Origin: Sphingobium xanthum
GTDB taxonomy: Bacteria; Pseudomonadota; Alphaproteobacteria; Sphingomonadales; Sphingomonadaceae
DNA: 64,000 nt
NCBI RefSeq assembly: GCF_019737615.1
Contig: NZ_JAHKKS010000001.1
Location: forward strand, 248,001-312,000
Direction of reading: 5' to 3'
Each line of letters starts with the position of its first letter. Position 1 is the first letter of the stretch. Below, in pieces: positions 1-64,000 of this stretch. Position numbers and translations under genes: made by a program. Under the pieces are notes generated by a model. The model had not been told where the DNA came from. It searched no databases and saw nothing but the letters and a program-made list of their open reading frames with translations.

Positions 1-2
1 GG

Positions 3-245
3 AAGCCATGTTCTTGTTGTGGCGTCGATTTCCAGTTGCGCCATTGGGATGGCTGCTTCTTTGCCATCTGCTCGCGCTGCGGCCGGCAAGGGCCAGTCGC
101 GTCGTCGGCCTATGGCGCAATGATGGCGTGGCGGCGCCAGATCGGCCTCTCGGCACCTTCCGCCTGGCGCCAGTTGCTGACGATTGTCTCCATTCTCGTA
201 CTATTGGCCGGGTCGCTGTTGACGCTGGCCGTGCTTGCCGCCTGA
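3..245 (+). CDS. Lar-like zinc-ribbon/TM protein, 5' truncated
   Basis: The reading frame is open from the left edge and stops with TGA at 243-245, so only the C-terminal part is present. It begins K-P-C-S-C-C-G-V and continues with CSRCGRQGPVASS, then a W-R-R-Q stretch. The two Cys pairs followed by a GPVAS motif and a W-R-R end resemble Lar (restriction alleviation)-type zinc ribbons. After the ribbon comes a hydrophobic segment (LLTIVSILVLLAGSLLTLAVLAA), which would be one C-terminal membrane helix. An internal ATG at 36 would cut off the first Cys pair, so the true start is probably outside the window. It converges on the glycosyltransferase gene, whose stop is 13 bases away. Function is not known; the family link is inference from the Cys spacing. 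Confidence 0.55.
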   Translation, partial: KPCSCCGVDFQLRHWDGCFFAICSRCGRQGPVASSAYGAMMAWRRQIGLSAPSAWRQLLTIVSILVLLAGSLLTLAVLAA

Positions 246-258
246 ACCTGCCTCGACC

Positions 259-1443
259 TCAAGCTTCGCCATCGCGGCGGGTGCGCACCCACTCGGTTTC
301 ACGCTTGCGGACCAGCTTCAGATAGACCGGTATTTTCCAGGCGAGATAGAGCGGGATGCGCGCCAGCGTCGCCGCGCTCACGATCCGGCGTCCGTCGCGC
401 GCCCATGCGACGGTTAGCAGTAAAGCCACCGCCCCCATCAACGCCAGAAGGATCCAGGCAGGCATCGCCGTTGCGCCGAGCAGCGCGAGCGCTGTCGTCC
501 CCGCGAGTGCGGCCAGACCGAGACTCATGAGCAGCGCCAGCGGAGGGACCATCAGACTGAGACCGAACCAGGCCAGTCCGGGCCGCAGCCGCCCCATGCC
601 TTCGATCACCAGCGGCAGACCGTGCCTGAGCGCCGTCTGCACATAGCCATGTTCCCACCGAGTGCGCTGCGTCAGCGTGCCCTGCTGGCTTGCCGCGTCG
701 CTCCAGGTCTCGGCTGCCTCGAAATAGAGCGGATCCTGCCTTTTGCGCGCGAAATCGATGCCCAGCACCAGATCCTCGACAAGATGGCTGGTTGCCAGCG
801 GTGCATCGGTTATCAGAGCCCAGGGAAAGGCCATGCCGGTGCCGCCCAGGAGCGCGGGCGCGCCCAGCGTCGTAGCGCCGCGCTGGCGGACGCGATTTTT
901 GATGAGCATCGCGAAATTGGAAATCTGCGTCATCGGTCCATCGCCGGGGCGGGTGCGGAACAAATAGCAGCTCTGCACCGGACGTCCGGTCTGCACGGCG
1001 GCGTTGATGAGAGCGCGAAGATGTGCGCTGCTCATCTCGCAATCGGCGTCGAGGATCACGACGCAATCCGGCGGGTCGCCGCGCAGCCAGTCGCGGCCGA
1101 ACGCGAGCGCATGGCCCTTGCCGCGCTGGCCGGGGTCGTTGCGTTCGATCACGGTCGCGCCCGCCGCCCGCGCACGCTGCGCGGTGTCGTCCGAGCAATT
1201 GTCGGCGATCACGATCAGGCGGATGCCGTCATCAAGGATCGGCAAGACCTGGGCGAGCGTTGCGCCGATACCGCCTGCTTCGTTGTGTGCCGGCATGAGA
1301 ATGGCGGCGCGATACGGTCGCTCGGGCGGCAGCGCCGTCTTGCGGCCGGGTGCGAGGACGCCGGTCAGAAGCTCGATCGAGATCACGCAGAGCAGGAGGG
1401 CCGGGATCGCTGCCAAAATCCAGGCGAGGCTGTCGAGGATCAA
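259..1443 (-). CDS. Membrane glycosyltransferase, family 2 (QxxRW type)
   Basis: 394 aa. An N-terminal membrane helix (about residues 5-30) precedes a GT-A domain starting at AILMPAHNE (48-56). The metal/nucleotide-sugar motif is DAD (132-134), the probable catalytic base lies in VEDL (222-225), and QRTRW (259-263) matches the QxxRW motif of processive GT2 enzymes such as cellulose, chitin and hyaluronan synthases. Several membrane helices follow (about 285-370). It would move sugars from nucleotide-sugars onto an extracellular polysaccharide at the inner membrane. The start is TTG at 1443, chosen because GGAGA lies just upstream and homologous sequence begins at once. It lies downstream of and on the same strand as an EpsD-like PPIase gene, but a hairpin at 1496-1521 separates them. 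The exact sugar is not predictable. Confidence 0.85.
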   Translation of the reverse strand: MILDSLAWILAAIPALLLCVISIELLTGVLAPGRKTALPPERPYRAAILMPAHNEAGGIGATLAQVLPILDDGIRLIVIADNCSDDTAQRARAAGATVIERNDPGQRGKGHALAFGRDWLRGDPPDCVVILDADCEMSSAHLRALINAAVQTGRPVQSCYLFRTRPGDGPMTQISNFAMLIKNRVRQRGATTLGAPALLGGTGMAFPWALITDAPLATSHLVEDLVLGIDFARKRQDPLYFEAAETWSDAASQQGTLTQRTRWEHGYVQTALRHGLPLVIEGMGRLRPGLAWFGLSLMVPPLALLMSLGLAALAGTTALALLGATAMPAWILLALMGAVALLLTVAWARDGRRIVSAATLARIPLYLAWKIPVYLKLVRKRETEWVRTRRDGEA

Positions 1444-1495
1444 GATCGCCGTCTCCGCTTTCGCCCGCCCTACGGGGCATCAAGCCCATAACAAA

Positions 1496-1521
1496 GGGCG
1501 CCCCCCATGAGGAGAGCGCCC
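1496..1521 (-). terminator. Rho-independent terminator after the EpsD-like gene
   Basis: On the minus strand an 11-bp stem (with two G-U pairs) closes a four-base loop (TCAT) and is followed by TTTGTTAT. It lies 22 bases past the stop of the EpsD-like gene and before the glycosyltransferase gene, so the two may be partly uncoupled. Confidence 0.65.
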
Positions 1522-1542
1522 CGGTTCAATATTGCAACGCGA

Positions 1543-2484
1543 TCAGAGACCTGCGGGCGCCGCAGCGTTGTCTGCCGCCGGCGCGGCCGGAGCAGCACCA
1601 GGAGCGGGAGCCGCCGGAGCCGTGCCCGGAGCGCCGGCAGCATTGGCTGCGGCATCGCCGGCCTTGGGTTCGAAGCCGGTCTGATACTCGATCTTGGCCT
1701 TGGCCTTGGCTTCCTTGAGACGGGATTCGCCGATCTTGTTCAGCTCCTCGTTGCGCATCGCCTGGGCTGCGAGCTGGCGGGCCTGCTCGGTCGGGATCGT
1801 GACGGCTTCGCTGCCTGCGATCGAGTTGATCACGAGCTTGCCGTTGTTCGGCACGATGAAGGGCTCGCCCGGCGGCAGCGCCTTGATGCGTTCGAGCACC
1901 TGCGGCGCGACGGTCGCCGTGTCGAGCACGCCGTTGCCGCGCTGGAAGGCGATGCCCATGGCGGTCAGGCGGGTCGCGACCTCGGCCAGCGTGTGAGCGC
2001 TTTCCAGCTCCTTGAGGCGCTGCGGGTTGGTGGGCACGTCGATGACGAGCTGTTCCAGCCGCAGCCGCTGGCGCTGCGCGAAGGCATTGGGGTGAGACGA
2101 GATGTAGCGGTCGAGCATCACTGCCTCGGGGACGCGGATCGTGTCCATCGCCTTCTTGCCGTACATATTGACCAGCAACTGCTCCTGCATCCGGCGCTCC
2201 TGCGTCAGATAGGCGGGGTCGCGATCGAGCCCGGCTTCCTTGGCTGCCTGCACCAGCAGCCTGCGATCGACCATGCGCTGCAGAACGCGGCTACGCACCA
2301 GGTTCTTGTCGGCACTGGGCGGCAGGTTGAGATCGGCGATCTCGGCATTCAGCTCGGTGAGCGTGATTTCCTCGCCGTTGACGATGGCGACGACCTGACC
2401 TTCGGCCTTCTTCTGGCAGGCGGACAGGGCGAGCAGGGAAATGGACGCGAGCGCAACAAGCGAAACGCTCCTCAGCTTAGGCAT
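1543..2484 (-). CDS. EpsD-family lipoprotein peptidyl-prolyl isomerase
   Basis: 313 aa. The start ATG at 2484 has GGAGAC six bases upstream. A lipoprotein signal peptide ends in LLALSAC, so the mature protein should be lipid-anchored. The body has the SurA/EpsD-like N-terminal helical fold: an early VAIVNGEEIT segment, then VLQRMVDRRLLVQAA and RMQEQLLVNMYG. The C-terminus is a low-complexity Ala/Pro tail (about 285-313), probably disordered. EpsD-type PPIases are found in exopolysaccharide export clusters, which suits the neighbouring glycosyltransferase. No complete parvulin catalytic core was recognised with confidence, so a chaperone role is as likely as isomerase activity. Confidence 0.75.
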   Translation of the reverse strand: MPKLRSVSLVALASISLLALSACQKKAEGQVVAIVNGEEITLTELNAEIADLNLPPSADKNLVRSRVLQRMVDRRLLVQAAKEAGLDRDPAYLTQERRMQEQLLVNMYGKKAMDTIRVPEAVMLDRYISSHPNAFAQRQRLRLEQLVIDVPTNPQRLKELESAHTLAEVATRLTAMGIAFQRGNGVLDTATVAPQVLERIKALPPGEPFIVPNNGKLVINSIAGSEAVTIPTEQARQLAAQAMRNEELNKIGESRLKEAKAKAKIEYQTGFEPKAGDAAANAAGAPGTAPAAPAPGAAPAAPAADNAAAPAGL

Positions 2485-2928
2485 CAATAGTCTCCAGACA
2501 GGCGTGAAATGGATTTGAACGGATAACTTCAACAAATGCGGCGACCAATATCAGCTTCAGCGGGGAGCGCGGGTCCGTCTTGCGTGGACCTCGGCGCAAC
2601 GATGATGCGAACGCGAAACGCAAGGTCAGCACCCTTCAGCCGAATGGAACGGCGTCGATATGCATGACCTCATGTGCATGGACCTCCTCCCACCGGATCT
2701 TGTCGTTCTGAACTCATCCGGCCGGTTCATGTGGCGCCCTATTACCGCGCCGCATGCGCCGGAACAAGCCTGTCTCGCCATGTGGATCGGGCCTGTGCCG
2801 TTGCGGCACCGAATAGAAGCGTACGATTAATTTTGCGTGGAGTACGAACAGAGACACGATTTTCAATCGCGTGACTGGCGATTGACTGTCTCGTCGAGCG
2901 CATGGAGCCAGTCGAGCGCATGCATAAG
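2485..2928. other. 444-bp gap between EpsD-like gene and phage-type island
   Basis: No convincing gene on either strand. An AT-richer stretch lies around 2825-2870. An 8-bp inverted repeat, TCAATCGC/GCGATTGA with a 7-base loop, sits at 2863-2885. A 12-bp direct repeat, GTCGAGCGCATG, is at 2893-2904 and 2911-2922 (18-bp period). The gap holds the promoter of the EpsD-like gene and the downstream end of the spanin gene. A weak ORF at 2674-2874 has no ribosome site and an arbitrary composition. Confidence 0.6.
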
Positions 2929-3432
2929 TTATGGGGAGACGGGTGATCCGTCGCTGATCAACCCCTTGGCCCAGTCATGCGCGGCAGCCAGTCGCGCGCT
3001 GTTTTCGGCGCAGATCAGCGCGTCGGCTCTTGCAAGAATGAGGGTGTCCGCACCGGGTCCGTCAGCGCGCGGGGGAAGTCCGGCGCCGGGCAGAGCGGAG
3101 TGTGCGGCAATACCCTCAGCGGTCGCGCGACCGGGGAGGCGCAGGACGCGGTCACGATACAGGATAGTGGCAGTGTCAGCTTTGCGATCCGTGTCATCCT
3201 TCTGTCTCCTTTGCGCGGCGGCGAGGCGGCCGAGTTGCGCTTGCCAGTCGGCATTGGCGCGGTCCTGCGCGGCCCGGACAGTGGCGATGTCGCGCGCATG
3301 GGCGGCTGTGCTTGCGGCGAGTGCCGCTTTGGCCTTGTCCAGTCGCGTCGCTTGAATCTTCAGCGCGGCGCCCAGCATGGCGATGACGATCAGCGAGGCC
3401 AAACCGAGCTGGGGTGCGAAACGGAGGAGCAT
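2929..3432 (-). CDS. Phage i-spanin (Rz-like)
   Basis: 167 aa, last gene of the lysis cassette. It has a short N-terminus, one membrane helix (about residues 8-26, LGLASLIVIAMLGAALKIQ) and then a long Ala/Gln/Arg/Asp-rich helical periplasmic region likely to form a coiled coil (about 27-90). This is the layout of inner-membrane spanin subunits, which span the periplasm and join an outer-membrane lipoprotein to destroy the outer membrane after peptidoglycan is cut. ATG at 3432 is five bases after the lysozyme stop with AAGG in the gap. A second, lipoprotein gene is nested inside it at 3015-3197. Spanins diverge fast, so the call rests on topology and context more than on residues. Confidence 0.75.
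   Translation of the reverse strand: MLLRFAPQLGLASLIVIAMLGAALKIQATRLDKAKAALAASTAAHARDIATVRAAQDRANADWQAQLGRLAAAQRRQKDDTDRKADTATILYRDRVLRLPGRATAEGIAAHSALPGAGLPPRADGPGADTLILARADALICAENSARLAAAHDWAKGLISDGSPVSP
3015..3197 (-). CDS. Phage o-spanin lipoprotein (Rz1-like), nested in i-spanin gene
   Basis: 60 aa, read in the +1 frame entirely inside the i-spanin gene, as Rz1 lies inside Rz in lambda. The start ATG at 3197 has a strong ribosome site, AAAGGAG, eight bases upstream, which makes translation credible. A basic N-terminus (MTRIAK) and hydrophobic core lead to a lipobox-like VTASC, putting the acylated Cys at residue 19. The mature part (about 42 aa) is rich in proline (PVARPLRVLPHTPLCPAPDF), typical of o-spanins. 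It should be anchored in the outer membrane and pair with the i-spanin. Confidence 0.75.
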   Translation of the reverse strand: MTRIAKLTLPLSCIVTASCASPVARPLRVLPHTPLCPAPDFPRALTDPVRTPSFLQEPTR

Positions 3433-3437
3433 CGCCT

Positions 3438-3938
3438 TCACAGCCCGGTCAGGCACAGGGCGCGCTCGGCCTGTCGGCGACGGGTCAGCCCCGGCACGAC
3501 CCGACCACCGGCGCGGTTCCACATCAGGAATGCCTCGCATCCGCCGCGCCAGTCCCCTGCCTTGAACCGTCGCGCCACGGTCGAGCGTGCGAAAGCGGCC
3601 TTGCCGATATTGTAGCTAAGCGAGATCGAAGCGGCCAACTGATGCGGGCGATTTCGAAGTGCGGGGACGGCTGCGAGGACGGCCGGAGCATAGTCGCTCT
3701 CCAGTGCCCGCCGCAGCATCGCATCGCATTCCGCCGGTGTGTAGCGGCGCATCGCGACGCGCGTCTCGCCGGTGCAGACCGTCCAGACGCCGACGATGTC
3801 GCGATAGGGCGCTATGCGCGTTCCCTCCCATCGCTCGACCGTGGGCGTCGCGATTGCAAGGGCGAGCGCGACGAAGGCGCCGCCGCCCAGTGTGCCGCCG
3901 AGAATGCCCGCCGTCTGAGGCCCAGCTACCCGGCTCAT
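3438..3938 (-). CDS. GH24 phage lysozyme, probable SAR endolysin
   Basis: 166 aa, the size of phage 21/P22-type endolysins. Residues 10-30 are a weakly hydrophobic Gly/Ala-rich segment (GILGGTLGGGAFVALALAIA), as in signal-anchor-release endolysins, which are tethered to the membrane until it is depolarised. The catalytic triad spacing of the family, E-8aa-D-5aa-T, is exact: Glu38 in RWEGTRIAPYRD, Asp47, and Thr53 in VGVWTVCTG. It hydrolyses peptidoglycan from the periplasm. The start ATG at 3938 overlaps the stop of the holin-like gene (ATGA), so translation is coupled. Confidence is high for the lysozyme call, moderate for the SAR mechanism. Confidence 0.88.
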   Translation of the reverse strand: MSRVAGPQTAGILGGTLGGGAFVALALAIATPTVERWEGTRIAPYRDIVGVWTVCTGETRVAMRRYTPAECDAMLRRALESDYAPAVLAAVPALRNRPHQLAASISLSYNIGKAAFARSTVARRFKAGDWRGGCEAFLMWNRAGGRVVPGLTRRRQAERALCLTGL

Positions 3939-4168
3939 TTCCGGGTCTCCGGCTGATCGACGATGCGGGCGAGGCCGATCGCCAGGAACAGCGCGAGGCC
4001 GATCCATTGGCCGGCCGGCAGGGAGAGGCGCGTGTCCGGCGGGAGGGCAGTCCACGCGGCCGAGAGGCCCGCGCCGAGCGCGGACAGCCGAACGGACCAA
4101 AGGCGGTGCGCACGGCGCACGTCGGCGATCAGGCGCGCCCGGAAGCGCGTCCGCAAGTCATTCAACAT
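3935..4168 (-). CDS. Holin-like small membrane protein
   Basis: 77 aa. A basic, arginine-rich N-terminus (MLNDLRTRFRARLIADVRR) is followed by an amphipathic or weak membrane segment (about 28-44, LSALGAGLSAAWTALP) and a clearer helix (about 53-68, GQWIGLALFLAIGLARI). Its stop overlaps the lysozyme start (ATGA). Position directly before an endolysin gene, small size and topology suggest the holin or pinholin that triggers lysis. No sequence motif proves it, and it could be another phage membrane protein. Confidence 0.6.
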   Translation of the reverse strand: MLNDLRTRFRARLIADVRRAHRLWSVRLSALGAGLSAAWTALPPDTRLSLPAGQWIGLALFLAIGLARIVDQPETRK

Positions 4169-4178
4169 CTTCGATCTC

Positions 4179-4454
4179 CTATTTCTGCAGCCAGCCTTTC
4201 ATGGCGGCTATGATTCCGGCACCGGCGGCGAGAAGGCCGGTCAGCCATTTGAGAAAGCGCATCGAGCTTTTGGCGGTCGTGAAGGCTTCGACGACGTCCT
4301 TGGTCGCCCGCACACCCTGCTCGAGCTGCGCGACCCGCTCGCCCAGATGGCCAAGTTGTTCGCCATGGGCTTCGAGCGTGCCCGCGAGCGCCTCCATCTT
4401 GCCGAGCAGGTGATCGAGGCTGCGCTTTACCTCGGTGATGCTATTCGGCCTCAT
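4179..4454 (-). CDS. XhlA-like coiled-coil/TM phage protein
   Basis: 91 aa. Residues 5-60 are heptad-like and hydrophilic (LDHLLGKMEALAGTLEAHGE, then LGHLGERVAQLEQGV), followed by one C-terminal membrane helix (about 68-87, WLTGLLAAGAGIIAAMKGW). This is the layout of XhlA-type proteins that act with holins in defective phages. Its ATG overlaps the stop of the spike-fibre gene (ATGA), which places it in the same operon, and it ends ten bases before the holin-like gene. The function as a holin partner is inference from layout and position. Confidence 0.6.
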   Translation of the reverse strand: MRPNSITEVKRSLDHLLGKMEALAGTLEAHGEQLGHLGERVAQLEQGVRATKDVVEAFTTAKSSMRFLKWLTGLLAAGAGIIAAMKGWLQK

Positions 4455-6019
4455 GACGCCACCGCGTCCTGCGTATCGCCGTCGCAATGATAGAGCGCGA
4501 CCAGATCCGCTTCGGCGCCGGTGAACGGGGCTGTGGGGCAAGTGTAGCTCGTCCCGGAGTAGCGCTCGCTGTTGAATACAGCCCATTCGTCGACTGCGCC
4601 ACCGGAAGGAGCGCTGCCGCCACCCTGGTTGCGCAGGGCGAAGCGCCCGGCAATGGGCGGGACCGTCGCGATCGTTTGGGCCCCCGTCGAGTTATAGTCG
4701 CGGACACCGGCGCCGGCATCGGTGATGTTAGTCAGATAGATGGAACGGCCGCTCGGCCCGAACTGGGCGGCGACATGATAGCGCTTGCCGGCAACCAGCG
4801 TCGTCGCGCCCGTCGGCGTGCCACTGCCGGCTTTCACTTTCCCGCTCTGGTCGATGCCGACATACCAGGACGCGGTCGCGCCGAAGCCGCCGAACAGCAC
4901 CACGGCACCGGAGCCGGGGATGGTCGGGCAGGTGAAGAAGCCCTCGATGGTGACCGGCACGAAACAGGGCGTCTTGCCGGTCACCGCCAGCGCGGTGCCG
5001 CCGGTCATTTCCTGCCCGAACCCGCTGGCGCCCGCGCCATAGCTTGCGCTGGTCTCGATCATGTCGAACGGGCTGACATTGGCCACGAAGCCGCTCGGCG
5101 GTGCGTTGACGGCTCCGCCCGGCGTCGGCGCAGCGACGGCGATGGGGTCGAAGTTCGCCTGCACCTGCCGGCCGATGCCGACGGCGTCATCGTCGCGGTC
5201 GTCATAGATGTTATCGGTCGTGCCGTTCACCGGGCCATTGCCCCAGTAAAGATAGAGTTCCAGTTCGTGGCCATCGCCGGGATCGTTCGCCAGCACGATC
5301 GAGAGCGTCGTGGCATTTGGCGTGGCGACCGACGAGACAGGAAACCTGTTGTCGCTGTTGGCGGGGCGATCGACCCTGCCTTTGGCGAACACGAAGATAC
5401 GGTTGCCAGGCGTGCCGACGAGGGTCAGCGCGCTCTGGCCGACGTTCGAGAGGGTCAGTGTGATCGTCGCGCCGCTGCGTATGGCACTGAGCGGTGCCGG
5501 GCCGAGGCCATTGCTCGCGCCATAGCCGGCGCGGAAGGCACGGGCGATGTGCCGGCCCATGGTGCGCGATCCCACCTGGCTCTGGTGAATATTATCGACC
5601 TGATCGACGTCGTGCATGTGGACATAGGTGCCGCCGTTGGCGCTGCACCAGTCCCGCGCGCCCTTGCGGACGCGGTTGATCGCATAGGGCGTTCCCCAGG
5701 TGCTCGAACGGATATTGGGCACAGTCCAGACCATCCTGGCATAGCCACTGAAGCTGTTTGCGGCGGTCAGCTGACCGAACACCGCGTTGAGGCCGCTCTG
5801 ATAGGCCTTGGGCGGCAGCCCAAAAGCGCTGTCGCTATGGCCCTGCCCCCAGACGAAGCCTTCGAAGGCGCCGCCAACCCGGCTGATGAGGCTGCTCAGC
5901 TGTGTCCAGTTGCCGCTGCCGCTGAGGAACGTGTTGAGCGCGACGCCGCCTTGGCTATGCCCGAAAGCGCCGCAATTGACGCCGAGAAGAGCCGTCATCC
6001 GGTTCAGGAATTCGCCCAC
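4451..6019 (-). pseudogene. Spike/tail-fibre protein with SGNH-hydrolase-like and LamG-like domains, 3' part of a broken gene
   Basis: 522 codons from a GTG at 6019, but the same frame stays readable upstream to a TAG at 6068-6070 and the N-terminal part lies in another frame (6004-6408). Visible pieces: GVNCGAFGHSQGG, FEGFVWGQGHSDS and a late DNIHQSQ segment, which match the middle and C-terminal blocks of phage SGNH/sialate-O-acetylesterase-like proteins, with DxxH supplying the Asp/His pair. A middle beta-rich region follows, then a C-terminal LamG/concanavalin-like domain (about 330-520, with WYVGIDQSG, GKRYHVAAQF, GAVDEWAVFN). It would bind, and if intact de-acetylate, surface polysaccharide. 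The early GDS/GQS block expected in the family is not visible, so activity is doubtful. Its stop overlaps the next start. Confidence 0.7.
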
Positions 6020-6408
6020 GCCGACAGCATTGGGACCATTGCCGTTGCCGACATCGCCGGGCGTCTGCTAGGGCATGATTGCGACCGTCGGCATATAGGC
6101 CGTCGTCTCGAGGCGGCGATCCATTCGGGTTGCAGGATCGTGCTGCCGTCGTCGGATCGGATGCGGGCGCCGACCGTGCCCGCGCTGGCGCCCGTCAGGG
6201 CAATGCGAATGACGCCCTGACCCTTGCCTTGCCCGCCGCCGGTGGTGGTCGCGCGCTGATAGATGCGCTTGGCTTCATGCGCCGCGAACTGCGTCATCGT
6301 GAAGCCGGCGCTCGGCGTCGGCGAGGGGGTGGGCGTGCCGGTCATCGCCCGGTGCCGGCGCGTGCTGCCCTTGTCGCCCAAGCCATATCCGTATCCGCGG
6401 CCCGGCAT
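6004..6408 (-). pseudogene. 5' part of the broken spike-fibre gene
   Basis: The ATG at 6408 overlaps the stop of the spike-base gene (TGATG), so this is a coupled, genuine start. About 100 residues look native: MPGRGYGYGLG, a Thr/Pro/Ser linker, then a beta-rich domain (GVIRIALTG, GARIRSDDG, TILQPEWIAA). After about codon 100 the frame becomes Arg/Ser-rich and improbable, while the -1 frame continues with plausible sequence (TTAYMPTVAIMP), then meets TAG at 6068-6070 and runs into the SGNH part. At least a frameshift and a stop therefore split one ancestral gene. Sequencing error could explain one lesion but less easily both. Confidence 0.6.
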
Positions 6409-6674
6409 CAGGCGAGCCCGACGATGTCGGCCGCGGTCGTGCCCGTCGCGCGGATGTAGCGCGCGCGAACGTCGAGGATCTGGCCGGAGGCGATGTTCTT
6501 GAACACGACGTCGGCGGTCGCATCGGCCGCGCGCAGCGTGATGTTCCCGCCAGTCCCCACGAAGATCGCCTTGGGCAGCGGGTCGATCTCGTTGCTGACA
6601 TGCGGCGTGATGGCGAAGGCGTCACGCGCCGGCTGGGATAGCGAGTCGGTTTGGGTGTCGAAGCGGTCGGCCAT
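6408..6674 (-). CDS. Head-spike base protein, Rcc01079 (GhsA) family
   Basis: 88 aa. The sequence shows the family pattern: an N-terminal DSLSQPARDAFAITP segment, then FVGTGGNITLRAADA, and a C-terminal RYIRATGTTAADIVGLA. Rhodobacter capsulatus Rcc01079 is the base of the head spikes of gene transfer agent RcGTA, and with Rcc01080 it binds the capsule of recipient cells. Here it is the first gene of the island and its TGA overlaps the next ATG. A purine-rich ribosome site (GGAAAGG) lies seven to eight bases upstream. The 96-bp gap to nth contains the 13-bp palindrome noted separately. The family match is from memory of conserved motifs; GTA versus phage origin cannot be settled here. Confidence 0.75.
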   Translation of the reverse strand: MADRFDTQTDSLSQPARDAFAITPHVSNEIDPLPKAIFVGTGGNITLRAADATADVVFKNIASGQILDVRARYIRATGTTAADIVGLA

Positions 6675-6734
6675 GTCCTTGCCTTTCCTGGGCGCGGCCG
6701 AATCGCCGCATCACCCATAGGCCAAGGAACCATA

Positions 6735-6747
6735 GCTGTAGGACAGC
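6735..6747. promoter_or_regulatory. 13-bp palindrome upstream of spike/lysis island
   Basis: GCTGTAGGACAGC is a perfect palindrome around a 3-base centre, 60 bp before the spike-base start and next to TATGGT, a possible -10. The only other copy in the window is at 22388-22400, with TCG conserved on the same flank. The pattern fits the loose yGTM-N-KACr form of GntR (FadR/VanR) operators. The regulator is not known. Confidence 0.4.
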
Positions 6748-6770
6748 GAAATTTTACCTATTTGGAAAAT

Positions 6771-7427
6771 TTATGTCGGTGCGGGCGTTTTGTCGCGGAA
6801 CAGGCAGATGTCCTCGATCACGCAGCGCCAGCATTCGGGCTTGCGCGCCTTGCAGACATAACGGCCATGCAGGATCAGCCAGTGATGCGCATCGCGCCGG
6901 AACGGCTGAGGGACTTTCTTTTCCAGGCCTTTCTCGACGATCAGCACGTTCTTTCCCGGCGCGAGACCGGTGCGATTGCCGACGCGGAAGATATGTGTGT
7001 CGACCGCGAAGGTCTCTTCGCCGAACGCGGTGTTCATGACGACATTCGCCGTCTTGCGACCAACGCCGGGCAGTTCGGTCAGCGTATCTCGATCGCGTGG
7101 CACTTCGCCACCATGGTTCGCGACCAGCGCCTCGGAAAGCGCGATGACGTTCTTCGCCTTGGTGTTGAACAGGCCGATCGTCTTGATGTGCTGCTTCAGC
7201 GCCTCTTCACCCAAAGCGACCATCTGTTCCGGCGTCTTCACCGTCTCGAACAGCTTGCGCGTCGCCTTGTTGACGCCGACATCGGTCGCCTGAGCGGACA
7301 GGACGACCGCGACGAGCAGCTGGTAGTCGTTGCCATATTCCAGCTCGGTGCGCGGCGCCGGATTGGCTTCCGCCAGGCGCGAGAACATCTCGAAGATCTG
7401 CGGGCGGGTCAGTTGACGGCTCGCCAC
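6771..7427 (-). CDS. nth: Endonuclease III
   Basis: 218 aa, the usual length. A bifunctional DNA glycosylase/AP lyase that removes oxidised pyrimidines in base excision repair. The helix-hairpin-helix LPGVGRKTANVV carries the catalytic Lys, the catalytic Asp follows in FAVDTHIFRV, and the C-terminal iron-sulfur cluster ligands are present as C-6-C-2-C-5-C (CKARKPECWRCVIEDIC). The start at 7427 is three bases after the dapB stop, so the two form an operon. An AT-rich inverted repeat (AAATTTT/AAAATTT, 6749-6772) overlaps its stop but lacks a GC stem, so read-through into the spike/lysis island on the same strand is possible. Confidence 0.96.
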   Translation of the reverse strand: MASRQLTRPQIFEMFSRLAEANPAPRTELEYGNDYQLLVAVVLSAQATDVGVNKATRKLFETVKTPEQMVALGEEALKQHIKTIGLFNTKAKNVIALSEALVANHGGEVPRDRDTLTELPGVGRKTANVVMNTAFGEETFAVDTHIFRVGNRTGLAPGKNVLIVEKGLEKKVPQPFRRDAHHWLILHGRYVCKARKPECWRCVIEDICLFRDKTPAPT

Positions 7428-7430
7428 GCC

Positions 7431-8198
7431 TCAGAGCCCGAGCACGTCCGCCATGGAATATCGCCCCGGCGCCTTGCCGATCAGCCATTGCGCCGCCTTG
7501 ATCGCCCCGCGCGCGAAGATGATCCGGCTTTCGGCGCGGTGGCTGAGTTCGATCCGCTCCTGATCGGTCGCCAGGATCACCTGATGATCGCCCGCCACCG
7601 ATCCGCCGCGCAGCGAGGCGAAGCCGATATCGCCGGCGCCACGCGCACCGGTGATGCCGTCGCGACCGCGCACCGCGCGCTCGTCCAGTCGGATGTTCCG
7701 CCCCGCCGCGGCAGCTTCGCCGAGCAGCAAAGCCGTGCCCGAGGGCGCATCGACCTTATGCCGGTGATGCATCTCGACGATCTCGATGTCCCAGTCATCG
7801 CCCAGCCGCGTCGCCGCTTCCCGCACGAGTGCCGCCAGCAGATTGACGCCCAGAGAAGTATTGCCGGTCTGCAGCACGGCGATGCGCTCGGCCGCGCGAT
7901 CGATCGCCGCATGATGCTCCGCTTCGAGGCCGGTGGTACCGATCAGCAGCGGCTTCCCCGCGGCGATGCAGGCCGCGAGATGCGTGTCCAGCGCTGCCGG
8001 CACCGAGAAGTCGATGAGCACATCGGCGCGCGCCGCCAGGGCTGCGGGATCAGCGGTGATCGCTGCTCCGGCGTCCCCGATCGTCCCGCCTGCCTGACTG
8101 TCGGTTCCGCCCGCAACGTCCAGCCCGGCATCGCCCGCTATGCCGGCGATCGCCTGGCCCATCCGCCCGCGCGCCCCGAAGATGCCGATCGCCGTCAT
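7431..8198 (-). CDS. dapB: 4-hydroxy-tetrahydrodipicolinate reductase
   Basis: 255 aa. Reduces hydroxy-tetrahydrodipicolinate with NAD(P)H in the lysine/diaminopimelate pathway. The N-terminal Rossmann motif is GIFGARGRMGQAI and the substrate-binding signature is EMHHRHKVDAPSGTA, with the catalytic His-His and Lys. The ATG at 8198 directly opens the Rossmann motif; longer upstream reading is an artefact. nth follows on the same strand, and the sirtuin gene is divergent, 52 bases away, so both promoters share that short gap. Confidence 0.96.
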   Translation of the reverse strand: MTAIGIFGARGRMGQAIAGIAGDAGLDVAGGTDSQAGGTIGDAGAAITADPAALAARADVLIDFSVPAALDTHLAACIAAGKPLLIGTTGLEAEHHAAIDRAAERIAVLQTGNTSLGVNLLAALVREAATRLGDDWDIEIVEMHHRHKVDAPSGTALLLGEAAAAGRNIRLDERAVRGRDGITGARGAGDIGFASLRGGSVAGDHQVILATDQERIELSHRAESRIIFARGAIKAAQWLIGKAPGRYSMADVLGL

Positions 8199-8250
8199 GA
8201 TGCTTGCGCCCCTCTTGCTCAATTCACGTGAAATCTGTCTGATCGCGCCG

Positions 8251-8955
8251 ATGCCAGACTCGCGCGCAATTGTCATCCTGACCGGTGCCGGCATTTCGGC
8301 CGAGAGCGGTCTTGAGACCTTCCGCTCCGCCGATGGTCTCTGGGCCAACCACCGGATCGAGGATGTCTGCACGCCCGAAGCGCTCGCGCGCGACGCGGCG
8401 CTCGTCCATCGCTTCTACGATCTGCGGCGCGAGGCGCTCGCCACGGTCGTGCCCAATGCTGCCCATGATGCGCTGGCGCGTCTGGAGCGGGCATGGGCGG
8501 GTGACGTTCTGATCGTCACGCAGAACGTCGATGACCTGCACGAGCGCGCCGGCTCGCGGACCATCATCCATATGCATGGCGAACTGAACTCGGCGCTTTG
8601 CGCGGCGTGCGATCGTCGCGAGCCCTGGAGCGGGAGCTTGCCGCCCGGCGCCGTCTGCCCGTCCTGCGGAGCGCCGCGGCTTCGTCCCGATATCGTCTTC
8701 TTCGGCGAGATTCCCTATCAGATGGAACGCATCGAGGAGGCGCTAGCCGGCGCGTCCCTGTTCGCGTCGATCGGCACCTCCGGCGCGGTTTATCCCGCTG
8801 CGGGCTTTGTGCGCATGGCGCGGTCCATGGGCGTCGAGACCCTGGAACTCAATCTGGAGCCGTCGGCGGGCAGCGGCTGGTTCGATGATTGTCGTCATGG
8901 CCCGGCCAGCCTGCTCGTGCCTCGCTGGGTCGATGAACTGCTGGCCCAGCCTTGA
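8251..8955 (+). CDS. cobB: NAD-dependent protein deacylase (sirtuin)
   Basis: 234 aa. Removes acyl groups from lysines using NAD. Motifs: ILTGAGISAESGLETFR for NAD binding, TQNVDDLHERAG, the catalytic His in IHMHGELN, and a zinc site from CAAC and CPSCG. FYDLRR has the Tyr-x-x-Arg pair that marks class III (SIRT5/CobB-like) enzymes able to remove succinyl groups. The ATG at 8251 was chosen because it opens just before the NAD motif; an earlier ATG at 8140 would overlap dapB. Divergent from dapB; the MBL hydrolase gene follows after 31 bases. Confidence 0.93.
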   Translation: MPDSRAIVILTGAGISAESGLETFRSADGLWANHRIEDVCTPEALARDAALVHRFYDLRREALATVVPNAAHDALARLERAWAGDVLIVTQNVDDLHERAGSRTIIHMHGELNSALCAACDRREPWSGSLPPGAVCPSCGAPRLRPDIVFFGEIPYQMERIEEALAGASLFASIGTSGAVYPAAGFVRMARSMGVETLELNLEPSAGSGWFDDCRHGPASLLVPRWVDELLAQP

Positions 8956-8986
8956 ACGACGCCGCCGCACCTGCCAGATCGGGCAC

Positions 8987-9661
8987 ATGAACGCTCCGAT
9001 CGAAAACCCTCCGCTACGCGCGGCCATGATCCCGGTGACGCCGCTCCAGCAGAATTGCAGTCTGGTCTGGTGTACGAAGACGATGCGCGGCGCTCTCGTC
9101 GATCCGGGCGGCGACTTGCCCCGCCTCAAGAAGGCCGTCGCCGATCAGGGCGTCACCCTCGAGAAGATTCTCGTCACTCATGGCCATATCGACCATTGCG
9201 GCCAGGCCGGCGTTCTCGCGAAGGAACTGAGCCTTCCCATCGAAGGGCCGCATGAGGATGATCGCTTTTGGATCGCGCGCCTCGATGACGATGGCAAGCG
9301 CTGGGGTCTGCCGGGTGAGCCGTTCGAGCCGACGCGCTGGCTCGTCGATGGCGACAAGGTAACGGTCGGCGAGCTGGAACTGGACGTGATCCATTGCCCC
9401 GGCCACACGCCGGGCCATGTCGTGTTTCATCACCCTGCCTCGAAGCTCGCCATCGTGGGCGACGTCCTGTTTCAGGGATCGATTGGCCGCACGGACTTCC
9501 CGCTCGGCAATCATGAGGACCTTCTGTCGTCCATCACACGCAAGCTCTGGCCGCTGGGCGGTGACACGATTTTCGTTCCGGGGCACGGCCAGCCGAGCAG
9601 CTTCGCGCATGAGCGTGCAACAAATCCTTTCGTCGGCGATCGTGTGACAGGCCTTGCCTGA
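8987..9661 (+). CDS. MBL-fold metallo-hydrolase (glyoxalase II-like)
   Basis: 224 aa. The metal-binding motif THGHIDH, then CPGHTPGHVVFH and a later VPGHGQ give the full His/Asp set of the metallo-beta-lactamase fold. LVDPGGD near the start and GDVLFQGSIGRTDFP resemble YcbL-type small glyoxalase II-like hydrolases, so a thioester substrate such as S-lactoylglutathione is possible. The start is ATG at 8987. It probably forms a transcription unit with the sirtuin upstream. The exact substrate is not shown. Confidence 0.88.
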   Translation: MNAPIENPPLRAAMIPVTPLQQNCSLVWCTKTMRGALVDPGGDLPRLKKAVADQGVTLEKILVTHGHIDHCGQAGVLAKELSLPIEGPHEDDRFWIARLDDDGKRWGLPGEPFEPTRWLVDGDKVTVGELELDVIHCPGHTPGHVVFHHPASKLAIVGDVLFQGSIGRTDFPLGNHEDLLSSITRKLWPLGGDTIFVPGHGQPSSFAHERATNPFVGDRVTGLA

Positions 9662-9710
9662 AGCCCCGATGCGGGAAAGTCACAGCGCCTTCGATTTCCC
9701 AATGAATCGG

Positions 9711-9738
9711 TTGCGCCGCCGCGAAAAAACGCTATAGG
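9711..9738 (+). promoter_or_regulatory. Candidate sigma-70 promoter for rpmF-plsX-fabH
   Basis: TTGCGC (9711-9716) and TATAGG (9733-9738) are 16 bases apart in the 194-bp gap before rpmF. An A-rich spacer (GAAAAAAC) supports it. Predicted by eye only. Confidence 0.4.
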
Positions 9739-9855
9739 CGCACACTCTTCGCGACTGCCCGCCTTTCGGTTTCGGCGCCTTCGTGGCTGCCGATTGGTCG
9801 ATATGTCAGGTTCGCGAGTTCGTTTTGACTTTTTACGATTTGGAACAGGTGCCTC

Positions 9856-10035
9856 ATGGCTGTCCCTAAGAGAAAAACCTCGCCGTCCAAGCGCGGCATG
9901 CGCCGCAGCCATGACAGCCTCCGCGTTGAGGCCTATCAGGAATGCCCGAACTGTGGCGAGCTGAAGCGTCCGCACAATCTCTGCGGCGCCTGCGGTCACT
10001 ATAACGGCCGCGAAGTCGTCGCCGTCGGCGCCTGA
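9856..10035 (+). CDS. rpmF: 50S ribosomal protein L32
   Basis: 59 aa, the usual length. It opens [20 protein letters not shown], the conserved L32 N-terminus, and has the zinc ribbon CPNCG and CGACGHYN with four Cys. It is a structural protein of the large ribosomal subunit. The start is ATG at 9856. plsX follows after 23 bases, the rpmF-plsX-fabH order known widely in bacteria, which links ribosome and lipid synthesis. Confidence 0.97.
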
Positions 10036-10058
10036 GCCCGATTTAGGGAATCCCGGGG

Positions 10059-11105
10059 GTGATAACGCCGCGGATCGCGATTGATGCGATGGGCGGTGAT
10101 GAGGGCGTTCGCGTCACGGTCGCGGGCGTTGCTTTGGCGCGTCATCGCCATGAGCAGTTGCGGTTCACGCTGTTCGGCGATGAAACGCAGATTCGCGCCG
10201 CACTCAAAAATCATCCCAATCTGTCCAAAGCGGCCGAGATCGTCCATACCGATCAGGTAGTCACCGCCACGGACAAGCCCAGCCAGGCCATCCGTCAGTC
10301 ACGCGGCAGTTCCATGGGTCTCGCCATCCAGGCAGTGAAGGACGGATCGGCCGGTGCCGCCGTGTCGGCGGGCAATACGGGCGCTCTGATGGCCATGGCG
10401 AAGCTCGCGCTGCGTACGCTGCCCGGCATCGATCGTCCCGCGCTGGCGGCGTTCCTCCCGACGCTCGGCGAGAATGATGTCGTCATGCTCGATCTCGGCG
10501 CCAATACCGAGTGCGACGCGCGCAATCTCGTCCAGTTCGCGATCATGGGTGCGGCATATGCCCGGATTGTCCTTGATCTCGAGACGCCCCGCGTCCGCCT
10601 GCTCAACATCGGCACGGAAGACCTGAAGGGCACGGACGAGATTCGCGATGCTGCGGCTTCGCTGCGCGGTACGACGAACCTGCCGCTGCGATTCGATGGC
10701 TTCATCGAGGGCGACAAGATCGGCTCCGGCGACGCGGATGTGATCGTCTCGGAAGGCTTTGCAGGCAATATCGCGCTCAAGACTGCGGAAGGCACGGCTC
10801 GCTTCGTGACCGATGTGCTGCGCCGTGCCTTCACCAGTTCGATCCGTTCGAAGGCTGGCTTCCTGCTTTCAAAGCCGGCTCTGCATCTGCTCAAGGTGCA
10901 TCTCGATCCCAACAACCATAACGGCGCGGTATTCCTCGGCCTCAACGGTGTCGTGGTGAAGAGCCATGGCGGCGCCGACGAAAAAGGCATTGCCAATGCG
11001 GTGCATGTCGCGGCACGGCTGATCGAAGAGGATTTGAGCGGGCGGATCGGCGAGGATCTGGCGCGCGTCGGACCCATAGTCAGCGAGGAACTGATCGCCA
11101 AATGA
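10059..11105 (+). CDS. plsX: Phosphate acyltransferase
   Basis: 348 aa. Makes acyl-phosphate from acyl-ACP for phospholipid synthesis. It opens [11 protein letters not shown], the family signature, and has [19 protein letters not shown] and [16 protein letters not shown]. The start is GTG at 10059, preceded by a GGGG run; no ATG lies near. Its TGA overlaps the fabH ATG (ATGA), so translation is coupled. Confidence 0.97.
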
Positions 11106-12073
11106 CCTTGCGGTCCGTGATATTGGGGACAGGCTCGGCCTTGCCGCGTCGTCGTGTCGATAATGCCGAACTGGCAAAGACGGTGGACACAAGCGACGAG
11201 TGGATTGTCGCGCGGACCGGCATTCGCTCCCGCTATATCGCGGGGGAGGGTGAGACGACCTCCAGCCTGGCCATCGCGGCATCGAAGCGTGCGCTCGAAG
11301 CAGCGGGGCTGCCAGCGACCGACATCGATCTCATCATCCTTGCGACGGCGACGCCGGACCAGACCTTCCCGGCCAGCGCCACCACGGTGCAGGCAGGGCT
11401 CGGTATCAACGATTGCGTCGCATTCGACGTGGCGGCTGTCTGTTCGGGTTTCCTCTACGCCGTGACAGTCGCGGACAATATGCTGCGTGGCGGCGCCGCG
11501 AAAACGGCGCTCGTCATCGGCTCGGAAACCTTCAGCCGTATTCTGGACTGGGAAGACCGCACCACCTGCGTATTGTTCGGCGACGGCGCGGGCGCCATCG
11601 TCCTGCAGGCGCAGGAAACCGATGCGGCGACGGGCCGCGGTATCATCGCGAACCGCCTCCATGCCGACGGTCGGCACAACGGCCTGCTCAGCGTCGATGG
11701 CGGTCCTTCAACAACCGGTACTGTTGGCAAGGTCCGTATGAAGGGGCAGGACGTGTTCCGCCACGCCGTCGTCAATCTCGCGCAGGTCATGCAGGAAGTG
11801 CTCGACGATGCCGGTCTCTCGGCGGCGGATGTCGATTGGGTCGTGCCGCATCAGGCCAATGCGCGCATCCTGGACGCGACCGCGCGCAAGCTCGGTCTCG
11901 ATCCGGCTCGCGTCGTTGTTACCGTCGATCGTCACGCCAACACGTCGGCGGCGTCGGTCCCGCTCGCGCTTGACGTCGCCGTTCGGGATGGGCGGATCAA
12001 GACGGGCGATCTGGTGGTGCTGGAGGCCATGGGCGGCGGCTTCACCTGGGGTGCTTGCGCGCTGCGCTTTTGA
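11102..12073 (+). CDS. fabH: 3-oxoacyl-ACP synthase III
   Basis: 323 aa. Starts fatty acid synthesis by condensing acetyl-CoA with malonyl-ACP. The catalytic triad is visible: Cys114 in [10 protein letters not shown], His in VPHQANARI and Asn in [10 protein letters not shown]. The substrate motif [15 protein letters not shown] is also intact. It is coupled to plsX by an ATGA overlap and followed, after 157 bases, by ihfA. Confidence 0.97.
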
Positions 12074-12230
12074 CCACGCTCCGGGCGAGGTTTCGCGACG
12101 GATAAGTATCACCCGATATCGGTAGTTTGCTCTCGATTCTTCTCGTTGCAAAGCGCGAGATTCTGCCGCACAGAAAGGTTTGCGGGACTGTGGGGGCAGA
12201 GCCGCATCCAGGTTCGTTTTTGGGGGCGAA

Positions 12231-12527
12231 ATGAGTTCTGATGACACTTTGACAAGGGCGGAAATCGCCGAGCGGCTCAATCGGCAGATTGGACTGTCGA
12301 GGGCGGAATCCGCGCAGTTGGTCGAGCAGGTTCTCGATCTGGTCGCCGAAGCGCTCGAGCAAGGCGAAAACGTCAAGATTTCGGGTTTCGGCACGTTTGT
12401 GCTGCGCGACAAGAATGAGCGCGTGGGCCGCAATCCGAAGACCGGCATCGAGGTGCCGATCACACCGCGGCGGGTCTTAACGTTCCGTCCCAGCCAGTCG
12501 TTGCGCGATCGCGTCGCGGGCGCCTGA
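12231..12527 (+). CDS. ihfA: Integration host factor subunit alpha
   Basis: 98 aa. A DNA-bending HU/IHF-fold protein acting as a heterodimer with IhfB. It opens with [19 protein letters not shown] and has the beta-arm motif [17 protein letters not shown], with the Pro that intercalates in the minor groove. The start ATG at 12231 follows a GGGGGCGAA purine stretch. Order fabH-ihfA-MerR is common in alphaproteobacteria. Confidence 0.94.
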
Positions 12528-12576
12528 TTGACGGACTCGGATTGACCCGCGCAGCGGGATCGTTGCACAAGGCGAT

Positions 12577-13062
12577 ATGGCCAAGGATGACGGCGCGTTT
12601 TTGACGATAGGGGAGCTGGCCCAGGAACTGGGTGTTGCTCAACATATCCTTCGCTACTGGGAAACGCGCTTTTCCCAGCTCCGACCGCTGCAGCGATCCG
12701 GCAATCGGCGCTATTATCGCCCGGGTGATGTCGATGTCGCGCGCACGATCAATCGCCTTCTGAACGAAGAGGGCTTCACCGTCCGGGGTGCGCAGCGCGT
12801 GCTTTCGAGCCGCAGCAAGGATTCGGCCAGGGAGACGCCGGTGGTCGCGGCCACTCCGCCGCCTGGGCCCGAATCTTCCGCGCCGATCCAGGCGGTCGGA
12901 GCGCAGGGCGTGCTGCCTATTGGCGAGCCTCACGCAGCGCCGCAAGGCGTCCCCAACGACGGAACATCGCCCTCCCAGGTTGCGACGTCCGATATCGCGC
13001 TGCTGATCGCGCGTCTGACGGTCATCCGGCAGAATCTGGTCGATGCGCTCGAATCGGACTGA
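12577..13062 (+). CDS. MerR-family transcriptional regulator
   Basis: 161 aa. The N-terminal MerR winged helix is FLTIGELAQELGVAQHILRYWE with the following SGNRRYYRPGDVD; the rest to about residue 80 is the wing and second helix pair. The C-terminal half is a Pro/Ala-rich linker with no Cys-based metal site, ending in a short helix (LLIARLTVIRQNLVDALE). It belongs to the conserved regulator found after ihfA in alphaproteobacteria; the target is not known. The next gene is convergent, with three bases between stops. Confidence 0.88.
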   Translation: MAKDDGAFLTIGELAQELGVAQHILRYWETRFSQLRPLQRSGNRRYYRPGDVDVARTINRLLNEEGFTVRGAQRVLSSRSKDSARETPVVAATPPPGPESSAPIQAVGAQGVLPIGEPHAAPQGVPNDGTSPSQVATSDIALLIARLTVIRQNLVDALESD

Positions 13063-13065
13063 TCG

Positions 13066-13617
13066 TCAGGGTTGATCCGGACCCAAAGCAGGGTCGAGGT
13101 CACGGGGGCGCGTGAAAGCGCGGAGTTTTCCACTGCCGGTGAACCGTTCGGCCAGTGCTGCCCAGCTCTCGACGTTGAAATCGAGCACAGCGAGCGCCGC
13201 GGTCGGGAATTTGACCTCCACCGCGTCGCGCAGGGACGAGCGCCCGTCGTCTGTCACTGCCGTCAGGATCAATTCCTCAAGACCGGGGCTGTGGCCCGCC
13301 AGCAATATCTGCGAGATGTCTTCCGACTGTTCGGAAAGCACTTCGGCGATCGCGGTCCCGGTCGCCAGGTAGATGCGCAGATCGAACTGTGGTTCCGGTG
13401 CCGGCCCATAGGCTTCGCGAAAGCGGCGCAGCGTCTCGACCACGCGAACGGCCGGCGAGGCGATGATCGCCTGAAAAGACAGTTTGTTGACCGCCGCCCA
13501 GCGGCCCATCACCGCCGCGGCGCGATAGCCGCGGTCATTGAGTCCCCGGTCGAAATCGCGCAGCGCCGAATCGCTCCAGTCCGACTTTGCATGACGCAGG
13601 ATGATGACCGTCTTCAT
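13066..13617 (-). CDS. SixA-like histidine phosphatase
   Basis: 183 aa. The catalytic RHAKSDW motif at residues 8-14 gives the phospho-accepting His of the histidine phosphatase superfamily, and the second His is in LAGHSPGLEELIL. This small type resembles SixA, which removes phosphate from HPt domains. Its ATG overlaps the stop of the helicase gene (ATGA), so the two are translated together. The substrate is not established. Confidence 0.85.
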   Translation of the reverse strand: MKTVIILRHAKSDWSDSALRDFDRGLNDRGYRAAAVMGRWAAVNKLSFQAIIASPAVRVVETLRRFREAYGPAPEPQFDLRIYLATGTAIAEVLSEQSEDISQILLAGHSPGLEELILTAVTDDGRSSLRDAVEVKFPTAALAVLDFNVESWAALAERFTGSGKLRAFTRPRDLDPALGPDQP

Positions 13618-16367
13618 TCCTCTGCCTGCACCCCGTCCGCTGGAGACCCACTTTGCGCCTCCTGCCCGAAAATCGCGCGCGAACCAAGCCGCGAGCGCAC
13701 GCGCTCGATCGCCTCGTCGAGGGGAATGCGCCGAACCGGTGCCTCGGGCGGAAAAGCGCTCAGCAGTCGGCTGGGCATGGCGGACGACAGGATGACGAAT
13801 TGCCCGGCATCGTCGGCCCTGCGGATCAATCGCCCGAACGCCTGCGCGAGCCGTGCCCGCACGAGCCGGTCCTCATAGCCGCTGGGATCGCCGCTGCCCT
13901 GTTTGCGGGCCGTGTGCAGCACCGAGGGCTTGGACCATGGCACACCCTCCATGATGACGAGGCGAAGCGACTCGCCGGGCACGTCGATGCCGTCGCGCAG
14001 CGCATCCGTCCCGAGCAGAGACGCGCGCGGATCGTCGCGGAACATGTCGATAAGCGTGGCCGGATCGAACGGATCAACGTGCTGTGCGTAGAGCGGAAGG
14101 CCGGTGCGTGCGAGCCGGTCCGCGATTCGTGCCTGGACGGAGCGCAGACGGCGAATGGCGGTGAACAGGCCAAGTGTGCCGCCGCCGGCTGCCTCGATCA
14201 GGCGCGTATAGGCACCCGCCAGCGCCGGCAAGTCGCCGCGCTTCAGATCGGTCACGATCAGCACTTCGCTTTGCTGCGCATAGTCGAAGGGGCTGGTGAC
14301 CTCGAACCAGTGCGGTTTGCCGGCCAGATGTGTCGCGCCCGAGCGCTGCATGGCGGTCTCCGTGTCACCCCCGGCGCGCAAGGTGGCCGAGGTGACGATC
14401 ACGCCATGGGCGGGCCGTAGTACGACTTCGGCGAGCGGCTTGGTCGGGTCGAGCCAATGGCGATGTAGACCGATATCATATTCGCGGCCCTCGACCCGAT
14501 CCACCGCCAGCCAATCGACGAACCGCCCATCCGGGGCACTACCGATTCGCAACAACAGCGCTATCCAGCTCATGAGCAGGTCGCAGCGCCAGCCAAGCGC
14601 CGAGATCGCGCCGTCGATCCGCGCGCGCGCCGGCGCGTCCAGCCAGTCCGGTGCCAGCTCGATCACGGCAATCAGTCGCTTGGTGAGCCGTTGCAGCGGT
14701 GCAAGCAGCGCTTCGAGCGCCCCGGCCGCATTGGTCGCGGCATCGATCAGGTCGCCGTCCACATCGCCCAGATCGACTTCCAGGCCATAGCCCGGATCAG
14801 TTTCCTTGCCGTCGCGCTCGTCCCGCGCATAGACCGTCGAGCGCACGACCGACAGCAGGATCTCGATCGCGCCAAGCGGGCCATGCTCCAGAACACGCCG
14901 CAACCAGTCGTCGCCCGGGAGCGCGCGTGCTGCCTCGCGTGCGTCATCGATCGCTTCGGCACCATCGGCGTCGTAGCTCGCCACATCGGAGAGGCGCGCC
15001 GCGAGCCCTCGCCGCCGTCCGCGCCGTTCCGTCTCGGGGCCGATCACCCAGCGGCGCAGTTCGATCGCCTCGCGCCCGGTCAGCGCCGCGCCGAAGGTCG
15101 AATCGGCCGCGTCGAAGAGATGATGTCCTTCGTCGAACACGATGCGCGTCGGCGTCCCCTGCGTTTCCCGCCCTCGCGCGGCGTTGATCATGACCAGAGC
15201 GTGGTTGGCGATCACGACGTCGGCGCCCTGGCTGGCGCGAGTGGCGCGCTCGATGAAGCAGGTGCGGAAATGCGGGCAGCCGGCGTAGATGCATTCGCCG
15301 CGCCGGTCGGTCAGCGCGGTCGCACCGGCTCGTCGGAAGAGAGCCGGCAACCAGCCCGGCAAATCGCCGCCGACCATGTCGCCGTCACGCGTATAGCCCG
15401 CCCAGCGCGCGATGAATTGCGCGAGGATGGCCGCGCGGCCCGCAAAGCCGCCCTGCAGCGCATCTTCGAGATTGAGCAGGCAGAGATAATTTTCCCGTCC
15501 CTTGCGAATCACGACATGCTTTCGGAACGCCGCGTCATTGGGATAGTGACGCCGTGTCTCCCGATCGAGCTGCCGCTGCAGCGCCTTGGTATATGTTGAA
15601 ATCCACACTGTGCCGCCCGAGCGCTCCGCCCAGAGCGTTGCTGGCGCCAGATAGCCGAGCGTCTTGCCGATTCCGGTCCCGGCCTCGGCAAGCACGACAT
15701 TGGGCATATCGTCCCGAATACGCGGCGCGAACCCTTCGGCCGCCGCATTCGCGAAATCACGCTGCCCGATGCGCGCCTCGGCGCCTCGGCCGGTAAGGTC
15801 GCTCAGCCGATCGAGCACCGCGCTTTCATCCAGCAGCACCGGTCGCGGCTGGGCACGGGGCGGTTGCTCTTCCCATTGCGGGAGGCGGCTGAACAGCCAT
15901 CGCTCCGCTTCGCGCGGCTGGGCGATCCGGTCGCGCAACAGCGGCGCCCAGCTCCAGCGCAGGCGCTCCAGTTGGCGCAGGCTGGTCCAAGCGCCCTCGC
16001 GCTCGGCCCAGTCCGTCCGTTCTGCCCATTCGAGCATCTCCGCCGCGAGCGTTGGGATCAGACGAGCGGCTTCGGTGTCGTCCTGCGGCGAGGCTTGCCC
16101 CATGGCCCGTGCGAGCCCGCTGACGGTCGGGATCACGAATTGCGCGGGGAAGAGGAAGGCGAACAGTTCGAGCAGATCGAGGCCGGAGAGATCGGCATGG
16201 CCCAGTCGCGATCCCAGCAGCGGTGCGTTGACCAGCAGCAACGGTGTCCCCGCCGCCTGTGCCAGCGCCTCTCCCCGGCTCAGCGTGACGAGGTCGTCAT
16301 CGCCGTTGGTGAGCCAGATGCCGGCATGGCTGGCATGCAGCGCTTGAGGAAGGGAAGGCGGTGGCAC
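13614..16367 (-). CDS. DinG/Rad3-like ATP-dependent DNA helicase with Fe-S cluster
   Basis: 917 aa. A superfamily 2 helicase of the XPD/DinG type, moving 5' to 3' and resolving damaged or structured DNA. Walker A is GTGIGKT (230-236) and the DEAH-type box is DEGH (412-415). Between them, Cys296, Cys359, Cys364 and Cys370 form the iron-sulfur cluster site. The start is GTG at 16367, chosen because GGGAGG lies five bases upstream and the earlier reading is arginine-rich and implausible. The N-terminal ~200 residues are family-specific and of unknown role. It is coupled to the SixA-like gene. Confidence 0.92.
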   Translation of the reverse strand: MPPPSLPQALHASHAGIWLTNGDDDLVTLSRGEALAQAAGTPLLLVNAPLLGSRLGHADLSGLDLLELFAFLFPAQFVIPTVSGLARAMGQASPQDDTEAARLIPTLAAEMLEWAERTDWAEREGAWTSLRQLERLRWSWAPLLRDRIAQPREAERWLFSRLPQWEEQPPRAQPRPVLLDESAVLDRLSDLTGRGAEARIGQRDFANAAAEGFAPRIRDDMPNVVLAEAGTGIGKTLGYLAPATLWAERSGGTVWISTYTKALQRQLDRETRRHYPNDAAFRKHVVIRKGRENYLCLLNLEDALQGGFAGRAAILAQFIARWAGYTRDGDMVGGDLPGWLPALFRRAGATALTDRRGECIYAGCPHFRTCFIERATRASQGADVVIANHALVMINAARGRETQGTPTRIVFDEGHHLFDAADSTFGAALTGREAIELRRWVIGPETERRGRRRGLAARLSDVASYDADGAEAIDDAREAARALPGDDWLRRVLEHGPLGAIEILLSVVRSTVYARDERDGKETDPGYGLEVDLGDVDGDLIDAATNAAGALEALLAPLQRLTKRLIAVIELAPDWLDAPARARIDGAISALGWRCDLLMSWIALLLRIGSAPDGRFVDWLAVDRVEGREYDIGLHRHWLDPTKPLAEVVLRPAHGVIVTSATLRAGGDTETAMQRSGATHLAGKPHWFEVTSPFDYAQQSEVLIVTDLKRGDLPALAGAYTRLIEAAGGGTLGLFTAIRRLRSVQARIADRLARTGLPLYAQHVDPFDPATLIDMFRDDPRASLLGTDALRDGIDVPGESLRLVIMEGVPWSKPSVLHTARKQGSGDPSGYEDRLVRARLAQAFGRLIRRADDAGQFVILSSAMPSRLLSAFPPEAPVRRIPLDEAIERVRSRLGSRAIFGQEAQSGSPADGVQAEE

Positions 16368-16447
16368 GATCCTCCCATAGCGGCCTGCGTGGCGGAGGGG
16401 AACGGTTCGTGAACGAAATTTGCCGTTTGGACGTGGCGGGCTGGTGA

Positions 16448-16864
16448 TCAGCCCATCCGGCGCCCGAAGCCGCCAGGACTTGCCGCACGGCCAAAGGATC
16501 GACCGCCCGGCACGGCAGCACGGGCGTGCGTGGAAGCATAGACCATTTGCGGGGCACCCGTCGCTTCGTCGGGGAACTGCGTCGCACGCGCGAACATCAG
16601 GCGCTCGTAGAGTGGCCCGTCCGTGAGCGGGAAGGAGAATTTGATGCCCATGCGATCGACCTCGGCCCAGCGGCACTGCGCGTAGACGGTATGGCCCATA
16701 TACTCGATCTGGAAGCGTGTTCCGGCGGGGAGGCTACCGCCTACGACCTGTGCGCCATGCTCGGTCATGTCTACGATGGCCAGGTCCAGCGAGTCGAGAA
16801 CCGTCGTCACCGTGATCGGAATATCGACGTTGATGCGCCGCTGCCGCTGAACCTGCGTATCCAT
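16448..16864 (-). CDS. PilZ-domain protein
   Basis: 138 aa. The N-terminal RQRRINVDI and a following D-M-T-E-H-G-A-Q-V segment fit the RxxxR and D/NxSxxG motifs of PilZ domains, which bind cyclic di-GMP; here the second motif reads DMTEHG, so Ser is replaced by Thr. The beta-barrel part follows (FQIEYMGHTVYAQCRWAEVDRMG). The C-terminus is Gly/Arg-rich. ATG at 16864 was preferred to an upstream TTG (16903) because a G-rich ribosome site precedes it. It may couple surface polysaccharide or motility to c-di-GMP. Confidence 0.75.
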   Translation of the reverse strand: MDTQVQRQRRINVDIPITVTTVLDSLDLAIVDMTEHGAQVVGGSLPAGTRFQIEYMGHTVYAQCRWAEVDRMGIKFSFPLTDGPLYERLMFARATQFPDEATGAPQMVYASTHARAAVPGGRSFGRAASPGGFGRRMG

Positions 16865-16988
16865 ATGTGTGCCTGCCCCCCGATCAATGCCGCTCTGTTT
16901 CAAAGAACGGCTGAACTCTGTGACATTTTACACGTACTGGTAAATTTTCGGGTAACCGCGTGGTCTAAATCAGCCAATTTTGCCGAAT

Positions 16989-17873
16989 TCAGGCTGGCTT
17001 GCTGATGTAGATGCGTTCCATGTCCCGCACATTGAACGTCATGGCAGCATCCGCGAGGCCCACGGCGCGTGTGCCCGAGGTGAGCGCTTTGGCTATCGCC
17101 TTGCTCCGGCTCATCACGCCGACATTGTAGATGAGCCGGTCCACGGTGAGCGAACGCCCGACCATATCCTCACGCTCCACTTTGAAGCCGACCTTCTCGC
17201 TGATGTCGCGCAGCGTCTTGGTCGTGAAGAAATAGATATGGCCCTCACAGGAGAGGCTGCGTTCACGGCGGCCGAGCAGCTTGAACATCAGCGTATCGTA
17301 ACGCGGCGTTTCCATGACGAGCATGCCGTCGGGCTTGAGAATGCGGAAAATCTCGGCCAGCGTGTCGGTCGGATCAGGCACATGCTCGATCACATGCATC
17401 ATCGTCACGACGTCGAATGAGGCATCGGGGAATTTCGCGTCGGGCAGGATCACCGGCAGAACTTCGAGGTCCAGCACCTTGCGCGCGTGACGATTGAGGC
17501 CCTCGCTGGGCTCGACGCCGACGACATCCCAGCCATCCTTGCGGAAATAGTCGAGCAGATAGCCATAGCCGCTGCCGACCTCGAGCATACGCCCGCGATT
17601 GGGGAAGCGCTCGGCCAGGATCTTGCGGGTGGTCGCATAGTCGCGGACCTGAAGCTCTTCCTTGGTGAAGCGCTGGCTGCCTTCGCCGACCTGTTCGACG
17701 AAATCGGGATCCCAGCGCGCCACCAGCTCGTGGTCCGGCGCTGCGGCGCGGGGATTGGCATACATGAGACCGCATTTGCGGCACTCGACGATCTGCGAGG
17801 ATTGGGCTTCGCCGGCCTTGAAGCGCACCACATAATCGTCGGCGCCGCACAGATTGCAGACCACAGAACTCAT
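16989..17873 (-). CDS. Class I SAM-dependent methyltransferase with N-terminal zinc ribbon
   Basis: 294 aa. The N-terminus has two Cys pairs, CNLCG and CRKCG, likely a zinc ribbon. The methyltransferase motif I is MLEVGSGYGYLLD, and motif post-I includes VVGVEPS; MHVIEHVPDP is the usual acidic segment. This zinc-ribbon plus methyltransferase layout is found among sugar C-methyltransferase-like enzymes of polysaccharide pathways. The substrate is not identifiable. It is divergent from lysK. Confidence 0.8.
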   Translation of the reverse strand: MSSVVCNLCGADDYVVRFKAGEAQSSQIVECRKCGLMYANPRAAAPDHELVARWDPDFVEQVGEGSQRFTKEELQVRDYATTRKILAERFPNRGRMLEVGSGYGYLLDYFRKDGWDVVGVEPSEGLNRHARKVLDLEVLPVILPDAKFPDASFDVVTMMHVIEHVPDPTDTLAEIFRILKPDGMLVMETPRYDTLMFKLLGRRERSLSCEGHIYFFTTKTLRDISEKVGFKVEREDMVGRSLTVDRLIYNVGVMSRSKAIAKALTSGTRAVGLADAAMTFNVRDMERIYISKPA

Positions 17874-18038
17874 GCTACCTCGCTTTGTCAGAACGGTGCG
17901 GCATCTATCCGGCCATGGCCCAAGAAACCGTTAAATTGGCTAATTGATGCAGCGCAGCATGTCAACGCGAGTGGGTTGAGTCGTGTTGGTGCGCGGAACG
18001 GGGTGACGAAGGCGCCGCCAGGCGTTAGGTGGCGCAGC

Positions 18039-19655
18039 ATGAGCGACGATCCGATCAGCAATGACCTGCGGCAGGCGGCCCTGGTCTCCAAGGCTTGGCC
18101 CTATGAAGAGGCGCGCAAGTTGCTGAAGCGCTATCCGCGGGGGAAGACGGCCAAAGACGGAGCGCTCGCGCCAGTGCTGTTCGAGACCGGCTATGGCCCG
18201 TCCGGGTTGCCGCATATCGGCACGTTCAACGAAGTGCAGCGCACGACGATGGTGCGCCACGCCTATGAGGAACTGACCGGCGCGCCGACGCGCCTTGTCG
18301 CGTTCAGTGACGATATGGATGGGCTGCGCAAGGTGCCGGACAACGTGCCGAACCAGGAAATGCTCGCGCAGCATCTCGGCAAGCCACTGACGCAGGTGCC
18401 CGATCCGTTCGAGAAGTATGAGAGCTTCGCACATCACAATAATGCGATGCTGTGCGCGTTCCTCGATCGCTATGGCTTTGACTATGAGTTCGTCTCCTCG
18501 ACGGAGATGTATCGCGGCGGCCAGTTCGACGAGGCCCTGAAGGGCGTTCTGCGCGCCTATCAGGCGATCATGGACATCATGCTGCCGACATTGCGCAAGG
18601 AGCGTCAGCTCACCTACTCGCCGGTGCTGCCGGTCAGTCCGAAGAGCGGCATCGTGCTGCAGGTTCCGGTCGAGGTGATCGATGCCGATGCGGGCCTCGT
18701 TCGCTTCGTCGATCAAGGTGAGACGATCGAGCAGTCGATCCTGTCCGGCGGCGCGAAGCTGCAGTGGAAGGTCGACTGGGCGATGCGCTGGGTGGCGCTC
18801 GGCGTCGATTATGAGATGGCCGGCAAGGATCTGATCGATAGCGTCACGCAGTCGTCCAAGATCGCGCGGGCGCTCGGTGCCCGCCCGCCCGAGGGCTTCA
18901 ACTACGAGATGTTCCTCGACGAGAAGGGCGAGAAGATCTCCAAGTCCAAGGGCAATGGCCTCTCGATCGAGCAGTGGCTGACCTATGGCTCGGAAGAGAG
19001 CCTGGCCTTCTACATCTATCGCGAGCCGAAGGCGGCCAAGTCGCTCCATATCGGCGTGATCCCGCGTGCCGTGGACGATTACGAGCAGTTCCGCGCCAGC
19101 TATGCGACGCAGGCGATCGACAAGCGGCTCGGCAATCCGGTGCATCATGTTCACGGTGGCAAGGTGTCGCAGGACTCCTTGCCAGTGACGTTTGGCCTGT
19201 TGCTCAATCTCGTCGGCGTGATGGGCGCCGATGCAACCGAGGCGCAGGTCTGGGCCTATCTGCGCAATTATGCGCCGGGCGCGAGCGCGGAGGACTATCC
19301 GCGCCTCGCCGGGCTGGTGCGCAATGCGCTCGCCTTCAATCGCGACTTCATCGCGCCGACCCTGAAGCGCCGTCCGCCGAGCGAGAACGAAGCGATGGCC
19401 CTGCGCGAGCTCGACGCGCAGATCGCGGCGTCGCCGGACGATGCGACGGCCGAGGACATCCAGAACATCGTCTACGAGATCGGCAAGGATCCGCACTACG
19501 GGTTCGAGCAGTTGCGCGACTGGTTCAAGGCGCTCTACGAGACGTTGCTGGGCGCGGAGCAGGGCCCGCGCATGGGCAGCTTCATCGCACTTTATGGCAT
19601 CGAGAACAGCCGTAAGCTCATCGCTCAGGCGCTGGACGCGGTTCCCGCCGGCTGA
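18039..19655 (+). CDS. lysS: Lysyl-tRNA synthetase, class I
   Basis: 538 aa. The class I signatures are clear: GPSGLPHIGTF (HIGH) and EKISKSKG (KMSKS). This is the archaeal-type, class I LysRS (LysK) used instead of the class II enzyme in most alphaproteobacteria. It charges tRNA-Lys. The start ATG at 18039 opens the recognisable protein (MSDDPISNDLRQAALVSKAW). Its stop is immediately next to the stop of the convergent gene. The 165-bp gap to the methyltransferase gene holds both promoters. Confidence 0.96.
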   Translation: MSDDPISNDLRQAALVSKAWPYEEARKLLKRYPRGKTAKDGALAPVLFETGYGPSGLPHIGTFNEVQRTTMVRHAYEELTGAPTRLVAFSDDMDGLRKVPDNVPNQEMLAQHLGKPLTQVPDPFEKYESFAHHNNAMLCAFLDRYGFDYEFVSSTEMYRGGQFDEALKGVLRAYQAIMDIMLPTLRKERQLTYSPVLPVSPKSGIVLQVPVEVIDADAGLVRFVDQGETIEQSILSGGAKLQWKVDWAMRWVALGVDYEMAGKDLIDSVTQSSKIARALGARPPEGFNYEMFLDEKGEKISKSKGNGLSIEQWLTYGSEESLAFYIYREPKAAKSLHIGVIPRAVDDYEQFRASYATQAIDKRLGNPVHHVHGGKVSQDSLPVTFGLLLNLVGVMGADATEAQVWAYLRNYAPGASAEDYPRLAGLVRNALAFNRDFIAPTLKRRPPSENEAMALRELDAQIAASPDDATAEDIQNIVYEIGKDPHYGFEQLRDWFKALYETLLGAEQGPRMGSFIALYGIENSRKLIAQALDAVPAG

Positions 19656-20090
19656 TCAGGCGTCCGGGCGGTGCGGCTGGAGCTGTGCGGCCTGGATTGC
19701 GGCGGCGGCCGACACGGTCTCCACGAATAGCTGCTGGCTGGTGTGGCGCGGCAGGACGTCGCGCAGCAGCTGCACTGCCACATCTTCATCGCCCTGCGTC
19801 GCCGAGACGGCAAGGTCGCCGAGCAGCGCTTCGTCCGGGCTGAGCGCCATGCAGCAGGGTCGATGGATCAGGAAGCTTTCGGGCCAGCTCTGCTGGAGTG
19901 AGCAGACCATCCGGGCGACGCGGCGCGCGGCCTCCATACTGCGCAGCCGGACGGCGAGGTCGGGCAGGGGGTCGCGACCGGCCTGACCGAAGAGGATGCA
20001 GAGCCGCGTCGCCATGATGAGATGGACGGCCGTCAAAGGATAGCCGCGGAGGTCCTTGAAGCGGAACAGTGCCGTTAGATCGCGTGCCAT
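19656..20090 (-). CDS. Hypothetical protein, possibly DUF6628
   Basis: 144 aa from ATG at 20090; a TTG at 20147 would add 19 residues. The sequence is mostly helical and Leu/Ala/Arg-rich. A central HRPCCMALSPDEALLGDLA segment resembles the PCC...DEALL pattern I associate with the sphingomonad DUF6628 family, but this is a tentative memory match. No signal peptide or membrane segment. It converges on lysK. Function unknown. Confidence 0.65.
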   Translation of the reverse strand: MARDLTALFRFKDLRGYPLTAVHLIMATRLCILFGQAGRDPLPDLAVRLRSMEAARRVARMVCSLQQSWPESFLIHRPCCMALSPDEALLGDLAVSATQGDEDVAVQLLRDVLPRHTSQQLFVETVSAAAAIQAAQLQPHRPDA

Positions 20091-20226
20091 GCCTTCATCC
20101 AAGCCGATTTGTTCGACTCGGTATATGCTATTGCGAACGAATTGCAATAATGAGATGTGGAGCCACGTGACCTTTGTGAGCTACCGGCCGCCTCTCCGTC
20201 AAGCGGATGAGGCGGCCAGCGCCGGG

Positions 20227-22050
20227 TCACTTCTTCGAAGCGATCCAGTCGTCGATCTTCTTCTCGAGCACCACCATCGGCAGGGAGCCGGTCATCAGCA
20301 CCTGTGCGTGGAACTCCTTGGGATCGAACTTCGCGCCGAGCTGGTCCTGCGCCTTCTTCTTGAGGCGCTGGATGGTGAGCGCGCCGATCTTGTAGGCAAG
20401 CGCCTGGCTCGGGATGGCGATGTAGCGCTCGACCTCGGCCGTTGCGTCGGTCTTCCCCATGGAGCTGTTGTCCAGCATGTACTGGATCGACTGATCGCGG
20501 GTCCATCCCTTGGCGTGAAGGCCGCTGTCCACGACCAGACGCATGGCGCGCAGCATCTCGTCGTCGAGATGGCCAAGGCGCTGATAGGGATCGCCATAGA
20601 GGCCGAAAACATAGCCGAGCTTCTCGGCGTAGAGTGCCCAGCCCTCGACATAGGCCGTGTTACCGCCGAACCGCATGAACGCGGGCAGCGCCTCGTTTTC
20701 CTGCGCGAGGCTGAGCTGGAAGTGGTGGCCCGGCGCGCCTTCGTGCAGATAGAGCGTCGTCATGCCCGGAATGCTGCGCGATGGCAGGTCATAGGCATTG
20801 AAGTAGAAGACGCCTGGGCGCGACCCGTCCGGCGTGCCGTTCTCATAGGAACCACCCGCCTCGAACTTCTCGCGGAATTCCGGATAGGGGCGAATCTCCA
20901 GCTTGGACTTGGGTAGCGTCGAGAACTGGCTCGGCACCTTCTCGTCGACGATCTTGCCGATGCGGTAGAAGTCCTGCGTCATCCACTCGCGCGACTTGGG
21001 GTGGAACTCGGGCGCCTGGCGGATGTGCGTGAAGAACTCGCCCAGCGTGCCCTTGAAACCCACTTCGGTACGAACCTGGTCCATTTCCGTGCGGATGCGC
21101 GCGACCTCGGACAGGCCGAGATTATGCACATAGTCTGCCGTGAGCGGCAGGGTGGTCGTGCCGCGGATCAGTTCGGCATAGAGCAGGTCGCCGCCCTTCA
21201 TCGTGTTGAGGCCGACGGTCGTGCGCGCGACCGGCAGATATTCGGCCGCGAGGAAGTCGCGCAGGCGCTTCTCGGCCGGGTTGATGCCGGTCAGGATGAT
21301 GTCCTTGTAGGCAGCCGTGAGGCGGGTCTTATCCGCGTCCGAGATGCCCTCGGGGAAGTTCAGCACCGGCTGGTAGAAGGGCGATTCCTCGACCTTCTGG
21401 GCCAGCAGCGCGTCGAGCTGCTGGATCACGTTGTTGATCGTCAGCTTGGTCTCGACGACGCCGCTCTTCATGCCCTCGCGGAACCGGCCAATCGCGCGAT
21501 CGGTGAGGACGATATAGTCCTTATGGCGCTTCAGATTGTTCTCATAGTCGGCGAGCGTCTTGAACGGCGCGGCGCCCTTGCCCGAGGCGAAAGTCGGGTA
21601 GAAGGTGTGGAAGCCGCTGAAGTGGTTGACGGGGCGCACGATGGTCAGCGCCATGATCTCCGGGCGAAGACCCTTCAGCGCCTCTTCGGTCTGCCACTGG
21701 AAGACGTCATAGGCGATCTTGTTCTGCTCGGTCAGCCTGGTGCGATCGATCCCGCGCAGCGCGGCCAGATCGCCTTCCGATGCCTTGCGCTCGGCGTCGA
21801 AATAGGCGTCGCTGATATAGTCGCCCAGGCGGTCGGCGTAGCGCAGATCACCGCGGAACAGCGCGTTCAGTGGGTTGCGCTTCAGATTGGCTTCGTCCGA
21901 TGCGGCGAACAGCGCGAAGAGCTTCTCGTCCTCCGTCTGTGCGTTGGCGGCGGTGGCCGGCGCGGCGGTCTGGGCGATAGCGGGCAGGGCGAAGGCGGAG
22001 GCCGCGAGCAGAAGCGCGGCGGGCCGAAGGATGCGCGAGGCGCGGATCAT
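20227..22050 (-). CDS. Secreted DUF885-family metallopeptidase-like protein
   Basis: 607 aa with a signal peptide (about 1-26, LLLAASAFALPAIAQ). The family motif HEGAPGHHFQ has the shape of a zinc-binding HExxxH-type site, and YVEGWALYAEKLG supplies a further Glu; both are typical of DUF885 proteins, which are thought to be peptidases. ATG at 22050 has AAAGGA upstream. It is monocistronic as far as can be seen. The peptide substrate is unknown. Confidence 0.88.
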   Translation of the reverse strand: MIRASRILRPAALLLAASAFALPAIAQTAAPATAANAQTEDEKLFALFAASDEANLKRNPLNALFRGDLRYADRLGDYISDAYFDAERKASEGDLAALRGIDRTRLTEQNKIAYDVFQWQTEEALKGLRPEIMALTIVRPVNHFSGFHTFYPTFASGKGAAPFKTLADYENNLKRHKDYIVLTDRAIGRFREGMKSGVVETKLTINNVIQQLDALLAQKVEESPFYQPVLNFPEGISDADKTRLTAAYKDIILTGINPAEKRLRDFLAAEYLPVARTTVGLNTMKGGDLLYAELIRGTTTLPLTADYVHNLGLSEVARIRTEMDQVRTEVGFKGTLGEFFTHIRQAPEFHPKSREWMTQDFYRIGKIVDEKVPSQFSTLPKSKLEIRPYPEFREKFEAGGSYENGTPDGSRPGVFYFNAYDLPSRSIPGMTTLYLHEGAPGHHFQLSLAQENEALPAFMRFGGNTAYVEGWALYAEKLGYVFGLYGDPYQRLGHLDDEMLRAMRLVVDSGLHAKGWTRDQSIQYMLDNSSMGKTDATAEVERYIAIPSQALAYKIGALTIQRLKKKAQDQLGAKFDPKEFHAQVLMTGSLPMVVLEKKIDDWIASKK

Positions 22051-22387
22051 GGATGGTCCTTTCGATCGGGCGATCAGAGCTGATCGGATGCGACTGCGTA
22101 ACGGCCGAAACAGGCGCCGACAACTGCCGGAAACCACGGATTTCGCGATATTTTCGTCAGCGCGATGCTGTATTGCTTGGCTATGTCACGAGACGTAATT
22201 TTCTTTCAAAGGTTCGGAAAGTTCGGGGGTCGGCGCAAATCTTTTTTCTCCTTGGGCTGCACGGACGATCGGTGCGTGCTTGCGTGAGGTCACACTATCG
22301 CGCCTGTTTTTCGCGTTCAGCGCCCGTGGTGCTGAGGGAGATTTTCCGACCTGAGAAAGAGCTGATCCGGAGTGCCATGTGGCGGGG

Positions 22388-22400
22388 GCTGTAGGACAGC
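22388..22400. promoter_or_regulatory. Second copy of 13-bp palindrome
   Basis: GCTGTAGGACAGC, identical to the site at 6735-6747, with GA following in both (15 identical bases). It is 338 bp from the nearest downstream gene start, so it is not an obvious promoter operator here. Confidence 0.35.
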
Positions 22401-22441
22401 GATTTTTCCTCACCAGCGGACAGGGCTTCTGACACAGGCGA

Positions 22442-22472
22442 AAGGCCCTCCCGCTTGTCGCGGAAGGGCCTT
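22442..22472 (-). terminator. Hairpin after RcnB-like gene
   Basis: A 13-bp stem (one G-T pair) around a 5-base loop, AAGGCCCTTCCGC/GCGGGAGGGCCTT on the minus strand, 23 bases beyond the stop. The T-tract is short (TT then TCG), so it may end transcription less strictly. Confidence 0.6.
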
Positions 22473-22495
22473 GCCGTGAGAGTCGGAGCGGGCGT

Positions 22496-22939
22496 TTAGC
22501 GCCAGCGGAAGACGTTGTGGACGACCTTCACCACGCGGCCGGTGCGGACATTGACGAGCAGTGCGTCGTCATAGTGGCGCACCCAGCGCTGGTTGACGCC
22601 CGGGCGATCCCAGCGGAACCGCGCATAATCGGCGATCACATAGTTGCGGCCATAATAGACCGGCTGGATGCGGGCACCGGGGCGGAACTGCTGGTAGCGG
22701 AAGTTCGCCCGCCACGGATGGGCACGATCATAATCGCGCGCTTCCCGGCGATAATCTCCTTTGGCGTCGCGCAGTTCGCGCTTTTCCTCTTTGAGGTCGC
22801 GGCGGGCGTCACGGACGTCGCGACGCTCCTCACGCACTTCCTGGCGGTCGCGGCGCAACTCGCTCGCAGATTGAGCCATCGCCGTCGAGGGGACGAGCGC
22901 CAGAGCGGCGAGGCTCGCGAAAATCAGTTTCTTGTTCAT
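22496..22939 (-). CDS. RcnB-family periplasmic protein
   Basis: 147 aa with a signal peptide (about 1-22, ending AMAQ). A highly charged Arg/Asp/Glu repeat-like helix follows (about 25-72, e.g. REERRDVRDARRDLKEEKRE), then the RcnB domain with RWVRHYDDALLVNVRTGRVV at the end. RcnB proteins are periplasmic and were first tied to nickel/cobalt balance; in sphingomonads they are numerous and of unclear role. A second member lies at 24829-25866. It has its own terminator. Confidence 0.82.
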   Translation of the reverse strand: MNKKLIFASLAALALVPSTAMAQSASELRRDRQEVREERRDVRDARRDLKEEKRELRDAKGDYRREARDYDRAHPWRANFRYQQFRPGARIQPVYYGRNYVIADYARFRWDRPGVNQRWVRHYDDALLVNVRTGRVVKVVHNVFRWR

Positions 22940-23214
22940 GGTTTGACACTCCTATTTCGCTGCCGGACGAGGCAGGAACCCCAGGGTGAGGAGGAAAGGT
23001 CCCCGCCTCTGTCCGACAAGGCCGTTATGGCGCTTCCGCCCTGAACAATGGTCGAATGGCGTCGTCAGTTTCCGGTCATAAGTGTCGCAAATTGTCGCTT
23101 TTTCCTCATAGCCGAAACCGGGATGCGGATATGCCTGGCGCGCGAAGGTCATAGGAAGGTCGCACAAGGTCCGCTACGATGGCACCTCAATCGCATCGGG
23201 AAAGGGACTGGCCG

Positions 23215-23841
23215 ATGATTACCGTGTGGGGCGGGCAGACGTCGCGATCGATCCGGGTCGTCTGGGTATTGGAGGAGATGGGCCTTCCCTATCGCATGCA
23301 GCAGGTCGACATGCTGGCCGCAGAGCAGGACCCCGCCTTCCTGGCGGTCAACCCCGCCAATTATATCCCGGCGATCGAGGATGGCGAGGTCGTCATGGTC
23401 GAGTCGATCGCGATCATGGAATATCTGATGGGGCGGTATGGGCCGACGTCGCTGGCGCCTGCGCCGCACGATCCGATCTTTCCCGCCTATCAGCAGTTTC
23501 TGCATTTGGGCGAAGCCGGCCTCGCAACGCTGATGATGCCCGTCATCGTCAGTCGCTTCATCGCGCCCGAGGGTGAGCGGGAGAATTGGGGTGCGAGATG
23601 GTCTCTGCAGTCGTTCCGGAAGCGGCTGAAGCTTGTCAGCGAGCGGCTTGCCAACTCGCCCTATCTCGCTGGCCAGGCTTTCACGGCTGCGGACATTTCG
23701 GTGACCTATGCTCTGAACCTCGGCCAGCAGCACTGCGGCATCACCCTCGGCGACGTCGAGCAGGCCTATCTCGCGCGCACCACGGGTCGCGATGCTTACA
23801 AGCGCGCCATGGAGCGGTCGCACGCCGGCGTGAATAGCTGA
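23215..23841 (+). CDS. Glutathione S-transferase family protein
   Basis: 208 aa. The N-terminal thioredoxin-like domain runs MITVWGGQTSRSIRVVWVLEEMGLPY, with the substrate Pro in NPANYIPAIEDG and the ES glutathione motif in VMVESIAIMEYL. A C-terminal helical domain follows with the conserved FTAADISVTYAL. ATG at 23215 has AAAGGGA eight bases upstream; an ATG at 23179 would add 12 residues. The substrate is unknown; roles in stress or aromatic catabolism are common in sphingomonads. Confidence 0.88.
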   Translation: MITVWGGQTSRSIRVVWVLEEMGLPYRMQQVDMLAAEQDPAFLAVNPANYIPAIEDGEVVMVESIAIMEYLMGRYGPTSLAPAPHDPIFPAYQQFLHLGEAGLATLMMPVIVSRFIAPEGERENWGARWSLQSFRKRLKLVSERLANSPYLAGQAFTAADISVTYALNLGQQHCGITLGDVEQAYLARTTGRDAYKRAMERSHAGVNS

Positions 23842-23863
23842 CGCCGTCAGCGGATCGCTCGCC

Positions 23864-24553
23864 TCACGCCTTGTTGCGCGGTTCCCAGCGGCGCTCGCGG
23901 TACCAGCGCGTCACGATATATTTGACGCCTTTGGTCACCGGCAGCGCGGCGTGCAGCGTGTCGCGATTGGGCGCGCCGTCCTCGCCCAGATTGTTCCAGA
24001 TCAGCAATGTGCCGGGGCGCGGCGGCACGGTGATGCCGAGGCGGGGGAATTGTGTCTCTCCGCCTTCCTCCACCTCGCAGAGATAGGCCATGGCCGTCCA
24101 GCAGCGCTGTCCGCCGCTCACCCGCATCGCCGGCCAGTAATGGACATTGCCGGGAAAGAAGTCGCAGTGCAGCTGGTATTGCTCGCCTTCATAATAACGC
24201 TGGCCCTGCAGCAACTCGCCATAGTCGCCCTCGATGCCGACGAGTGCATCGATCCGCCGCGTGATCGCGATGACCAGGGGATCGTAGATGTCGAGATTGC
24301 AGCTGCTGCTCGTGCGATAGCCATTCTCAACGCCCGAGAAGAGCTTGGACGGTTTGCAGCCCGCGTCGATGCGCGTCATGAGCTCGGCGCATTCCTTGGG
24401 CGAGATCAGGCCGTGGCGCAGGAACATCTCCGCGCGCTGCGTCGGCAGGCGGCTGATCATCGGATTGCGCGACAGGCGTGCGAGCACGCGCGAGCCCATT
24501 TCGGCGCGGGCGGTGGAGGGAAGTTCGGCGTCGTCGAGCCAGGTATCGGTCAT
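23864..24553 (-). CDS. 2-oxoglutarate/Fe(II) dioxygenase, prolyl 4-hydroxylase-like
   Basis: 229 aa. The iron site is His129-x-Asp131 (LHCDFF) with His201 (TLHAALPV), and Lys211 would hold 2-oxoglutarate. The order and spacing match the P4Hc domain of prolyl 4-hydroxylase alpha-subunit-like proteins, including SSSCNLD before and GTLLIWNN between. It hydroxylates an unknown protein or peptide. The start is ATG at 24553. It converges with the GST gene (22-base gap). Confidence 0.88.
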   Translation of the reverse strand: MTDTWLDDAELPSTARAEMGSRVLARLSRNPMISRLPTQRAEMFLRHGLISPKECAELMTRIDAGCKPSKLFSGVENGYRTSSSCNLDIYDPLVIAITRRIDALVGIEGDYGELLQGQRYYEGEQYQLHCDFFPGNVHYWPAMRVSGGQRCWTAMAYLCEVEEGGETQFPRLGITVPPRPGTLLIWNNLGEDGAPNRDTLHAALPVTKGVKYIVTRWYRERRWEPRNKA

Positions 24554-24613
24554 CGTCCGTGTCCTGCCATCGGCGCGTGGGGTGGGCAAGGGGAGTTGGC
24601 GCCGACATTGCGC

Positions 24614-24726
24614 TCCCTCCTCTTCAGAGGAGGGCAGAGGGTGGTGCTGCGATCTGCCAATTCATCGCTGCGCGAGCGATGCTGACGCATCGCCACCACC
24701 CCAACCCCTCCTCTGAAGAGGAGGGG
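24614..24726. repeat. Paired REP-like palindromes (CCTCCTCT-AGAGGAGG)
   Basis: Two imperfect palindromes, CCCTCCTCT-TC-AGAGGAGGG (24615-24634) and CCCCTCCTCT-GA-AGAGGAGGGG (24705-24726), flank about 70 bp that itself carries GGTGGTG and CACCACC arms. Similar units occur at 43077-43169 and 53499-53520. It lies between the dioxygenase promoter region and the terminator of the second RcnB gene. Confidence 0.7.
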
Positions 24727-24740
24727 CTTATGGTAGCCCA

Positions 24741-24780
24741 AAGAAAAAGGACCGGCCCTTGCCGAAGCAGGGACCGGCCC
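24741..24780 (-). terminator. Rho-independent terminator after second RcnB-like gene
   Basis: On the minus strand a ~13-bp stem with two bulges around a TTCG loop (GGGCCGGTCCCTGC/GCAAGGGCCGGTCC) is followed by TTTTTCTTT. It sits 49 bases after the stop. The UUCG-type loop and U-tract make this the clearest terminator in the window. Confidence 0.8.
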
Positions 24781-24828
24781 AGTCTTTCCTGAAGGCCGAT
24801 CAGGAACTCGTCTCTCGGAGCGGTCAGC

Positions 24829-25866
24829 TCACCAGAAGAAGCCGTGGATCACGTCGACGACATAGCCGTCGCGGATATCGACCAGCAGCGCGTCGTCATA
24901 ATAGCGGACCCAGCGCAGCGGACCGTAGGCCGGCGGCAGGCGATACTCGTACGGATCGTCGATCCAGTAGCTCGAGCCGAACAGCACGTTGCTGAGGTAG
25001 ATGCCGATCGAGAAGCGCCGGTAGCCGTAGTTCCAGCCATAAGGCGCATAATAGGTCGGCAGCCGGTAGATATACCGGTTCTGCGTGCGGTAGCGCTGCC
25101 AGTCATAGCGGCGGTCGGAGCGCCAGCCATTATTGTCCCAGCGGCGATAGTCGGACCAGCGATCGCGGTCGTTCAGCCGGCGCTGATAGTTCCAGGTCCG
25201 GTCGTTGCCGCGATTGTCATTGCGGCTCCAGTCGCGCGTGCGATCATTGTCCCGCCAATTGCGATCCCGGTCGTTGTTCCGGGCGTTGTCCCGATTGCCG
25301 TCCCGATTGCGATCATTGTCGCGACGATCGTCGTTCGACCAGCCGGGGCGGCCGCGATTGTCACCACGAGCGTCACTGTCGCGCCGTGCGGTGTCGCCGC
25401 GGTTCCAGTCGCGCTGGCGATTGTCATTGCCATCGCGGTTCCAGCCGGGTCGCGCGGCGGGCGCCTGCTGGGCGGGCTGTGGTTGGGCCGATGGTGCCGC
25501 GCCAGGGCCGCGATCGCGATTGCCGCGCCAGTTGCCGCGATCCGCCGTGGCGTCGGGGCGAGGGGCAGGCGAACTGTTGTCGCGCTGGCGGTTCCATTGC
25601 GGCTGGGCGCTGGAGGCGGGCACGGCGACATTGTTGACAGCGCGCGGGGCACGATCTTCGCGTGCCGAAGGCGAGCGGCCGCGATCTCCGCCGCCTTCGC
25701 GCGCCGTATTGGCGGGCTGATTGGGGCGGGGGCTGTTCACCCAGCCCGCTTCGCCGCGTCCGCCGCCGCGACCGCGATCCTCACGGCCACCTTCGCGCTG
25801 TGCGGTCGCCGGAACGGCGGTCAACAGCGTCGATGCCATGAGGCCTAGAACCAAGATGCGCTTCAT
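24829..25866 (-). CDS. RcnB-family protein with long Arg/Asp/Asn-rich region
   Basis: 345 aa. Signal peptide about 1-22 (LLTAVPATAQ). A very long low-complexity section (about 25-240) is rich in Arg, Asp, Asn, Gly and Trp, with repeated R-D-N-D-R and D-R-N-R-D units, so it is probably disordered. The C-terminal RcnB domain ends RWVRYYDDALLVDIRDGYVVDVIHGFFW, close to the end of the protein at 22496-22939. ATG at 25866. Such regions may bind metal, nucleic acid or cell-wall polymers, which is speculation. It has its own terminator. Confidence 0.8.
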   Translation of the reverse strand: MKRILVLGLMASTLLTAVPATAQREGGREDRGRGGGRGEAGWVNSPRPNQPANTAREGGGDRGRSPSAREDRAPRAVNNVAVPASSAQPQWNRQRDNSSPAPRPDATADRGNWRGNRDRGPGAAPSAQPQPAQQAPAARPGWNRDGNDNRQRDWNRGDTARRDSDARGDNRGRPGWSNDDRRDNDRNRDGNRDNARNNDRDRNWRDNDRTRDWSRNDNRGNDRTWNYQRRLNDRDRWSDYRRWDNNGWRSDRRYDWQRYRTQNRYIYRLPTYYAPYGWNYGYRRFSIGIYLSNVLFGSSYWIDDPYEYRLPPAYGPLRWVRYYDDALLVDIRDGYVVDVIHGFFW

Positions 25867-26012
25867 TTCAGAAACATCCTCAAAAAGCTGGCGAGTCTCC
25901 GCCAATGAAGATGGTTCTAGGTCAGTATGGCTGTCGCATGGCTGAACATATGTGTCAGTTTATTGCAAGGATGTGCCGCAGCGGGACCGGCTCCCAGATT
26001 TTCCTTGCTGTC

Positions 26013-26057
26013 GTGATTTCCGAGCCGGCAGGTGGATTCCACCTGCCTCGAAATCAC
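26013..26057 (-). terminator. Long hairpin after IorA-like gene
   Basis: GTGATTT/AAATCAC, CGAG/CTCG and GCAGGTGG/CCACCTGC nest into a ~19-bp stem with two bulges and a 3-base loop. It begins one base after the stop of the IorA-like gene. There is no T-tract, so it may end transcription or protect the 3' end. Confidence 0.5.
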
Positions 26058-26058
26058 T

Positions 26059-26610
26059 CTAGTCGTTGCCCTCGGCCGGCGGCGTGAGGCCGGGCACGCG
26101 CCGCGCGGCATCGGCCGGGGCGATGCCCGGCGCCGGTGCGGCGGCGACGCGCTCCTCGCCGCGCATGATCCGCCCGGCCTGCTTGATCGCCTCGCGGATG
26201 CGCGGATAGGTGCCGCAGCGGCAGATATTGGTCATGACCGCATCGATCTGCGCGTCGGTCGGGTTGTTGTTGCGGCGGAGCAGCACGGCGGCGGTCATGA
26301 TCATGCCGGACTGGCAATAGCCGCATTGCGGCACGTTCTGCGCAGCCCAAGCCTGCTGGACCGGATGGCTCCGATCTGGCGAAAGACCCTCGATCGTCGT
26401 CACGAACCGCCCCTCGATCGCCGCGATCGCGACCTGGCAGGAGCGGATGGCGCGGCCGTCGACATCGACCGTGCAGGCCCCGCAATCTCCGGTGCCGCAG
26501 CCATATTTGGTGCCGGTGAGGTTGGACGCATCGCGCAGTGCCCACAGCAGCGGCGTCTGCGGGTCCATCCGATACTGCACCGGGCGATCGTTGACGGTGA
26601 ACTTGGTCAT
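26059..26610 (-). CDS. Orphan 2Fe-2S subunit of molybdenum hydroxylase (IorA-like)
   Basis: 183 aa. The N-terminal plant-type 2Fe-2S site is CGCGTGDCGAC with a later Cys in SCQVA; the second, C-terminal cluster is CGYCQSG and CRCGTY. This is the small subunit of xanthine-dehydrogenase-type enzymes such as isoquinoline 1-oxidoreductase (IorA). The usual partner, a large molybdopterin subunit, is absent on either side. The C-terminal ~30 residues are Ala/Pro-rich and extend beyond the family norm of about 150 aa. It lies downstream of, and on the same strand as, the class II aldolase gene. Confidence 0.85.
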   Translation of the reverse strand: MTKFTVNDRPVQYRMDPQTPLLWALRDASNLTGTKYGCGTGDCGACTVDVDGRAIRSCQVAIAAIEGRFVTTIEGLSPDRSHPVQQAWAAQNVPQCGYCQSGMIMTAAVLLRRNNNPTDAQIDAVMTNICRCGTYPRIREAIKQAGRIMRGEERVAAAPAPGIAPADAARRVPGLTPPAEGND

Positions 26611-26653
26611 GCGATGTCAGCGGCCCTAGCCGCAACCTTGCCGCGAGACCAGA

Positions 26654-27412
26654 TCAGTTACGCCAGCTCGGGTCGATGCGGTCGATCAGCCGCGTCATCG
26701 CCGCGAACTCGGCGACACCGCGCATGCCCTCGGGTGCGGCGGTCAGCACGTCGCGCTGATGCACCGCCACCACCTCGTCCGGCACGCGGCGCGGCGTGCC
26801 CGCCTGTTTGGCCGCCATCTGGATCGCGCAGGCACGCTCCAGGAAGAAATAGGTCTGGAAGGCCTGCGGCAGGGTCGGTGCCATGACCAGCAGGCCGTGA
26901 TTGCGCAGGATCATGATGCGCTTGTCGCCCAGGCTTTCGAGGAAGCGCGGGCCTTCGTCCGCATGGATCGTGACGCCGGCAAAGTCATGATAGGCGATCT
27001 GGCCCGCGAACATGCTGGAATAAAAGTCGATCGGCTGGAGCCCTTCCTCGGTCGAGGCGACGGCCATGCCCGCGGTCGTGTGCGTATGGATGATGCAATG
27101 CGCGTCCGGAATATGGCGGTGGAACAGGCTGTGCTGCACGAAGCCGGCGCGATTGACGCGATGCGGGCTGTCGTCGAGCTTGTTGCCATCGATATCGATC
27201 TTGACGAGGTTCGAGGCGGTCACCTCGCCATACATCAGCGTGAACGGATTGATGAGGAAGGCATCGTCCTCGCCCGGCACGCGCAGCGAGATGTGATTAT
27301 AGATGAGCTCGTCCCAGCCGAGATGGGCGAAAATGCGATAGCAGGCGGCGAGTTGCTGCCGGGCATCCCGTTCGGCGTCGGACATGGTGGCCGACTTGAG
27401 CGCGGTGGCCAT
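26654..27412 (-). CDS. Class II aldolase/adducin-family protein
   Basis: 252 aa. The zinc-binding His-x-His is in CIIHTHTTAGMA and the third His in LRNHGLLVM; the N-terminal NHISLRVPG fits the substrate phosphate-binding segment. The family includes fuculose-phosphate aldolases and also hydroxy-acid decarboxylase-like members, so the reaction is uncertain. ATG at 27412 has GGAG seven bases upstream. The orphan IorA-like gene follows after 43 bases. Confidence 0.85.
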   Translation of the reverse strand: MATALKSATMSDAERDARQQLAACYRIFAHLGWDELIYNHISLRVPGEDDAFLINPFTLMYGEVTASNLVKIDIDGNKLDDSPHRVNRAGFVQHSLFHRHIPDAHCIIHTHTTAGMAVASTEEGLQPIDFYSSMFAGQIAYHDFAGVTIHADEGPRFLESLGDKRIMILRNHGLLVMAPTLPQAFQTYFFLERACAIQMAAKQAGTPRRVPDEVVAVHQRDVLTAAPEGMRGVAEFAAMTRLIDRIDPSWRN

Positions 27413-27564
27413 GCTTTCTCTCCTTTGCGACTTTGTTTTACCCGTGGAAGGGGTTGCGCAGGATCATGCGCCTCGCATTGTGAAATGTCGAGAACGGCGC
27501 AATCGCGCCTTCTTCGGCCGCGCATATTTGCTATGGCGCGGGCGGCCAGAGGAGGAGTGCGGGC

Positions 27565-29298
27565 ATGAGCGGAGTCGCGAAATCGGGCTGGGCGTTTGCG
27601 GCGCTGCTGCTGGCCGGCTGTGCGCAGACGGGGATGCAGTCCGGCGTGCGGACGGGCGATGGGCCGGGACCGCTGGCGCAGCTCCAGATCATCGCCTTCA
27701 ACGATTTCCACGGTCATATCGGCGCTGACGACCAGCAGGTCGTGCCGCCCGGCGCGTCCCAGGGTGCGGCGCGGGTGAAGGCCGGTGGCGCCGTGCATTT
27801 CGCCGCGGCCATCGCGAAGCTGCGCGCGGAGAACCCCAACAGCGCCGTGGTGACGGCGGGCGATCTCATCAGCGCCTCGCCGCTGGCATCGGGGCATTTC
27901 CTCGACGAGCCGACCGTGCGCGCGATGAACGTCATCGGCATCGATTACAGCGCGCTCGGCAATCACGAGTTCGATCGCGGGCAGCAGGAAATCCGGCGGA
28001 TGCAGGCGGGTGGCTGCGCCAAATATACGCTGCTGGAACCCTGTCAGGTGATGGCGGACTTCCCCGGCGCGCGCTTCGGCTTCCTTGCCGCGAACACCTT
28101 GCAGGCGGACGGCAAGAGCCTGTTCCCTGCCTATGGCATCAAGCGCTTCGACATTGGCGGGCGCAACGTGCGCATCGGCTTCGTCGGCATGACGCTCAAG
28201 GGCACGCCGGCGATCGTCTCGCCGAGAAGCGTGGAGGGCCTTAGCTTCCGCGACGAGGCGGAGACGGCCAATGCTCTGATCCCGACCTTGCGGGCGGCGG
28301 GCGCGGACATTCTCGCGGTGCTGGTCCACGAGGGCGGCAACATGAAGCCGGACACGGACCCGGCCGACTGCGCCAACATGATCGGCGACCTGAAGCCGAT
28401 TCTTGCCAAGCTCGACCCTGCTTATGCGCTGGTCATCTCCGGTCATACGCATCAGGCCTATGTCTGCTCCTATGCGCCGGTAGATCCGACGCGGCCGTTC
28501 CTCGTCACGAGCGCGGGGCAATATGGCACGTTGGTCACGCGGATCACGCTCGACTATGACTTCGGCACCGGCAAGCTGGTCGACAAGCGCGCGCAGAATC
28601 TGCTGGTCGAGCAGCCGGCGGCCGACAAAACGACTCAGCCGGAGATTGCGGCTTTGGTCGATCGCTACGAGGCGGCCGCGGCGGGCGTGCGTAATCGCGT
28701 CGTCGGGACGGTTGCGGGGCCGCTCAGCAACATCGCGGACAAGAGCGGGCAGAGTACGCTCGGCAACTTCATCGCCGATGCGCAGCGCGCGGCCATGACA
28801 GCTGCTGCGGAGGGCGGCGCGCAGATCGCGTTCATGAACCCCGGCGGCATCCGGGCGGCGGTCACGCCCTCGGCGAGCGGCGAGGTCAGCTTCGGCTCGC
28901 TCTATGCGGCGCAGCCATTCGGCAATACGATGGTGGTGAAGGCGCTGACCGGCGCGCAGATCCGCGAGGCGCTCGAATATCAGTTCGCGCGTGGCGATTT
29001 GCCGACGATTCTAAGCGTTTCGCAGGGCTTTGGCTACAGCTACGACAGCAGCAAGCCGGTCGGTCAGCGGGTATCCGGTATCACGCTCGACGGGCGCCCG
29101 ATCAGCGATGGCGAGACCTATCGCGTCGCCATGAACAACTTCATGGGGCAGGGCGGCGACGGCTTTACCATGTTCACGGCCGCGCCACTGGTGGGCGAGG
29201 GACCGTCAGACCTGGAAGTGCTGGAAGCCTATGTCCGCGCCATGCCGGGCCGTGCGGTGCCCGCGCTCGACCGTATTCGCAATGTCACGCCGCAATGA
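27565..29298 (+). CDS. Lipoprotein 5'-nucleotidase/2',3'-cyclic phosphodiesterase family
   Basis: 577 aa. The N-terminus (WAFAALLLAGC) has a lipobox, so it is probably a lipid-anchored enzyme. Metallophosphatase motifs in order: AFNDFHGHI, VTAGDLIS, LGNHEFD and VISGHTHQA. The C-terminal 5'-nucleotidase domain has MNPGGIRA, QPFGNTM and NNFMGQGGDGF. It cleaves phosphate from nucleotides in the periplasm or outside. Starts at ATG 27565, divergent from the aldolase gene. Confidence 0.93.
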   Translation: MSGVAKSGWAFAALLLAGCAQTGMQSGVRTGDGPGPLAQLQIIAFNDFHGHIGADDQQVVPPGASQGAARVKAGGAVHFAAAIAKLRAENPNSAVVTAGDLISASPLASGHFLDEPTVRAMNVIGIDYSALGNHEFDRGQQEIRRMQAGGCAKYTLLEPCQVMADFPGARFGFLAANTLQADGKSLFPAYGIKRFDIGGRNVRIGFVGMTLKGTPAIVSPRSVEGLSFRDEAETANALIPTLRAAGADILAVLVHEGGNMKPDTDPADCANMIGDLKPILAKLDPAYALVISGHTHQAYVCSYAPVDPTRPFLVTSAGQYGTLVTRITLDYDFGTGKLVDKRAQNLLVEQPAADKTTQPEIAALVDRYEAAAAGVRNRVVGTVAGPLSNIADKSGQSTLGNFIADAQRAAMTAAAEGGAQIAFMNPGGIRAAVTPSASGEVSFGSLYAAQPFGNTMVVKALTGAQIREALEYQFARGDLPTILSVSQGFGYSYDSSKPVGQRVSGITLDGRPISDGETYRVAMNNFMGQGGDGFTMFTAAPLVGEGPSDLEVLEAYVRAMPGRAVPALDRIRNVTPQ

Positions 29299-29479
29299 CG
29301 AAAGTGGCGTTTGAGGCCGCTTTCCGGTCTTGATCCGGTAACCTCTCCCTGATAAGGGGCGCTCCGGTCCGCCGTGACGAGCCGTCGCGGCGCTTTTGTT
29401 TTTTGGGCTTCTCTGCGCTTCGGCCGACGACTCGGGCCGCGCGGGAAAGCATTCGATAGAATTGGAGACTGACGGGCTT

Positions 29480-29686
29480 ATGCAAATTATCGTTCGCGAC
29501 AACAACGTCGATCAGGCACTGCGCGCACTCAAGAAGAAGCTGCAGCGTGAAGGCGTGTATCGTGAGATGAAGCTGCGTCGTCACTACGAGAAGCCCTCGG
29601 AAAAGCGTGCTCGCGAGAAGGCTGCCGCCGTGCGCCGCGCGCGCAAGCTGGAGCGCAAGCGCGCTGAGCGCGACGGCGCTCGTTAA
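29480..29686 (+). CDS. rpsU: 30S ribosomal protein S21
   Basis: 68 aa. [20 protein letters not shown] is the conserved S21 start, and the C-terminus is the usual Arg/Lys-rich helix. It is the last small-subunit protein, helping mRNA initiation. ATG at 29480; the longer upstream reading has no support. Monocistronic with a strong terminator. Confidence 0.97.
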
Positions 29687-29697
29687 GAGACTGATGC

Positions 29698-29725
29698 GGG
29701 CCGGCGCTGCCGGCCCTCTTCGTTT
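29698..29725 (+). terminator. Terminator after rpsU
   Basis: GGGCCGGC-GCT-GCCGGCCC, a perfect 8-bp stem with a 3-base loop, then TCTTCGTTT. It lies 11 bases after the rpsU stop. Confidence 0.75.
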
Positions 29726-29758
29726 AAGTGCGTTTCTAAAAATCGAAGGTAAGCGGCC

Positions 29759-30331
29759 ATGTCGGTGACGGCGGTTCCATTGCGGCCCATTCAGCGCGGG
29801 TCGATCCGCCGCTTCTGGCTCGCGATCGTGCTGGTTCTCGCCGCGGCGGCCGTGCTCGCCTGGGCCGGCAGCCGGACCTTCGGCAAGACCGACAGCGGTC
29901 TGCGCTACCAGATCCTGCAGGAAGGCAAGGGCGAGCACCCGACCGCCGATCATTATGCGATGGTCGGCTACAAGGGCATGCTGCCCGACGGCACGGTGTT
30001 CGACGAGAATCCCGGCGTACCGCTCGATCTTGGTGGCGGAACGATCCCCGGCTTCGCCGAAGCTGTGACACTGCTCAAGAAGGGCGGCAGCCTGCGCGTC
30101 TGGATCCCGGCCAATCTGGCCTATGGCGCCAATCCGCCGCCGGACGGCACGATCCCCGCCAACAGCCCGCTGGTGTTCGAGATCAAGCTGCTCGAGTTCC
30201 GCTCGCGTCAGGAAATCATGGAGCAGCAGCGCATGATGCAGATGCAGCAGATGATGCAGAGCCAGCAGCAGGGCGGGGCCGGTCCGGGCGGCATGCCGCC
30301 GATACCCGAGGGCGCGCAGCCGATTCAGTGA
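29759..30331 (+). CDS. FKBP-type peptidyl-prolyl isomerase, membrane-anchored
   Basis: 190 aa. A single N-terminal membrane helix (about 20-40, FWLAIVLVLAAAAVLAWAG) is followed by an FKBP domain (about 48-150) with GLRYQIL, VGYKGMLPDGTVFDE, GTIPGFAEA and IPANLAYG. The C-terminus is Met/Gln-rich (MMQMQQMMQSQQQ) and then Gly/Pro-rich, probably disordered. It should assist protein folding in the periplasm. ATG at 29759. Confidence 0.93.
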   Translation: MSVTAVPLRPIQRGSIRRFWLAIVLVLAAAAVLAWAGSRTFGKTDSGLRYQILQEGKGEHPTADHYAMVGYKGMLPDGTVFDENPGVPLDLGGGTIPGFAEAVTLLKKGGSLRVWIPANLAYGANPPPDGTIPANSPLVFEIKLLEFRSRQEIMEQQRMMQMQQMMQSQQQGGAGPGGMPPIPEGAQPIQ

Positions 30332-30360
30332 AGGTGTGGCGGGGGGTGTATTTCCTCCTA

Positions 30361-30469
30361 ACCGTTCCCCGGCGAAGGCCGGGGTCCAGTGTCGGCACGA
30401 AGCGCCGAATGCGCGCTCCCGCGCGCGTTTTGCTTGGGGCATGGACCCCGGCCTTCGCCGGGGAACGGT
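30361..30469. repeat. 28-bp perfect inverted repeat around a 53-bp centre
   Basis: Arms at 30361-30388 and 30442-30469 match perfectly as inverted copies; each arm contains its own small palindrome, CCCCGGCGAAGGCCGGGG. It lies between convergent FKBP and permease genes. This CCGGCCTTCGCCGG motif is a known style of extragenic palindrome in sphingomonads and could act as a bidirectional terminator. Confidence 0.8.
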
Positions 30470-30526
30470 CAAGTCGGAAACGTCCGCTCCTGCTTGGTCC
30501 AGATTATTCGGACGCGCTCTGAAACC

Positions 30527-31672
30527 CTAAGCCCCGACCTTCTCATCGAGCCGCCGACTGGCGCGCTCCTCAAGAAACACCTTGAGCATCGCGAGGATGG
30601 GGTCGGCGAGCGCCAGCCCCAATATGCCGAACAGCGCGCCGAACAGGATCTGCGCGCCGAGGACGAGCGCGGGCGGCATGTCGACGGCGCGGCGGGCGAC
30701 CGTCGGCGTGATGAGATAGCTCTCCACCGTCTGCACCGCGAAATAGATGCCGATGGCGAAGAGGCCGTGCTGCACGTCGACCGAGAAGCCGACGAGCGTG
30801 ATCAGCACGCCCGAGATAATCGCGCCGATATTGGGCAGGAAGGCGAGCATGAAGGTCAGCACGCCGAGTAGCGTCGCCATCGGCACGCCGCTGATCATCA
30901 GCAGCAGGCCGGTGAGGAATCCGGTCGCCATCATGCCCACGAGGCGCCCGGCCATGAGGCGGCGCAAGGTCCAACCCATCTTGTCGAACAGGACATGCGC
31001 GTCCTCGCGTTGCGAGAGCGGCACGAACCAGGCGAGTCCGCGCGAATAGATCTGCGGTTCGGAGGCGAGGAAGATCGCCAGCACCATCATCATGACGAGG
31101 CTCGAGAGGATGCCGGCCGCCGTGCTGAGCGCTGCGGTCACACGTCCCACCGAGCCGAGCAATTGCCGGCCTGCCTCGCGCGCTTCGTTGAGGCCGAGAT
31201 TGATGCCATGCGACTGTGCCCAGGCATTGATCCGCGCCACTTGCGTCTCGATGAGCGTAGGCAATTGCGCGGCCTGCTCCGACACCTGCGTGCCGGTGAG
31301 ATAGATCGTCCAGAGCACGAAGGCGAAGACGGCGAACGTCACGATCGCCAGCCGCGCGCTGCGCGGAATCGGCAGGACGCGGCCAAGCAGGCGCGTGCCG
31401 CCGTCCAGCATGACGGCGATGACGACCGAGCCCATGATGAACAGGATCGGCTCGATCAGGATAACGACGAGGGCGGCGGCGCCCACGACGCAGACCCAGA
31501 TGAAGGCGCGCCTGATCTCGTACCAGAAGGTCGCGGAATGCGCGTCGGCCGGGCCGGGGCGCTCGTCCGGGTCATCGGATGCGGGTCGCTCGACGGTGAC
31601 GCCGGCCGGCGCGTGCTTCGTCGTGGCGGCGGGCTTGCTCGCCGCGGCCTTGCCTGGCGAGCGGGCGGTCAC
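30527..31672 (-). CDS. AI-2E-family (PerM-like) transporter
   Basis: 381 aa. The first ~60 residues are a soluble Ala/Pro-rich tail. Then come about seven or eight membrane helices, two near residues 55-85, with the family's conserved ends FLPNIGAIISGV and the last helix pair GALFGILGLALADPI. The family exports small molecules or ions; the AI-2 name is historical. GTG at 31672 overlaps the lepB stop (GTGA), so the gene is translationally coupled to lepB. Confidence 0.85.
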   Translation of the reverse strand: MTARSPGKAAASKPAATTKHAPAGVTVERPASDDPDERPGPADAHSATFWYEIRRAFIWVCVVGAAALVVILIEPILFIMGSVVIAVMLDGGTRLLGRVLPIPRSARLAIVTFAVFAFVLWTIYLTGTQVSEQAAQLPTLIETQVARINAWAQSHGINLGLNEAREAGRQLLGSVGRVTAALSTAAGILSSLVMMMVLAIFLASEPQIYSRGLAWFVPLSQREDAHVLFDKMGWTLRRLMAGRLVGMMATGFLTGLLLMISGVPMATLLGVLTFMLAFLPNIGAIISGVLITLVGFSVDVQHGLFAIGIYFAVQTVESYLITPTVARRAVDMPPALVLGAQILFGALFGILGLALADPILAMLKVFLEERASRRLDEKVGA

Positions 31673-32613
31673 TGCGCCGGTGCCGCCTCGGTCTGCTCGG
31701 GCCGCAGCGAGGTGCCGGCGCGGCCGGAGCGGAAGCCGCTGAGCCAGGTGCCCGGATTGAGCGTGGTCGTGCCGTTCAGCGAGAAGGTGATGAACTCGGC
31801 GCGGCCGCCGATCGTCTCCCACGGGATCGGGCCGCCCAGGCCCTGCATCTCGAGGCTCACGCGGCTGTCCGCGCTGTTGTCGCGATTATCACCCATCAGG
31901 AAGACATGGCCCTCGGGAATGCGCACCGGCCCGTACCAGTCGATCTCGCGCGCGCCCATGTCGATGATGAGATAGGTGCGGCCGTTGGACAGGATCTCGC
32001 GCTTCACCGGGAGGACGCAGACCGAGGTGCCGTCCGGATCGATCTGCAGCGCGCCGGGGAACTGGCGCGGATCGCAGGGCGAATTCCTGTCGACGGGCAT
32101 GCGGACCGGTGCGAGCGTCTCCTGCCGGATCGGCGTGCCGTTGATCAGCACGACGCCGTCGCGCACTTCGAGAAGTTCGCCCGGCAAGCCGATGACGCGC
32201 TTGATATAGTCCTCGTTGCTGTGACGCGGGGTCGCGATCACGATGTCGCCGCGCTCGGGCATCTTGCCCCAGACGCGGCCGTTCATGAACGGCAGGGTGA
32301 TGCCCCATGCCTCGGGCGGCCCGCGCAGCACGAGACTGCGGAAGATTGCGGCGGGATTGGGGATGGTCGGCGAGACATAGGACCAGCCATAGGCATATTT
32401 GGTCACGACCAGCCGATCGCCGACCAGCATGCCGGGCATCATCGATTCGGACGGGATGTAGAAGGGCTTGGCGACGAAGCTGTGGAAACCGAGCACGGCC
32501 AGCAGCAGCCAGAAGATGCTCTTGACCTCCGCCCACCAGTCGGTGCCGGCCGGTTTCTTCTTCGCCTTGTCGCGTAGCCCCTCTGCGGCCTTGACCGGTG
32601 CCTGATCCGTCAC
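31669..32613 (-). CDS. lepB: Signal peptidase I
   Basis: 314 aa. Removes signal peptides from exported proteins. One membrane helix (about 30-48) precedes the catalytic Ser57 in IPSESMMPG; the catalytic Lys is in [11 protein letters not shown], and [12 protein letters not shown] is the third conserved block. The ATG overlaps the acpS stop (ATGA). Part of pyrE-pdxJ-acpS-lepB-permease. In many relatives rnc and era follow lepB, but here a permease does. Confidence 0.96.
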
Positions 32614-33011
32614 GGGAAACGCGCCTCCAATATGACGAATGCCTGGGCCCAGGGATGGTCGTCGGTCAATGTCAGATGCACAAATAGGCTGGCACCCGGC
32701 GGGGTCAAGGCATCGAGACGCGCCTTCGCGCCGCCGGAGAGTGCCAATGTGGGAGCGCCCGAGGGCAGATTGACCACGCCGATGTCCTTCATGAACACGC
32801 CCGCCTTGAAGCCGGTGCCGACTGCCTTGGAGAAAGCCTCCTTGGCGGCGAAGCGCTTCGCGAGGGTCGCCGCCTTGGTATAGGGCCGCCGCGCGGCCTT
32901 GGCGATTTCGGTATCGGTGAACACTCGCTGCTCGAACTTGTCACCGAAGCGATCCAGAGATGCCTGGATTCGCTCGATATTGCAGAGATCGGAGCCGAGG
33001 CCGATGATCAC
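32610..33011 (-). CDS. acpS: Holo-ACP synthase
   Basis: 133 aa. Transfers phosphopantetheine from CoA to acyl carrier protein. It opens [15 protein letters not shown] (Mg-binding Asp) and contains [15 protein letters not shown] with the second acidic residue; FVHLTLTDD is the last conserved strand. It is coupled to lepB by ATGA. A 129-bp inverted repeat separates it from pdxJ. Confidence 0.96.
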
Positions 33012-33017
33012 CGCCAG

Positions 33018-33146
33018 ATCCTCCCCGGCACGGGGAGGGGGACCGCGAAGCGCAGCGGCGTGGTGGAGGGGGTTTGGCGAGGTCGCGCGGCTGTGCCGGC
33101 CCCCTCCACCAGCTTCGCTGGTCCCCCTCCCCGTGCCGGGGAGGAT
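33018..33146. repeat. 27-bp inverted repeat inside the pdxJ-acpS intergenic region
   Basis: Arms at 33018-33044 and 33120-33146 are perfect inverted copies beginning ATCCTCCCCGGCACGGGG. The inner sequence adds GGTGGAGGGGG and CCCCCTCCACC arms, so almost the whole 129 bp can fold. It sits within the operon, where it could attenuate transcription between pdxJ and acpS. Confidence 0.8.
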
Positions 33147-33162
33147 TTAGGAAGCAGGTGCC

Positions 33163-33900
33163 TCACCCCCGCGCCTCATCCATAAGCCGGCGCATCTGCG
33201 CAACGCTTTCGTGCAGGCCGAGGAAGATGGCCTCGCCGATCAGGAAATGGCCGATGTTGAGCTCGGCGATCTGCGGGATCGCGGCGATCGGCATGACATT
33301 GTCGTACGTGAGGCCGTGGCCGGCATGCGGCTCGATGCCGTTCTTGGCGGCGAGCGCGGCCATGTCGCTGATGCGGCGCAGCTCCGCCGCGCGCTCATCG
33401 CCCTCGACTTCGCAATATTTGCCCGTGTGCAGCTCGACCACGGGCACCTTGAGGCGTAATGCCGCCTCGATCTGGCGAGGGTCAGCCTCGATGAAGAGTG
33501 AGACGCGGCACCCGGCCTCACCAAGCTTGTCGACCATCGGCGCCAGATGATTGTGCAGCCCGGCAGCGTCCAGTCCGCCCTCGGTCGTGCGCTCCTCGCG
33601 CCGCTCGGGGACGAGGCAGACGGCATGGGGGCGATGGCGCAGCGCAATCTCGAGCATTTCCTCGGTGGCGGCCATCTCGAAATTAAACGGGATTTCGAGT
33701 TCGGCCGAGAGGCGGGCGATGTCGTCGTCCGTGATGTGCCGTCGGTCCTCGCGCAGATGCGCGGTGATGCCGTCGGCGCCGGCCTGTTGCGCCATGAGCG
33801 CCGCGCGGAAGGGATCGGGATAGGTCGTGCCGCGCGCGTTCCTTATGGTCGCGACATGATCGATATTGACGCCGAGGCGCAGATGGCCCGGGCCGGTCAC
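33163..33900 (-). CDS. pdxJ: Pyridoxine 5'-phosphate synthase
   Basis: 245 aa. Condenses 1-deoxyxylulose 5-phosphate with amino-acetone phosphate in vitamin B6 synthesis. [16 protein letters not shown] and [13 protein letters not shown] are the family signatures (catalytic His), [11 protein letters not shown] binds phosphate. The start is GTG at 33900, overlapping the pyrE stop (GTGA). Confidence 0.96.
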
Positions 33901-34475
33901 GCCCGGCTGCCGGGCTTCGTTGCCGGGATCGCGGCCAGCTCGGGCGGCAGATCGTCCGGATCGTAGACCGGGAAATTGAGGCTGACGAGCGGGAAGAACG
34001 GTACGCCGAGATTGGCGTCGCCCGCCGAGCGATCAACGAGGGCGGCTTCGGCGATGACCTCGCCGCCCGCCGCGCGCACCGCATCCATCGCCTGGCGCGA
34101 GGAGAGGCCAGTCGTGACGACATCCTCGACCATCAGAACTTTCTGGCCCGGTGTGATGTCGAAGCCACGGCGGAAGATGAACGTGCCGTGCGGCCGCTCG
34201 AGGAACAGGGCGTCGCAATTCAGCGCGCGGCCCATTTCATGGCCGATGATGATGCCGCCCATGGCCGGCGACACGACGATCTCGACCGCCGCGCGAATGT
34301 CGCGCGGCAGGCTCTGCGCCAGCGCGATAGCAAGGCGCGAGGCGCGCTCGGGGTTCATCAGAACCCGCGCGCATTGCAGATAATTGGCGCTGTGCTTGCC
34401 CGACGACAGCACGAAATGCCCCTGGAGGAGCGCTTCCGCCGTCCGGAATTCCGCAAGCACTTCTGATTCGGTCAT
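33897..34475 (-). CDS. pyrE: Orotate phosphoribosyltransferase
   Basis: 192 aa. Adds phosphoribose to orotate in pyrimidine synthesis. The PRPP-binding loop is [13 protein letters not shown]; the catalytic loop region follows [17 protein letters not shown]. The ATG at 34475 opens [21 protein letters not shown], the expected N-terminus; longer upstream reading is not plausible. It is the first gene of the five-gene operon. Confidence 0.95.
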
Positions 34476-34561
34476 CGGTCCCCTGGTCCTCTCGCTCGTC
34501 GGCGGCAGATAGCGGGGGATGGGCCGACAATCAACGGCCCGAAAACCGGCGATATCAGTGC

Positions 34562-34590
34562 TTGAGGCATCGGGGATGCCTGCGTATAGG
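34562..34590 (+). promoter_or_regulatory. Candidate sigma-70 promoter for the cytochrome oxidase operon
   Basis: TTGAGG (34562-34567) and TATAGG (34585-34590), 17 bases apart, about 75 bp before the ctaC start. Found by eye. Confidence 0.45.
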
Positions 34591-34665
34591 GGCCGGAGAT
34601 GACAGAGGGGGGCCGCCGTTCCGCCTGGAACATAGCGGCCTGATATTGAAAGCAGGTCGGACCGC

Positions 34666-35700
34666 ATGAACAGAAGAATCAATGCCTTCATGATGGCGAT
34701 GGCCCTGGGGCTGAGCGCATTGGCGCCGTCCTCGGCCGTGGCGCAGGCAGAAGCGGCCCCCGCCGCCGCCAATGCGCAGGAGGCTCCCGCTGCCGCCGAG
34801 GCGTCGAATGCGGCGACGCCGGTCCCGGCTTATGAATATTCCAGGCCCGTCCAAGGCGTCGGCATGCCGCGCGAGGGCGAGGTCTATTTCCAGGAACAGG
34901 TGTCGCCGACCGGCCGCTATGCCTACTGGATGCACACTTGGATCCTGATGCCGGTCATCACCGTCATCTCGCTGTTCGTGCTCGCGCTGCTGCTCTGGGT
35001 TGTGGTGCGCTATCGCCGCGCCGCCAACCCGGTTGCCTCGCGCACGTCGCACAACACGGCGATCGAGATTGCCTGGACGCTGATCCCCGTCATCATCCTG
35101 GTCGCGATCGCGGTTCCATCGATCAAGCTGCTCGCGGCCCAGTTCAAGCCCGCGCCGAAGGAAGCGCTCACCGTCAAGGTGACCGGCTACCAGTGGTACT
35201 GGGGCTATGAATATGTCGATAACGGCATCGGCGAATATGTCTCGAACATGCTGACGCCGGAACAGGCGGCCGCCCGTGGCGAGCCCCGCCTGCTCGGCGC
35301 CGACAATCGCCTCGTCCTGCCCGTCGGCGTGCCGATCAAGCTGATCATCACCGCCGCGGACGTCATTCACAGCTTCTCCGTCCCCGCCTTCTGGGTGAAG
35401 GAAGACGCCGTGCCGGGCCGTCTCAACGAGAAGACCTTCACCATCGAGAAGCCGGGCGTCTATTATGGCGTCTGCTCCGAACTGTGCGGCGCGCGCCACG
35501 GCTTCATGCCGATCGCGGTCGAGGCGGTCAGCCCCGAGAAGTTCGCCCAGTGGGTCAAGTCGCAGGGCGGCACGATGAAGGGCGAGGCGGAAGCCGCCGC
35601 GCCTGCCGCAGCCGCTCCCGCCGCCGCAGCGCCGGCCGCCGCCGAGCCCGCTGCCGCCACCAATGCTGCCGCGCCCGCCGCGAACGCCACTGCTTCCTGA
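34666..35700 (+). CDS. ctaC: Cytochrome c oxidase subunit II
   Basis: 344 aa. A signal peptide (about 1-26, ending AVAQ) and an Ala/Pro-rich linker precede two membrane helices (about 87-110 and 124-146). The C-terminal cupredoxin domain has the CuA ligands: a His in ADVIHSFSVPAF and the CSELCGARHGFMP motif with two Cys, His and Met. CuA takes electrons from cytochrome c. A long Ala/Pro tail (about 310-344) ends the protein. Starts at ATG 34666 and leads the ctaC-ctaD operon. Confidence 0.97.
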   Translation: MNRRINAFMMAMALGLSALAPSSAVAQAEAAPAAANAQEAPAAAEASNAATPVPAYEYSRPVQGVGMPREGEVYFQEQVSPTGRYAYWMHTWILMPVITVISLFVLALLLWVVVRYRRAANPVASRTSHNTAIEIAWTLIPVIILVAIAVPSIKLLAAQFKPAPKEALTVKVTGYQWYWGYEYVDNGIGEYVSNMLTPEQAAARGEPRLLGADNRLVLPVGVPIKLIITAADVIHSFSVPAFWVKEDAVPGRLNEKTFTIEKPGVYYGVCSELCGARHGFMPIAVEAVSPEKFAQWVKSQGGTMKGEAEAAAPAAAAPAAAAPAAAEPAAATNAAAPAANATAS

Positions 35701-35711
35701 GGTAATCGACC

Positions 35712-37397
35712 ATGAGCACCACCACCGCAGATGATTTCCACGGCGCACATGCGCACGATCATCATGACGCCGACCACAAGCCGGGCTTCTTCGCCCGCTG
35801 GTTCATGTCGACCAACCACAAGGACATCGGCACGCTCTATCTGATCTTCGCGATCATCGCCGGCGTGATCGGCGGCGCGATCTCGGGCCTGATGCGTTAC
35901 GAACTGCGCGAGCCGGGCATCCAGTTCTTGCAGCTCTGGGCGCAATATTCGGACGGTTCGGGCGCCACGATCGACCAGGCCTATCACCTCTGGAACGTGC
36001 TGATCACCGCGCACGGCCTGATCATGGTGTTCTTCATGGTCATGCCCGCCATCATCGGCGGCTTCGGCAACTGGTTCGTGCCGATCATGATCGGCGCGCC
36101 GGACATGGCCTTCCCGCGCATGAACAATATCAGCTTCTGGCTGCTCATTCCGGCCTTCCTGCTGCTGCTCGGCTCGACCTTCGTTCCCGGTGGCACCGGC
36201 AATGGCGCGGGCGTCGGCTGGACGGTCTATGCGCCGCTCTCGACGAGCGGGTCCGCAGGGCCGGCTGTCGACATGGCCATTCTTTCGCTGCACATCGCGG
36301 GCGCAAGTTCGATCCTGGGTGCGGTCAACTTCATCACCACGATTTTCAACATGCGCGCGCCGGGCATGACCCTGCACAAGATGCCGCTGTTCGTCTGGTC
36401 GGTGCTCGTGACCGCCTTCCTGCTGCTGCTGGCTCTCCCGGTCCTCGCCGCCGCTATCACCATGCTCCTGACCGATCGTAACTTCGGCACCGTCTTCTAT
36501 GACGCGGCCGGTGGCGGCGACCCGGTGCTCTATCAGCACCTTTTCTGGTTCTTCGGTCATCCCGAAGTGTACATCATGATCCTGCCGGGCTTCGGCATCG
36601 TCAGCCAGATCGTCTCGACCTTCAGCCGCAAGCCGGTGTTCGGCTATCTCGGCATGGCCTATGCCATGGTCGCGATCGGCGTGGTCGGCTTCATCGTGTG
36701 GGCGCACCACATGTTCACGACCGGCATGACCGCCAACGTGAAGATGTACTTCACCGCCGCCACGATGGTCATCGCGGTCCCCACAGGCGTGAAGATCTTC
36801 TCCTGGGTCGCGACGATGTGGGGCGGCTCGCTGAGCTTCAAGACCCCGATGATCTGGGCGCTCGGCTTCATCTTCATGTTCACCGTTGGCGGCGTGACCG
36901 GCGTCGTGCTCGCCAATGGTGGCATCGACGACAATCTGCACGACACCTATTATGTGGTGGCGCACTTCCACTATGTGCTCTCGCTGGGCGCCGTGTTCTC
37001 GCTCTTCGCCGGTTTCTACTACTGGTTCCCGAAGATGAGTGGCCGCATGTACAGCGAGTTCCTCGGTCAGCTGCACTTCTGGGTGTTCTTCCTGGGCGTG
37101 AACATCCTGTTCTTCCCCATGCACTTCCTGGGCATGAGCGGCATGCAGCGCCGCGTTCCGGACTATACGGACGCGCTCGCCTACTGGAACGGCATCGCGA
37201 CCCATGGTTATGAGATCATGGCCGTCGGCGTCGGCATCTGGTTCGTGAACATCATCTACACGTTCGTCGCCGGCAAGAAGGCCGAGGGCAATCCGTGGGG
37301 TGAAGGCGCGACGACGCTGGAATGGACGCTGTCCAGCCCGCCGCCTTACCACCAGTTCGAGACGCTGCCGGTCATCGACGACAACGGTCACCACTGA
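35712..37397 (+). CDS. ctaD: Cytochrome c oxidase subunit I (aa3-type)
   Basis: 561 aa with about 12 membrane helices. The catalytic subunit that reduces oxygen at heme a3-CuB and pumps protons. [16 protein letters not shown] has the CuB His, the cross-linked Tyr region and the D-channel Glu; AHHMFTTG provides the next two CuB His; [15 protein letters not shown] binds both hemes. [13 protein letters not shown] marks the K-channel region. The Glu in GHPEVY marks a type A1 oxidase. It follows ctaC after 11 bases. Confidence 0.98.
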
Positions 37398-37448
37398 TCG
37401 GATCGATGGCCGAGCCGCGAGGACGCGGTAAGGCAAGACAAGAGAGGG

Positions 37449-37474
37449 GGCGAGGGCGCTGCGGCGCTCTCGCC
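37449..37474 (+). terminator. Hairpin between ctaD and ctaB
   Basis: An 11-bp stem (one G-T pair) GGCGAGGGCGC/GCGCTCTCGCC with a 4-base loop in the 115-bp gap. It lacks a clear T-tract, so it more likely attenuates or stabilises the ctaCD message than fully ends it. Confidence 0.5.
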
Positions 37475-37512
37475 GCCCTGTTAAACAGATGAAGCGATTT
37501 TGAGGCCCGGTT

Positions 37513-38448
37513 TTGGCAACGAATGCATCCCTGCTGACTGACGAGGCGCCGGTGTCCTCCGTGCCGATGCCGGCGGAGTGGCGCGATTTCGTCGCGCTGA
37601 CCAAGCCGCGCGTGATGACGCTCGTCGTCTTCACGGGCCTCTGCGGTCTGCTGGTCGCGCCGGGCCATATCGCGCCGATCCTCGGCTTCACCGCGATCCT
37701 CTGCATCGCGCTCGGCGCAGGGGCTGCCGGCGCACTCAACCAATGGTATGAGGCGGACCGCGATGCGCGGATGAAGCGCACGGCCGCCCGTCCGCTGCCT
37801 GCCGGCCGCATGGACCGCGAGAGCGCACTGCATTTCGGCGTGGGCCTGTCCTTCTTCTCGGTGCTGCTGATGGGCTTTGCGACCAACTGGTTCGCGGCCT
37901 GCATCCTGGCCGTGTCGATCCTCTTCTACGTGTTCGTCTACACAATCTGGCTGAAGCCGCGCACGGCGCAGAACATCGTCATAGGCGGTGCCGCTGGTGC
38001 GTTCCCGCCGCTGATCGGCTGGGCGGCGGTGACGGGCGACGTCGCGGCGTTGCCCTTTGCCTTGTTCATGTTGATCTTCTTCTGGACCCCGCCGCATTTC
38101 TGGGCGCTCGCTCTGTTCGTCCGCATGGATTATGCCAATGCAGGCATCCCGATGCTGCCCGTTGTTGCGGGCGAGCGCGTCACGCGCCGGCAGATCCTCT
38201 TCTACACCAGCATCATGGCCGCCGCCGCAATGGCGCCGGTGCTGCTGGAGCTCACCGGCCTCGTCTATGGCCTGACCGCCTTCATCGCTACCGCGATCTT
38301 CGCCGTCATGGCCTTCCAGGTTTCGCTCAGCCGCGAGACGGACCCCGCAAAGATGATCCCGGAACGGCGGCTGTTCAAATATTCGGTGCTCTATCTCTTC
38401 CTCATCTTCGGCGCGGTCGTCGTCGATCACTGGGTGTACGCTGCATGA
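37513..38448 (+). CDS. ctaB: Protoheme IX farnesyltransferase (heme o synthase)
   Basis: 311 aa with about nine membrane helices. Adds a farnesyl tail to heme b to make heme o, the precursor of heme a. The first conserved block is [38 protein letters not shown] holds the Asp-rich Mg-diphosphate site; later [16 protein letters not shown] is the second. The start is probably TTG at 37513 (an internal ATG at 37567 would drop 18 residues). Its stop overlaps the next ATG. Confidence 0.93.
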
Positions 38449-38567
38449 CCCCGGAAGAGCAGAAGATCATCCAGGAGCGGCAGCGCTCGCGCGCGCTCAT
38501 CATGGCATTGGTGCTGTTCGCGCTCGTCGTCCTGTTCTTCGGTATCACCATCGCGAAGATGTCCTGA
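38445..38567 (+). CDS. Small single-TM protein of the cox operon (CoxF-like)
   Basis: 40 aa. A charged N-terminus ([17 protein letters not shown]) then one membrane helix (about 18-37, [20 protein letters not shown]). ATG overlaps the ctaB stop (ATGA) and its stop is one base before the ctaG ATG. A small protein in this position is conserved in alphaproteobacterial cox operons and is sometimes called CoxF. Its role in oxidase assembly is inferred from position. Confidence 0.8.
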
Positions 38568-38568
38568 T

Positions 38569-39147
38569 ATGACCAGCCTCACAAAGTCCCGCCCCGGCAA
38601 CCGGCGCACGGCATTGATTGCCGGGCTGATCGCGCTCGCGATGCTCGGCCTCGGCTTCGCGTCGGTACCGCTCTATCGCCTGTTCTGTCAGGTCACCGGC
38701 TTCGGCGGCACGACGCAGCGCGCGACGGCGGAGGAAGCGCAGGTTGCCTCGCAGACCGTGCAGAGCGGCACGCGCCAGCTTTCGATCCGGTTCGATTCCA
38801 ACACGGCCAATGGCCTGCCCTGGGATTTCTATCCCGAGAAGCGCACGGTGACGGTGGGTGTCGGTGGCAAGTCGATGGCGATCTTCATCGCCAAGAACCA
38901 TAGCGACAAGCCGGTGAAGGGCCGCGCGGTGTTCAACGTGACGCCCGAAGCGGCCGGATCCTATTTCACCAAGATCGAATGCTTCTGCTTCACCGAGCAG
39001 ACGCTCAAGCCCGGGCAGGAAGTCCGCATGCCCGTGCTCTTCTATGTCGACAAGAAAATCCTCGACGACAAGGACAACAAGGATGTCGAGGAAATCACCT
39101 TGAGTTACACCTTCTACCCGGTTGAGAAGCCGGGCGACGACAGCTAA
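38569..39147 (+). CDS. ctaG: Cytochrome c oxidase assembly protein CtaG/Cox11
   Basis: 192 aa. One N-terminal membrane helix (about 15-35) and a periplasmic domain with the Cu-binding CFCFTEQ motif and LFYVDKK. Delivers copper to CuB of subunit I. Sits one base after the CoxF-like gene and 41 bases before ctaE. Confidence 0.95.
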
Positions 39148-39188
39148 ACAGGCGCGCACGCAAGAGCGCTCAGATACGGGGAACATAC

Positions 39189-40019
39189 ATGGCCGGCGCC
39201 AAGAACCACGATTATCATATTCTTCCGCCCGCGATCACGCCGCTGCTCGGCGCGATCTCGGCCTTCGTGATGGCGATAGGCGCGGTCGCCTGGATGCACC
39301 CGGCTGAAATGGGTAGCTGGGGCGGTGCGGGCTTCATCATCGGCCTGCTCGGCGTGCTTGCCGTGATGTTCATGTGGTGGTCGGACGTGATCCGCGAGGC
39401 TCATGCCGGCGATCATACCCCGGTCGTGCAGCTCCACCTGCGCTACGGCATGATTCTGTTCATCGCCTCGGAAGTCATGTTCTTCGTCGGCTGGTTCTGG
39501 GCCTTCTTCGATTTCTCGCTGTTCCCCAGCGAATTGCCGCCGATCGACGGCCTCTTCCCGTCCAAGGGCATCGAGACGCTCAGCGCTTTCGAACTGCCGC
39601 TGCTCAACACGCTGATCCTGCTCTGCTCGGGCACTACGGTCACCTGGGCGCACCACGCGCTCATCCATGGCGATCGCGACGGCCTCAAGAAGGGCCTGTG
39701 GCTGACGATCCTGCTCGGCGCGCTGTTCACGGCCATCCAGGCCTATGAATATATGCACGCGCCCTTCGCCTTCGGCACGACGCCTTATGGCTCGGCCTTC
39801 TATATGGCGACCGGCTTCCACGGCTTCCACGTGCTGGTTGGCACGATCTTCCTGATCGTCTGCCTCGTGCGCGCCTATAAGGGCCACTTCACGCCCCGCC
39901 AGCATTTCGGGTTCGAAGCTGCAGCGTGGTACTGGCACTTCGTCGACGTGGTGTGGCTGTTCCTCTTCGTCGCCGTCTATGTCTGGGGCGGCTGGGGAGC
40001 CCCGGTCCACGCCGGCTGA
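39189..40019 (+). CDS. ctaE: Cytochrome c oxidase subunit III
   Basis: 276 aa with about seven membrane helices. [16 protein letters not shown] opens the protein and the family motifs [31 protein letters not shown] and [14 protein letters not shown] are intact. It stabilises subunit I and proton uptake. ATG at 39189. Confidence 0.97.
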
Positions 40020-40029
40020 TAGCGCTTCG

Positions 40030-40575
40030 ATGGCCCGGCCGATGATGACGCCCGATTTTCATCTGGCGCAGATCAACATTGGCCGGCTCGTCGCTCCCAG
40101 GGGCGATCCGCGCGTCCAGCCTTTCTTCGAGGCGCTCGACAGCATCAATGCGCTGGCCGAAGCCTCGCCCGGCTTCGTCTGGCGGCTCAAGGACGATGAC
40201 GGCATCGGGGCCGGCCGTGGCGTCGGCAATGCGACTGCCATCGCCATCGGCCCCGACCCGCTGCTCATTCCCAATATGTCCGTCTGGCAGGATGCCGATG
40301 CTTTGTTCGACTTCGTCTATCGCAGCGCCCACACGCCGGTGATGGCGCGGCGGCGTGAGTATTTCGCGCGTTTCGACGGGGCTTATCAGGCGCTGTGGTG
40401 GATTCCCGCGGGCACCGTGCCGACGCTGAGCGATGGCCTGTCGCGCCTGTGGCTGCTCGATCGCTTCGGCCCCTCGCCCGATGCCTTCACCTTCAAGGCC
40501 CGTTTCCCCGAGCCCGATCGTGCTGGCCCGCCGGCCGACATGCGGCCCGACCCGTGGTGCATGGGCAATGCCTGA
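40030..40575 (+). CDS. DUF3291 domain protein
   Basis: 181 aa, soluble. HLAQINIGRL and PGFVWRLKDDDG, then NMSVWQDADALFDFVYRSAH and WWIPAGTVPTLSDGLSRL match DUF3291, a dimeric alpha-beta barrel (ABM-like) fold. Its function is unknown. It lies within the oxidase operon between ctaE and the DUF983 gene, ending inside the start of the latter (8-bp overlap), so it is co-translated. Confidence 0.88.
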   Translation: MARPMMTPDFHLAQINIGRLVAPRGDPRVQPFFEALDSINALAEASPGFVWRLKDDDGIGAGRGVGNATAIAIGPDPLLIPNMSVWQDADALFDFVYRSAHTPVMARRREYFARFDGAYQALWWIPAGTVPTLSDGLSRLWLLDRFGPSPDAFTFKARFPEPDRAGPPADMRPDPWCMGNA

Positions 40576-40957
40576 ACCGACCGAACCCGCGCCTCCTACG
40601 CCGCTCGTCCGCGCCGCGCTCGCCGCGCGCTGTCCGCGCTGCGAGAACGGGCCGCTCTTCGCAGGCTGGGTAACCTTCGCGCCCAAGTGCCGGGCGTGCG
40701 GGCTGGATATAGCGGCCTTCAACGTCGGCGACGGGCCGGCGGCCTTCCTCATCCTCATCGTGGGGGGCCTGATCACGGCGCTGGCGCTCATGGTCCAGCT
40801 CGCGGCCGATCCGCCCTTCTGGGTCCATATCCTGCTCTGGGTGCCGCTCACCAGCCTGCTGGTCGTGTTGTGCCTGCGCGTGTCCAAGGCCGCGCTGCTC
40901 GTCCTCGAATATCGCAATCGCACCGGTGAAGCGCAGCGCAAGGAGCCGAGGGTGTGA
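40568..40957 (+). CDS. DUF983 membrane protein
   Basis: 129 aa. Two Cys pairs, CPRCENGPLF and CRACGLD, give a zinc-ribbon-like N-terminus, and two membrane helices follow (about 55-105). DUF983 proteins are regularly found with cytochrome oxidase genes. It overlaps DUF3291 and its stop overlaps the SURF1 start (GTGA). Confidence 0.9.
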   Translation: MPEPTEPAPPTPLVRAALAARCPRCENGPLFAGWVTFAPKCRACGLDIAAFNVGDGPAAFLILIVGGLITALALMVQLAADPPFWVHILLWVPLTSLLVVLCLRVSKAALLVLEYRNRTGEAQRKEPRV

Positions 40958-41601
40958 TTCGCAAGCTGCCGCTGATCCCCACGATCGTGGTAGCGGCGGC
41001 GATCCTGGTCATGATCGGCCTTGGCGTCTGGCAGCTTGGCCGCGCCGGGCAGAAGGACGCGGCGGTCGCGGCCTGGCGCGCCAACATATCGCTGCCCGAG
41101 ACGGCTTATCCCGTCGCCAATCCGGCCGATGAAAGCCTGATGTTCCGTCGCCTTGCGGCCCATTGCCTGCGCGTCGTGAGCTGGCAAGTGGTCGGCGGGC
41201 GCAGCGCGCAGGGCCAGCCCGGCTGGCGGCACATCGCGACCTGCGCGACCGGTGCGGAAGGGCCGGGCCTCGTCGTCGACATGGGTGTGAGCCAGGCGCC
41301 CGATGCGAAAGTGAGTTGGGCCGGCGGGCTGGTGCGCGGCCATGCGACGCATGAGCCCGACCAGCGGGCCTGGCTGGAGCGGCTGGCCGGCCATGCCTCG
41401 CCATTGCGCCTGATGATCGTCGCCGAGACGGCAGCGCCGGGTCTGACGCCGTCGGCAGCGCCCGATCCCGCGTCCGTGCCCAACAATCACCGCGCCTATA
41501 TGTGGCAATGGTTCTTCTTCGCGCTGGTCGCTGCAGTCATCTATGCTCTGGCCGTGCGCAAGCGGCTGCGCGAGACGACGCCGGAGCCGCCGCAGCCCTG
41601 A
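40954..41601 (+). CDS. SURF1-family oxidase assembly protein
   Basis: 215 aa. One helix near each end (about 8-24 and 188-206). LGVWQLGRAGQKDA is the N-terminal signature, and the C-terminal NNHRAYMWQWFFFALVAAVIY contains the conserved end block. Helps insert heme a into subunit I. GTG at 40954 overlaps the DUF983 stop. Confidence 0.92.
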   Translation: MIRKLPLIPTIVVAAAILVMIGLGVWQLGRAGQKDAAVAAWRANISLPETAYPVANPADESLMFRRLAAHCLRVVSWQVVGGRSAQGQPGWRHIATCATGAEGPGLVVDMGVSQAPDAKVSWAGGLVRGHATHEPDQRAWLERLAGHASPLRLMIVAETAAPGLTPSAAPDPASVPNNHRAYMWQWFFFALVAAVIYALAVRKRLRETTPEPPQP

Positions 41602-41656
41602 TCATCGCAGGCCTATCATTGCGCCCCCTGCAATCGGCCGCTAAGAGCGCCCGGTC

Positions 41657-43060
41657 ATGCAATATGTGAGCACCAGGGGGCGCGCGGGGGCGCTCGATTT
41701 CGAGGGCGCGACGCTGGCGGGGCTTGCGAGCGACGGCGGCCTGTACCTGCCCGAGCGCTGGCCGACCTTCACGGCGGACGAGTTCGCGGCGATGCGCGGC
41801 CTGTCTTACGTCGAAACAGCGGTGCGGGTGATCCTGCCCTTTGTCGGCGACAGCCTCACGGAAGAGGAACTGCGCGAGCTCTGCACGCAGGCTTATGGGC
41901 GTTTCGCCCACGCCGCGGTGACGCCGCTGGTTCAGCTCGATCACACCCATTGGCTGCTCGAGCTGTTCCATGGGCCGACCCTGGCCTTCAAGGACGTCGC
42001 GCTCCAGCTCCTCGGCTTGTTGTTCGAGAAGTTCCTCAGCCGCCGCGAGACACATCTGACGATCGTCGGCGCGACCTCGGGCGATACCGGATCGGCGGCG
42101 ATCGATGCGGTCGCGGGCCGCGCCAAGATCGATATCTTCATGCTGCATCCGGCCGGCCGCGTGTCGGATGTGCAGCGCCGCCAGATGACGACGGTGCTGG
42201 CGCCCAATGTCCACAACATCGCGATCGAGGGCAGCTTCGACGATGCGCAGGCGCTGGTGAAGCGCATGTTCAACGATGCGGACTTTGCCGGGCGCTTCGA
42301 TCTCTCGGCCGTGAACAGCATCAACTGGGCGCGGCTCGTCGCGCAAGTCGTCTATTATGTCTATGCGGCCGTGCGCCTCGGCGCGCCGGAGAAGAAAGTC
42401 GCCTTCGCGGTGCCGACCGGCAATTTCGGCGATGTGTTCGCCGGCTATGTCGCGGCGCAGATGGGCCTGCCGGTCGAGCGGCTGATCGTCGCGACCAACG
42501 TCAACGACATCCTCCATCGCGCGCTCAGCGAAGGCGATTACAGCCAGGGCACGGTGGTGCCGACGGCGACGCCGAGCATGGACATCCAGGTCTCCTCGAA
42601 TTTCGAGCGCCTGCTGTTCGATCTGGGCGGGCGCGATGGCCTCGCGCTGGCCGATCAGATGAAGGGCTTCGAGAGCACGCGGGCGATGCGCCTCACCAAT
42701 GCGCAGCGCGAAGGCGCCTCGGCGCTGTTTGGATCCGCGCGCATCGATGCCGATGGCATGTCGCGCGCCATGCGCTGGGCCTATGATGCTGCCGACCAGA
42801 TCATCGATCCGCATACGGCTGTGGGGCTTGCCGCCGCGCATGCCGCCGATCTCGATCCCTCGGTGCCGGTCGTGACGCTGGCGACCGCGCATGCCGCCAA
42901 GTTCCGCGATGCCGTCGAGCGCGCCACGGGCACGCGCCCGTCGCTGCCTTCGCGCGCCGGCGATCTCTTCGGTCGCGAAGAGCGCTATGCGACGCTGCCG
43001 GCGACCTTCGAGGCGGTCACTGCCTATGTCGCCGAGCGGGCCGTCCCGCGCCGTGGCTGA
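41657..43060 (+). CDS. thrC: Threonine synthase
   Basis: 467 aa. PLP enzyme making threonine from phosphohomoserine. MQYVSTRGRAGALDFEGATL is the usual start, the PLP Lys is in GPTLAFKDVALQ, and VGATSGDTGSAAI binds phosphate. It follows the oxidase block after 55 bases and is commonly found there in sphingomonads. Confidence 0.96.
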   Translation: MQYVSTRGRAGALDFEGATLAGLASDGGLYLPERWPTFTADEFAAMRGLSYVETAVRVILPFVGDSLTEEELRELCTQAYGRFAHAAVTPLVQLDHTHWLLELFHGPTLAFKDVALQLLGLLFEKFLSRRETHLTIVGATSGDTGSAAIDAVAGRAKIDIFMLHPAGRVSDVQRRQMTTVLAPNVHNIAIEGSFDDAQALVKRMFNDADFAGRFDLSAVNSINWARLVAQVVYYVYAAVRLGAPEKKVAFAVPTGNFGDVFAGYVAAQMGLPVERLIVATNVNDILHRALSEGDYSQGTVVPTATPSMDIQVSSNFERLLFDLGGRDGLALADQMKGFESTRAMRLTNAQREGASALFGSARIDADGMSRAMRWAYDAADQIIDPHTAVGLAAAHAADLDPSVPVVTLATAHAAKFRDAVERATGTRPSLPSRAGDLFGREERYATLPATFEAVTAYVAERAVPRRG

Positions 43061-43076
43061 GAAGCTCTTCCTCAAG

Positions 43077-43169
43077 CCCCTCCCCTTCAGGGGAGGGGTT
43101 GGGGTGGGGCTCAACGTCGCAGATCGCTGCGCGACACCCACCCCCTACCCCTCCCTTGAAAGGGAGGGG
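43077..43169. repeat. Paired REP-like palindromes between thrC and rRNA methyltransferase
   Basis: CCCCTCCCCT-TC-AGGGGAGGGG (43077-43098) and CCCCTCCCTT-GA-AAGGGAGGGG (43148-43169) flank 49 bp with GGGTGGGG-like and CACCCAC arms. Same layout as 24614-24726; the TC centre is on one side and the GA centre on the other, so the two units are inverted copies. Confidence 0.75.
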
Positions 43170-43183
43170 CTTTTGGTGGTGCC

Positions 43184-44074
43184 ATGACGACAGTCGCTCC
43201 GCTCCCCCTCGGCGTGATGATCGCCGAGCCCTGGGCCGATTACGGCCTCATCGACAGTGGCGCCGGACGCAAGCTGGAGCGCTATGGCGCCTATCGCTTC
43301 ATCCGTCCCGAGCCGCAGGCCATGTGGGCACCGGCGGAGGCCGACTGGGACGCGCATGGCAGCTTCATCCCCGCCTCGGACGAGGATGGCGGTGGGCGCT
43401 GGCATTTCGACAAGCCGGTGCCGCGCGAGGGCTGGCCGCTGCGTTGGGAGGAAGCGCGCTTCCAGGCGGCCTGCACGCCGTTCCGCCATCTCCAGTTCTT
43501 CCCGGATATGGCGCCGATCTGGAAATGGGGTCGCGAGCAGCTTGCCGGGATGGACGCGCCGCAGTTCATGAACCTGTTCGGCTATACCGGTGTCGGCACA
43601 TTGGCGTTTGCGGCGGCGGGCGCGCAGGCCGTGCATGTCGATGCTTCCAAGAAGTCCGTGGCGCAGGCGCGCGATAATGCTGCGTTGGCCGGCATGGGCG
43701 ACAAGCCGATCCGCTGGATCATCGACGATGCGGCCAAGTTCGTCGCGCGCGAAGTGCGGCGCGAGCGGCGCTATGACGGCATCCTGCTCGATCCGCCCAA
43801 GTACGGCCGCGGGCCGGATGGCGAGATCTGGCGGCTGGAGGAGGATCTGCCCGGTCTCATCGCCAATTGCCGCGCGCTGCTGGATAGCGAGAGTCGGTTC
43901 ATGTTCCTGACGGTCTATGCGGTGCGCATGTCGGCGCTCGCGATCGGCGAATTGCTGCGCGCGCATCTCGGCGACTTGCCGGGGCGGATCGAATGCGGCG
44001 AACTTGCCGTGCGCGAGGAAGCGCGGGGCCTGCTGCTGCCGACCGCTATCTGGGCACGCTGGAGCCGCAACTAG
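43184..44074 (+). CDS. RlmI/RlmK-like SAM-dependent rRNA methyltransferase
   Basis: 296 aa. MNLFGYTGVGTLAFAAAGA is motif I, and ILLDPPKYGRGPDG is the catalytic DPP motif of m5C-type rRNA methyltransferases. It is shorter than RlmI and lacks an obvious N-terminal PUA domain, so the exact target is not clear. Starts at ATG 43184 directly after the repeat. Its stop faces a small membrane protein gene. Confidence 0.85.
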   Translation: MTTVAPLPLGVMIAEPWADYGLIDSGAGRKLERYGAYRFIRPEPQAMWAPAEADWDAHGSFIPASDEDGGGRWHFDKPVPREGWPLRWEEARFQAACTPFRHLQFFPDMAPIWKWGREQLAGMDAPQFMNLFGYTGVGTLAFAAAGAQAVHVDASKKSVAQARDNAALAGMGDKPIRWIIDDAAKFVAREVRRERRYDGILLDPPKYGRGPDGEIWRLEEDLPGLIANCRALLDSESRFMFLTVYAVRMSALAIGELLRAHLGDLPGRIECGELAVREEARGLLLPTAIWARWSRN

Positions 44075-44077
44075 GCG

Positions 44078-44227
44078 CTATTCGCCGCCGCTGCCGCGTT
44101 CCCAGCGGAGCGCGATCACCGTGACGATGCCGATGCTGATACCGGCGATGATGTTCTCGAGCGCGATGCCGAAGCACGCCCCGATGATCAGGCCAATGGC
44201 GAGCGCGGAACTGATGGACAGTTTCAT
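44078..44227 (-). CDS. Small Gly/Ile-rich membrane protein
   Basis: 49 aa. Two hydrophobic stretches, SALAIGLIIGACFGIAL and NIIAGISIGIVTVIAL, with glycine-zipper-like spacing, ending in RWERGSGGE. ATG at 44227. Its hydrophobic pattern and close fit to the convergent gene (3-base gap) support it, but no function is known. A much longer upstream reading is not plausible. Confidence 0.6.
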   Translation of the reverse strand: MKLSISSALAIGLIIGACFGIALENIIAGISIGIVTVIALRWERGSGGE

Positions 44228-44472
44228 GCGCGCGGAGATGGGGTGCCACACAGGCCGGTTCTCGCCGATCTGCGGCCATGGGCGGCATGGGTGCGGCCAA
44301 GCGATCTCTGGAGCCATTTCGAGACAGGTGAAAACACCTGCCGGCTTGGAAAGCACGGCAAACAAGGAGACGGCGCTAGTTGATGATGTCATCTTCCATT
44401 GAAGCGGCGTCCCCGGGGCAATAGGATGCCCGGAGCCTGCGCCACGACGCCGGTGACAAGAGGAGAGACACG

Positions 44473-44976
44473 ATGCCCAGGAAGCTGAAGGCCGCGGCGC
44501 TTGCCGTGCTGATGCTGGTTGCGACGCCAGGCCCGGCAGCGGCGTCCGATGCCGCCATATTACGTGAGAGCCAGGACCGCGCCGCAATCACGCAGCTGAT
44601 GTGGACCTATGTCCGCGCGATCGATACGCTCAATCCCGATGCCTATGCGGCGGTCTTCACGCCGGACGGCACGTTCAACGCGGTCAAGGGCAGCGACGCG
44701 CTGCGCAAGATGGTCGTGGACCTGAAGAGGAGCCAGGACGACCGGCGCGCCAAGGGCGAGGCGATCCCCGCCATGCACCACGTCATGAGCAACGACCATA
44801 TCGAGTTCATCGACAAGGACCATGCGCGTTATCATTATTACTGGATGACGGTCTTTGCCGGCCAGCCCAGCGGGCCGGCGCCGCGCGTCGCGGCCGCCGG
44901 GCGCGGTGTGGACGAGGTTGTGCGGGTAGACGGCAAGTGGCTGATCCAGAGCCGCAATGTGGCGCCGCGGGATTAA
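44473..44976 (+). CDS. Secreted SnoaL/NTF2-like protein
   Basis: 167 aa. Signal peptide about 1-22 (AVLMLVATPGPAAA). The NTF2-like fold follows with the SnoaL pattern: IRESQDRAAITQLMWTYVRA and DAYAAVFTPDGTF. The catalytic or binding pocket is not identified. Its last bases overlap the convergent ccmB stop (44973-44976). The upstream 245 bp (44228-44472) hold no gene I can support. Confidence 0.8.
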   Translation: MPRKLKAAALAVLMLVATPGPAAASDAAILRESQDRAAITQLMWTYVRAIDTLNPDAYAAVFTPDGTFNAVKGSDALRKMVVDLKRSQDDRRAKGEAIPAMHHVMSNDHIEFIDKDHARYHYYWMTVFAGQPSGPAPRVAAAGRGVDEVVRVDGKWLIQSRNVAPRD

Positions 44977-45614
44977 TCCCGCCCGGCGCGCATGGCTGCG
45001 CCACCCGCGACAGGGGCGATCACACAGAGCAGCAGCGAGCAGGCCGCGACCAGCTTGAGCGCGCTTGCGCCGCCGAATTGCAGGGCTCCCGCCCCGAAGA
45101 TCAGGAGCGGCACCGCCAGCGGCAGCACCAGCAGGCCGGTCAGCGCACCGCTGCCGCGCTGGCCCGCCGTCAGTGCCGCGACCAGCAGAGCCAGCGCAGC
45201 AAGGCCCGGCGTCCCCAGTGCAAGCCCGGCGATCACCAATTGCAGCATCTCCGGCTCCAGCTTCAACAAAGCTCCTGCCGGCAAGGCCGCGATCAGCAGG
45301 GGCGGGCCGAAGCTCAGCCAGTGCGCGATTCCCTTGGCGAGCAGGATCGTTCCTTCGCCGAGGCCACGCAGCACCAGCTGATCGATCACGCCGCTTTCCC
45401 GGTCCGGCTCGATCAGCCGGTCGATCGGGAGCAGGCTGGCGAGGAGGGCGGCGATCCAGAGCAGTCCGCCGCCGGTCTGGCTCAGCAGCGTGGCATTGGG
45501 GCCGACCGCGAACGGAAAGAGCGCCGCGATCAGTAGCAGGAAGGCGAGGGGCAGCCATGCCCCGCCCCCGCGATAGGCGCGGCCGAGATCGCGCAGGATG
45601 ATCGCGCCGATCAT
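44973..45614 (-). CDS. ccmB: Heme exporter subunit CcmB
   Basis: 213 aa with about six membrane helices. [21 protein letters not shown] and [20 protein letters not shown] fit CcmB of the cytochrome c maturation ABC exporter. ATG at 45614 overlaps the ccmA stop (ATGA). ccmC-I are not in the window. Confidence 0.94.
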
Positions 45615-46210
45615 GCATTTTCCTCGCGTGGCGGTTCGAGCGTGATCGTCACATCCTGCGCCCAGGCCAGAGGGAGATGCGAGGCGGCCAGCACGATGCC
45701 GCCGGCCGCGCGATGCCGATCGACCAGTCGGCCCAGCGTCGCGGCCGAGGCGGTGTCGAGGCCATTGGCGGGCTCGTCGAGCAGCCAGATCGACGCGCCG
45801 GTCACCAGCGTCCGTGCGAGGGCGGCGCGCTTGCGCTGGCCGGTCGAGAGCATGCGAACCGGAATATCGGCGAGATGGCCGATGGCGAGGTCGTCGAGCG
45901 CGGCGTCGATCCGCGCGCCCGGCACCTCGTCGATCCGCGTCCAGAAGGCGAGTGCCGTGCGCACCGTCTTCTCCCGGTCGAGCGCGTCCAGCTCGTCGGT
46001 CAGCGCAACCGCGCCTTCGCAGCGCACGATACCCGCATAAGGCCGCAGCAGCCCCGCGACGACGCGCAGGAGGCTCGACTTGCCGACCCCGTTCGGCCCG
46101 GCGATCTGTGCGCTGCCGCCGGGCGCAAGATCGAGATCGACGCCGGCGAACAGCACCCTGCCGCCACGCAGGCACGCAAGACCCTGAAGCGACAGTGCCG
46201 CGCCGCTCAC
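45611..46210 (-). CDS. ccmA: Heme exporter ATPase CcmA
   Basis: 199 aa. Walker [13 protein letters not shown], the ABC signature [13 protein letters not shown] and Walker [13 protein letters not shown] are complete. Drives heme delivery for cytochrome c together with CcmB. The start is GTG at 46210. It is divergent from the pterin dehydratase gene. Confidence 0.94.
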
Positions 46211-46267
46211 GGGTTGACCCGCAATGCGTCTGAGGCCGAATATGCCAGGCAAGCCCAGGAGAGTCGC

Positions 46268-46570
46268 ATGTCCCGCTTGACCAAACTGACCGACGAAGAG
46301 CGCGCTGCCGCGCTGCCCACCGTTTCGAACTGGCGCCTCGCTGATGACGCGAGCGGGATCAGCCGGAGTTTCCGCTTCGAGACATTCGTGGAGGCATTCG
46401 GCTTCATGTCGCGGGTCGCCCTGCTCGCGGAGCGGGCCGATCATCATCCCGAATGGTCGAATGTCTATGGCCGTGTGGATATCCGCCTGACCACCCACGA
46501 TGCCGACGGGCTGAGCGTGCGTGACATAGCCCTCGCCCAGGAGATCGACGCGCTGCTGAGCGAGGCATAG
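46268..46570 (+). CDS. phhB: Pterin-4a-carbinolamine dehydratase
   Basis: 100 aa, the usual size. The catalytic cluster is [25 protein letters not shown]. Recycles tetrahydropterin after aromatic amino acid hydroxylation, though the phenylalanine hydroxylase is not here. ATG at 46268, converges with the glycosylase gene (3-base gap). Confidence 0.92.
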
Positions 46571-46573
46571 CCC

Positions 46574-47188
46574 TCACAGAACCTTCGTGTTGTAGCGGTG
46601 CCAGGCCATGATCGCCATGGCGCTGCGGTGCGGACGCCAGGCCTCGGCGATCTCGCGAATGTCCTTCTCGCTGGGCCGCTCGGGGAGGCCGAGAATATGG
46701 CCAATCGAGATCTGCACGGCGAGGTCGCCCGCCGGCCAGATGTCCTTCCGTCCCTCGGCGAACAGCAGATAGATTTCCGCCGACCAGCGCCCAATGCCCT
46801 TGATCCGGACAAGTGCGGCAATGGCTTCCTCGTCGTCCTCGGGCAGCGCATGCAGATCGAGCGCGCCGCTCGTCACCAACTCGGCGAGACTGCGGGCATA
46901 GCCCTGCTTCTGACGCGAAAGGCCGCAGGCGCGCAGCGTGTCGAAATCCTGCGCGAGCAGCGCTTCGGGCGCACAGCCGAGGCCGAGTACCGTCTCGAGC
47001 TTTGCCCAGACCGATGCCGCCGCGGCGACGCTCACCTGCTGGCCGACGATCGTGCGCAGCAGCGTCTCATAGCCCGGTTCGCGCAGCCGCGGCTCGGGAT
47101 AGCCATAGTCGGCGATCAGCGTCGCGATCAGCGGATGGTCCGCCGCCACGGCGTCGAGGGAAGTGCGCAGCGCCTGTTCGTCGAGCAT
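46574..47188 (-). CDS. DNA-3-methyladenine glycosylase II (AlkA-like)
   Basis: 204 aa. The helix-hairpin-helix RIKGIGRWSAEIYLLFA with the following catalytic Asp (DIWPAGD) defines the HhH-GPD family, and IVGQQVSVAAA is a conserved N-terminal block. Excises alkylated bases. ATG at 47188; a GTG at 47200 is possible. Single gene, divergent from the ferredoxin gene. Confidence 0.92.
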   Translation of the reverse strand: MLDEQALRTSLDAVAADHPLIATLIADYGYPEPRLREPGYETLLRTIVGQQVSVAAAASVWAKLETVLGLGCAPEALLAQDFDTLRACGLSRQKQGYARSLAELVTSGALDLHALPEDDEEAIAALVRIKGIGRWSAEIYLLFAEGRKDIWPAGDLAVQISIGHILGLPERPSEKDIREIAEAWRPHRSAMAIMAWHRYNTKVL

Positions 47189-47283
47189 CGTCCGTTCCAC
47201 ACAGCGCCGGCCTGGTCACGTGGCCGGTTGATTTCTGAACATCCGCCCCTCATAGCGAGCGCTTCCACGGTTGGGAGATAAAA

Positions 47284-47601
47284 ATGGCGCAGTTGACGGT
47301 CGTGAAGCGGGACGGAACCAGTGAGCAGTTCGATGCGCCTGATGGCTATACGGTCATGGAAGCGATCCGCGATCAGGGGATCGATGAGCTTCTGGCGATT
47401 TGCGGCGGCTGCTGCTCCTGCGCGACCTGCCATGTGTTCGTGGACGACGCCTATTTCGGCAAGCTCCCCGCCATGAAGGGCGACGAGGACGATCTGCTCG
47501 ACAGCTCCGAGCATCGCGGGCCGACCAGCCGCCTGTCCTGCCAGATCCCGATCGGCCCCGAGCTGGACGGCATGACCGTCACGATCGCGCCGGAAGACTG
47601 A
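47284..47601 (+). CDS. 2Fe-2S ferredoxin
   Basis: 105 aa. The cluster ligands are [10 protein letters not shown] and a later Cys in RLSCQIP, giving the C-x5-C-x2-C pattern of adrenodoxin-type ferredoxins. Such ferredoxins serve cytochrome P450 or dioxygenase systems; no partner is next to it. A partner for the orphan IorA cannot be claimed. Confidence 0.9.
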
Positions 47602-47631
47602 TCGGCCCGACCCGGAGCGCGCCGCCGACGA

Positions 47632-48060
47632 TCAGCTCGGCGCCGTGCCCACGCGGGTCCAGACCTGGGATCTGCACAAGACCCGGCCAACCAGGCAGCC
47701 CTGCGCGCGCAGCGTCTGCGCGTCGACCATGGTGATCGTCCCCGAGAATGTGCTGCGCATGTCGGGAACGAATACTTTTCCGCGCCAGACCGACTTGCCG
47801 TCCGGCACGAAGCCGAGAAACAGCTGGGTGCTGATCAGCGGATCGGTGCCGCCTTTCCGGGCGTCGGCCTTGGCCTTGTCGTCCGCCCAGACGATCGTGC
47901 CGCACAGCGCCTGCCCGCAACGATGTACATGCACCTGCACGCTGCGCTTCGGGTTTGTCCAGATGCTGCCATAAGGCTCCACCTGCGTGGGGGCGCTCGC
48001 GCTCGCAAGCAAGGCAGCGAATGCCGCGGCGCTCGCGCTCAGGGTTGGCAATGCCGGCAC
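47632..48060 (-). CDS. Secreted DUF2147 protein
   Basis: 142 aa from GTG at 48060, one base after the upstream stop. Signal peptide about 1-24 (AAFAALLASASA). IWTNPKRSVQVHVHRCGQALCG and FSGTITMVD fit DUF2147, a beta-barrel-like secreted domain of unknown role. Two further Cys (ending VGRVLCRS) may pair. It is in an operon with the next lipoprotein. Confidence 0.82.
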   Translation of the reverse strand: MPALPTLSASAAAFAALLASASAPTQVEPYGSIWTNPKRSVQVHVHRCGQALCGTIVWADDKAKADARKGGTDPLISTQLFLGFVPDGKSVWRGKVFVPDMRSTFSGTITMVDAQTLRAQGCLVGRVLCRSQVWTRVGTAPS

Positions 48061-48061
48061 G

Positions 48062-48850
48062 TCAGGGCAGCGCCACGACCCTGAGAACCGCCATTGGCGC
48101 ATCCTTCGTGCTGGGGCTGACTTTCCAGACGATCTTCTTGCTGCCATCGGGCTGGGTGATCGCGCCTTCTTCCTGATTCTGGCTCACCACTTCCGCCGTG
48201 GTGGTGATCGTGAAGCTGCCATCGAGCTGCGAGCCGGGGCCATCGCCGCCACCGCCCATACCGCCCATGCCGCCCATCGATCCCTGCGCGGACTGGTCAT
48301 TGGAGAAGCCGGGCGCCTTCACGCGCAGCCGGTCCTTGCCGCGCAGCTCGATGGCAAGAAAGGGGAACATCACTTCCCCGTCCGGATTGAACGGGAAGAC
48401 GAAGGCATGGTCGAGCCGGCCCGTGATCCGATAGTCCACGGCCAGCTTGCGGTTGCCGATATAGCGTACGGAGCGGAAGCCATATTCGGCCGAGAGCGTC
48501 TTCGCGAGGTCGCGCAGCTTGGTCGCGTCCTCGGGCGTGTCGCCGAAAGTCTCGTCGGGCTTGGCCGCCTTGCCTCTCGCTTTGGACGGCGTCGCGATCT
48601 TGATCATCCGCGCCTCGCCGTCGCCGCTGTCCTGCCAGCTCTGTTCGGTACCGCCTTCCTCTTCCGTGGCTTCAGGCGGATCGTCAGGCTTGCTCTGCTT
48701 GGCAAGCTGGACTTCGCCCACATAGGTGAAGGTGAAGGCCCGGTCCGCCTTGATATCGAGCGTCGAGGTGAACCTCGTCGGCACCAGCAGGCAACTGGTG
48801 AGCAGGAGCGGCGCGGCGAGCACTGTCAGCCAGCGCGTGAGATGTGCCAT
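48062..48850 (-). CDS. Hypothetical lipoprotein
   Basis: 262 aa. The lipobox is LLLTSC (about 15-20). The mature protein has a charged Glu/Asp linker (about 55-80), then a beta-rich domain (FPFNPDGEVMFPFLAIEL), then a Gly/Met run MGGMGGMGGGGDG (about 195-207) and a final strand-rich part. I do not recognise the family; the repeated secreted layout with DUF2147 suggests an envelope function. Confidence 0.75.
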   Translation of the reverse strand: MAHLTRWLTVLAAPLLLTSCLLVPTRFTSTLDIKADRAFTFTYVGEVQLAKQSKPDDPPEATEEEGGTEQSWQDSGDGEARMIKIATPSKARGKAAKPDETFGDTPEDATKLRDLAKTLSAEYGFRSVRYIGNRKLAVDYRITGRLDHAFVFPFNPDGEVMFPFLAIELRGKDRLRVKAPGFSNDQSAQGSMGGMGGMGGGGDGPGSQLDGSFTITTTAEVVSQNQEEGAITQPDGSKKIVWKVSPSTKDAPMAVLRVVALP

Positions 48851-48892
48851 GCCGATCGTCCCCCATTGGGCAAGGCTGGTGAGGGTCGCGCC

Positions 48893-49645
48893 TTACCGTG
48901 TCGTGCAGGCGTATAGCGCGATTGCCGCCGCGTTGGAAACGTTGAGGCTTTCCATGCGCGGGCTGATCGGCAGCTTGGCCAGCATGTCGCAATGATTGAT
49001 GCTGTTGAGCCGCAGCCCTTCGCCCTCGGCGCCCAGCACCAGTGCGACGCGGTTCGCGCCCTGCAGGGCCGTGCCGAGCGTTTCCTTCGCTTCGCCGTCC
49101 AGCGCGATGCGCCAGTAGCCGGCCTCGGCGATCTCATCGAGCGCGCGGGCGAGATTGACCACGCGCACCCACGGCACGATCTCCAGCGCTCCTGCGGCCG
49201 CACGTGCGACCACACCGGATTCGGGCGGGGCATGCCGGTCCTGCGTGACGATGCCGAGCGCGTCGAAGGCGGCGGCCGAGCGCAGGATGGCGCCGACATT
49301 GTGCGGGTCGGTTACCTGATCGAGCACGAGGATCGGGCGGCGGGCCTGATCGTCCGGCGCGCCCTGCTCCAGCAGGTCGCCCAGCCAGACGTCCTCCAGC
49401 GGCTCGACCTCCACGACCAGGCCCTGATGCGGCGCGTCGTGCGGCACATAGCGCGCCATGTCCGCCACGTCCGAATAGACGATGGGCAGATTCGACGGCA
49501 GCTCGAGCGCGTTGATGACCTCGCGCGTACCCCATATCTTGCGAATCACGCGCTCGGGATTGGCGAGCGCGGCGGTGACGGCATGTCGCCCGTAAAGATG
49601 CGGATATCCGCCCTTGGGCTTGCCGGTGCGATGACCTCTCTTCAT
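48893..49645 (-). CDS. rlmB: 23S rRNA (guanosine-2'-O-)-methyltransferase RlmB-like
   Basis: 250 aa. SpoU/TrmH fold: LYGRHAVTAALANPERVIRK is the RNA-binding N-terminus, DQVTDPHNVGAILRSAAAF is motif 1, and LVLGAEGEGL and ESLNVSNAAAIALY are the SAM-binding knot. Methylates G2251 in 23S rRNA. The start is ATG at 49645; a TTG 17 codons earlier is not convincing. It is followed on the other strand by tRNA-Tyr. Confidence 0.93.
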   Translation of the reverse strand: MKRGHRTGKPKGGYPHLYGRHAVTAALANPERVIRKIWGTREVINALELPSNLPIVYSDVADMARYVPHDAPHQGLVVEVEPLEDVWLGDLLEQGAPDDQARRPILVLDQVTDPHNVGAILRSAAAFDALGIVTQDRHAPPESGVVARAAAGALEIVPWVRVVNLARALDEIAEAGYWRIALDGEAKETLGTALQGANRVALVLGAEGEGLRLNSINHCDMLAKLPISPRMESLNVSNAAAIALYACTTR

Positions 49646-49750
49646 GTCCCGCGCTTTTCCACGCGCAGCATTGACAGGCAAGGCCCCTTTCGCCAAAGAC
49701 GCCGCTCCAAATCCGTTTTCGGGCGTTTGCCCCCGCGGATCAGGCGCCTT

Positions 49751-49836
49751 GGAAGGGTGGCCGAGTGGTTAATGGCAGCAGACTGTAAATCTGCCCGCGA
49801 GAGCGTACGCTGGTTCGAATCCAGCCCCTTCCACCA
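49751..49836 (+). tRNA. tRNA-Tyr (GTA)
   Basis: 86 bases with CCA encoded. The acceptor stem is GGAAGGG/CCCTTCC, the anticodon loop CTGTAAA gives anticodon GTA, and the T arm GCTGGTTCGAATCCAGC is standard. The long variable arm fits the class II type of bacterial tRNA-Tyr. No integrase or direct repeat marks it as an attachment site. Confidence 0.95.
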
Positions 49837-49866
49837 TTTCCTTTAGAACAGTCTTGTCTGGCGGGC

Positions 49867-50241
49867 TTATGCCTCTGGCCGACACCAGATCCATGTGCCG
49901 GACACCAGCGCCGCCGCGATCGTCACGGCCGGCCAGGGCCATGGCGCAAGCCACAGCGAGAGGGCGATGCTGACTGCGAAGGCGATGGTTGCCGCCTGCT
50001 TGGCCTTGCGGCTGATCGCGCCATGCTCGCGCCAGCGCCGGATATGCGGCCCGTAGCGGCGATGATCGAGCAGGCGCGCCTCGAGTCTCGGACTGCTACG
50101 CGCGAAGAAGAAGGCGGCGAGGATGAAGAACGGCACGGTCGGCAGCAGCGGCACTGGAATGCCAATGATGCCGAGCGCCATGGCGACCAGTCCGGCGGCG
50201 AGATAGAAGGGCCGCAGGAGCGGTCTGGGCTGCCTGGTCAT
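49867..50241 (-). CDS. DUF454/YbaN-family membrane protein
   Basis: 124 aa, with about three membrane helices. LGIIGIPVPLLPTVPFFILAA is the conserved family core, followed by ARSSPRLEARLLDHRRYGP. The function is unknown. ATG at 50241. Preceded by a small gene 52 bases upstream on the same strand. Confidence 0.9.
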   Translation of the reverse strand: MTRQPRPLLRPFYLAAGLVAMALGIIGIPVPLLPTVPFFILAAFFFARSSPRLEARLLDHRRYGPHIRRWREHGAISRKAKQAATIAFAVSIALSLWLAPWPWPAVTIAAALVSGTWIWCRPEA

Positions 50242-50293
50242 GAGGCGGGCGTCGCCAGCGTCCTTCCGGTGGCGCAATTGGGGCGTCGAAAGG

Positions 50294-50458
50294 TCAGGCG
50301 CTGGCCGGTTCGGCGCGCGGGTCAGCAGCGCGGGCATCGAGCTCCGCGATATAGCGTTCGATATTCTGCCGATCCTGTGGATCGTTGAGCGCCAGCAGCA
50401 GCCGGCGCGCACGGTCCAGTTCGGCCAGGATCTGGCCACCCAAATCAGTCACTTTCAC
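50294..50458 (-). CDS. Small hypothetical protein
   Basis: 54 aa from GTG at 50458, with AAAGGAC five bases upstream. Helical and charged (LGGQILAELDRARRLLLAL, NIERYIAELDARA). The ribosome site and position before the DUF454 gene support it; no family is recognised. Confidence 0.55.
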   Translation of the reverse strand: MKVTDLGGQILAELDRARRLLLALNDPQDRQNIERYIAELDARAADPRAEPASA

Positions 50459-50574
50459 TGCCGTCCTTTCAGGCGCGCGAGCGCGGTTCAGCGCCTTGGC
50501 GCGATCCACGACTCGGTGACAGCTTCTATCGCCGGAACGCTCCGGGGATAGGACGGAACCGTCATCACCGATCC

Positions 50575-52206
50575 TTAAGGATAACGCGAGAAGTCCTGTT
50601 CCTGTGACGTCATGAACTCGAGTAGTACGGGTTTTCCGGCCTGCGTCGCCGTGATTCCGCGCTTTATGGCGGGTACGATGTCCGCGACCTTGCTGACGCG
50701 CTCGCCATGGCCGCCGAGCGCCTTGGCGAAGTCGGCATAATTGCCGCCAATGTCGGTCGAGCGATATTTTTCCGTCGCGGTCGGCATCACGTTCAGCTCC
50801 ATCGCCATGGAGCTGTTGTTGAGCAGGATCGACATGATCGGCAGCCGCTCGCGCACCGCCGTCTCGAAGTCCATGCCGGTGAAGCCGATGGCGGCATCAC
50901 CCCAGACGTTGATGCAGAGCTTGTCCGGGCAGGCGAGCTTTGCGCCGAGCGCGAGGCCAAGCCCGTAGCCAAGCTGCGTCGTCTTGCCCCAGCCAAGGAA
51001 GGTGTGCGGCGCGCGCGTCTTCCAGAAGGGCGAGAGCTGATCGCGGGGCGAGCCGGCGTCATGGGTGATGATCGTATTGGCGACGTCCACCGTGTGCTGC
51101 AGGTCCCACAGCACGCGATACGGCGTGATCGGCTCCTGATCGCTGGTCAGCTTGGGCAGCCACTTGGCGAACCAGTCGTCGCTCACCTTCTTGATCTCGG
51201 CGGTCACGACGCTCGCATCGCGCGGCGTGCCGCCGACAATCGCTTTGCACGCCTCGATGAGCGCACGCAGCGTCAGCTTGGCGTCACCGATCAGCGCGAC
51301 CTCGGTATCGACCGCGCGGTTGATCTCGACCGGATCGAGCGTCGAATGGATCACCGTCTTGCCGGTCGGCATGCGGATGCCGAACGCGGTGGAGGTGAAG
51401 CTGCAGCCCGCGCCCAGGATCAGATCCGACTCCTCGAGGAAATAGCGAACCTGATACGGCATGGCCGCGCCGCCCGAGCCGAGCGAGAGCGGATGCGTCT
51501 CGTCGAAGCTGCTCTTGCCCGGCAGGCTGGTGCAGACCGGGATCGCCAGCAGCTCGGCCAGCTCGGCGAGTTCGGCATAGGCGCTCGCCCAGTGAATGCC
51601 CTGACCAGCATAAAGCACCGGGCGCTTGGCGGCGCACAGCAGCTCGGCCGCCCGCGCCACCTGCGCGGGGTCGGGCGCGAACTTGGTGCGCAGCACCGGC
51701 TTGTAGTCGACCTCGGCGCCTTCCTGCTCCAGCACGTCGAACGGCAACTCGACCAGCGCCGGTCCGCCGCGCCCGTTGCGCAGGGCGGTGAAAGCGCGGC
51801 GCATGACCGCGTTCACATGGCCCGGAAAGTTCAGCGGTTCGGCCGACTTGGTGATCTGCGCCATGTTGCGCACGCTGTTGAAATTGCGGCCGACATGCGC
51901 GATCGGCGTCGCATAGCCGCCGGGCAGGAACAGGATCGGCACGGACTCGCCATAGGCCTGCGCCACGCCGGCATAAGCGACTTCCGCGCCCGGCCCGTGC
52001 TGGCAGGTGAACACGCCGAGCTTCTCGCCCTTGGTCAGGCGCGAATAGGCGTCCGCCATGTGCAGGCCGATGCGCTCCTGACGCGGGATGATCGTGCGCA
52101 CGTCCGCAGCGGCCGCCGCCTCCAGCAAGGCATTGCGCGGGTAGCCGAACAGCACTTCGACGCCTTCGCGCTTCAAGATGTCTATGATCGCGTCGGCGGC
52201 TTTCAT
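50575..52206 (-). CDS. Acetolactate-synthase-like TPP-dependent enzyme
   Basis: 543 aa with the three-domain ThDP fold. The catalytic Glu is in IIPRQERIGLH, the middle domain has YAGQGIHWASAY, and the ThDP/Mg site is VWGDAAIGF...LLNNSS. The full length is normal for the family (benzoylformate decarboxylase, acetolactate synthase, oxalyl-CoA decarboxylase). No small subunit is next to it, so valine/isoleucine synthesis is unlikely; a catabolic 2-oxoacid substrate fits the divergent amidohydrolase and the MarR regulator. ATG at 52206. Confidence 0.88.
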   Translation of the reverse strand: MKAADAIIDILKREGVEVLFGYPRNALLEAAAAADVRTIIPRQERIGLHMADAYSRLTKGEKLGVFTCQHGPGAEVAYAGVAQAYGESVPILFLPGGYATPIAHVGRNFNSVRNMAQITKSAEPLNFPGHVNAVMRRAFTALRNGRGGPALVELPFDVLEQEGAEVDYKPVLRTKFAPDPAQVARAAELLCAAKRPVLYAGQGIHWASAYAELAELAELLAIPVCTSLPGKSSFDETHPLSLGSGGAAMPYQVRYFLEESDLILGAGCSFTSTAFGIRMPTGKTVIHSTLDPVEINRAVDTEVALIGDAKLTLRALIEACKAIVGGTPRDASVVTAEIKKVSDDWFAKWLPKLTSDQEPITPYRVLWDLQHTVDVANTIITHDAGSPRDQLSPFWKTRAPHTFLGWGKTTQLGYGLGLALGAKLACPDKLCINVWGDAAIGFTGMDFETAVRERLPIMSILLNNSSMAMELNVMPTATEKYRSTDIGGNYADFAKALGGHGERVSKVADIVPAIKRGITATQAGKPVLLEFMTSQEQDFSRYP

Positions 52207-52394
52207 GCGTGTCTCCCATGCCAATCGGATGCAGCGCGCCTCGAGGCACGGCGGAGAATCCCCTAGGGTCAAGCCGCGTGACTGGCCAGCGAAAATGGTT
52301 GGTTTCTCCCACGATTATGGCGGCGTGCAAAGGGTCGTGGAGGTCGCGCGGGACGGCGCATGCGGCACGGGGGAAATCGATACGTTGTAGATCG

Positions 52395-52424
52395 TGAAAC
52401 AGTGTTGCGATCTATGAAACAATG
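52395..52424. promoter_or_regulatory. Tandem direct repeat upstream of the amidohydrolase gene
   Basis: TGAAACAGTG (52395-52404) and TGAAACAATG (52415-52424) are two near-identical 10-mers spaced 20 bp, two turns of DNA, in the 269-bp gap between the divergent TPP-enzyme and amidohydrolase genes. Such spacing suits a tandem-binding activator. The regulator is unknown. Confidence 0.4.
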
Positions 52425-52475
52425 AGTCAAAGGTCGAAGCACGTTGAGATCATCAAAAAGGTCATGGGAGAATCG

Positions 52476-53429
52476 ATGTCTGAAGTGTCTCGCGAGGGTC
52501 TTCGCCTCTATGATTCGCACGCGCACCTCGTTTCGAGCGACGACGCGCGCTATCCGCGCAACCCTTTCAAAATGAAGCCCTCGCCGGACGGGCGCCCCGC
52601 GCTTCGTCCGCCCTTTGGTCCGGGCACGATCGGCATTCCCGGCGGCATGCATGGCCCGACGCCGGTCAATGAAAAGCCGACCGCCGAGCAGCTGCACCAG
52701 TGGATGGCCGAGGAGAATGTGGTCAGCATCGCGGCGGTGCAGAAGGGCATGATCTACGGCACCGACAACAGCTATATCGTCGATGCCGCGGACATCTTTC
52801 CGGACGAAATGCGCGCGATCGTCATCCTCGACCCCGAGGAGGAGAAGACGCTGCCAGAAATCCGCGCAGGCGCCAGCCGCGGCATCGTTGGTGTGCGCTA
52901 TTTCCCTGTAAATGTGGACGACAAGGTCGCCTGGTTCGGCTCGGAGAAATCCGTCGCCGTCTGGGCATTGTGCGATGAGCTGGGCCTCGCCGTCGACATC
53001 GAAGGGCCGCCCTGGGAAGGCGAGGAGCTGATCCCGGTGATGGAATCCATGGCCGACCGGTTCCCGAACACCCCGATCGTGCTCGATCACCTGTTCATGC
53101 CGGACGTGACCAAGCCGAATTTCGGCATCGATGCCATTTATGACGGCTATCGGACGCGGCCGAACGTCTATCTCAAATGGACCTCGCTCAGCATGGACGT
53201 CATCCGCGAGCAGGGCATTTCGGTCCCGGACGTGCTGCGCCGCGCGGTCGATTTCTACGGTGCGGACAAGATCATGTGGGGCTCGGACATCGGCACGTCC
53301 TCGGGCACCTACAAGGAGATGGTCCAGCGCGCCGTCGATTCCACAGTGCTGCTTACGGACGAGGAGCGCCGCAAGGTGCTGCACGACACCGGCCGCCGCG
53401 TCCTCATGAAGTGGGACGGCACGGACTGA
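52476..53429 (+). CDS. Amidohydrolase-family (TIM-barrel) enzyme
   Basis: 317 aa. The metal site starts in LYDSHAHLVSS (His-x-His) and the last metal Asp is in MWGSDIG; a middle His in LDHLFMP adds to it. This is the amidohydrolase-2 type that includes decarboxylases and lactonases of aromatic breakdown, but the substrate is unknown. ATG at 52476 has GGGAGA upstream; ATGs at 52422 and 52464 are less well placed. It is divergent from the TPP enzyme, with the MarR gene convergent downstream. Confidence 0.87.
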   Translation: MSEVSREGLRLYDSHAHLVSSDDARYPRNPFKMKPSPDGRPALRPPFGPGTIGIPGGMHGPTPVNEKPTAEQLHQWMAEENVVSIAAVQKGMIYGTDNSYIVDAADIFPDEMRAIVILDPEEEKTLPEIRAGASRGIVGVRYFPVNVDDKVAWFGSEKSVAVWALCDELGLAVDIEGPPWEGEELIPVMESMADRFPNTPIVLDHLFMPDVTKPNFGIDAIYDGYRTRPNVYLKWTSLSMDVIREQGISVPDVLRRAVDFYGADKIMWGSDIGTSSGTYKEMVQRAVDSTVLLTDEERRKVLHDTGRRVLMKWDGTD

Positions 53430-53498
53430 GGTTGGCGATCACTTCGTCCTTCGCTCGGTTGCATTGTGGAACGGCCGTAACGGGAGCAGCTGTCATCA

Positions 53499-53520
53499 CC
53501 CCACCTCTGAAGAGGAGGGG
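53499..53520. repeat. Single REP-like palindrome
   Basis: CCCCACCTCT-GA-AGAGGAGGGG, one mismatch, same family as the units at 24705-24726 and 43148-43169, here unpaired. It lies between convergent amidohydrolase and MarR genes and may act as a bidirectional terminator. Confidence 0.65.
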
Positions 53521-53558
53521 TTAAAGGCCTCAATCACTCGCGAGCCGCCGCCACCTTC

Positions 53559-54059
53559 TCAATCCTCGTCGAGCGAAAGCCCGTCGTCGATCCGCTCCAT
53601 CAGCAGCGAGAGGAAACCCAGATTGCTGCGAATCTCGGTCATGGGGATGCCTTCGAGCAGCTTGCTGCGCAGCGCTCCGGTCACGGCGAGCATTTCACCG
53701 AGCGCGGTAAAGCCGGCGTTGGTCAGCTTCATGTGCTTGTTGCGGCGATCGGAGGGGTCGGGCAGGCGCTCGACCAGCCCGTCCGCCTCCAGCATGTCGA
53801 GCGTGCGGGTGAGCGTCGGGCCTTCGATGCCGACACGCTTGGCGATCTGGATCTGTGTCGTGTGGGGCGGCGCGTAGGCGATGGCGGACATGGCTTCCAT
53901 GCGCGAGGCGCTGTGGCCCAGTTCGCGCAACTTGTCGTCGAGGAGCGATCGCCAGCGGCGGCCGGTCAGCACGATGGACATCGTGAGGCCGAGCTCGGGC
54001 GCGGGATAGCCTTCCCTGGAGGGAAGGATGGTCCCGAAGATGCTCTCGTCGTCGGCCAT
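53559..54059 (-). CDS. MarR-family transcriptional regulator
   Basis: 166 aa. The winged helix is TQIQIAKRVGIEGPTLTRTLDMLEADGLVERLPDPSDRRNKHMKL, with the recognition helix and the DxRxK-type wing (DPSDRRNK). The start is ATG at 54059. It is likely to control the neighbouring TPP/amidohydrolase genes, or glgP, from which it is divergent (292 bp, no clear operator seen). The ligand is unknown. Confidence 0.85.
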   Translation of the reverse strand: MADDESIFGTILPSREGYPAPELGLTMSIVLTGRRWRSLLDDKLRELGHSASRMEAMSAIAYAPPHTTQIQIAKRVGIEGPTLTRTLDMLEADGLVERLPDPSDRRNKHMKLTNAGFTALGEMLAVTGALRSKLLEGIPMTEIRSNLGFLSLLMERIDDGLSLDED

Positions 54060-54351
54060 GGTCGCGATGCTGTTCGTCAAAATCTCCTGCCCCCCTCCTG
54101 GCGGCAGTTGCCGGACTTTCCGGCGTTCCGCCTTGTGGAATGGCTCAACGTTAGAGGCCGAATGAAATCCGCGCAACCACGCATCCTCCCCTGACGGGCC
54201 AACGGGTTGGGCCGGAGTGAGGAAGGGCCGCGAGATCATCCCGAAATTTTGTCGAAACGAGCAGTGGCGCCCCGGCGCATCCCTTGATATCCATCGGTCA
54301 TGTCGCACTGCGGCATAGGCCGGGCGTGGATCGAACAGGGGGTAAGCTGAT

Positions 54352-56772
54352 ATGGCGACGATTCAGTCCTTGGCGGGGAAAAGCCTTCAGGAGCGGATCG
54401 AGGACGCGCTGGTTCACCGCATCGGCAAGGACACGCAGGCCGCACTGACGCATGACTGGCTCGCGGCCACGATCTACACGCTGCGCGATGACATCATCGA
54501 GCGCTGGATGGCATCATCCAAGGCGTCTCATGCTGCGGGTGCGAAAAGAGTCTATTATCTCAGTCTCGAGTTCCTGATCGGCCGATTGCTGCGCGACGCG
54601 CTCGCCAATCTCGGCGTGTCGGGCGAGGTGCGGGCGGCGCTCGCGGCGCACGGCGTCGATCTCGACGAGATCGAGGAAATCGAGCCGGATGCCGCACTGG
54701 GCAATGGCGGGCTCGGGCGTCTCGCCGCCTGTTTCATGGAGAGTCTGGCGACGCTCGATATACCCGCTTATGGCTATGGCATCCGTTATGTGAACGGCAT
54801 GTTCCGCCAGCGCATCGACGATGGCTGGCAGGTCGAGCTGCCGGAAAACTGGCTGGCGCACGGCAATCCCTGGGAGTTCGAGCGGCGCGAAAGCGCTTAT
54901 CGCATCGGCTTCGGTGGTGAGGTGATCGGCGACGCCGACGGCCAGGTCCAGTGGAAACCGGCGGAGCAGGTGATCGCGACGGCCGTCGATACGCCCGTGG
55001 TCGGCTGGCGCGGCAAGCGCGTGAACACGTTGCGCCTCTGGAATGCCTTCCCGATCGACCCCATCCGGCTGGACGCCTTCAATGCCGGTGACCATGCCGG
55101 CGCGCTGGCCGAGCAAGTGCGCGCCGAGAGCCTCGTTCGCGTGCTTTATCCTGCGGACTCGACTGCAGCCGGTCAGGAGTTGCGCCTACGGCAGGAATAT
55201 TTCTTCTCGTCCGCGTCCATCCAGGACATCGTCCGGCGGCACATGCAATATCATGGCGACATCCAGACCCTGCCGGAAAAGGTCGCTATCCAGCTCAACG
55301 ACACGCATCCGGCAGTCTCGGTCGCCGAGTTGATGCGCTTGCTCATGGACGATCACGGGCTGGAACTGGCCGATGCCTGGGTGATGACCAGAGCGACCTT
55401 CGGCTATACGAACCACACCTTGCTGCCCGAGGCGCTGGAGAGCTGGCCGCTGCCGTTGTTCGAACGGATGCTGCCGCGTCACATGCAGATCGTCTACGCG
55501 ATCAACGCGATGGTGCTGCGCGAGGCGCGAACCAAGAAGATCCTCGAGGATGGCGCGATCTCATCGATCTCGATCATCGACGAGAGCGGCGAACGGCGCG
55601 TGCGCATGGCCAATCTCGCTTTCGCCGGTGCGCACAGCGTCAATGGCGTGGCGGCGCTTCACACGGAGCTCATGAAGCAGACCGTGTTTTCCGATCTGCA
55701 TCGCCTCTACCCCGATCGCATCAACAACAAGACCAATGGCGTGACGCCGCGCCGCTGGCTGCTCGAGTGCAATCCCGGGCTGACCGACCTCATTCGCGAG
55801 GCAATCGGCGACGGGTTCATGGACGATGCCGAGAAACTCGTCGATCTAGCGCGCTTCGCCGAGGACGGCAGCTTCAACGCGAAGGTCGCCGCCGTGAAGC
55901 GCGCCAACAAGGAAGCGCTGGCCGCGCATCTCAAAACGCATATGGGCGTCCGGCTCGATCCCGGCGCGCTGTTCGACGTCCAGATCAAGCGCATTCACGA
56001 ATATAAGCGCCAACTGCTCAATCTGGTGGAGACCGTCGCGCTTTACGACCAGATCCGTAGTCATCCCGAGCGCGACTGGGTGCCGCGCGTGAAGGTCTTC
56101 GGTGGCAAGGCGGCGCCGAGCTACCATAATGCCAAACTGATCATCAAACTGGCCAACGACATCGCGCGCCGGGTGAACAGTGACCCATCTGTGGGCGGCT
56201 TGCTCAAGATCGTGTTCGTGCCGAACTATAATGTGAGCCTGGCCGAGAAGATCATGCCCGCGGCCGATCTCTCCGAGCAGATCTCGACCGCCGGCATGGA
56301 AGCCTCGGGCACCGGCAACATGAAGTTCGCCTTGAACGGTGCGCTGACCATCGGCACGCTCGATGGCGCCAATATCGAGATCAAGGATCGGGTCGGCCAC
56401 GAGAATATCGTCATCTTCGGACTCACGGCGGACGAGGTCGCCGAAAAACGCGCATCGGGCTATAATCCGCGTGCCGTCATCGAAGGCTCGCGCGAGTTGC
56501 AGCAGGCTGTCTCTGCCATTGCGTCGGGCGTCTTCTCTCCGGACGATCCGGACCGTTACAAGGACCTCATCGGCGGCCTCTACGACCACGACTGGTTCAT
56601 GGTCGCCGCCGATTTCGAGAGCTATAGCCAGGCGCAGCGCGCGGTGGACGAGCGCTGGATCGATCCGACCGGCTGGCAAGCGGCCGCCATCCGGAACATT
56701 GCGAACGTTGGCTGGTTCTCGTCAGACAGGACCATCGCCGAATATGCGAAAGACATCTGGGGAGTTATGTGA
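54352..56772 (+). CDS. glgP: Glycogen phosphorylase
   Basis: 806 aa. Releases glucose-1-phosphate from glycogen. PLP Lys is in SGTGNMKFALNG, and substrate motifs LGNGGLGRLAACFMES, LNDTHPAVSV and KRIHEYKRQLLN are intact. It opens the operon; the ATG at 54352 follows AGGGGGTAAG. Its stop overlaps the glgB GTG (GTGA). Confidence 0.97.
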   Translation: MATIQSLAGKSLQERIEDALVHRIGKDTQAALTHDWLAATIYTLRDDIIERWMASSKASHAAGAKRVYYLSLEFLIGRLLRDALANLGVSGEVRAALAAHGVDLDEIEEIEPDAALGNGGLGRLAACFMESLATLDIPAYGYGIRYVNGMFRQRIDDGWQVELPENWLAHGNPWEFERRESAYRIGFGGEVIGDADGQVQWKPAEQVIATAVDTPVVGWRGKRVNTLRLWNAFPIDPIRLDAFNAGDHAGALAEQVRAESLVRVLYPADSTAAGQELRLRQEYFFSSASIQDIVRRHMQYHGDIQTLPEKVAIQLNDTHPAVSVAELMRLLMDDHGLELADAWVMTRATFGYTNHTLLPEALESWPLPLFERMLPRHMQIVYAINAMVLREARTKKILEDGAISSISIIDESGERRVRMANLAFAGAHSVNGVAALHTELMKQTVFSDLHRLYPDRINNKTNGVTPRRWLLECNPGLTDLIREAIGDGFMDDAEKLVDLARFAEDGSFNAKVAAVKRANKEALAAHLKTHMGVRLDPGALFDVQIKRIHEYKRQLLNLVETVALYDQIRSHPERDWVPRVKVFGGKAAPSYHNAKLIIKLANDIARRVNSDPSVGGLLKIVFVPNYNVSLAEKIMPAADLSEQISTAGMEASGTGNMKFALNGALTIGTLDGANIEIKDRVGHENIVIFGLTADEVAEKRASGYNPRAVIEGSRELQQAVSAIASGVFSPDDPDRYKDLIGGLYDHDWFMVAADFESYSQAQRAVDERWIDPTGWQAAAIRNIANVGWFSSDRTIAEYAKDIWGVM

Positions 56773-58922
56773 AGCCGCCCCAAGCGGCCATTGAAGCCCT
56801 GCTTGCAGGCACACATGCCGATCCCTTCTCGCTGCTTGGCGTGCATGAAGGCCCGGAAGGGGTTTTTGCGCGCGCCGTCATTCCCGGTGCAGACAGCGTC
56901 ACCGCGCATGATCTCTCAGGTGAACTGCTCGGCAAGCTAGCGCGGGTCGATCCGCGCGGTCTCTTCGAAGGCACCATCGAAGGCCCGCGCCAGCCGGTCA
57001 AATATCGCGCCGTGGGCGGCGAGGGCGCCTGGTGGGTGAGCGATCCCTACAGTTTCGGGCCTGTGCTCGGCCCGGTCGACGATCTGCTCATGGCCGAGGG
57101 CACGCATTTCCGCCTGTTCGACAAGCTGGGCGCGCATCTGATCGAGCATGAGGGCGCGCGCGGCGTCCACTTCGCGGTCTGGGCGCCCAATGCTCGGCGG
57201 GTCGCCCTGCTCGGCAATTTCAACGATTGGGACGGGCGCCGTCACGGCATGCGCCAGCGCGCCGACATCGGCGTGTGGGAAATCTTCGTGCCCGATGTCG
57301 GCGAATGGCAGGCCTACAAGTTCGAGATCACCGGACCGGACGGCGAGATTCAGCCGCTCAAGGCCGATCCGTTCGCCTTCGCGTCCGAATTGCGACCCAA
57401 GACCGCCTCCATGACGATGGCGACCGGCAAGGCCGACTGGGGCGACGAGGGGCATCGCGCCTATTGGGCTTCGGTCGATCCGCGCCGCGTGCCCATTTCC
57501 ATCTACGAGGTCCATCCCGGCTCCTGGCAGCGCGACGCGCATGACTGGTTCCTGACCTGGGATGCGATGGCCGAGCGGCTCATTCCCTATGTGGTCGAGA
57601 TGGGCTTCACCCATATCGAGTTCCTGCCGGTCAGCGAGCATCCCTATGACCCCAGCTGGGGCTATCAGACGACCGGCCTCTACGCGCCGACCGCGCGCTT
57701 CGGCGATCCGGCCGGCTTCGCGCGCTTCGTGGATGGCGCGCATCGGGCCGGCATCGGCGTGCTGCTCGATTGGGTGCCGGCGCATTTCCCGACAGACGCG
57801 CATGGCCTCGCCCGCTTCGACGGGACGGCGCTCTACGAGCATGAGGATCCGCGCCTTGGCCATCATCCGGACTGGGACACGGCCATCTACAATTTCGGGC
57901 GGCGCGAGGTCTCGAGCTTCCTCGTCAACAATGCGCTGTTCTGGGCGGAGCGCTATCATGTCGATGGCCTCCGCGTGGATGCCGTCGCCTCCATGCTCTA
58001 TCGGGACTACAGCCGCGCCGCCGATCAATGGATCCCCAATCAGCAGGGCGGCCGCGAGAACTGGGAAGCGGTTGCTTTCCTCCAGGCGATGAACAAGGCC
58101 ATGTACGGCGCGCATCCCGGCATATTGACGATTGCGGAGGAGTCCACCTCCTGGCCCGGCGTGACCCATCCGGTCCACGACAACGGCCTCGGCTTCGGCT
58201 TCAAGTGGAACATGGGCTTCATGCATGACACGCTGAAATATATGGCGCGTGACCCCATCCATCGCCGGCACCATCATGACGAGATCACCTTCGGTCTGAT
58301 GTACGCCTTCGCCGAAAATTTCGTGCTGCCGCTGAGCCATGACGAGGTCGTTCACGGCAAGGGATCGCTGCTGAACAAGATGGCCGGCGACGACTGGCAG
58401 AAATTCGCCAATCTGCGCGCCTATTACGCGCTGATGTGGGGCTATCCGGGGAAGAAGCTGCTGTTCATGGGGCAGGAGTTCGCCCAGCGCCGCGAATGGA
58501 GCGAAGAGCGCGCGCTCGACTGGGAGCTGCGCGACGCGCTGTCTCACGAAGGCGTGCGCAATCTCGTCCGCGATCTCAACGGCCTGTATCGCGATCTTCC
58601 CGCCCTGCATGCGCGCGATTGCGAGGGTGAGGGGTTCGAGTGGCTCATCGTCGATGACCGCGACAATTCCGTCTTTGCCTGGCTGCGCAAGGCGCCGGGC
58701 GAGAAGCCGGTGGCGGTCATTGCCAATATGACGCCTTTCGCCCGCGAAAATTACCGCGTGCCCTTGCCAGTCGGCGGAATCTGGCGAGAAATACTGAACA
58801 GCGATGCAACCGATTATGGCGGCAGCGGTATCGGCAATATGGGTCGAGTCACGGCCAGGGACGGTGCCGCGAGCGTGAGATTGCCGCCGCTGGCGACGAT
58901 CATGCTGCTGAGCGAAGGATGA
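56769..58922 (+). CDS. glgB: 1,4-alpha-glucan branching enzyme
   Basis: 717 aa. N-terminal domains with [12 protein letters not shown] (CBM48) precede a GH13 barrel: catalytic nucleophile in [18 protein letters not shown], acid in [11 protein letters not shown], and [12 protein letters not shown]. It cuts and re-joins chains as alpha-1,6 branches. The start is GTG at 56769, overlapping the glgP stop. glgC follows after four bases. Confidence 0.97.
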
Positions 58923-58926
58923 AGCG

Positions 58927-60198
58927 ATGGGGATGCCGGTGCGCGAAATGAGAGGACAGCCGCTGGCGCGCGAAGCCATGGCCTATGTGCTGGCCGGCGG
59001 GCGCGGCAGTCGCCTCATGGAGCTGACCGACAATCGCGCCAAGCCCGCCGTCTATTTCGGCGGCATGTCGCGCATCATCGATTTCGCTTTGTCCAATGCG
59101 CTCAACAGCGGCATCCGCCGGATCGGCGTCGCCACGCAATACAAGGCGCATTCGCTTATCCGCCACATGCAGCGCGCCTGGAACTTCATGCGGCCGGAGC
59201 GCAACGAGAGCTTCGATATCCTCCCCGCCTCGCAGCGCATCGACGAGTTCCACTGGTACGAGGGCACGGCCGACGCGGTCTTCCAGAATATCGACATCAT
59301 CCAGGCGCACGCCCCGCGCTACATCGTCGTGCTGGCCGGCGATCACATCTACAAGATGGACTATGAGATCATGCTCCAGCAGCACGTGCGGGAAGGCGCG
59401 GACGTTACCGTCGGCTGCCTGGAAGTGCCGCGCATGGAGGCGACCGGCTTCGGCGTCATGGCGGTCGACAAGAAGGGCCGCATCACCGATTTCGTCGAGA
59501 AACCGGCCGATCCGCCGGCCATGCCCGGCAAGCCGGATGTCGCGCTCGCTTCCATGGGCATCTATGTGTTCAACACGGATTTCCTGTTCGACCAGCTCCG
59601 CCGCGACGCCGAGACGCCGGACAGCAAGCGCGATTTCGGCGGCGACATCATCCCCTATATCGTCAAGCACGGTAAGGCGGTGGCGCATCTCTTCTCGCAC
59701 AGCGGCATTCGCGCGGCGGAGGAGATCGAGGAATATTGGCGCGACGTGGGGACGCTGGACGCTTATTGGGAAGCCAATATCGATCTCACCGACGTCGTTC
59801 CCAAGCTCAACATGTACGATCGCGACTGGCCGATCTGGACCGACCAGATCATCGCCGCGCCCGCGAAGTTCGTGCATGACGAGGAGGGACGGCGCGGCAT
59901 GGCCGTCTCCTCGCTGATCTCGCAGGATTGCATCGTCTCGGGCGCGAGCGCCTGGCGCAGCCTGCTGTTCACCGGCGTGAAGATGGGCAGCTATTCCGAC
60001 GTCAAGGAAGCGGTGATCTTGCCCTATTGCAACATCGGCCGCGGCGCGCGCCTCAGCCGCTGCGTCATCGACAGCGGCGTGCGGATTCCCGAGGGACTCG
60101 TCGTGGGTGAGGACCCTGTGCAGGACGCCCGGCGTTTTCGCCGGACCGATAGCGGGATCTGCCTGATCACCAAGTCGATGATCGATCGGCTGGGATGA
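58927..60198 (+). CDS. glgC: Glucose-1-phosphate adenylyltransferase
   Basis: 423 aa. Makes ADP-glucose and is the usual control point. [28 protein letters not shown] is the nucleotide-binding start, and [10 protein letters not shown] and FVEKPADPP are substrate motifs; the C-terminal beta-helix follows. The allosteric Arg/Lys pattern near the N-terminus is consistent with the fructose-bisphosphate/AMP type, not tested. ATG at 58927. Confidence 0.97.
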
Positions 60199-60237
60199 GT
60201 TGTTCTTTTTGGCTCTGACCTTCTATTCATTCACGCC

Positions 60238-64000
<3,763 letters not shown>

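Follow-up and report, generated by a model that had tools for sequence, protein, structure and literature searches.

Why does the genome of Sphingobium xanthum hold head-spike and lysis genes together, apparently out of reach of any capsid gene? The question arises at positions 2929-6674 of the 64,000-nucleotide stretch analysed here (the window), where a preliminary description had left two readings: an accessory locus of a gene transfer agent (GTA), or a prophage reduced to receptor binding and lysis. We consider it probable that this island is an accessory locus of a GTA of the Rhodobacter capsulatus type (RcGTA), placed after nth in one Sphingobium-type clade, and that the products of GTA and island would be made together in relatives where both are whole.

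The island and its genes

The island is a tightly packed minus-strand run of seven genes, bounded by nth and an EpsD/SurA-like PPIase gene (Table 1), and reading of stops and starts shows that some of its genes overlap. This compact layout, already proposed in the preliminary description, was borne out by ORF reading and family matches, as were its holin and GH24 lysozyme (DUF7940/phrog_1356 and Phage_lysozyme profiles) and its spike base, through homology to Rcc01079 of RcGTA.

Table 1. Features of the island and its borders in window coordinates
Feature	Position	Strand	Evidence
EpsD/SurA-like PPIase gene	1543..2535	-	SurA_N_2 E 4.1e-8; downstream neighbour of island
Inner-membrane spanin-like protein, probable start 3432	2929..3432	-	topology; homologues L006, L007, L008, L014
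Outer-membrane spanin-like lipoprotein, probable start 3197, nested in other frame	3015..3197	-	lipobox and nesting; homologues L006, L007, L008, L014
GH24 lysozyme	3438..3938	-	PF00959 E 1.1e-33; phrog_7 E 3.2e-48
Holin, 77 aa	3935..4168	-	DUF7940 E 1.2e-16 / phrog_1356 E 7.8e-15
Small protein, coiled-coil-like body, hydrophobic C-terminus, 91 aa from internal ATG	4179..4454	-	homologues L006, L007, L008, L010, L014
Head-spike fibre gene, broken	4451..6408	-	253-nt deletion 6112/6111; TAG 6070-6068; intact in relatives
Head-spike base, 88 aa	6408..6674	-	Rcc01079 match (phmmer, 6tb9 chain) E 1.1e-8; phrog_12296 E 1.1e-17; alignment of 18 relatives
CTGTCCTACA box, promoter-like	6737..6746	-	upstream of island
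Operator-like block TACCTATTTGGAAAAT (+ strand reading)	6755..6770	.	upstream of island; exact match to WACCTATTTGGNAAAW
nth (endonuclease III)	6771..7427	-	HhH-GPD E 1.6e-21; fixed upstream neighbour; adjoins base in 7/52 loci

Relatives of the base place it in a GTA context. Other sphingomonads have the base gene inside the GTA cluster, directly behind the capsid gene. It follows a GTA capsid gene in nine of the 52 public loci, and in 71 of 80 viral-contig loci (the best 80 of 265) the end of a GTA capsid gene lies upstream at a distance below 1.5 kb. The PHROG label would make it an ordinary tail fibre, a reading we rejected because the PDB match is a head-spike base and the position within clusters follows the capsid. 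Island bases form one clade (support 99/98) in a tree built on 88 columns and are under purifying selection (dN/dS 0.09-0.24, 15 pairs); the copy in one metagenome-assembled genome (L014) may be damaged, since its base match begins only at residue 21. The synteny comparison proposed at the outset revealed a fixed site, with the base after nth as in the window in seven of the 52 loci, a recurrence that exceeds chance, and with a PPIase homologue downstream of the island in L006, L007, L010, L011 and L014.

The fibre ORF begins at the base's stop codon and carries an N-terminal docking plug motif, as does the RcGTA fibre according to the available part of its description (PMC7296036). Such a plug is present in 39 of the 45 rows counted, where 2.9 would be expected (of 53 rows in all, five lacking an ORF downstream and three with unrelated ORFs were excluded). 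A fibre gene thus does follow the base, as the preliminary description had it, but it is not intact: compared with three relatives, a 253-nt deletion at junction 6112/6111 shifts the frame, and a TAG stands at 6070-6068 where these relatives have TGG. The 522-aa ORF from GTG 6019 represents only the part after the break, while a single ORF of 733-839 aa is found in L006, L007, L008, L014 and the metagenome copy L163. Fibres of relatives contain esterase-like domains, and the downstream part of the window fibre gave a weak SASA esterase match below the cut-off; its predicted structure was of too low confidence to use (mean pLDDT 46.6). The remnant has a dN/dS of 0.36-0.38, like intact fibres, and its breakage is apparently recent. 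Although its likely ancestor was a module for spikes and cell exit, the island cannot make whole spikes in this strain.

Regarding the lysis genes, the label "XhlA-like" for the small membrane-type protein found no support, as neither the window protein nor two relatives matched the XhlA family at E<=1; the protein yielded no convincing Pfam family and possibly plays a role in lysis. The lysozyme has a hydrophobic N-terminus, by inspection of the signal-anchor type, and a conserved start at 3938. As for the nested spanins, inspection showed one ORF lying within the other, what looks like an N-terminal anchor, and a lipobox; the arrangement is kept in four relatives, yet neither ORF matched a spanin family profile. 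The lysis ORFs of the window are open, in contrast to the fibre and the GTA head genes, and the cassette appears intact.

GTA clusters elsewhere and a shared control-like block

Homologues of the GTA terminase, portal, capsid and tail queries were absent from the rest of the window and the preceding 8 kb, and no phage gene or integrase was seen among ten flanking ORFs scanned (one had no family match); to this extent, the initial claim that no such gene lies within reach holds. The structural cluster whose search had been suggested exists in part: elsewhere in the genome we found an intact tail module, a distant terminase and a capsid stub, but the portal and protease genes are lost, as is the greater part of the capsid gene. 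The tail genes show no relaxed selection. The first gene behind the promoter of this remnant encodes a luxR-type regulator, followed by the complete tail module. Genomes of island relatives likewise contain complete or partial GTA clusters elsewhere, complete ones in Sphingobium sp. SYK-6 and G204, both with the island, and damaged ones in G199 and G200, whose island ORFs look intact despite this.

Although the lysis cassette and the GTA remnant reside on different contigs, both lie behind the same exact operator block. The 4.06-Mb assembly contains WACCTATTTGGNAAAW without mismatch at just two sites, upstream of the island and upstream of the remnant (C3:31342), and the reversed-pattern control has none. 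Across six genomes, all five exact matches are located either at a GTA cluster or at the promoter of a spike or island locus, with the pattern itself drawn from some of the loci later scored. When up to two mismatches are allowed, the same six genomes give 28 matches against 15 for the reversed pattern, so that sites with two mismatches carry little weight by themselves. Further sites in the same genome (C20 with one mismatch, inside a long frame; C7 and C18 with two) and a one-mismatch site in G204 (C10) had no clear GTA gene and were set aside, and one island locus (L011) had no operator match.

Upstream of the base, loci outside GTA clusters carry the CTGTCCTACA box in 23 and the operator in 14 of 43 cases, compared with none of nine for either motif inside clusters. 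Among 24 of the 52 loci, hand-chosen as sphingomonad loci outside clusters with motif-less ones omitted, the counts are 22/24 and 14/24. We do not claim the box as GTA-specific, since it precedes spike genes at other sites and unrelated genes too. Island and GTA cluster share an operator-like block and may be under common control.

GTA accessory locus or other origin

Base homology, base relatives inside GTA clusters, clusters elsewhere in island genomes and the shared block together give good support to the accessory-locus reading. In relatives whose GTA is whole, a single regulator acting on ACCTATTTGG, in front of both cluster and island, would cause particle, spikes and cell exit to be made together. 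Base pentamers would sit on the capsid vertices and hold the fibre through its N-terminal hydrophobic/glycine plug, an assembly modelled on RcGTA and consistent with the observed homology and plug. The fibre, with its esterase-like domains in relatives, may bind or trim the exopolysaccharide of the recipient, while the inner membrane, the wall and the outer membrane would be breached by holin and lysozyme, both of recognised families, and by the spanins. The island probably descends from such a spike-plus-exit module, of which the window strain, with GTA head genes lost and fibre broken, retains an intact-looking lysis cassette.

It is unlikely that the island has outgrown the GTA and now serves another use, such as programmed self-lysis or help to another phage, with the GTA link a matter of ancestry only. 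The intact-looking island ORFs of G199 and G200 despite their damaged clusters, the open lysis ORFs of the window in a genome with broken fibre and GTA head, and the situation in S. sufflavum, where holin and lysozyme follow nth and the spike base is on another contig, would all fit such a change. However, the damage looks recent, judging by the selection on fibre remnant and tail genes, SYK-6 and G204 combine the island with a complete GTA, and the exact operator is still common to island and GTA remnant in the window genome.

We regard it as very unlikely that the island stems from an unrelated temperate phage stripped to receptor binding and lysis, the other reading offered initially. None of the GTA or phage structural queries matched in the stretches around the islands of seven relatives, the site after nth is fixed, the L007 fibre found no match among phage records, the operator block is common to island and GTA cluster, and bases occur inside GTA clusters elsewhere. 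This outweighs in our opinion that lysozymes of this kind are widespread in phages (2052 of 50,697 phage records match), that relatives of the base occur in a few of them (8 of the 50,697), and that the metagenome copy L163 lies near an unrelated gene resembling a phage portal by sequence appearance. The patchy or decayed presence named as a possible refutation is seen in part: besides the broken fibre and lost head genes, two of four same-genus genomes in the family sample lack a base match, yet both have a GTA capsid. The luxR-type regulator ahead of a tail module under selection, and the same exact block before the lysis cassette, would fit a strain that releases headless, quorum-controlled tail particles, a GTA-derived tailocin in place of gene-carrying particles, but we consider this very unlikely.

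A new arrangement in a multilocus plan

The rcc01079-rcc01080 locus of R. capsulatus (GhsA/GhsB) resembles the island in that a base is followed by a plug-bearing fibre off the main cluster. Unlike that locus, the island unites spikes and lysis genes in one operon, and its fibre has a different body. The RcGTA endolysin/holin pair rcc00555/rcc00556 is likewise a detached lysis locus, but the island has a GH24 lysozyme, spanins and, in some members, a DUF7940 holin. We take rcc00555/rcc00556 to be of the GH108/PF11351 type; in DEHP117 (G205), a GH108 endolysin and a PF11351 GTA holin are preceded by an operator with two mismatches and by a CTGTCCTACA box. In the available parts of two reports, RcGTA spikes and lysis genes occupy ectopic loci, with rcc00555/rcc00556 apart from the main cluster (PMC6854486, PMC13420450), which agrees with the earlier remark that spikes and lysis in one operon would be unusual. 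In sphingomonad clusters with an internal spike pair (for example Chakrabartia godavariana, L024), the fibre begins, as in the island, at the stop codon of a homologous base, but there the base sits between capsid and connector without an operator or box of its own (9/9). In Caulobacter crescentus, accessory loci (GafYZ regulon, LypABC) also lie apart from the GTA cluster and are activated together, and that GTA is described without holin-endolysin homologues, while the lysis genes of the island look classical (PMC13236601, PMC11150451; as far as the available excerpts go).

Uniting spikes and lysis genes in a single operon is a new arrangement within the known multilocus GTA plan; it was not found in the literature searched, which took in few subscription papers. 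GTA parts can regroup: some sphingomonads have the spikes within the structural cluster, others have them on their own at another site, and in the island they adjoin a lysis cassette of another type. Besides, the common control-like block occurs outside the GTA cluster and provides a sequence handle on the sphingomonad GTA regulon, and also on lysis genes whose families alone would not tie them to a GTA. Species of a single clade have either a whole or a damaged cluster while the island persists, making this locus a test case for GTA decay.

Head spikes and lysis genes at the nth site

The window's island codes for a spike base (88 aa), a fibre gene, a small membrane-type protein (91 aa), a DUF7940 holin, a GH24 lysozyme and nested spanin-like ORFs. 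The preliminary description had weighed an accessory locus of a gene transfer agent (GTA) against a prophage reduced to receptor binding and lysis; our sequence comparisons favour the former, with head spikes and lysis genes as parts of what would be a single operon. That GTA structural genes are missing nearby was borne out, as structural queries matched nowhere else in the window nor in the 8 kb preceding it, and a family scan of the ten ORFs flanking the island gave no phage family. Base relatives occurred in 8 of 50,697 phage records, and lysozyme matches in 2052 of these, every one below 60% identity.

In the PDB, the base matched the head-spike base Rcc01079 of the Rhodobacter capsulatus GTA (E 1.1e-8). 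Relatives were found at 52 loci in a scan of public genomes, and in 31 of the 199 genomes of the family sample (two of four in the window's own genus). At nine of the 52 loci, the base directly follows the GTA capsid gene; one such stretch (L038) ends at that point and the other eight contain later GTA genes. The order in Chakrabartia (L024) is terminase, portal, protease, capsid, base, fibre, connector, the first three being named by sequence appearance. Besides, a GTA capsid gene ended under 1.5 kb ahead of the base in 71 of 80 viral-contig loci (the best 80 of 265; L164-L242 among them); these appear to be GTA clusters that IMG/VR lists among the viruses. At seven of the 52 loci (L006-L011 and L014), the base is preceded by nth, as in the window, and the bases of these loci, the window and the metagenome copy L163 form one clade (support 99/98; 88 columns). 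An EpsD-like gene lies downstream in five of the seven, the copy of SYK-6 (L010) being ~5.6 kb past the lysozyme. L163 itself probably represents flanking host DNA next to an unrelated prophage.

As described before, a spike-fibre gene does follow the base; in the window, however, it is broken. It is shorter by 253 nt than its counterparts in L006, L007 and L014, and a TAG stands at the position of their TGG, while the fibre is a single ORF of 733-839 aa in L006, L007, L008, L014 and L163. The start of the ORF after the base usually coincides with the base's stop codon, and a hydrophobic-Gly-hydrophobic motif was present within residues 2-13 of this ORF in 39 of 45 rows; the remaining parts of the same proteins would predict 2.9. 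Fibre bodies vary among relatives: a SASA-type esterase scored above cut-off in L006, L007 and L008 and below it in L014 and the window's remnant, and L010 carries a GDSL lipase. The L007 fibre had no match among the 50,697 phage records, and its structure model was of too poor quality for use.

Coordinates of the island and of related features (window positions or positions within the named stretch)
Stretch	Position	Strand	Feature
Window	2929-6674	minus	island gene run, between nth and an EpsD/SurA-like gene
Window	6112/6111		junction of the fibre deletion
Window	22390-22399	minus	second CTGTCCTACA, upstream of a 636-aa ORF, without operator block
L004	7634-8341		luxR-type gene, first behind GTA operator (window's genome)
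L243	6059-6766		luxR-type gene, first behind GTA operator (G200)
L247	5339-6046		luxR-type gene, first behind GTA operator (G201)
L004	12019-14517		g12-type protein (DUF2460) fused to non-contractile tail sheath domain pair PF23844, PF23845, in the window genome's GTA tail module
L163	1-8258		IMG/VR 'virus': intact island copy, then ordinary genes, then phage portal-like gene on opposite strand
L097	2618-4033		different long ORF immediately 3' of GTA capsid; genome of window's genus without spike base
L101	2539-4032		as L097, second such genome
L024	7033		second operator-like match (1-2 mismatches) inside GTA cluster, at portal gene start
L025	7021		second operator-like match (1-2 mismatches) inside related GTA cluster
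L027	7022		as L025
L028	7022		as L025
L011	12507-12887		Tlde1/YkuD-type protein in place of the lysozyme of other island relatives

GTA clusters of the island-bearing genomes

The GTA structural cluster sought in the rest of the window's genome was recovered in part: the terminase lies on contig C5 and a complete tail module on C3, but the portal query found no match and the capsid is a stub, the query matching its last 70 residues only. A luxR gene terminates 38 bp upstream of this stub, the junction falling within one contig; at the equivalent place, the genome of L007 (G200) holds ~2.9 kb that includes the portal, protease and capsid genes. The window genome's luxR-type copy has autoinducer-binding and GerE domains. 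In SYK-6 (G203) and G204, a small-terminase-like gene occupies the luxR position, and the terminases of the three luxR genomes lie elsewhere.

Full-length capsid matches were obtained in six relatives (G200-G204 and G207), in all of which the connector is directly 3' of the capsid with no intervening spikes. The long ORF found after the capsid in L097 and L101 is perhaps another head decoration. Terminase through g15 lie on a single stretch in SYK-6 and G204 (g1-g15 being the general GTA gene names), and terminase, portal, capsid and g12 together on one contig in G202. In G201, a single contig spans the genes from portal through g15, the protease being split in two, and the terminase is on a separate contig. 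The MAG of L014 (G207) retains the genes from capsid through g15, and its portal and terminase are found as fragments on other contigs. In G200, most of g12 and g13 is missing, g9 is interrupted and the terminase is ~170 kb distant; the MAG of L006 (G199) gave no capsid match and, beyond the terminase, retains only fragments of portal, g6 and g15.

A control-like block shared by island and clusters

Upstream of the island base lie CCAAATAGGT and then CTGTCCTACA, and related blocks precede spike genes at other chromosomal sites. The promoter-like box [CT]T[GT]TCCTA[CT] was found upstream of the base at 23 of 43 loci outside GTA clusters and 0 of 9 inside, and the operator WACCTATTTGGNAAAW (up to three mismatches allowed) at 14 of 43 and 0 of 9; as background, 24 of the outside-cluster loci gave 9 boxes over 895 kb of strand and 7 operators over 443 kb. 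With 0-2 mismatches, the operator occurs at six of the seven island loci (no match in L011) and ahead of the GTA cluster in each of the window's genome, G200, G201, SYK-6, G204, L024, L025, L027 and L028; in the eight cluster sites inspected, TTGACA lies about ten bases downstream. It also appears near the beginning of the L036 stretch, and the GTA clusters of L021 and L033 gave no match. The five exact matches in six whole genomes all fall at GTA clusters or at spike/island promoters; the window's genome has two of them, at the island and at the GTA remnant, and the reversed pattern gave none. DEHP117 (G205) carries a two-mismatch site together with CTGTCCTACA ~46 nt upstream of a gene for a GH108 endolysin, which has a PF11351 GTA_holin_3TM gene behind it. 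The box was also found before unrelated genes and, given the window's second CTGTCCTACA ahead of a 636-aa ORF, is not GTA-specific.

Lysis cassette, selection and state of the system

Island lysozyme homologues of at least 69% identity were present in 7 of 38 genomes, all seven being island genomes; any lysozyme match was seen in 16, among them S. sufflavum (59%) and G224 (48%). DUF7940 was detected in five of the 38 and not in the genomes of L007, L008, L010, L011 and L014. The S. sufflavum lysozyme follows nth and is accompanied by a DUF7940 holin without spikes, its spike base being on a different contig, which suggests that spikes and lysis parts either came together at the nth site or were separated from it, both directions being candidates.

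Pairwise dN/dS values, which are rough because synonymous change is large, were 0.09-0.24 for the base, 0.12-0.38 for the lysozyme, 0.23-0.44 for the fibre, 0.28-0.61 for the small protein and 0.50-0.92 for the i-spanin, whose frame overlaps another gene, with 0.08-0.12 for nth. The window's fibre remnant (0.36-0.38) falls within the range of intact fibres, and its break thus looks recent. Relaxed selection was not seen on the window's tail genes, with a branch dN/dS of 0.19 versus 0.25 in G207 and 0.29-0.31 in G201.

Taken together, the GTA system of the window's strain is disabled at head and fibre. The operator is a candidate control block, and the island has a putative role in particle release.
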